From positions 866 through 21,545 of the IMG/VR virus record IMGVR_UViG_3300030101_000470: DNA of 20,680 nucleotides; one strand, given 5' to 3'. Source of the stretch: a virus. Positions 1 through 20,680 of this stretch are shown piece by piece. Position numbers and translations under genes: made by a program. Positions within the stretch are counted from its first letter, which is position 1. Every line of letters begins with the position of its first letter. The notes beneath the pieces are model-generated. The model saw nothing but the letters and a program-made list of their open reading frames with translations. It searched no databases and was not told the origin of the DNA.

Positions 1-18
1 ACCGAAACTTCTACAGGG

Positions 19-47
19 TTGACAAATCTAAATTTGCGAGGTATAAA
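19..47 (+). promoter_or_regulatory. Sigma70-type promoter P1
   Basis: A perfect TTGACA (19-24) is followed after exactly 17 bases by TATAAA (42-47), which is a near-consensus bacterial housekeeping promoter. Transcription would start around base 53-55, about ten bases before the start codon of the ArfA-like gene at 65. This is seen directly in the sequence; that host RNA polymerase uses it is inference. Confidence 0.7.
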
Positions 48-64
48 TATACAGAGAAACCAAA

Positions 65-205
65 ATGGTTTTTAAATTAAATAAGATTAACCCTATAGCT
101 AGATTACTTGCTTATACAAGAAAGAGAAAACAAATCGTACCACCCAAAAAGGGTAAAGGTTCATACAACAGAAAGAACAAACATAAACGAGTTGACAATT
201 CTTAA
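65..205 (+). CDS. arfA: ArfA-like alternative ribosome-rescue factor (46 aa)
   Basis: A 46-residue, very basic protein (ATG 65, TAA 203-205) carrying KKGKGSYNRKNKH at residues 28-40. This is almost identical to the KKGKGSYxRKxKH signature of ArfA as I recall the E. coli protein. Residues 9-40 align with E. coli ArfA without gaps, including N9, I11, L14, L15 and R21, with about half the positions identical. Known for the family: ArfA inserts its basic tail into the empty mRNA channel of a ribosome stalled on a stop-less mRNA and recruits release factor 2. The phage copy ends soon after the motif and lacks the hydrophobic C-terminal tail that makes full-length E. coli ArfA unstable, so it resembles the active truncated form. 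It lies directly behind promoter P1, preceded by a weak ribosome site (AGAG about 10 bases upstream). The next promoter's -35 box overlaps its last codons. Function is inferred from the motif. Confidence 0.82.
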   Translation: MVFKLNKINPIARLLAYTRKRKQIVPPKKGKGSYNRKNKHKRVDNS

Positions 206-220
206 TATACCTTATATAAG
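192..220 (+). promoter_or_regulatory. Sigma70-type promoter P2 of the early block
   Basis: TTGACA (192-197) and TATAAG (215-220) are separated by exactly 17 bases. The -35 box overlaps the end of the ArfA-like gene. Transcription would start near base 227, so the palindrome at 240-254 falls in the first transcribed bases, a position where a bound protein could block elongation or where an RNA hairpin would form in the leader. Confidence 0.7.
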
Positions 221-239
221 CAAGTATCACTTAACCAAA

Positions 240-254
240 GTCCCAACTTGGGAC
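240..254. repeat. 15-bp palindrome copy 1, operator-like
   Basis: GTCCCAACTTGGGAC is a perfect inverted repeat of 7-bp arms around a single central base. It lies between promoter P2 and the ribosome site (AAGGAG, 267-272) of the gene starting at 278. The same element recurs at 2290-2304 (central base inverted) and 10210-10224. Position suggests an operator. A 6-bp stem with a 3-base loop would also be possible in RNA or single-stranded DNA. Confidence 0.75.
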
Positions 255-277
255 ATAATTTTTGAAAGGAGACTAAC

Positions 278-1132
278 ATGCCATTAGATTCATACACACC
301 AAACCTCTACACACTAGAGGGTACAGACCTAGACTTCAAAGTGAAGTACGAGGACACTAAGTTTGCAGGTAAACGATACGTAAGAAACTCTGTTACAGGA
401 GAATACATAGGTATCGTGGGAGATAAGTTCTCAACTGTAAATCACGTAAACTTCTTCAATGGTATCAAGAAAGTTATACAGGATAACAGACACCCTGTTG
501 ACCTTGATGGTGCAAAGGTAAAGATAAAGACAGGGAGAAACAATGCCTTTGTATTCTTAGACATTACGTTACCAAACGTGAAGCATACGATCACAACATC
601 TAAGCATCAAACAGTAATCAACGAAAGGATTATTGCTCTGCATGGTATAGATGGTTTAACATCCAACCAAGTATATTTCGGTGCTATTGATAGCTACTGT
701 TCCAATGGACAAGTTGGTGGAGAGTTTGACCTCATCAAGATGAAGAACACAAGTGGCTTCACTATGGGCAGACTGATTGCAGAAGTTAAGTTAGCCAAGA
801 GTAACTTTGATCTTCGTTGTGAGATGATGCAGAAGTGGGCAAACATACCCCTTAACATAGATGGTAAAGACTTCTTAGGTAAGCTAATCAAGTCAGAGAC
901 TATGGCTAAGAAGATGTACGAGTTAGCTTGTCAAGAAATATCTAGACGAGGTAAGAATGTTTACGCTCTGTATTCTGCCTTCACTAATTACGCATCATAT
1001 GCAGATGAGAGGAATGGCTTCAACATACGTAACACAGGCTTTGATACAAAAGCAGAGACTATGTGGAAGAGAGAACAAGAAGTCGCAAAGTGGATTTCTT
1101 CACCTCAATTCAAGTCATTATTGGTAGCATAA
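278..1132 (+). CDS. DUF932-like phage protein
   Basis: A 284-residue protein. The start at 278 is supported by AAGGAG five bases upstream. It resembles the DUF932 / phage-plasmid-like family in length and in a central stretch with a conserved-looking Cys-Ser-Asn-Gly (CSNGQ at about 141-145), followed by a C-terminal helical part ending in a Trp-containing amphipathic segment. No catalytic motif is recognised. The biochemical role of DUF932 is unknown; such genes often sit in phage and plasmid early regions. It is the first long gene after promoter P2 and the palindrome, so it is probably among the earliest and most strongly expressed. Its stop overlaps the next start (TAATG). Family assignment is by memory of the pattern, not by search. 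Confidence 0.55.
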   Translation: MPLDSYTPNLYTLEGTDLDFKVKYEDTKFAGKRYVRNSVTGEYIGIVGDKFSTVNHVNFFNGIKKVIQDNRHPVDLDGAKVKIKTGRNNAFVFLDITLPNVKHTITTSKHQTVINERIIALHGIDGLTSNQVYFGAIDSYCSNGQVGGEFDLIKMKNTSGFTMGRLIAEVKLAKSNFDLRCEMMQKWANIPLNIDGKDFLGKLIKSETMAKKMYELACQEISRRGKNVYALYSAFTNYASYADERNGFNIRNTGFDTKAETMWKREQEVAKWISSPQFKSLLVA

Positions 1133-2073
1133 TGAAGGTTGAAGACTTACTCAAGGAGTATTATATATCCTTTGAATACAATAACTTACGAGCAGAAACT
1201 AAAGCACAGTATAAGTATTTCTTAGGTATAGTTTGCTCTACAAGTGTGGTTGATGGCAAAGAGTTAGGCAGTTATAAACTGTCTAGCTTGACCACCAAAC
1301 TCGCAAAGTTGTCTTACAACAAATGGTGTGAGAGAGGTGTGTCACTTGCCAACCATCTTATGTCTGTCATCAGAGTTTTGCTTAATTACGGAATCAACAT
1401 GGAGCATTGTCACATGAATCCATTTAGCAATATCAAAAAACGTGTCGTTGCACATAGAAAAGTTGTTTGGACAAAAGAAGACGTTATCAGGTTTCTTGAT
1501 ACTGCTTACTCTGATTTTAAAACAAGAAGCATTGGCTTGATTGCACACATGGCATATGAATGGTGTCAACGTATTGGAGATATGAGACTTCTTGAGTGGT
1601 CTAACCTTGATTTAGATGCTAAACGTATGCAGATAGAACAGTCTAAGCGAAGAGCACAAGTATTTTTACCCATATCAGACGAGTTACATGAAATGTTAGT
1701 ACAACAAAAAGATGATTATGGGTTTCAAAAGTATGTAGCACCTCGTTCAAGACCATTTAAAGGGTCATACAAGCCTTATTCACTAACTAAACTACCAATC
1801 ATGGCTAGAAAAGTTATGACCTCTGCAGGACTTTCTAATGAGCTAAGATTAAGTGACTTACGTAGAACAGGCACAGTTGAAATGGTTGATGCAGGTGTTT
1901 CTATGGGTAATATTATGTCTGTAACAGGTCATGCTAACCCACAATCGGTGAAACCTTACATGAAAAATACATTCACAAGTGCTAACTTGGCACTACAGGC
2001 ACGTAGAAATTTGACAGATCACGAAACCTGTGCTACAAGCATGTTAAGTGCCAACAAGGAAGGATATTTATAA
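1132..2073 (+). CDS. int: Tyrosine recombinase (integrase family)
   Basis: A 313-residue protein of the phage integrase (tyrosine recombinase) family. I chose ATG 1132, which overlaps the preceding stop as TAATG, over an in-frame upstream start at 1063 that would lie inside the previous gene. The N-terminal ~105 residues form a helical SAM-like DNA-binding region. The catalytic part shows R147 (QRIGD), a beta-hairpin lysine near K172, R244, H267 in TGHANP and the nucleophile Y276 nine residues later. The usual His of the HxxR box is Ser here (S241-D-L-R244). Known role: site-specific strand exchange. Whether it integrates the phage or resolves dimers cannot be told: no attachment site or tRNA fragment is visible, and it is embedded in the replication operon rather than beside an obvious att site. 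Confidence 0.9.
   Translation: MKVEDLLKEYYISFEYNNLRAETKAQYKYFLGIVCSTSVVDGKELGSYKLSSLTTKLAKLSYNKWCERGVSLANHLMSVIRVLLNYGINMEHCHMNPFSNIKKRVVAHRKVVWTKEDVIRFLDTAYSDFKTRSIGLIAHMAYEWCQRIGDMRLLEWSNLDLDAKRMQIEQSKRRAQVFLPISDELHEMLVQQKDDYGFQKYVAPRSRPFKGSYKPYSLTKLPIMARKVMTSAGLSNELRLSDLRRTGTVEMVDAGVSMGNIMSVTGHANPQSVKPYMKNTFTSANLALQARRNLTDHETCATSMLSANKEGYL
2011..2039 (+). promoter_or_regulatory. Possible weak promoter before the primase gene
   Basis: TTGACA (2011-2016) and TACAAG (2034-2039) with 17-base spacing and a TGC just before the -10 box lie inside the end of the recombinase gene. The -10 box is poorer than in the other promoters and the sequence is coding, so this may be chance. If real it would drive the primase-helicase part independently of the recombinase. 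Confidence 0.3.
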
Positions 2074-2077
2074 TAAC

Positions 2078-2860
2078 ATGTATAATGTATACACATATAT
2101 TGAAGACATAGACATACGTAATGGAGAAACAAAGAGAGTGAATTGTCCTGAGTGCAAATCTTACAAGACATTTACTGTTACAAATAACATGGGTTCTCTT
2201 GTATGGAATTGTTATAAAGCATCTTGTAGTGTACGAGGTAGTTCACGTGTTCACATGACTGTTGAAGAGATACGTGATATCAACAAGGTGTCCCAAGTTG
2301 GGACATCATTTGAAATGCCTGAGTATGTCGTGCCACATAATCACAGACGAGAGGTCATGAACTTCTGTGAACTGTGGGACTTAGATGTAGATACAGTTGA
2401 TTTATTGTACGATGTCAAAGAAAGTAGAGTTGTCTTTCCTATCAAAGATAATGGCAGGATTGTTGATGCTACAGGTAGATCAGTCTACAGAAAACTACCA
2501 AAGTGGAAGAGGTATGGTTCTTCGGACTTGCCTTTCTCATTTGGTTGTGGTAGTATCGCAATAGTAGTAGAGGATTGTGTTAGTGCATGTGTCATTGGCA
2601 GTGATGTATATGTTGGGGTAGCTGTGTTGGGTACGTCATTATCAGATTCACACAAAATGTTCCTTTCACAGTTCTCTACTGCAATAATAGCACTTGACCC
2701 TGATGCACTACCCAAATCTTTTGCATTTGCCAAAGAGTTAAGATCACATGTCAATGATATTAAAATACTTAAACTTAAAGATGATTTAAAATATAGAGAG
2801 AAGGAAGACTTAGATAATTTAAAACTATTAACCCCAAAGGAGACACAGATATGGAATTAG
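2078..2860 (+). CDS. DnaG/T7-type primase (zinc ribbon plus Toprim)
   Basis: From ATG 2078 a 260-residue protein. A GTG at 2048 is possible but has no ribosome site and lies inside the recombinase gene. A zinc ribbon is formed by C23, C26, C45 and C50. A Toprim catalytic domain follows, with E165 (VVEDCVSA) and the D207-x-D209 pair (ALDPDA); ATGR at 131-134 fits the upstream polymerase subdomain. The layout matches the primase half of T7 gp4. It would make RNA primers on the lagging strand for the polymerase encoded downstream. In T7 primase and helicase are fused; here the helicase is a separate gene whose start overlaps this stop by 10 bases. The palindrome at 2290-2304 lies in codons 71-76, between zinc ribbon and catalytic part. 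Confident in the family, less in the start. Confidence 0.85.
   Translation: MYNVYTYIEDIDIRNGETKRVNCPECKSYKTFTVTNNMGSLVWNCYKASCSVRGSSRVHMTVEEIRDINKVSQVGTSFEMPEYVVPHNHRREVMNFCELWDLDVDTVDLLYDVKESRVVFPIKDNGRIVDATGRSVYRKLPKWKRYGSSDLPFSFGCGSIAIVVEDCVSACVIGSDVYVGVAVLGTSLSDSHKMFLSQFSTAIIALDPDALPKSFAFAKELRSHVNDIKILKLKDDLKYREKEDLDNLKLLTPKETQIWN
2290..2304. repeat. 15-bp palindrome copy 2, inside primase gene
   Basis: GTCCCAAGTTGGGAC, identical to the reverse complement of copies 1 and 3; with flanking T and A the symmetry extends to 17 bp (2289-2305). It begins at the third base of codon 71 of the primase, a different codon phase from copy 3, so the repeat is not a by-product of a shared peptide. Confidence 0.75.
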
Positions 2861-4074
2861 CATTGATAAGAAGTTTGATGGATAAATCATTTTATGATTC
2901 CCATCGTGGAGCAAAGTGTCCTGACAGATTGTTTAGTAAGGATGCTAGAAAGATAAAGCAGACAATAGACAAAGCCATGAGTAGGTATGAGAGGACTGTG
3001 ACACCTGATGAGATTGAAGCACTCTTCATGTCAAACAATCCCACTCTTACTACTGCACAGAAACAAGCATACTCTCATCTGTTTAGACAGGTAAAGAACG
3101 AGCAACCTATGGGAGAGGATGTAGCACAAGAGGTGCTATCCAAACTGTTCCAACAAGTTGTTGGCGAAGACATTGCAAACATAGGCTTTGATTACGTGAA
3201 TGGTTCTCACTCTTCACTAGAACCTATACGCAACATACTAGAAGTATATGGAGATGATTTTACACCTAACCTTAATGTGGAGTGGGATGACATGGAGATT
3301 GATACACTATTAGCTAAGAATGATTTGGAAGCACGTTGGTCGTTTAACGTACCAAGTTTAACAAGACAAGTGGAAGGCATCAATGCAGGACATCTAATAG
3401 AGATAGGAGCTAGACCTAACACAGGTAAGACGAGCTTTCACTCAAGCATAATAGCAGGTCCTGATGGTTTGGCACGACAAGGTGCTAGTTGCATCATCCT
3501 GTGTAACGAAGAAGGTAGCCACAGAGTTGGTGCTAGATACTTGACTGCATCAACAGGCATGACTATGCGAGAGATAAAGCAGAGTCCAAGTAAAGCACGT
3601 GACTTGTATGCACCTGTCAAAGATAACATCAAGATAAAAGATGCAACAGGTCGTGATATGGCTTGGGTGGAGAGTGTATGTAAGACATACCAACCTGATA
3701 TCGTTGTGCTTGATATGGGAGACAAGTTTGCACGTACAGGTGGTTTTGCAAGGACAGATGAAGCACTCAAAGCAAATGCAGTTCATGCTCGTATGATTGC
3801 AAAGGAACACAAGTGTGCAGTCTTTTACATGTCACAACTGTCTGCAGATGCAGAAGGTAAGGTGTTGCTTAATCAGAGTATGATGGAAGGCAGTAGAACA
3901 GGTAAGGCAGCCGAAGCAGATTTGATGATTCTCATCGCCAAGAATCCACCAAGACAAGAAGATACTGAAGAGGATTTACAAAGGCATTTAAATGTGGTAA
4001 AGAATAAACTTACAGGATGGCATGGTGTCGTTCATTGTAATTTGAATTATAAAGTAGGAAGATATGAAGCATGA
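2851..4074 (+). CDS. Replicative DNA helicase (RecA/DnaB fold)
   Basis: A 407-residue protein with a helical N-terminal region (1-150) and a RecA-fold ATPase. Visible motifs are Walker A GARPNTGKT (186-194), acidic NEE at 219-221, Walker B IVVLD (284-288) and the SQLS segment (328-331) typical of DnaB/T7 gp4 helicases. It should form a hexamer unwinding DNA ahead of the polymerase. The ATG at 2851 has AAAGGAGA upstream and overlaps the primase stop by 10 bases. Its own stop overlaps the endonuclease VII start (ATGA), indicating translational coupling of primase, helicase and nuclease. A KaiC/RecA-like ATPase of other function is less likely given the primase and polymerase neighbours. Confidence 0.85.
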   Translation: MELALIRSLMDKSFYDSHRGAKCPDRLFSKDARKIKQTIDKAMSRYERTVTPDEIEALFMSNNPTLTTAQKQAYSHLFRQVKNEQPMGEDVAQEVLSKLFQQVVGEDIANIGFDYVNGSHSSLEPIRNILEVYGDDFTPNLNVEWDDMEIDTLLAKNDLEARWSFNVPSLTRQVEGINAGHLIEIGARPNTGKTSFHSSIIAGPDGLARQGASCIILCNEEGSHRVGARYLTASTGMTMREIKQSPSKARDLYAPVKDNIKIKDATGRDMAWVESVCKTYQPDIVVLDMGDKFARTGGFARTDEALKANAVHARMIAKEHKCAVFYMSQLSADAEGKVLLNQSMMEGSRTGKAAEADLMILIAKNPPRQEDTEEDLQRHLNVVKNKLTGWHGVVHCNLNYKVGRYEA

Positions 4075-4514
4075 CACAATTTAGTTTATTTAAAGAGTTG
4101 CCACAAAAAGAGAACCCATTTGTTGATGGTGTTGTTTGTATTAAATGTAATATAAGACAACCCATAACACATTACTCTGTCATGAAAGCAGGTGAGATAA
4201 AGAGAACCTGTAGATCATGTAGAAAGGGTCACAAGGAAATCTTAAATAAATTAAGAAAAGAAAATGCTTATCCTGATAAAGATTATTCGTGTGCTATATG
4301 TGATAGGACATTAGAGGAGCTAGGTAAACATGGACAGACTAGACTGCAGAATTGGGTGCTAGACCATTGTCATGACACCAATACTTTTAGAGGTTGGGTA
4401 TGCCACAAGTGCAATACGGGACTAGGTGGGTTCTCTGATGACTTGAATATTATTGAAAGAGCAGTTATATACTTAAAGAAACATAAGGAAAGATTAAATG
4501 AAATTAACACTTGA
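4071..4514 (+). CDS. Recombination endonuclease VII
   Basis: A 147-residue protein of the endonuclease VII (HNH/His-Me finger) family. It shows the zinc cysteines C74, C77, C111 and C114 and the active-site stretch VLDHCHDT (D98, H99) followed by FRGW and C-N115 (HKCNTGLGGF). An additional N-terminal zinc knuckle is suggested by C23, C26, C47 and C50. Known role: cuts Holliday junctions and other branched DNA before packaging, as in phage T4. It overlaps the helicase stop (ATGA) and the polymerase start (17 bases). The phage also has a T7 endonuclease I-type resolvase downstream, so it carries two unrelated branch-cutting enzymes. Confidence 0.9.
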   Translation: MTQFSLFKELPQKENPFVDGVVCIKCNIRQPITHYSVMKAGEIKRTCRSCRKGHKEILNKLRKENAYPDKDYSCAICDRTLEELGKHGQTRLQNWVLDHCHDTNTFRGWVCHKCNTGLGGFSDDLNIIERAVIYLKKHKERLNEINT

Positions 4515-6510
4515 TGTAGAAAATACAACAACAAAAAGAGATGGCAAGTTACATCTTGACCCCTTTGAACCAAACAATAGATTGGTTATGGTAGGTTGTC
4601 TCACAGATCAGGGCAAAGAGTATTTGTTCAGAGACAACTTTGATGGTGTACAAGAACTACTTGACCAAGCAACTATACTGATAGGACATAACATAGCTTA
4701 TGACTTGATGTGGATATGGGAATGTGGATTCAAGTATGATGGTCCTGTCTTTGATACAATGCTCGGTGAGTACATATTACAAAGAGGTCTCAAAGAACCA
4801 TTACACTTGAGAGACTGTGCCATCAGGTATGACTTGGACACAAAGAAAGAGGATACACTTAAAAATTACTTTGCCAAAGGTTATAATACAGATGAGATAC
4901 CTGCAGATGAATTATCATATTATCTGTCTGCAGACTTACATGCTACACAACAATTAGCAGATGCCATATACAAGAAACTTAATACACCTGAGTATAGTGA
5001 GTTGATGAACTCCGTAATATTAACTAACAAAGTATGTGTCACACTTGCCAAGATTTACAAGAATGGTTTTAAGGTAGATAAAGGAGCACTAGACAAAGTT
5101 AGAGTAGAGTTTGAGCAAGAGAAACAAGACATTGAGAAAAGATTGAAGCAACAGGTGCAGAACTTGATGGGAGATACACCTATTAATCTCAATAGTCCTG
5201 AACAAATGTCTTGGGTTATCTACAGTAGGAAGCCTAAAGACAAAGCTATGTGGGCAAACAGTTTCCATAAATATATGGATGATAGTAGTTACCGAGATAC
5301 AGTAAAAGAAAACTCAACATTAGTTTACAAGACAAATGCAGTTAAATGTAAAGACTGCTTTGGAGAAGGTTACATTAGAAAGATAAAGAAAGATGGTAAG
5401 CCATATGCTAATCCAAGTAGATGTGTGTCATGCAATACTTTAGGTTATAACTTTATACCAACTAATAAAATAGCAGGTTTAAAGTTCTCTGCACCATCGT
5501 CTAAATGGGTAAGTGCAAATGGTTTTACTATTAATAAAACATATCTAGATATATTAGCTAATGTTGCAAAGAAAAATAAAATGGAAGATGCAGTAAACTT
5601 TTTAACTGATTTACAAAGATTGTCTGCTCTAGATACTTATCTATCTTCGTTTGTTGAAGGTATAAATGCTTACGTTAAACCTGATGGTATGCTTCATGTG
5701 AGATTACTGCAACACAGAACATCAACAGGCAGGTTTAGTGGAGCAGACCCTAACATGCAGAACATGCCTAGAGGTGGTACATTTCCTGTAAAGAAAGTAT
5801 TTGTATCACGTTGGGAAGGTGGTAAGATTCTAGAAGCAGACTTTGCACAGTTAGAGTTTAGAACTGCAGCTTTTTTATCTAATGATGAAGTAGCAAAAAA
5901 GGAGATTAGAGATGGATTTGATGTGCATAGTTATACTGCTAGTGTTATTAGTAATGCAGGGGAAGAGACTTCTCGCCAAGAAGCGAAAGCACACACTTTT
6001 GCACCCCTCTATGGAGCGACAGGATTTGGGAGAACGAATGCTCAAGCTACATATTATAAACACTTCACAGAAAAGTACAAAGGAGTCGCACTATGGCACA
6101 CCAAATTGGCTAAAGAAGCTCTGAATACAGGCATGATAACTACACCATCAGGTAGACAGTTTTCATTCCCTGATGTTCAGAGAAAAAGAAATGGTACAGT
6201 ATCTCACTTTACACAGATAAAAAACTATCCTGTGCAGAGTTTTGCAACTGCAGATATTGTTCCTGTCGTGCTTGTTCACATTGAAAAGGAGCTTGACAAA
6301 CATAAGTCATGTGTGGTAAATACTGTACATGATTCTATTGTAATAGATGTCCATCCAAGTGAGGAAGATGTTGTTTTAAATATTATACGTGACACTAATA
6401 AGTCATTGATAAATATGATTAATTTAGAGTTTAGCATACAGTTTGATGTGCCACTTCTACTAGAAGCAAAGATGGGTAGTAATTGGCTTGACACCAAAGA
6501 TGTATCGTGA
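4498..6510 (+). CDS. Family A DNA polymerase with 3'-5' exonuclease
   Basis: A 670-residue PolA-type replicative polymerase. ATG 4498 is preceded by AAGGAAAG. The N-terminal 3'-5' proofreading domain shows D6-x-E8, GHNIAYD (D69) and YLSAD (D146). The polymerase domain shows motif A EADFAQLE (D448), motif B R493-K497-F501-Y505-G506 and motif C with H611-D612. The residue equivalent to E. coli Phe762 is F501, not the Tyr of T7 nor the Leu seen in many marine viral polymerases. Between exonuclease and palm is an unusual segment with paired cysteines C284/C287 and C309/C312, each followed by a Gly-containing turn, like a zinc knuckle; it lies in the thumb region where T7 polymerase carries its thioredoxin-binding insertion. 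Its last codons contain the -35 box of the next promoter. Confidence 0.95.
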   Translation: MKLTLDVENTTTKRDGKLHLDPFEPNNRLVMVGCLTDQGKEYLFRDNFDGVQELLDQATILIGHNIAYDLMWIWECGFKYDGPVFDTMLGEYILQRGLKEPLHLRDCAIRYDLDTKKEDTLKNYFAKGYNTDEIPADELSYYLSADLHATQQLADAIYKKLNTPEYSELMNSVILTNKVCVTLAKIYKNGFKVDKGALDKVRVEFEQEKQDIEKRLKQQVQNLMGDTPINLNSPEQMSWVIYSRKPKDKAMWANSFHKYMDDSSYRDTVKENSTLVYKTNAVKCKDCFGEGYIRKIKKDGKPYANPSRCVSCNTLGYNFIPTNKIAGLKFSAPSSKWVSANGFTINKTYLDILANVAKKNKMEDAVNFLTDLQRLSALDTYLSSFVEGINAYVKPDGMLHVRLLQHRTSTGRFSGADPNMQNMPRGGTFPVKKVFVSRWEGGKILEADFAQLEFRTAAFLSNDEVAKKEIRDGFDVHSYTASVISNAGEETSRQEAKAHTFAPLYGATGFGRTNAQATYYKHFTEKYKGVALWHTKLAKEALNTGMITTPSGRQFSFPDVQRKRNGTVSHFTQIKNYPVQSFATADIVPVVLVHIEKELDKHKSCVVNTVHDSIVIDVHPSEEDVVLNIIRDTNKSLINMINLEFSIQFDVPLLLEAKMGSNWLDTKDVS

Positions 6511-6516
6511 TATAAC
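6488..6516 (+). promoter_or_regulatory. Sigma70-type promoter P3 (extended -10)
   Basis: TTGACA (6488-6493), a 17-base spacer, then TATAAC (6511-6516) preceded by TGA, which forms an extended -10 element. The -35 box is inside the polymerase gene and the -10 box falls right after its stop, in the largest gap of the plus-strand block. It should give extra transcription of the ssDNA-binding-like gene and everything to 12612. Confidence 0.65.
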
Positions 6517-6546
6517 TATGATTCTTTTGAAAGGAGTAAAATAAAT

Positions 6547-7476
6547 ATGACAGAATTAGTTACAATAAATACAGACAATTATGCTACTATGGCAAAGGCA
6601 ATGGGACTGCCTACAAGTAGTGGTGAGAAGAAAACTAATGTCTTAAATAGATTTAGAATTTGGCACAATCCTACCATGGGTATGGGTCAAGCTAATGGTA
6701 AATCTGTTAAGATGGAAGTTGTAGAAGGTGGAATGTACAGACTAGAGATTCCTAATGACCCAAGCACTTTTTACTTTTCAGAAAAAGTAGAGTTTAGACC
6801 TTTCTTACAGAGGTTTATGTATAAGAAGTTTAAACAAAATCGTTCTGCAAAAGAAGGAGAAAAGCAAGGTGGTTATGTAAAGACAATTATGTCTGATACA
6901 CTAAACATTGATTTAAAAGACAACGATGGTACTTTTAACTGTGGCAAACCTGCAGGTTATGTAAAAGACTTTCAAGCATTACCTGAAGATACCAAAAAGT
7001 TAATAAAAGAAATAAAAAGAAATAGAGTTGTTTTTGGTCTTGTAAAGATGATTGATCCTGTGAAAGGCATTGATGGTAATGAAATAGAAGACTTATCTCA
7101 GTTTCCTGTAATATGGGAGATAGACAATAGAGATGCTTATAAAGCAATAGGAGATGTATTCTCTAGATTTGCTAAGATGGAAGCCTTGCCTCTTCAACAT
7201 GTTATAAAGTTAGAAGGCACTAAGGAGAATAAACTAAACAATGGTGGTAGTTTTTATACACCAATAGTTCAGTTAGATACATCCAAGAAGGTTGAGATAA
7301 CAGAAGAAGATCATAAAGTGTTTGGTGACTTTCTTGATTGGGTAAAATCATACAATGATGGAATAGTTTCTGCATGGGACACTAGAGTCTCTGAGAAACA
7401 AGATGAAGTATCTGAAGAAGATATGGAAACTGTTGAAGACTTCATTGATGTAGAAATGAGTGACGATGCTAAGTAA
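6547..7476 (+). CDS. Putative single-stranded DNA-binding protein
   Basis: A 309-residue protein with AAGGAG ten bases before ATG 6547. I do not recognise a signature motif. The middle is rich in beta-prone and basic/aromatic stretches (around residues 75-110 and 150-170), and the last 25 residues are strongly acidic (EDMETVEDFIDVEMSDDAK). A nucleic-acid-binding body with an acidic C-terminal tail is the classic layout of phage ssDNA-binding proteins such as T7 gp2.5, where the tail contacts replisome partners. Placement between polymerase and recombination nucleases and its own strong promoter (needed for a protein made in stoichiometric amounts) agree with that. Function is inferred; an annealing protein paired with the following exonuclease is an alternative. 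Confidence 0.6.
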   Translation: MTELVTINTDNYATMAKAMGLPTSSGEKKTNVLNRFRIWHNPTMGMGQANGKSVKMEVVEGGMYRLEIPNDPSTFYFSEKVEFRPFLQRFMYKKFKQNRSAKEGEKQGGYVKTIMSDTLNIDLKDNDGTFNCGKPAGYVKDFQALPEDTKKLIKEIKRNRVVFGLVKMIDPVKGIDGNEIEDLSQFPVIWEIDNRDAYKAIGDVFSRFAKMEALPLQHVIKLEGTKENKLNNGGSFYTPIVQLDTSKKVEITEEDHKVFGDFLDWVKSYNDGIVSAWDTRVSEKQDEVSEEDMETVEDFIDVEMSDDAK

Positions 7477-8215
7477 CAACGCTTTCAAAGCACATGGTAT
7501 TAACTACCTTTCACCTAGTAGTATAAATACATATATTAGTGACCCACCTATGTGGGTTGCTAGGTATTTGTTTAAAGCAAAGTCATCAAGTGGTGCAGGT
7601 GCAATAAGAGGCATTGCATCAGAGTTTGTACTTGCTAACAAATATAAAGAAGGCACGTTTGATTATAACATGTTAGACATGAAGTTCATGACATTATGTA
7701 CTGAATCTATGATTGATTTAGGAGACAAGAAAACAGAAAAAGAAAGGAGCTTGTTAAAGAACTTTGGAAACATAATTGATGAAAACTTTAAGTATGAAGA
7801 CTTAGAAGACTATCAAGAAAAAGTTGAGGTACAGTTAGATGATCTGCCTGTACCAATAATGGGTTACATAGACTTTAGATTTAAAGGTAAAATAGTAGAT
7901 CTGAAAACATCTACTAGAATGCCATCACAACCAACAGAAGCACAGAAGAGACAGATGGCATTATATTCTATGGCATACCCAAAGAATAGTGTTGACTTGT
8001 TTTTTGCTACACCTAAAGAGCATAAGACATTCACACTTAAAAACTTAACCTCTTACAAAAAACAACTTGAGAAAGTTGCTTACAGTATACAGAGGTTTTT
8101 GTCTATCAGTGATGATAAGCATGAGTTGGCTTCTTTTGTTTATCCTAACCTAGATTCATGGATGTGGAATGGTAAGATGAAGGAAGAAGCAAAGAAAATA
8201 TGGAGCATAAAATAA
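7466..8215 (+). CDS. PD-(D/E)XK (RecB/Cas4-like) exonuclease
   Basis: A 249-residue protein from ATG 7466 (GTG at 7460 is an alternative); either start overlaps the preceding gene. RecB-family nuclease motifs are visible: LSPSSINTYISDPPMW at 15-30, RG-I-A-S-E53, GYID136F, IVD145-L-K147 and the QxxxY motif Q163-Y167. D136, D145 and K147 would be the metal-binding catalytic residues. Such phage nucleases degrade host DNA or process ends for recombination, paralleling T7 gp6 exonuclease. No CxxC/CxC iron-sulphur cluster cysteines of true Cas4 are seen. It follows the ssDNA-binding-like gene with overlap, consistent with an exonuclease/annealing partnership. Confidence 0.8.
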   Translation: MLSNNAFKAHGINYLSPSSINTYISDPPMWVARYLFKAKSSSGAGAIRGIASEFVLANKYKEGTFDYNMLDMKFMTLCTESMIDLGDKKTEKERSLLKNFGNIIDENFKYEDLEDYQEKVEVQLDDLPVPIMGYIDFRFKGKIVDLKTSTRMPSQPTEAQKRQMALYSMAYPKNSVDLFFATPKEHKTFTLKNLTSYKKQLEKVAYSIQRFLSISDDKHELASFVYPNLDSWMWNGKMKEEAKKIWSIK

Positions 8216-8454
8216 TGACTACAGATGCAAAAAAGATAGAAGAACTTAACAAGGATATTGAAACTATGGAGAAAGAATTAGTAGAAGCTAAGAAAACTCT
8301 ACGTGATATGAGAACCAAAGGTTTAAGAGAAGCTATGGAAGCCAAGAAGTTAGCAGACGAAGCAGTAAAAGAAGAGATGAAAGCTCTTGGTGTTACTTAT
8401 TCTCATGATTCTTATGAGTTTAATCCATTTACAGGGTGGAGAAGGTATCTCTAG
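8215..8454 (+). CDS. Small coiled-coil protein of unknown function
   Basis: A 79-residue protein from ATG 8215, which overlaps the upstream stop as TAATG and has GGAG about ten bases before; an in-frame ATG at 8200 would add five residues. Residues 5-60 are almost entirely Glu/Lys/Ala/Leu and form a continuous charged helix, a likely coiled coil. The C-terminus ends in an aromatic segment (FNPFTGWRRYL). No family is recognised. It lies between two nucleases and overlaps the next start (TAGTG), so it may be translationally coupled to the endonuclease I-like gene. Confidence 0.7.
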   Translation: MTTDAKKIEELNKDIETMEKELVEAKKTLRDMRTKGLREAMEAKKLADEAVKEEMKALGVTYSHDSYEFNPFTGWRRYL

Positions 8455-8906
8455 TGTCTCTACATAAAGAACGTAGAAATGCTATCAAGCATGGGTATAG
8501 GAGTGGGTTAGAATTTAAAATTTCTATGGCTCTTGATACTATAAAGTATAAATATGAATATGAAAGTATCAAGATAGAGTGGGAAGATTTAGCTTATCGC
8601 ACCTATACCCCTGACTTCATATTAAAAAATGGTATAATTATAGAAACAAAAGGTAGGTTTCTATCCTCTGATAGAAGAAAACATTTAGCCATACAAAAGC
8701 AACATCCAAAATTAGATATAAGATTTGTGTTTACAAATAGTAGAGTAAAACTATATAAAGGATCAAAGACATCTTATGGTGAATGGTGTAACAAGAATAA
8801 TCTTAGATATTATGATAGAATAATACCTGAAGATTGGTTAAAAGAAAAAGGTAAAAACAAACATCCAACTTTCATAAAGTTTGTTGGTAAAAAAGTAAGG
8901 AGATAA
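8454..8906 (+). CDS. T7 endonuclease I-like Holliday-junction resolvase
   Basis: A 150-residue homologue of T7 gp3. I chose GTG 8454 because GGAGAAGG lies eight bases upstream and it forms a TAGTG overlap with the previous stop; an upstream GTG at 8436 has no such site. With this start the catalytic residues fall at E20 (RSGLE), D54 (TYTPDF), E64 and K66 (IETKG), nearly identical to T7 E20, D55, E65 and K67. The following segment LYKGSKTSYGEWC also matches T7 closely. The enzyme cuts branched DNA and, in T7, helps degrade host DNA. Confidence 0.93.
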   Translation: MSLHKERRNAIKHGYRSGLEFKISMALDTIKYKYEYESIKIEWEDLAYRTYTPDFILKNGIIIETKGRFLSSDRRKHLAIQKQHPKLDIRFVFTNSRVKLYKGSKTSYGEWCNKNNLRYYDRIIPEDWLKEKGKNKHPTFIKFVGKKVRR

Positions 8907-8907
8907 T

Positions 8908-9237
8908 ATGACACATTACAATAACAGAGGAAATCATTTTTTTATAGAAGTAATACCATCTATTGATGAGAAAGGTCAATGGGATGGTAAATATCAACTT
9001 GCCATACAAGCTAGAAGAGCAAACATAGATGATGATAGCTTTTGGAGTCTACAACATCTTTGTCAGATGGTATGTGCAGGTATCACAATGATGGAAGATA
9101 GTGAAAAGGTAAGAAACGCAGTTGAAGAATTTTTAAATACACCTGAAGTAAAAGACATCAAAGAGTCTCTACCTATTGACAATGTAACTGATAACGTGAT
9201 AAAAGTTAATTTTGATCGTACTATAGAGCGTAAATAA
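8908..9237 (+). CDS. Conserved-looking hypothetical protein
   Basis: A 109-residue protein not recognised as any family. ATG 8908 has a strong AAGGAGAT ribosome site 7 bases upstream. The N-terminal half looks like alternating beta strands (FFIEVIPSID, YQLAIQARRA); the second half contains a short helix (LQHLCQMVCAGITMM) and an acidic/amidic C-terminus. No signal peptide or membrane segment. Its stop overlaps the next start (TAATG), placing it in the same translational chain as the DUF3310 gene. Confidence 0.75.
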   Translation: MTHYNNRGNHFFIEVIPSIDEKGQWDGKYQLAIQARRANIDDDSFWSLQHLCQMVCAGITMMEDSEKVRNAVEEFLNTPEVKDIKESLPIDNVTDNVIKVNFDRTIERK

Positions 9238-9548
9238 TGCGACACTTAGAATATATGAAAAATAAATTTAAAGAATTAGAAGAAAAGTCAAAGGAGCAGA
9301 CAGTGAAATATTTATCAGGAAAGAAAGAAGATATGGTAAATCATCCACCACATTATAACAAAGCAGGTATAGAAACTATTGATGCTATTAAAGCTATGAC
9401 AGAGGGTGGGTTTGAATATTATTTACAAGGTAACATTATGAAATACCTTTGGAGATATAGATATAAAAATGGTGCTGAAGATTTAAAAAAAGCACAATGG
9501 TATCTTAATGAGTTAATTAGTGTTGTTGAAGATGAAAATAAAAGTTAA
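9237..9548 (+). CDS. DUF3310 family protein
   Basis: A 103-residue protein with the DUF3310 signature: MVNHPPHYNKAGIETIDAI at about 33-51 and then YLQGNIMKYLWRYRYKNG with AEDLKKAQWYLNELI. The family is common in tailed phages, often near nucleotide-metabolism genes and sometimes fused to nucleotide-modifying domains, but its activity is unproven. The N-terminal 30 residues are a charged helix additional to the domain. ATG 9237 overlaps the upstream stop. It overlaps the next gene by 17 bases. Confidence 0.88.
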   Translation: MRHLEYMKNKFKELEEKSKEQTVKYLSGKKEDMVNHPPHYNKAGIETIDAIKAMTEGGFEYYLQGNIMKYLWRYRYKNGAEDLKKAQWYLNELISVVEDENKS

Positions 9549-9702
9549 AATTATGATGACATTAGAAGTTGATCCTGAAGAATATCCTGTTCCTGCAGAT
9601 GGTAGAGTAGAAGAGGAGATACAGGATTATATGCAAGATTATGTGCATGACATATCAGGTATAAAGATAAAACATATAAGAGCAGTAAGCGAGGAGATTT
9701 AA
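9532..9702 (+). CDS. Small hypothetical protein (56 aa)
   Basis: From ATG 9532 a 56-residue acidic protein; a GTG at 9520 in the same frame is possible. It begins with a beta-like KIKVKIMMTLEVDPEEYPVP stretch followed by an acidic helix. Small proteins with this MKVKVxxxLxVxPxEY layout recur in marine phages by my recollection, with no known function. It overlaps DUF3310 and ends immediately before the reductase start (TAA then ATG), and its last codons supply the reductase ribosome site (GAGGAG). Confidence 0.65.
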   Translation: MKIKVKIMMTLEVDPEEYPVPADGRVEEEIQDYMQDYVHDISGIKIKHIRAVSEEI

Positions 9703-11631
9703 ATGCAAAATTATTTACCGACAGATTATCAAAATTTTATTGCTCTCTCTAGATATGCTAGATGGAAAGAAGACAAGCAAAGAAGAGAGACATGGATTGA
9801 AACTGTAGACAGATACTTTGACTACATGAGTGACCATCTTAAAAAGAATCATAACTATACGATTACAAAAGCATTACAGGAGAAGTTGTCAAATGCTATC
9901 ATGTCTTTAGGTATTATGCCTAGCATGAGAGCGTTGATGACATCAGGTGTAGCTTTAGATAGATGTCATGTAGCAGGTTACAACTGCAGTTACATACCTG
10001 TGGATAGTCCACGTAGCTTTGATGAATGTATGTACATTCTTATGTGTGGTACAGGTGTTGGCTTCTCTGTTGAACGAGAGAATGTTGACAAGTTACCTGT
10101 AGTAAATGAACACTTTGAGAATAGCACTACAACAATTAAAGTAGATGATAGCAGACAAGGTTGGGCAAGAGCCTTACGAGAGCTTATAGCTATGTTGTAT
10201 GTAGGACAAGTCCCAACTTGGGACACTTCACAGATTAGACCTGCAGGTGCGAGACTAAAAACCTTTGGTGGTAGAGCATCAGGTCCTGCTCCTTTGGAAG
10301 AGCTATTTCAATTTTGTATTGAAAAGTTTACAGGAGCAAAAGGCAGAAGACTATTTCCTATTGAGTGTCATGATCTCATGTGCAAGATAGGAGAAGTTGT
10401 AGTTGTTGGTGGTGTTAGACGTTCTGCTCTTATCTCTTTGTCTAACTTAGGCGATGACCAAATGAGACACGCTAAGTCAGGTCAATGGTGGGAGAATGAA
10501 GGTCAAAGAGCACTTGCCAACAACTCTGTCGCATTTAAAGGTAAGCCTGAGATGGGTACATTTATGCGAGAGTGGACTGCTTTGTATGAATCAAAGTCAG
10601 GTGAACGTGGTATATTTAACAGACAATCTGCTAAAGTAAAAGCAGCAGAGAATGGTAGACGTGAAACTGATTATGAGTTTGGGTGTAATCCATGTAGTGA
10701 GATTATACTTAGACCATATCAGTTTTGTAATCTTACAGAGGTTGTCTGTAGAGAAACAGATGACATAGAAAAACTAAAAGAAAAAGTTAGACTGTCTACT
10801 ATTCTTGGTACATTTCAATCTACACTTACTAAATTTAAGTATCTTAGAAAAGTGTGGAAAGAGAACACAGAAGACGAAAGATTATTAGGTGTATCATTAA
10901 CAGGTATACTTGATTGTCCTGTTCTATCTCCTGATAATAGTAATCTTAAATTTAATTTACAGTTACTCAAAGAGGTTGCAGTAGAAACTAACAAGAAGAT
11001 TTCTAAAGATCTAGGCATACCACAGTCAACTGCTATAACATGCATCAAACCTAGTGGTACAGTTAGTCAATTAGTTGACAGTGCATCAGGCATACATGCA
11101 AGACACAATCCTTTTTACATTAGAACTGTACGTGGAGATAACAAAGACCCACTAACACAGTTTATGAAAGAGAGTGGTATTCCTGCAGAACCTGATGTTA
11201 TGAAGCCTGATAGCACAACTGTGTTTAGCTTTCCTATGAAATCACCATCAGGTGCTATCACTAGAACTGAGATGACTGCAATAGAACAGTTAGATTATTG
11301 GTTGTTGTTCCAAAGATATTGGTGTGAGCATAAACCATCTGTAACTATATCTGTAAAAGAACATGAGTGGATGAGAGTTGGCTCATGGGTGTATGATAAC
11401 TTTGATGAGGTATCAGGTATATCCTTTTTACCTTTCAGTGAGCATACATACAAACAAGCTCCTTATCAAGACATAGATGAAGAAGAATATGAGAAGTTGA
11501 CAGCGATCATGCCAACTGCTATAGATTGGAGTAAGTTACAAGATTACGAGAAAGAAGATACTACAAGTGGAAGCAAAGAACTTGCTTGTACTGCAGGTGC
11601 TTGTGAGATCGTAGACATAGAAGCAAAGTAA
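9703..11631 (+). CDS. nrdJ: Class II (B12-dependent) ribonucleotide reductase, monomeric type
   Basis: A 642-residue adenosylcobalamin-dependent ribonucleoside-triphosphate reductase that would convert NTPs to dNTPs for phage replication. The catalytic loop FGCNPCSEIIL gives N329, C331 (thiyl radical) and E333. The active-site disulfide pair is C95 (YNCSYIP) and C342 (FCNLTEVV). The C-terminal redox shuttle is C629-TAGA-C634, the same spacing as C731/C736 of the Lactobacillus leichmannii enzyme. At 642 residues it is about 100 shorter than that 739-residue monomer. No separate small subunit is needed or seen. The host must supply cobalamin. Codons 170-174 (VPTWD) carry palindrome copy 3. MazG lies downstream and DUF3310 upstream, forming a nucleotide-metabolism neighbourhood. 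Confidence 0.95.
   Translation: MQNYLPTDYQNFIALSRYARWKEDKQRRETWIETVDRYFDYMSDHLKKNHNYTITKALQEKLSNAIMSLGIMPSMRALMTSGVALDRCHVAGYNCSYIPVDSPRSFDECMYILMCGTGVGFSVERENVDKLPVVNEHFENSTTTIKVDDSRQGWARALRELIAMLYVGQVPTWDTSQIRPAGARLKTFGGRASGPAPLEELFQFCIEKFTGAKGRRLFPIECHDLMCKIGEVVVVGGVRRSALISLSNLGDDQMRHAKSGQWWENEGQRALANNSVAFKGKPEMGTFMREWTALYESKSGERGIFNRQSAKVKAAENGRRETDYEFGCNPCSEIILRPYQFCNLTEVVCRETDDIEKLKEKVRLSTILGTFQSTLTKFKYLRKVWKENTEDERLLGVSLTGILDCPVLSPDNSNLKFNLQLLKEVAVETNKKISKDLGIPQSTAITCIKPSGTVSQLVDSASGIHARHNPFYIRTVRGDNKDPLTQFMKESGIPAEPDVMKPDSTTVFSFPMKSPSGAITRTEMTAIEQLDYWLLFQRYWCEHKPSVTISVKEHEWMRVGSWVYDNFDEVSGISFLPFSEHTYKQAPYQDIDEEEYEKLTAIMPTAIDWSKLQDYEKEDTTSGSKELACTAGACEIVDIEAK
10210..10224. repeat. 15-bp palindrome copy 3, inside nrdJ
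   Basis: GTCCCAACTTGGGAC, identical and in the same orientation as copy 1. It starts at the first base of codon 170 of the reductase (encoding VPTWD, a conserved stretch of the enzyme) and so is read in another phase from copy 2. In an AT-rich genome the choice of GTC and GAC codons here suggests selection for the DNA word. Confidence 0.75.
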
Positions 11632-11646
11632 AGAAGGGAGAATAAT

Positions 11647-11814
11647 ATGAGAGAGATGTTACTATCGGCTTTGAAGTCCTATTATGTAGGACACATAAAC
11701 AAACATATTGCCAATGTTGAAATCTATCTAAGTAGGTCTACAGGTATTGGAGAACACTCTGATATCATAGAAGCCAATGAAATTGAAGAAAAAAAGGAAT
11801 CCAAATCTAAGTAA
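11647..11814 (+). CDS. Small conserved phage protein with GIGEH motif (55 aa)
   Basis: A 55-residue protein (ATG 11647, preceded by AAGGGAG). It reads MREMLLSALKSYYVGHI at the start and has GIGEHSDIIEA at 34-44. This resembles a widespread small marine-phage hypothetical (amphipathic helix, then NVEVYL, then GIGEH-DI) that I recall as usually about 65 residues with a longer C-terminal helix. Here the C-terminus turns into a Lys/Glu-rich tail. The tail region overlaps the start of the next gene by 38 bases, so the end may have been remodelled by that overlap. Function unknown. Confidence 0.65.
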   Translation: MREMLLSALKSYYVGHINKHIANVEIYLSRSTGIGEHSDIIEANEIEEKKESKSK

Positions 11815-12052
11815 GTATGATGCACCCCTACGTATTCAGTTTGAGCGTGGGGTAAATGCATTCAAAGGTAAACAGTACATACAGACTGTTAACAAAAACA
11901 AAATAATAGCTACAGTAAGTCCCTACAACCCAAATACAATGCAACATAGGGAATGGCAAAGAGGATATAACTTTGCATATTTTAAAAATTTGGAGAGGGT
12001 AAAACGTGAAGAAGCTAGAAGAAGAAGCCAAGAAGTTCATGCAGTTGCATAA
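11777..12052 (+). CDS. RMF-like small basic protein
   Basis: A 91-residue, strongly basic protein. The pattern ERGVNAFKGK (about 24-33), then SPYNP (48-52) and HREWQRGYNFAYF (57-69) matches the layout of ribosome modulation factor: RGxxAxxxG, then a Pro-Tyr, then R-xx-W-xx-G-aromatic. It is longer than the 55-residue E. coli protein, with an N-terminal basic extension, an insertion between the two halves and a basic C-terminal helix. Known RMF binds 30S subunits and drives 100S hibernating dimers. The assignment is a by-eye pattern match and could be wrong. It overlaps the upstream gene by 38 bases and MazG by 47, and its own ribosome site is weak. Confidence 0.5.
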   Translation: MKLKKKRNPNLSKYDAPLRIQFERGVNAFKGKQYIQTVNKNKIIATVSPYNPNTMQHREWQRGYNFAYFKNLERVKREEARRRSQEVHAVA

Positions 12053-12368
12053 CAAGAGTATGATGACTGCAGATGAGTATCAAAGAAAGGCAAGGGAAAC
12101 TGCAATATATCCAAAGAAGGAAGCACTACCCTACCTTTCGCTTGGTCTTGTTAGCGAAGCAGGGGAAGTTGCAGGTAAGGTAAAGAAACTTATTCGTGAC
12201 GGAACAGAATCAGATGTAGCATCTGAAGTTGGAGATGTATTGTGGTATTGTGCCATGTTAGCATCTGAAGTGGGTGTCAGTCTTGGAAAGATAATGGAAA
12301 ACAATTTGGAGAAACTTAATGACAGAAAACAAAGAGGAAAGTTACAAGGTTCAGGAGACACTCGTTAA
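12006..12368 (+). CDS. mazG: MazG-like nucleotide pyrophosphohydrolase
   Basis: A 120-residue all-alpha NTP pyrophosphohydrolase of the MazG family. I keep GTG 12006 because GGAGAGG sits about eight bases upstream; in-frame ATGs at 12039 or 12060 lack such a site. The metal-binding motifs are EAGE (E51, E54) and EVGD (E74, D77), followed by LWYCAMLA. The C-terminal GKLQGSGDTR is typical of phage MazG-like proteins. Proposed roles in phages are removal of aberrant nucleotides or tuning of ppGpp-type signalling. It lies just after the ribonucleotide reductase cluster. It overlaps genes on both sides. Confidence 0.9.
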   Translation: MKKLEEEAKKFMQLHNKSMMTADEYQRKARETAIYPKKEALPYLSLGLVSEAGEVAGKVKKLIRDGTESDVASEVGDVLWYCAMLASEVGVSLGKIMENNLEKLNDRKQRGKLQGSGDTR

Positions 12369-12612
12369 TAAGGTTACACCTGTACATGACTTGTCATGGT
12401 ATCTGAAATGGTCAGGTTCACTCTTGATTATGTCAGGTATCATCTGCAGGTCTGCAGGTGTTTTACCTTTTTATGATTTAGTAGCATCCTGCATAGGTAC
12501 AGGACTACTGACAGGCATGGCATACCTATGGCATGATAGAGCATTGCTTACAGTGAATGGGGTAGCATGTGCTTCATTAGCCATGGGTATCATGCGTTCT
12601 TTATTTACTTAA
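12319..12612 (+). CDS. Small membrane protein, probably three transmembrane helices
   Basis: A 97-residue protein with about three hydrophobic segments (31-48, 52-71, 75-93) after a hydrophilic N-terminus, so it probably sits in the host inner membrane. ATG 12319 has GGAG upstream and overlaps MazG by 50 bases. It is the last gene of the plus-strand block; its stop overlaps the end of the opposite-strand gene by 8 bases. It could be an early membrane-acting protein or a holin/superinfection factor; I do not recognise the family. Confidence 0.7.
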   Translation: MTENKEESYKVQETLVNKVTPVHDLSWYLKWSGSLLIMSGIICRSAGVLPFYDLVASCIGTGLLTGMAYLWHDRALLTVNGVACASLAMGIMRSLFT

Positions 12613-15600
12613 ATATATTTTGATCTTTAGATTTGCCTAATTCTTGCATTATCGTAATGTCCATATTAGGAGAGCCTTTTTTATATAACACTTTACCATC
12701 TTTATCTAATATATCTTCAGGATAAGTAGGTGTAACTACAATATCTCTATCAAATAAATTTTTAAATTGTGAAATTGCTCTGCTTCTAAACAAAGGTGGT
12801 TTTCTTCTAAAAGAAGTTATTTGTTGTTCAAATAAACCCATGGACACTTCAAATCTTTTTTCTTCTGCACTTAATTCTTTTCTTATTGGGAAGAAGTATT
12901 TAAGGTCTCCAAAATATTCTTTAGCACCTTGTATGTTATCTTTTATAAAAGATCTAATTTCTTTTCTTAATTCTATCCTATTTAATTTATTAGGGTCATC
13001 ATCAGATAGAGCATCATTACTAGCTACTTTTGATTTAACTACCTCTGCTATGGTAGGTATAGCTATTTGCAGTAGTTTGTTTTGCCTATCTCTTACAAAT
13101 ACAGAACCTGCCTTTGAAGATAACTGAAAAGTATCAAATCCAAATTGTTTAAACACATCTGTTGGTGGGGGATCTTCTTCATAAAAAGATAAACCTAGAG
13201 CTAGTTTCATACCCGGATTTATTCTTCTCTTACCATCAGGATCAAAAGCATATACTTTATCATTTAGTTGTGATTCATCTACAGGTGACATTATACCTCT
13301 TCTTCTAAAAGGTCTAGTAAATGCTTTAGTAAAAGCTCCACCAAAAGTTAAGTCTGTTTCTTCTGCAGTTTCTTTTGTCATATCTGTTCTGAGACCTAGT
13401 GCTCTTTCAGCATCAATGACCATTCCATAAGGTACAAAATATCTTTGAGCAAAGTTCCCTATTGCTCCACCTGAACCTTTACCTAACTTTTCTCCTATAG
13501 TTAAATCTGAATCTGCAAATAAACTAGCATAATCTTCTATAACTGTGAACTCTCTTCCAAATCTAAGATTCTGACCAAGAAAAGTTTCCATGACTTCTTT
13601 GGTATCTAGTAGATTAGTTGTTCTTAAATAGTCAACACCATTTTTTATTCTTTCCCCATCAGTAAAAGGCTCTTTACCTGATGGTGCTTTCATAAACCAA
13701 CCTTTTAAAAATTCATTGCCAAGTCTAGATAGATATCTAAATTGTCTAACAGGAAATTCAGGTGTTGAATCAATCTCTTTTCCATCTCCCATTTTTATTT
13801 TTCTATAATCTGTTGCAGAGTATTGGCTCTTATCATACTCCATCATACCATATAGAGCACCTAATCCAACTAAGTTTTTACTTATTAAATCTCTATCTGT
13901 TGCATCTAACTTTGAGAAAGGTTTTTTTGCACCTGTAAAAGTATCTATCGCTCTTCTAATAGGAACTGCAAGTGCTCCACCTGAGTATTTACCCATGAGC
14001 TCAAGAGAACTAAATAAAAATCGTGGGAATGCCACAAGAACAGTTAAACCTGATTTAGCAATACTATTACTTAACCATCTAAATCCACTAAGTTGAGGTT
14101 GTGCAGCATAAGTATTTCTCAATGCATTTTCTACTGAATCAGTAATTAACTCTTCAAACTTTCTAGCTTTTTTAGGTACTACAGAGCTTGAGTTTTGTAT
14201 AAAGTCATTAAGTTTACCTCTTTTTAATTCTTTAATTAAATCTAAACCATATTCTTGTTTTACTAATCTTTCTAAAGTAGAATTAAAGTAAGATGTTCTA
14301 ATTATATGCTCTTGCCACCTATTAGGTATGTTTAATGCAGTAACAAAGTCCTCACCTTCACTCAATAAAAAGTCCATAACTTTACCAAAGCGACTAGTAG
14401 CCTCACCTCTACCTGTTACTTTTTGTATTTCATTTAAAGTATTATATAATCTACTATATTCATCTGCAAATTCAGGTCTGTCTAATAAAAAATCTGAAAA
14501 CTCTCTAAAATCGCCCATATCATCATACAAGTAACGCATGTGCATAAAACTATTCTTCCAATTTTTAGTTATCATTATTGGACTTGCATCACTGATTGTG
14601 CCTGTAAGTTTTGGTACTTTTAATCCCACAGGAGATAAAGAAGTTACACCCTTTAAAAAATTTCCCTCTCCAAATTGATACATGGCATTATCTAAAACAT
14701 TACCAAGTCCTTCCATAGGAGATCTATAAAGAGCAGATCTTACGTTACGAACCATTGTTGCTAGTTGGGAAACCATAGCACCTCTACCTATATTAAGAAA
14801 TCTTAAAAAGAACTTCCAAGCTAAAGGCTTCTCATTAACGCTTTTCATTTCTTTTGCATTAATTAATCTTTCACCAACTCTTTGTGCCTTTTTCATTTGT
14901 GAAAACTTTTGAAGTATAGTACCTGCCTGTGATCCTGATCCAATAACTGACATTATATACTTTTCATAAGGTAAGTTATACTTAACTAATAAATCAGTTA
15001 ACTCAGAACTTGCCTGTAATTCTTTATTAACTGTAAGTTTAAATAAATCATCAATTAAAGTTTTACCCTTACCAAAAGCATTAGGATTTTTCTTACTTAA
15101 ATCATGAACAACTGCAACTAATGGATCTAAAAAATCCTCGTTTAAAATAGGATTAACTAAGGGATTTTCTTTTACACCAAATAATTCTAACTGATCTACG
15201 TAATCTTTGTACACAGGGTCACTTATTTCTTTAGCTTGATTTCTACCTACAACTCTAGCTTTTGCAGGATCTAATGTTAATCTACCAAAAGCCATTTTAG
15301 AGATTAATTTATCTGAATCAATTATATCGTCTATATTTCCTGTGCTTCTAGCACCTATTTTTTGTTCAAATGCTTTAATTAAATCTTCTTTTATCTTTAA
15401 GTTTTTGTCTGCTAAATCTTTAGCTTTTTGCTTTGCTTTAGCTTCTGCAGTATAAGTTACCTGTTTTATTTTTGTTGTGTTAAATCTTCTATCGTGTAAT
15501 GCCTGTGCTACAGTAGCAGTTTTTAATATTTTCTTTTGTTTTTTAATCTCTGCATTAGCTATTTCATCTGCAGCCTTTCTTGCAGTTTTAACTGTGGCAG

Positions 15601-16411
15601 CTAATTTAACGAAAGGGGCAGCCTCAGATACCTCAAGGGCAGCACCAACGTCACCTGTAAATCTTTTCGCAGCAGTCTTTGCATCCATATTTGTAGCTTT
15701 AGTTGCACCACCATCTGTCAACTCATCAATAGTTTCATGAACAGATTGATACGCATCTGCAGTTGCTCCTCTTACATAATTAAATGCATTCATAAAATAA
15801 CCTATGGCATCAAGACCTGTTTCACCAAAGGTATTTACATATGTCCTAAATATAGGTCGCTTTGATAAATCTTCCTTGAGCATATTTTTTGTCTGTTCTT
15901 CAACAGGCACATAATTTTTAAAACGTAAGGGGAGTTTTGATTTCGTTACATTCTCTTTAAACTGTTCTAGTTCATCTTTAGTTCTGTAACGTAGGGAATA
16001 TAGTTCAGGAGCAAGAGGAGTTCCATCTTCTGTTGTAGTCACTTCTGCGACAATACCTGCTTCCTCTGCACCTATCTTATCAATTAACTTACCATCTTCA
16101 AAAAAGTCAGGATACTCTTTTGAGTACATGTCTATTAATTGAATTTGAGTCATCTTAGGTTTAAATGCAGGTAATATTACAGGGTCTTTTTCTTCAGGCT
16201 CTATAATTTTATCTGTATCAAAAAATTTATCAGGAGATACAAGATTATCTGAAGAACCCTGTTGTGTCACACTAGGAGCATCAGAATCTTTTTCTTCACT
16301 AAATTCACCACTAAAAAATTTATCAGGACTTACTAATTGAGCAAGTTTAGTATTAGTATTTGCTTTTTCTGTATCCTCTTGAAAGAAATATTCTGGTGAA
16401 ACTAAACTCAT
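12605..16411 (-). CDS. Very large putative internal virion (ejection) protein, 1268 aa
   Basis: A 1268-residue protein, about the size of T7 gp16 (1318), and the last gene of the minus-strand virion block. The N-terminus carries three copies of LVSP(D/E)(K/Y)FF at residues 3-10, 26-33 and 57-64. The middle has long helical Lys/Ala/Glu-rich stretches and several amphipathic or moderately hydrophobic segments (around 535-560 and 800-840) that could contact the membrane during DNA ejection. I saw no transglycosylase motif like that of T7 gp16. Position, size and neighbours suggest an ejectosome component; the function is inference. ATG 16411 follows a GGTGAT ribosome site. Its 3' end overlaps the opposite-strand gene. 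Confidence 0.65.
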   Translation of the reverse strand: MSLVSPEYFFQEDTEKANTNTKLAQLVSPDKFFSGEFSEEKDSDAPSVTQQGSSDNLVSPDKFFDTDKIIEPEEKDPVILPAFKPKMTQIQLIDMYSKEYPDFFEDGKLIDKIGAEEAGIVAEVTTTEDGTPLAPELYSLRYRTKDELEQFKENVTKSKLPLRFKNYVPVEEQTKNMLKEDLSKRPIFRTYVNTFGETGLDAIGYFMNAFNYVRGATADAYQSVHETIDELTDGGATKATNMDAKTAAKRFTGDVGAALEVSEAAPFVKLAATVKTARKAADEIANAEIKKQKKILKTATVAQALHDRRFNTTKIKQVTYTAEAKAKQKAKDLADKNLKIKEDLIKAFEQKIGARSTGNIDDIIDSDKLISKMAFGRLTLDPAKARVVGRNQAKEISDPVYKDYVDQLELFGVKENPLVNPILNEDFLDPLVAVVHDLSKKNPNAFGKGKTLIDDLFKLTVNKELQASSELTDLLVKYNLPYEKYIMSVIGSGSQAGTILQKFSQMKKAQRVGERLINAKEMKSVNEKPLAWKFFLRFLNIGRGAMVSQLATMVRNVRSALYRSPMEGLGNVLDNAMYQFGEGNFLKGVTSLSPVGLKVPKLTGTISDASPIMITKNWKNSFMHMRYLYDDMGDFREFSDFLLDRPEFADEYSRLYNTLNEIQKVTGRGEATSRFGKVMDFLLSEGEDFVTALNIPNRWQEHIIRTSYFNSTLERLVKQEYGLDLIKELKRGKLNDFIQNSSSVVPKKARKFEELITDSVENALRNTYAAQPQLSGFRWLSNSIAKSGLTVLVAFPRFLFSSLELMGKYSGGALAVPIRRAIDTFTGAKKPFSKLDATDRDLISKNLVGLGALYGMMEYDKSQYSATDYRKIKMGDGKEIDSTPEFPVRQFRYLSRLGNEFLKGWFMKAPSGKEPFTDGERIKNGVDYLRTTNLLDTKEVMETFLGQNLRFGREFTVIEDYASLFADSDLTIGEKLGKGSGGAIGNFAQRYFVPYGMVIDAERALGLRTDMTKETAEETDLTFGGAFTKAFTRPFRRRGIMSPVDESQLNDKVYAFDPDGKRRINPGMKLALGLSFYEEDPPPTDVFKQFGFDTFQLSSKAGSVFVRDRQNKLLQIAIPTIAEVVKSKVASNDALSDDDPNKLNRIELRKEIRSFIKDNIQGAKEYFGDLKYFFPIRKELSAEEKRFEVSMGLFEQQITSFRRKPPLFRSRAISQFKNLFDRDIVVTPTYPEDILDKDGKVLYKKGSPNMDITIMQELGKSKDQNIFK
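16220..16405 (-). repeat. Three copies of an LVSPDKFF peptide motif
   Basis: The first 64 residues of the 1268-aa protein contain LVSPEYFF, LVSPDKFF and LVSPDKFF, spaced 23 and 31 residues apart by low-complexity acidic/Ser linkers. This is a repeated short linear motif in a disordered tail, probably a docking site for another virion protein. Repetition is visible; function is inference. Confidence 0.8.
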
Positions 16412-16418
16412 ACATCAC

Positions 16419-17669
16419 CTACTTAGTAGCTACTTGTGGTAGTATCTGTAACTTTCCTCTGTCTAGTGGATTCTTTGCATCTACATCTAATAAATAATAT
16501 ATAGCTTTTTGATTTCCAAATCTATATATTCTTCCATTTACTAATTTAGCATAGTCCACTTTGTTATCACTTGTTAAAGGTGTTTCTACCACAGATACTT
16601 GTTCTGCCAAACCAAAGGCGACTGCTTTAAATGTATCAGAATTTTGTTGATTTGCAGCCACTGCATTTTTAACAAGATTAGAAAAACTTACATCATAAAC
16701 AGTTTGTTTTGTTTCATTATACTTTTGCTTTTCCACAGTACCTGCAGGAGCTTGTGGAAAAATAATTTGACCATCATCCGTAAAAGATATTGATCCTTCT
16801 TTAAATCCTGTTTTAGCAGCCACATTGGAAACACCTTGCTTGTATATCTTTGTCCAATCTGTAGGTTTCCATGTATACCCTGTGTCACCTTTGTTTACAT
16901 CATATATGTATTTTCTTACTTTAGCTTCATTTAGACCAAATGCTTGTACTTCTTTCATTGCCTCTAAAGTAGTGACTACATTTTGTCTTTCAACTCTTGC
17001 AAGTTCAGGCATAGCACCTCTAAATTCCTCCATACCTGCAGGTAGAGATTGAGTGGCTACATTTCTTAGTTGTGCTTCATCAAAACCTGTACGGAAAATA
17101 TTAGAGCCATCATATATACTTAATGCCTTTATTATGCCTTCAGGACTGTCATTAAAGTCACCTAAGTTTGTACGTGTCGTAAATAAAGCAGCATCATCTA
17201 CAGTTTCTTTTGTTTTTAATTTACTTAGATTCGCTAATCTGCTATTTACAAATGCACCTGTAGTCAATGGTATAAATTTGTTTTTTTGTTTATATACATC
17301 ACTAGTCTGATTATATAATATTTGACTTAAAGCACTGCTCTGCTCATATGCTTTGTCTATGTTTTCTACTTTGTTACCATGATCTTTTAATAAAGCTCTA
17401 GCTCCTGCTACTTTTTGACTATCAGTTAAATTTGTACCAATAAAATATTTATCCATAACCTGTTCTATTTGATCTGTTAATTTCCTTCTTAATATAGTAG
17501 CTTTAGTTTTATATTCACCTGCTCTAGGCACAGTTTTATCTACCCATGACTTGAATCCATCATATATTTTATCTTGTCTTTCTTTCTCTAAAGCCTCTAC
17601 TTTTTCTGCTGCAGTTCCTCCTGCAATAGCTAAACCTCTAAAAGTGCCTAATGAACCAAATATACTCAT
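16419..17669 (-). CDS. Putative virion/internal core protein, 416 aa
   Basis: A 416-residue protein, not recognised as a family. It begins MSIFGSLGTFRGLAIAGGTA, a short Gly/Ala-rich, mildly hydrophobic stretch, followed by a long charged helical region (20-130) and then mixed alpha/beta sequence ending in a beta-rich C-terminus. Its ATG overlaps the preceding stop (ATGA) with AGGAGGAAAT upstream, a very strong ribosome site, implying abundant expression. Seven bases separate it from the 1268-aa gene. By position it would correspond to a T7 gp15-like or other core protein; this is inference. Confidence 0.6.
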   Translation of the reverse strand: MSIFGSLGTFRGLAIAGGTAAEKVEALEKERQDKIYDGFKSWVDKTVPRAGEYKTKATILRRKLTDQIEQVMDKYFIGTNLTDSQKVAGARALLKDHGNKVENIDKAYEQSSALSQILYNQTSDVYKQKNKFIPLTTGAFVNSRLANLSKLKTKETVDDAALFTTRTNLGDFNDSPEGIIKALSIYDGSNIFRTGFDEAQLRNVATQSLPAGMEEFRGAMPELARVERQNVVTTLEAMKEVQAFGLNEAKVRKYIYDVNKGDTGYTWKPTDWTKIYKQGVSNVAAKTGFKEGSISFTDDGQIIFPQAPAGTVEKQKYNETKQTVYDVSFSNLVKNAVAANQQNSDTFKAVAFGLAEQVSVVETPLTSDNKVDYAKLVNGRIYRFGNQKAIYYLLDVDAKNPLDRGKLQILPQVATK

Positions 17670-18187
17670 TCTATTTCCTCCTCTACAGGTTTTCTAGACA
17701 TAAGTCCCATCTTAGGAATATCTTGAGTTACATCTTCTTTTAAGTCTTCAACAACATCTTTAGTTAACATACCCTCTTTTAGTAAATCTTGCTCTACTCT
17801 ATTTAAATCAGATTCAGTCACATCCATATCTATGTAACTTTCTTGGGCATCCATAGTATATTCAATACCTGCAGTGTCTGCTAAACCTTTTATATATTCA
17901 GTTATTATAGGGTTTACTAAAACTGCAGTATCTATAGTATGTTTACCTTCCATGACACCACCTAATGTTAATGTTTCTGCTATAGTGGGTATAGCTACAC
18001 CACTTTCTGCTACAGATAAAACATTATACATTAATTTATCATCTCCTATTCTAGTTAAATAAAAGTCTGCAGCTTCCTCTAATGTAGGAAACTGAGGGGG
18101 ACTTTGCCAAGGTCTAGCTCCTAACTCATGTGTTAGTGCCATACCTGCTATTGGAGCATCTAATTCAGGTTCAGTTTTGATTGACAT
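17666..18187 (-). CDS. Hypothetical virion-block protein, 173 aa
   Basis: A 173-residue acidic protein with a central region of short helices and hydrophobic turns (AIPTIAETLTLGGVMEG) and a highly acidic C-terminus (VEDLKEDVTQDIP, KPVEEEIE). The segment PTIAETLTLGGV resembles IPTIAEVVKS in the 1268-aa neighbour only by chance length. No family recognised. It overlaps the 78-aa gene upstream by 17 bases and the 416-aa gene by 4, so it belongs to the same coupled unit. Confidence 0.65.
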   Translation of the reverse strand: MSIKTEPELDAPIAGMALTHELGARPWQSPPQFPTLEEAADFYLTRIGDDKLMYNVLSVAESGVAIPTIAETLTLGGVMEGKHTIDTAVLVNPIITEYIKGLADTAGIEYTMDAQESYIDMDVTESDLNRVEQDLLKEGMLTKDVVEDLKEDVTQDIPKMGLMSRKPVEEEIE

Positions 18188-18407
18188 CTTCTTCTATACC
18201 CTTGTTCTTTTCAAAAGCCTCTCTTATAGCCATTACATACTTAGAACTTATATCTAAATCAGGTGTACTAACAACTCGGCTTTGTCTCTTTAGTAATCCT
18301 TTTCCTTCAGATTGAGATGGTTTGGCTACATTATTTTGTTTATACATTTTTATGTTTTTATCGGTAATAAACCAAGATTTTCTATTTGTGTCTATTGTTG
18401 ACTGCAT
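18171..18407 (-). CDS. Small hypothetical virion-block protein, 78 aa
   Basis: A 78-residue, mostly hydrophilic and basic protein that starts within the stop of the 648-aa gene (TAATG overlap) and ends 17 bases into the next gene. A single helical segment (ISSKYVMAIREAFEKN) is predicted by eye near the C-terminus. No family is recognised. Both overlaps and consistent orientation support it as a real gene. Confidence 0.6.
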   Translation of the reverse strand: MQSTIDTNRKSWFITDKNIKMYKQNNVAKPSQSEGKGLLKRQSRVVSTPDLDISSKYVMAIREAFEKNKGIEEDVNQN

Positions 18408-20353
18408 TAAACAAATAACCTTCCTGCAACAGTGTTTACTCCTGCACCTAGTACAGAACCTATTAAGCTACCAAGACCTGATGCTGCCTTGGCATCTGCT
18501 GTCATCTCACTTGCCTTCGTCATAGCATCTGCATTAATATTAGCAGTGGCAAGTTTATTGATTCTATCTAATTCACCTTCTGCACTTGTCCATGCCCATT
18601 CCATAGTATCTGCATAATATTGCCATAAATTATCATATGATTCTTTAGACATACTCAATAGTGCATTTGCGTTTAATTCATTTGCACGATTAACTGCTGC
18701 AGTATCTGCAGTAGCTATCTGTCTTCTCCACTGTGCGTTGTTTTGAGATATAACAAGTTGATTCTGAGCATTAAACTGATCTCGTTGATTGTTAAGTTCT
18801 GCGTTAAATCTTTCTACTGTGTTTGCCTGACCTGCATTAAACTGTGCTTGTGCATTTGCTTGTGTAGCATTAAACTGTGCTACTTGTGTTCCTAGATTAG
18901 CAAAGAACTGATCTACTTGATTTTGACTAGATGCATTAAACTGCCTACTAGCATTTTCTGCAGATTGATCTGTAAATAGTGATTGTGCTCTTTGTTGAGC
19001 TTTAAATAAATTAGTTTGTTGTAAATTAGATAGATTAGCCATATCTGTCTGTAAAAAGTTTTGAGCATTTTGCACTGCAGCTTGTTGTCTAGCATTTAAA
19101 TTAGATGCATCTAGTTGAGCTAAAGCAGATGCCTGTGCCATAATTAGTGCTTGTGAATTAGATAGATTACTTAAATTAACTGTATTTGCTACCTTACTAT
19201 TTTCTAAATTTATCTGTTGATCTGCAGTAAAGTTTCTATTTGCTATATCTGCTATCTTTGCAGAGTTCTGCACTCTTGCTTGAAACGCTTGGTCAAATTC
19301 TAAGCCTATAAACTGTGCTCTTTGTTGTGCAGCTAACATAGCACGTTGTTGTCTATTAGATAAATTTTGTGCTTCAAATGTAGCAACAGTTCTAGCATCT
19401 GCTTGTGCTATTGGTAGTGCAGATTCCATTGCAGCTTGTATAAGTGCCTGTCCTGCAATACTAGAAGCACCAAGACCTCTTTGTTGCATCACTGCTTGTA
19501 CACCTCTGATTGCTCCTGCTGCCCATGAAGGTGGATTAGTTGCATCAAAATTTGCAGTTAAACTTGCAAGTTGACCTTGAACAGTAGCTTGGTCACTAGC
19601 AGTCGCAGTTGCTGCTTCAACTTGTTCAGTAAATACTTTTGCTTTCTCTGCATTAGCAGTTGTATCAATTAACTCACCTTCTTGAATCTGTCTTTGCACA
19701 GGATTGGTCATCAAGATAGCATTACCTTGAGCAGATGATAAATTACCTACACTTGATGCCGTTTGTTGTGCTGCAAGAATCTGTGAACGTGGATCTGCAG
19801 GATCAGTTTGAGCAGCTTGAAGTGTATCTAAAGAAGTGTTTACTTGCTCTGCTACACCTTGAGCATCCATAATATTTGCTTGTCCTGCAACAGGTTGATT
19901 TGCCATAGTAGTTGTTCCCATTGCAGTAGGAACAGAAACAGTGCCTGACACTTGTCCTGCGACAGGTGACACCATTTGACCTTGTTCAGTAGATACACCA
20001 AAAGGGGTAACAGTTCCACCTGTAGGTAATGTTGGATTAAACATTCTGTCCACAGATACTTCACCTATGTTACCTGCGTCTGAGGCAGGTGCTTCAGGAG
20101 GTGCAGGTGTGTTAATAGGATTAGGTTCAGGTGTAGGAAACTGTTCTAAATCAGAGGGTGTGCCTCCTGTCTGCATCTTAACAACACCACCACGAGCCAT
20201 CTCTTTTGCAGCATCTTGGAAGACAATCATCTGTCTTTTCTTCTCAGGATTCTGTTCAAGATAATTATCAAAGTCTGCCATAGAACCTGTATATCCAAGT
20301 CTACCTGCTATCTTTTGCATTGCTTGTGGCTTAAAGCCTTTGAATATTGCCAT
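18407..20353 (-). CDS. Gln/Asn/Ala-rich hendecad-repeat virion protein, 648 aa
   Basis: A 648-residue protein in four parts. Residues 1-60 are a compact basic domain ending ARGGVVKMQTGG. Residues 61-165 are Pro/Gly/Thr-rich and probably disordered. Residues 316-568 are a coiled region of exactly 23 consecutive 11-residue repeats rich in Gln, Asn and Ala (QFNA recurs). Residues 626-648 form a Gly-rich hydrophobic tail (GLGSLIGSVLGAGVNTVAG) that could insert in a membrane. No cysteine is present. A long hendecad coil plus membrane-active tail in the virion block fits a T7 gp14-like or ejection-tube protein, or a tape/needle element; this is inference. ATG 20353 follows GGGAAG and overlaps the previous stop (TAATG). 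Confidence 0.7.
   Translation of the reverse strand: MAIFKGFKPQAMQKIAGRLGYTGSMADFDNYLEQNPEKKRQMIVFQDAAKEMARGGVVKMQTGGTPSDLEQFPTPEPNPINTPAPPEAPASDAGNIGEVSVDRMFNPTLPTGGTVTPFGVSTEQGQMVSPVAGQVSGTVSVPTAMGTTTMANQPVAGQANIMDAQGVAEQVNTSLDTLQAAQTDPADPRSQILAAQQTASSVGNLSSAQGNAILMTNPVQRQIQEGELIDTTANAEKAKVFTEQVEAATATASDQATVQGQLASLTANFDATNPPSWAAGAIRGVQAVMQQRGLGASSIAGQALIQAAMESALPIAQADARTVATFEAQNLSNRQQRAMLAAQQRAQFIGLEFDQAFQARVQNSAKIADIANRNFTADQQINLENSKVANTVNLSNLSNSQALIMAQASALAQLDASNLNARQQAAVQNAQNFLQTDMANLSNLQQTNLFKAQQRAQSLFTDQSAENASRQFNASSQNQVDQFFANLGTQVAQFNATQANAQAQFNAGQANTVERFNAELNNQRDQFNAQNQLVISQNNAQWRRQIATADTAAVNRANELNANALLSMSKESYDNLWQYYADTMEWAWTSAEGELDRINKLATANINADAMTKASEMTADAKAASGLGSLIGSVLGAGVNTVAGRLFV
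18650..19408 (-). repeat. 23 tandem hendecad (11-aa / 33-bp) repeats
   Basis: Residues 316-568 of the 648-aa protein divide without any gap into 23 units of 11. The strongest units read RQFNASSQNQV, AQFNATQANAQ, AQFNAGQANTV, ERFNAELNNQR and DQFNAQNQLVI. At the DNA level the plus-strand word GCATTAAACTG or a variant recurs at 18768, 18801, 18834, 18867, 18900 and 18933, exactly 33 bases apart, showing expansion by duplication. Confidence 0.85.
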
Positions 20354-20589
20354 TATCTACTTCCCATCAATACTTTGTCTAACTTATCTTCTAATCTTCT
20401 GATTGCATCCATCAACTCGTGCATATCATCCTTTACATCATCTTTACGTGCATACTCTTCTCGTGTCTTGTTCAAGAGTATCTGTATGCGTTTGACCTCT
20501 TGGAACATTTTGTTAAATGCCCAACCAAATGGTACAACGACCATAGTCAGGATTATGTTCCAAAATAACATTGGGTCAATGCTTTCCAT
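20353..20589 (-). CDS. Holin-like protein: one membrane helix plus coiled coil, 78 aa
   Basis: A 78-residue protein with one clear transmembrane helix (about residues 8-26, FWNIILTMVVVPFGWAF) followed by a charged coiled coil to the C-terminus (QEVKRIQILLNKTREEYARKD and beyond). This resembles small phage lysis or XhlA-like membrane proteins, but the helix is N-terminal, whereas XhlA has it C-terminal. It starts directly after the upstream stop (TAG then ATG, no gap) and overlaps the following gene by three bases. A structural/ejection membrane anchor is an alternative. Confidence 0.6.
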   Translation of the reverse strand: MESIDPMLFWNIILTMVVVPFGWAFNKMFQEVKRIQILLNKTREEYARKDDVKDDMHELMDAIRRLEDKLDKVLMGSR

Positions 20590-20680
20590 CTACACCTCGT
20601 CAGGAAAATCGTACATAGGTGCATTGCCTGTCGGCTCACCATCACTATCTACAGGAACATCAAACAATGCTATAAACTCT
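20590..20680 (-). CDS. C-terminal end of an unidentified virion-block protein (partial)
   Basis: An open frame enters from the right edge on the minus strand and stops at TAG (20592-20590). The visible 29 residues read FDVPVDSDGEPTGNAPMYDF near the end and close with PDEV. The acidic, Pro-containing tail is not diagnostic. Its stop abuts the ATG of the holin-like gene, so it is part of the same operon. Identity cannot be given from this fragment. Confidence 0.6.
   Translation of the reverse strand, partial: EFIALFDVPVDSDGEPTGNAPMYDFPDEV

Follow-up and report, generated by a model that had tools for sequence, protein, structure and literature searches.

A 46-residue ArfA-family protein encoded by a phage and short ArfA-like genes on SAR11 chromosomes

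Organization of the locus

The analyzed stretch of DNA, further referred to as the window, comprises 20,680 nt (positions 866–21,545 of the IMG/VR record IMGVR_UViG_3300030101_000470) with a G+C content of 36%. The DNA polymerase encoded in the window shares 64% identity with its counterpart in Puniceispirillum phage HMO-2011 and 57–62% with those of the Roseobacter phages CRP-1, CRP-345, CRP-603, and CRP-2, and by this comparison the phage is classified as HMO-2011-like. Megablast found no match to the window among phages. The beginning of the window contains the following features:

3..80, plus strand: 3′ end of the upstream gene, overlapping arfA by 16 nt; it encodes the C-terminus of a gene that has a 162-aa version before the scaffold gap
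19..47, plus strand: supposed promoter TTGACA-17-TATAAA (hexamers at 19–24 and 42–47), located inside the upstream coding sequence in codons for VDKSKFARYK
65..205, plus strand: mini-arfA, with an ATG start, 46 codons (MVFKLNKINPIARLLAYTRKRKQIVPPKKGKGSYNRKNKHKRVDNS), and a TAA stop; assigned by PF03889 score, phmmer matches to ArfA chains, and purifying selection in relatives
192..220, plus strand: promoter-like element TTGACA-17-TATAAG, by position belonging to the next gene; its −35 box lies in codons for the C-terminal Val-Asp of mini-ArfA
240..254, plus strand: palindrome GTCCCAACTTGGGAC in the interval from arfA to the following gene; either terminator-like or an operator
278..1132, plus strand: DUF932-like gene (DUF932 match just below the cut-off), the constant downstream neighbor of the slot that holds arfA

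Assignment of the ORF to the ArfA family

An earlier note, made from the letters of this DNA, had described the 46-aa ORF as a miniature ArfA ribosome-rescue factor that aligns without gaps to the E. coli protein, lacks the hydrophobic tail, and ends at a normal stop codon. All of these elements were recovered: the product finishes at residue 46 followed by an ordinary TAA, and the profile search that the note had suggested as a check gave a PF03889 match (E-value 5.2e-6) that passes the gathering score by a thin margin (26.3 vs. 25.5 bits). This match aligns ORF residues 21–41 with profile positions 24–44, resting mainly on the basic half, and is the only PF03889 match in the whole 21,545-base record. 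In a phmmer search, residues 7–42 aligned without gaps to ArfA chains of ribosome structures (E-values 0.005–0.009), and the convincing matches among solved structures were ArfA chains only. The half that corresponds to the mRNA-channel part of ArfA (KKGKGSY-RK-KH) is conserved, with KGKGS and the accompanying basic residues forming the segment KKGKGSYNRKNKH (residues 28–40). Matches among PHROGs were confined to families without known function (phrog_37108, E-value 0.0015, in which an annotated Enterococcus phage ORF reads KPKKGKGSYKRKPKHKG); no NCBIfam profile matched the 46-aa product, and the GGQ catalytic motif of ArfB (YaeJ) is absent from it.

Compared with E. coli ArfA (YhdL, PF03889), which is encoded as 72 aa, mini-ArfA shares the KKGKGSY-RK-KH half but has an N-terminus shorter by about 5 residues, a Lys in the ungapped position of Phe25, no hydrophobic tail, and a normal stop codon. 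ArfA proteins of γ- and β-Proteobacteria typically combine a C-terminal hydrophobic tail with control through non-stop mRNA, whereas mini-ArfA has neither the tail nor a terminator within the ORF. A terminator scan revealed no terminator or hairpin inside the arfA ORF of the kind present in E. coli arfA, and folding of the ORF as a whole gave z = −0.23; the 3′ part folds somewhat better than shuffled sequences (z = −2.53). C-terminally truncated E. coli ArfA is fully active, and only 46–48 residues are visible in the structures (PMC8012679). The tail and the non-stop control were not taken as defining ArfA, since they are regulatory and not needed for activity.

The ORF is under purifying selection. 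In the group of window-like phages the median dN/dS is 0.22, two-thirds of the differences (66%) fall at third codon positions, and the variable columns of a 28-codon core number 7, 7, and 27 of 28 at the first, second, and third codon positions, respectively. All members of a diverse phage set (12/12) match PF03889. Because the ORF also recurs upstream of the same neighbor gene in about 18 viral contigs, it did not arise by chance and is a real gene of the ArfA family.

Upstream context

The edge of the window is an assembly gap. The record extends upstream past a 10-N scaffold gap (L002, positions 856–865), and the window begins at record position 866. The 162-aa version of the upstream gene has a weak Pyr_excise match below the cut-off and corresponds to PHROG 624 ("DNA binding protein"). 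Since arfA overlaps the end of this gene by 16 nt, it is probably translated from the mRNA of the upstream gene, perhaps by translational coupling.

The view that arfA is the first gene after a consensus promoter had to be abandoned: apart from the gap at the window edge, the two hexamers occupy codons of the upstream gene, and their −10-like part differs between relatives (TATAAA, TACAAG, TACAAC, or TATAAT). The whole 19..47 segment is missing where the upstream gene differs, and promoter-like sites are not more common than in shuffled sequences. A promoter directly before arfA was thus rejected on the position of the hexamers and the lack of conservation of the −10-like part.

In the scaffold record, the 10-N gap joins two versions of one locus, with and without arfA (L002, positions 640–865). 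The piece before the gap was considered as an arfA-less variant of the same phage and then set aside, because its junction occurs in no other viral contig; it may be an assembly artefact.

Downstream elements and the small-gene slot

A sequence of the type TTGAC-N18/19-TA[TC]A was observed upstream of the DUF932-like gene in 19 of the 20 relatives checked, both with and without arfA, and the −35 box of the corresponding 192..220 element could account for the conservation of Val-Asp close to the C-terminus of mini-ArfA. In the palindrome at 240..254, both arms vary together among the relatives compared. The sequence GTCCCAA[C/G]TTGGGAC occurs three times in the window (positions 240–254, 2290–2304, and 10210–10224), with two of the copies within coding sequences for primase and ribonucleotide reductase; the repeated palindrome might be bound by a phage protein.

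With the DUF932-like gene as an anchor, 80 relatives were collected from viral contigs, 74 of them with upstream sequence. A motif check identified an ArfA ORF upstream of the DUF932-like gene in 18 of these 74, whereas the other relatives examined carry unrelated small genes in the slot or have the upstream gene followed directly by the DUF932 gene (e.g., L036). The position of arfA is therefore a slot with gene turnover, and arfA, being absent from it in most of the relatives examined, is an accessory gene.

ArfA-like genes in other phages

Relatives of mini-ArfA are encoded in at least 249 stretches of viral contigs; since KGKGS was itself the motif scanned for, its invariance in these loci is in part a product of the selection. 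Among 13 phage isolates searched as whole genomes, which comprised relatives found by polymerase or DUF932 searches and records with ArfA matches, ten have an ArfA-like ORF (E-values up to 0.1). The isolate versions range from the full KGKGSY (CRP-212) and KGRGSF (HTVC027P) to another basic tail that leans weakly to DUF7230 (HMO-2011, CRP-345, and CRP-2).

Phage-borne ArfA has already been reported, and the window ORF is a variant of it. Thus, gp30 of Pelagibacter phage HTVC027P was described as ArfA and shows high transcription at 3 h and 12–15 h in SAR11 cells infected by the phage (PMC12753301), g10 of Citromicrobium phage RXM was likewise reported as ArfA (PMC8953757), and the record of Ochrobactrum phage phiOC carries its own ArfA note. 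Both gp30 and g10 resemble mini-ArfA in being small, phage-borne PF03889 proteins with marine alphaproteobacterial hosts, but they retain an aromatic residue at the Phe25 position (in PKY and PAF) and belong to other phage types with other gene neighbors. The suggestion that such genes are missed by length filters holds in part: annotation misses or obscures the relatives in CRP-212, CRP-9, and Cr30, whereas those of HTVC027P, RXM, and phiOC are annotated. In Roseobacter phages CRP-212 and CRP-9, a coding sequence annotated in another frame covers the ArfA-like ORF (L004, 1489–1614, and L005, 1504–1629, respectively), and that of Caulobacter phage Cr30 is unannotated (L007, 953–1105).

Chromosomal mini-ArfA genes in SAR11

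The larger result of this analysis lies outside the window and concerns the chromosomes of SAR11 bacteria. A scan of bacterial genomes with the phage alignment returned SAR11 for 78 of the best 80 loci, ranked by likeness to the query and hence not a survey. A PF03889 match was found in 100 of 148 SAR11 (Pelagibacterales) genomes (G001–G152), and a profile built from SAR11 sequences divided the same 148 genomes into 100 with strong, 5 with weak, and 43 with no matches. The SAR11 proteins are mostly 34–43 aa long and end at normal stops (loci L168–L246). Their genes follow a Trans_reg_C gene in 66 of 78 loci and face a pfkB kinase gene in 71 of 78. The start is usually no more than ~20 nt from where the regulator gene ends, and the two genes often overlap; 60% of the differences between the SAR11 sequences fall at third codon positions. 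The SAR11 proteins share with the phage protein the N-P-I-A start, the KPKKGKGS[FY]-R segment, the normal stop, and the location near or overlapping the end of the preceding gene. They differ from it in always having Tyr or Phe at the Phe25 position, and in being chromosomal and usually placed between the Trans_reg_C and pfkB genes. The contrast drawn earlier between the phage protein and bacterial ArfA consequently does not extend to SAR11, where chromosomal mini-ArfAs are likewise short and end at normal stops.

No match to the ArfB model NF006718 exceeded the cut-off in the 148 SAR11 genomes. The weak matches listed cover about positions 9–42 of 140 and lie nearly all in ~350-aa frames, as matches to RF1/RF2 would. 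Alphaproteobacterial tmRNA was found in 92 of 98 SAR11 genomes. SAR11 mini-ArfA is probably a standing backup beside tmRNA in bacteria without detectable ArfB.

A published survey covering over 15,000 genomes detected no arfA in any of the 2,376 Alphaproteobacteria it included (PMC11633108). In a limited literature search, ArfA, SAR11, and the ribosome appeared together only in the phage study cited above (PMC12753301), a search that does not make priority certain. Among 386 sampled Alphaproteobacteria, PF03889 was found in 10 genomes, 3 of which are SAR11 genomes of the first sample. The genomes of the other seven (L260–L266; G226, G257, G268, G299, G363, G415, and G465) are too big for SAR11, and some of their proteins have a Phe25-type aromatic residue.

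Release factor contact and proposed mechanism

E. coli ArfA occupies the vacant mRNA channel with its basic C-terminal part and contacts RF2 at Trp319, Val198, and Phe217 through a patch formed by Leu19, Leu24, and Phe25 (PMC5378476). The claimed good match of the phage product to this RF2-recruiting part proved to be weak, as identity there is low and Phe25 aligns to Lys20. In the ungapped alignment Leu14 and Leu15 correspond to E. coli Leu19 and Leu20, and Tyr17 reaches the place of Phe25 only with a gap. The Phe25 position is aromatic in none of 68 distinct window-like phage sequences, a set ranked by likeness to the window that speaks for this group only; it is occupied by Arg, Lys, Pro, Thr, Ser, or Ala, with Tyr or Leu being the most common residue three positions before it. 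By contrast, all 76 distinct SAR11 mini-ArfAs have Tyr or Phe at this position, and Val198, Phe217, and Trp319 are all kept in the one SAR11 RF2 considered, which together fit RF2 recruitment in SAR11. Replacement of Ala18 by Thr inactivates E. coli ArfA; the equivalent position is mostly Arg or Lys in the window-like phage subgroup.

We consider the ORF to be probably a minimal ArfA that would promote stop-codon-independent peptide release through host RF2 on ribosomes with an empty mRNA channel. According to this proposal, when a ribosome has come off the end of a broken mRNA, the basic C-terminal half would enter its empty channel. The short N-terminal half would then help host RF2 to assume its open conformation and to release the peptide from the tRNA in the P site, and the ribosome would be freed without a stop codon. 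Considering the normal stop, the absence of a tail and of an in-gene terminator, and the overlap with the upstream gene, mini-ArfA would probably be synthesized in the way usual for proteins of the early phage region, and its production would not be limited to a failure of trans-translation. Its putative role may plausibly be the recycling of ribosomes from nuclease-broken mRNA or the relief of tmRNA.

The absence of an aromatic residue at the Phe25 position throughout the window group weakens the RF2 match and leaves room for recruitment of the type seen in Francisella ArfT; for this reason rescue with RF2 is rated only somewhat above even, and rescue with altered recruitment as unlikely. Under the latter explanation, the protein would still rescue ribosomes, engaging release factors differently from E. 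coli ArfA, as does ArfT, which also lacks a Phe25 equivalent and works with either RF1 or RF2 (PMC6299226). Resemblance to ArfT extends to size (~40 aa), the basic C-terminal stretch, and the apparent absence of ArfA-type non-stop control (PMC6299226). Nonetheless, ArfT, described as independently evolved, does not contain the exact KGKGSY motif, which in mini-ArfA is complete and of the ArfA type; a gapped alignment can place Tyr17 at Phe25, and most single-cysteine changes leave E. coli ArfA active (PMC4245945), so that the RF2 patch may be tolerant. A further comparison is provided by BrfA. Its two N-terminal helices contact H69 and H71 of 23S rRNA. The helices span residues 4–17 and 21–25 (PMC6881298), whereas mini-ArfA has only 8 residues before the NPIA segment, few for such helices.

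The same divergence could be read as the mark of a decoy that plugs the empty mRNA channel, recruits RF2 poorly, and blocks tmRNA-SmpB tagging or host ArfA, for example sparing nascent phage proteins. The fully kept mRNA-channel half beside a diverged RF2-facing half in the window phage group agrees with this idea, with the reservation that KGKGS invariance comes in part from the search motif. We regard it as improbable, given that blocked rescue would trap ribosomes at a cost to the phage, that purifying selection also covers the N-terminal half (conserved NPIA-R...A-Y), and that the phage relatives HTVC027P, CRP-212, and RXM retain the aromatic residue. Less probable still is a short basic peptide that is ArfA-like by composition and has another function or none: small size, basic character, and the thin margin over the Pfam cut-off would suit it, but the exact motif and spacing, the ArfA chains as best PDB matches, the approximately 18 orthologs under purifying selection, and the bimodal SAR11 matches (100 strong, 5 weak, 43 none) all argue against it.

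Implications and relation to DUF7230

Most of the sampled SAR11 genomes carry a tiny ArfA-like gene, and SAR11 bacteria rank among the most numerous in the ocean. If SAR11 mini-ArfA works, the accepted distribution of ribosome rescue systems needs to be revised, the smallest active ArfA becomes definable from nature, and non-stop control is not required for ArfA. The phage copies, if functional, would show that phages invest in free ribosomes during infection. Since natural versions exist with and without the RF2 anchor, RF2 dependence is directly testable. As a tentative scenario, which we hold to be possible but on balance doubtful in its entirety, SAR11 may have swapped ArfB for a minimal constitutive ArfA as a backup of tmRNA, while marine phages may have acquired this protein and given rise to diverse forms of it, among them some without the Phe25 anchor that would recruit release factors otherwise, with DUF7230 contributing further members in other Alphaproteobacteria and phages.

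DUF7230 (PF23876), a family of unknown function, may be an unrecognized arm of the ArfA group, a suggestion offered as a lead only and prompted by its NPVAK-LR start, which resembles that of mini-ArfA (L331, L329, L332, and L335–L338). Its proteins have a DKTKYSRK-like tail instead of KGKGSY, and the DUF7230 profile (cut-off 27 bits) gave no match to the window ORF at E-values up to 10. DUF7230 was also considered as a substitute in the SAR11 genomes that lack ArfA and was rejected, with only 1 of 148 genomes matched. An example of a DUF7230 protein from other Alphaproteobacteria is RRNPVAKKLRTKRYRPKVVADKTKYSRKKKHK, and one SAR11 ORF (MKRNPIAKALRTPKFKKKVIKDKKKYNRKKVKKYF, genome G015) gives a match to DUF7230 as well as to the SAR11 ArfA profile.
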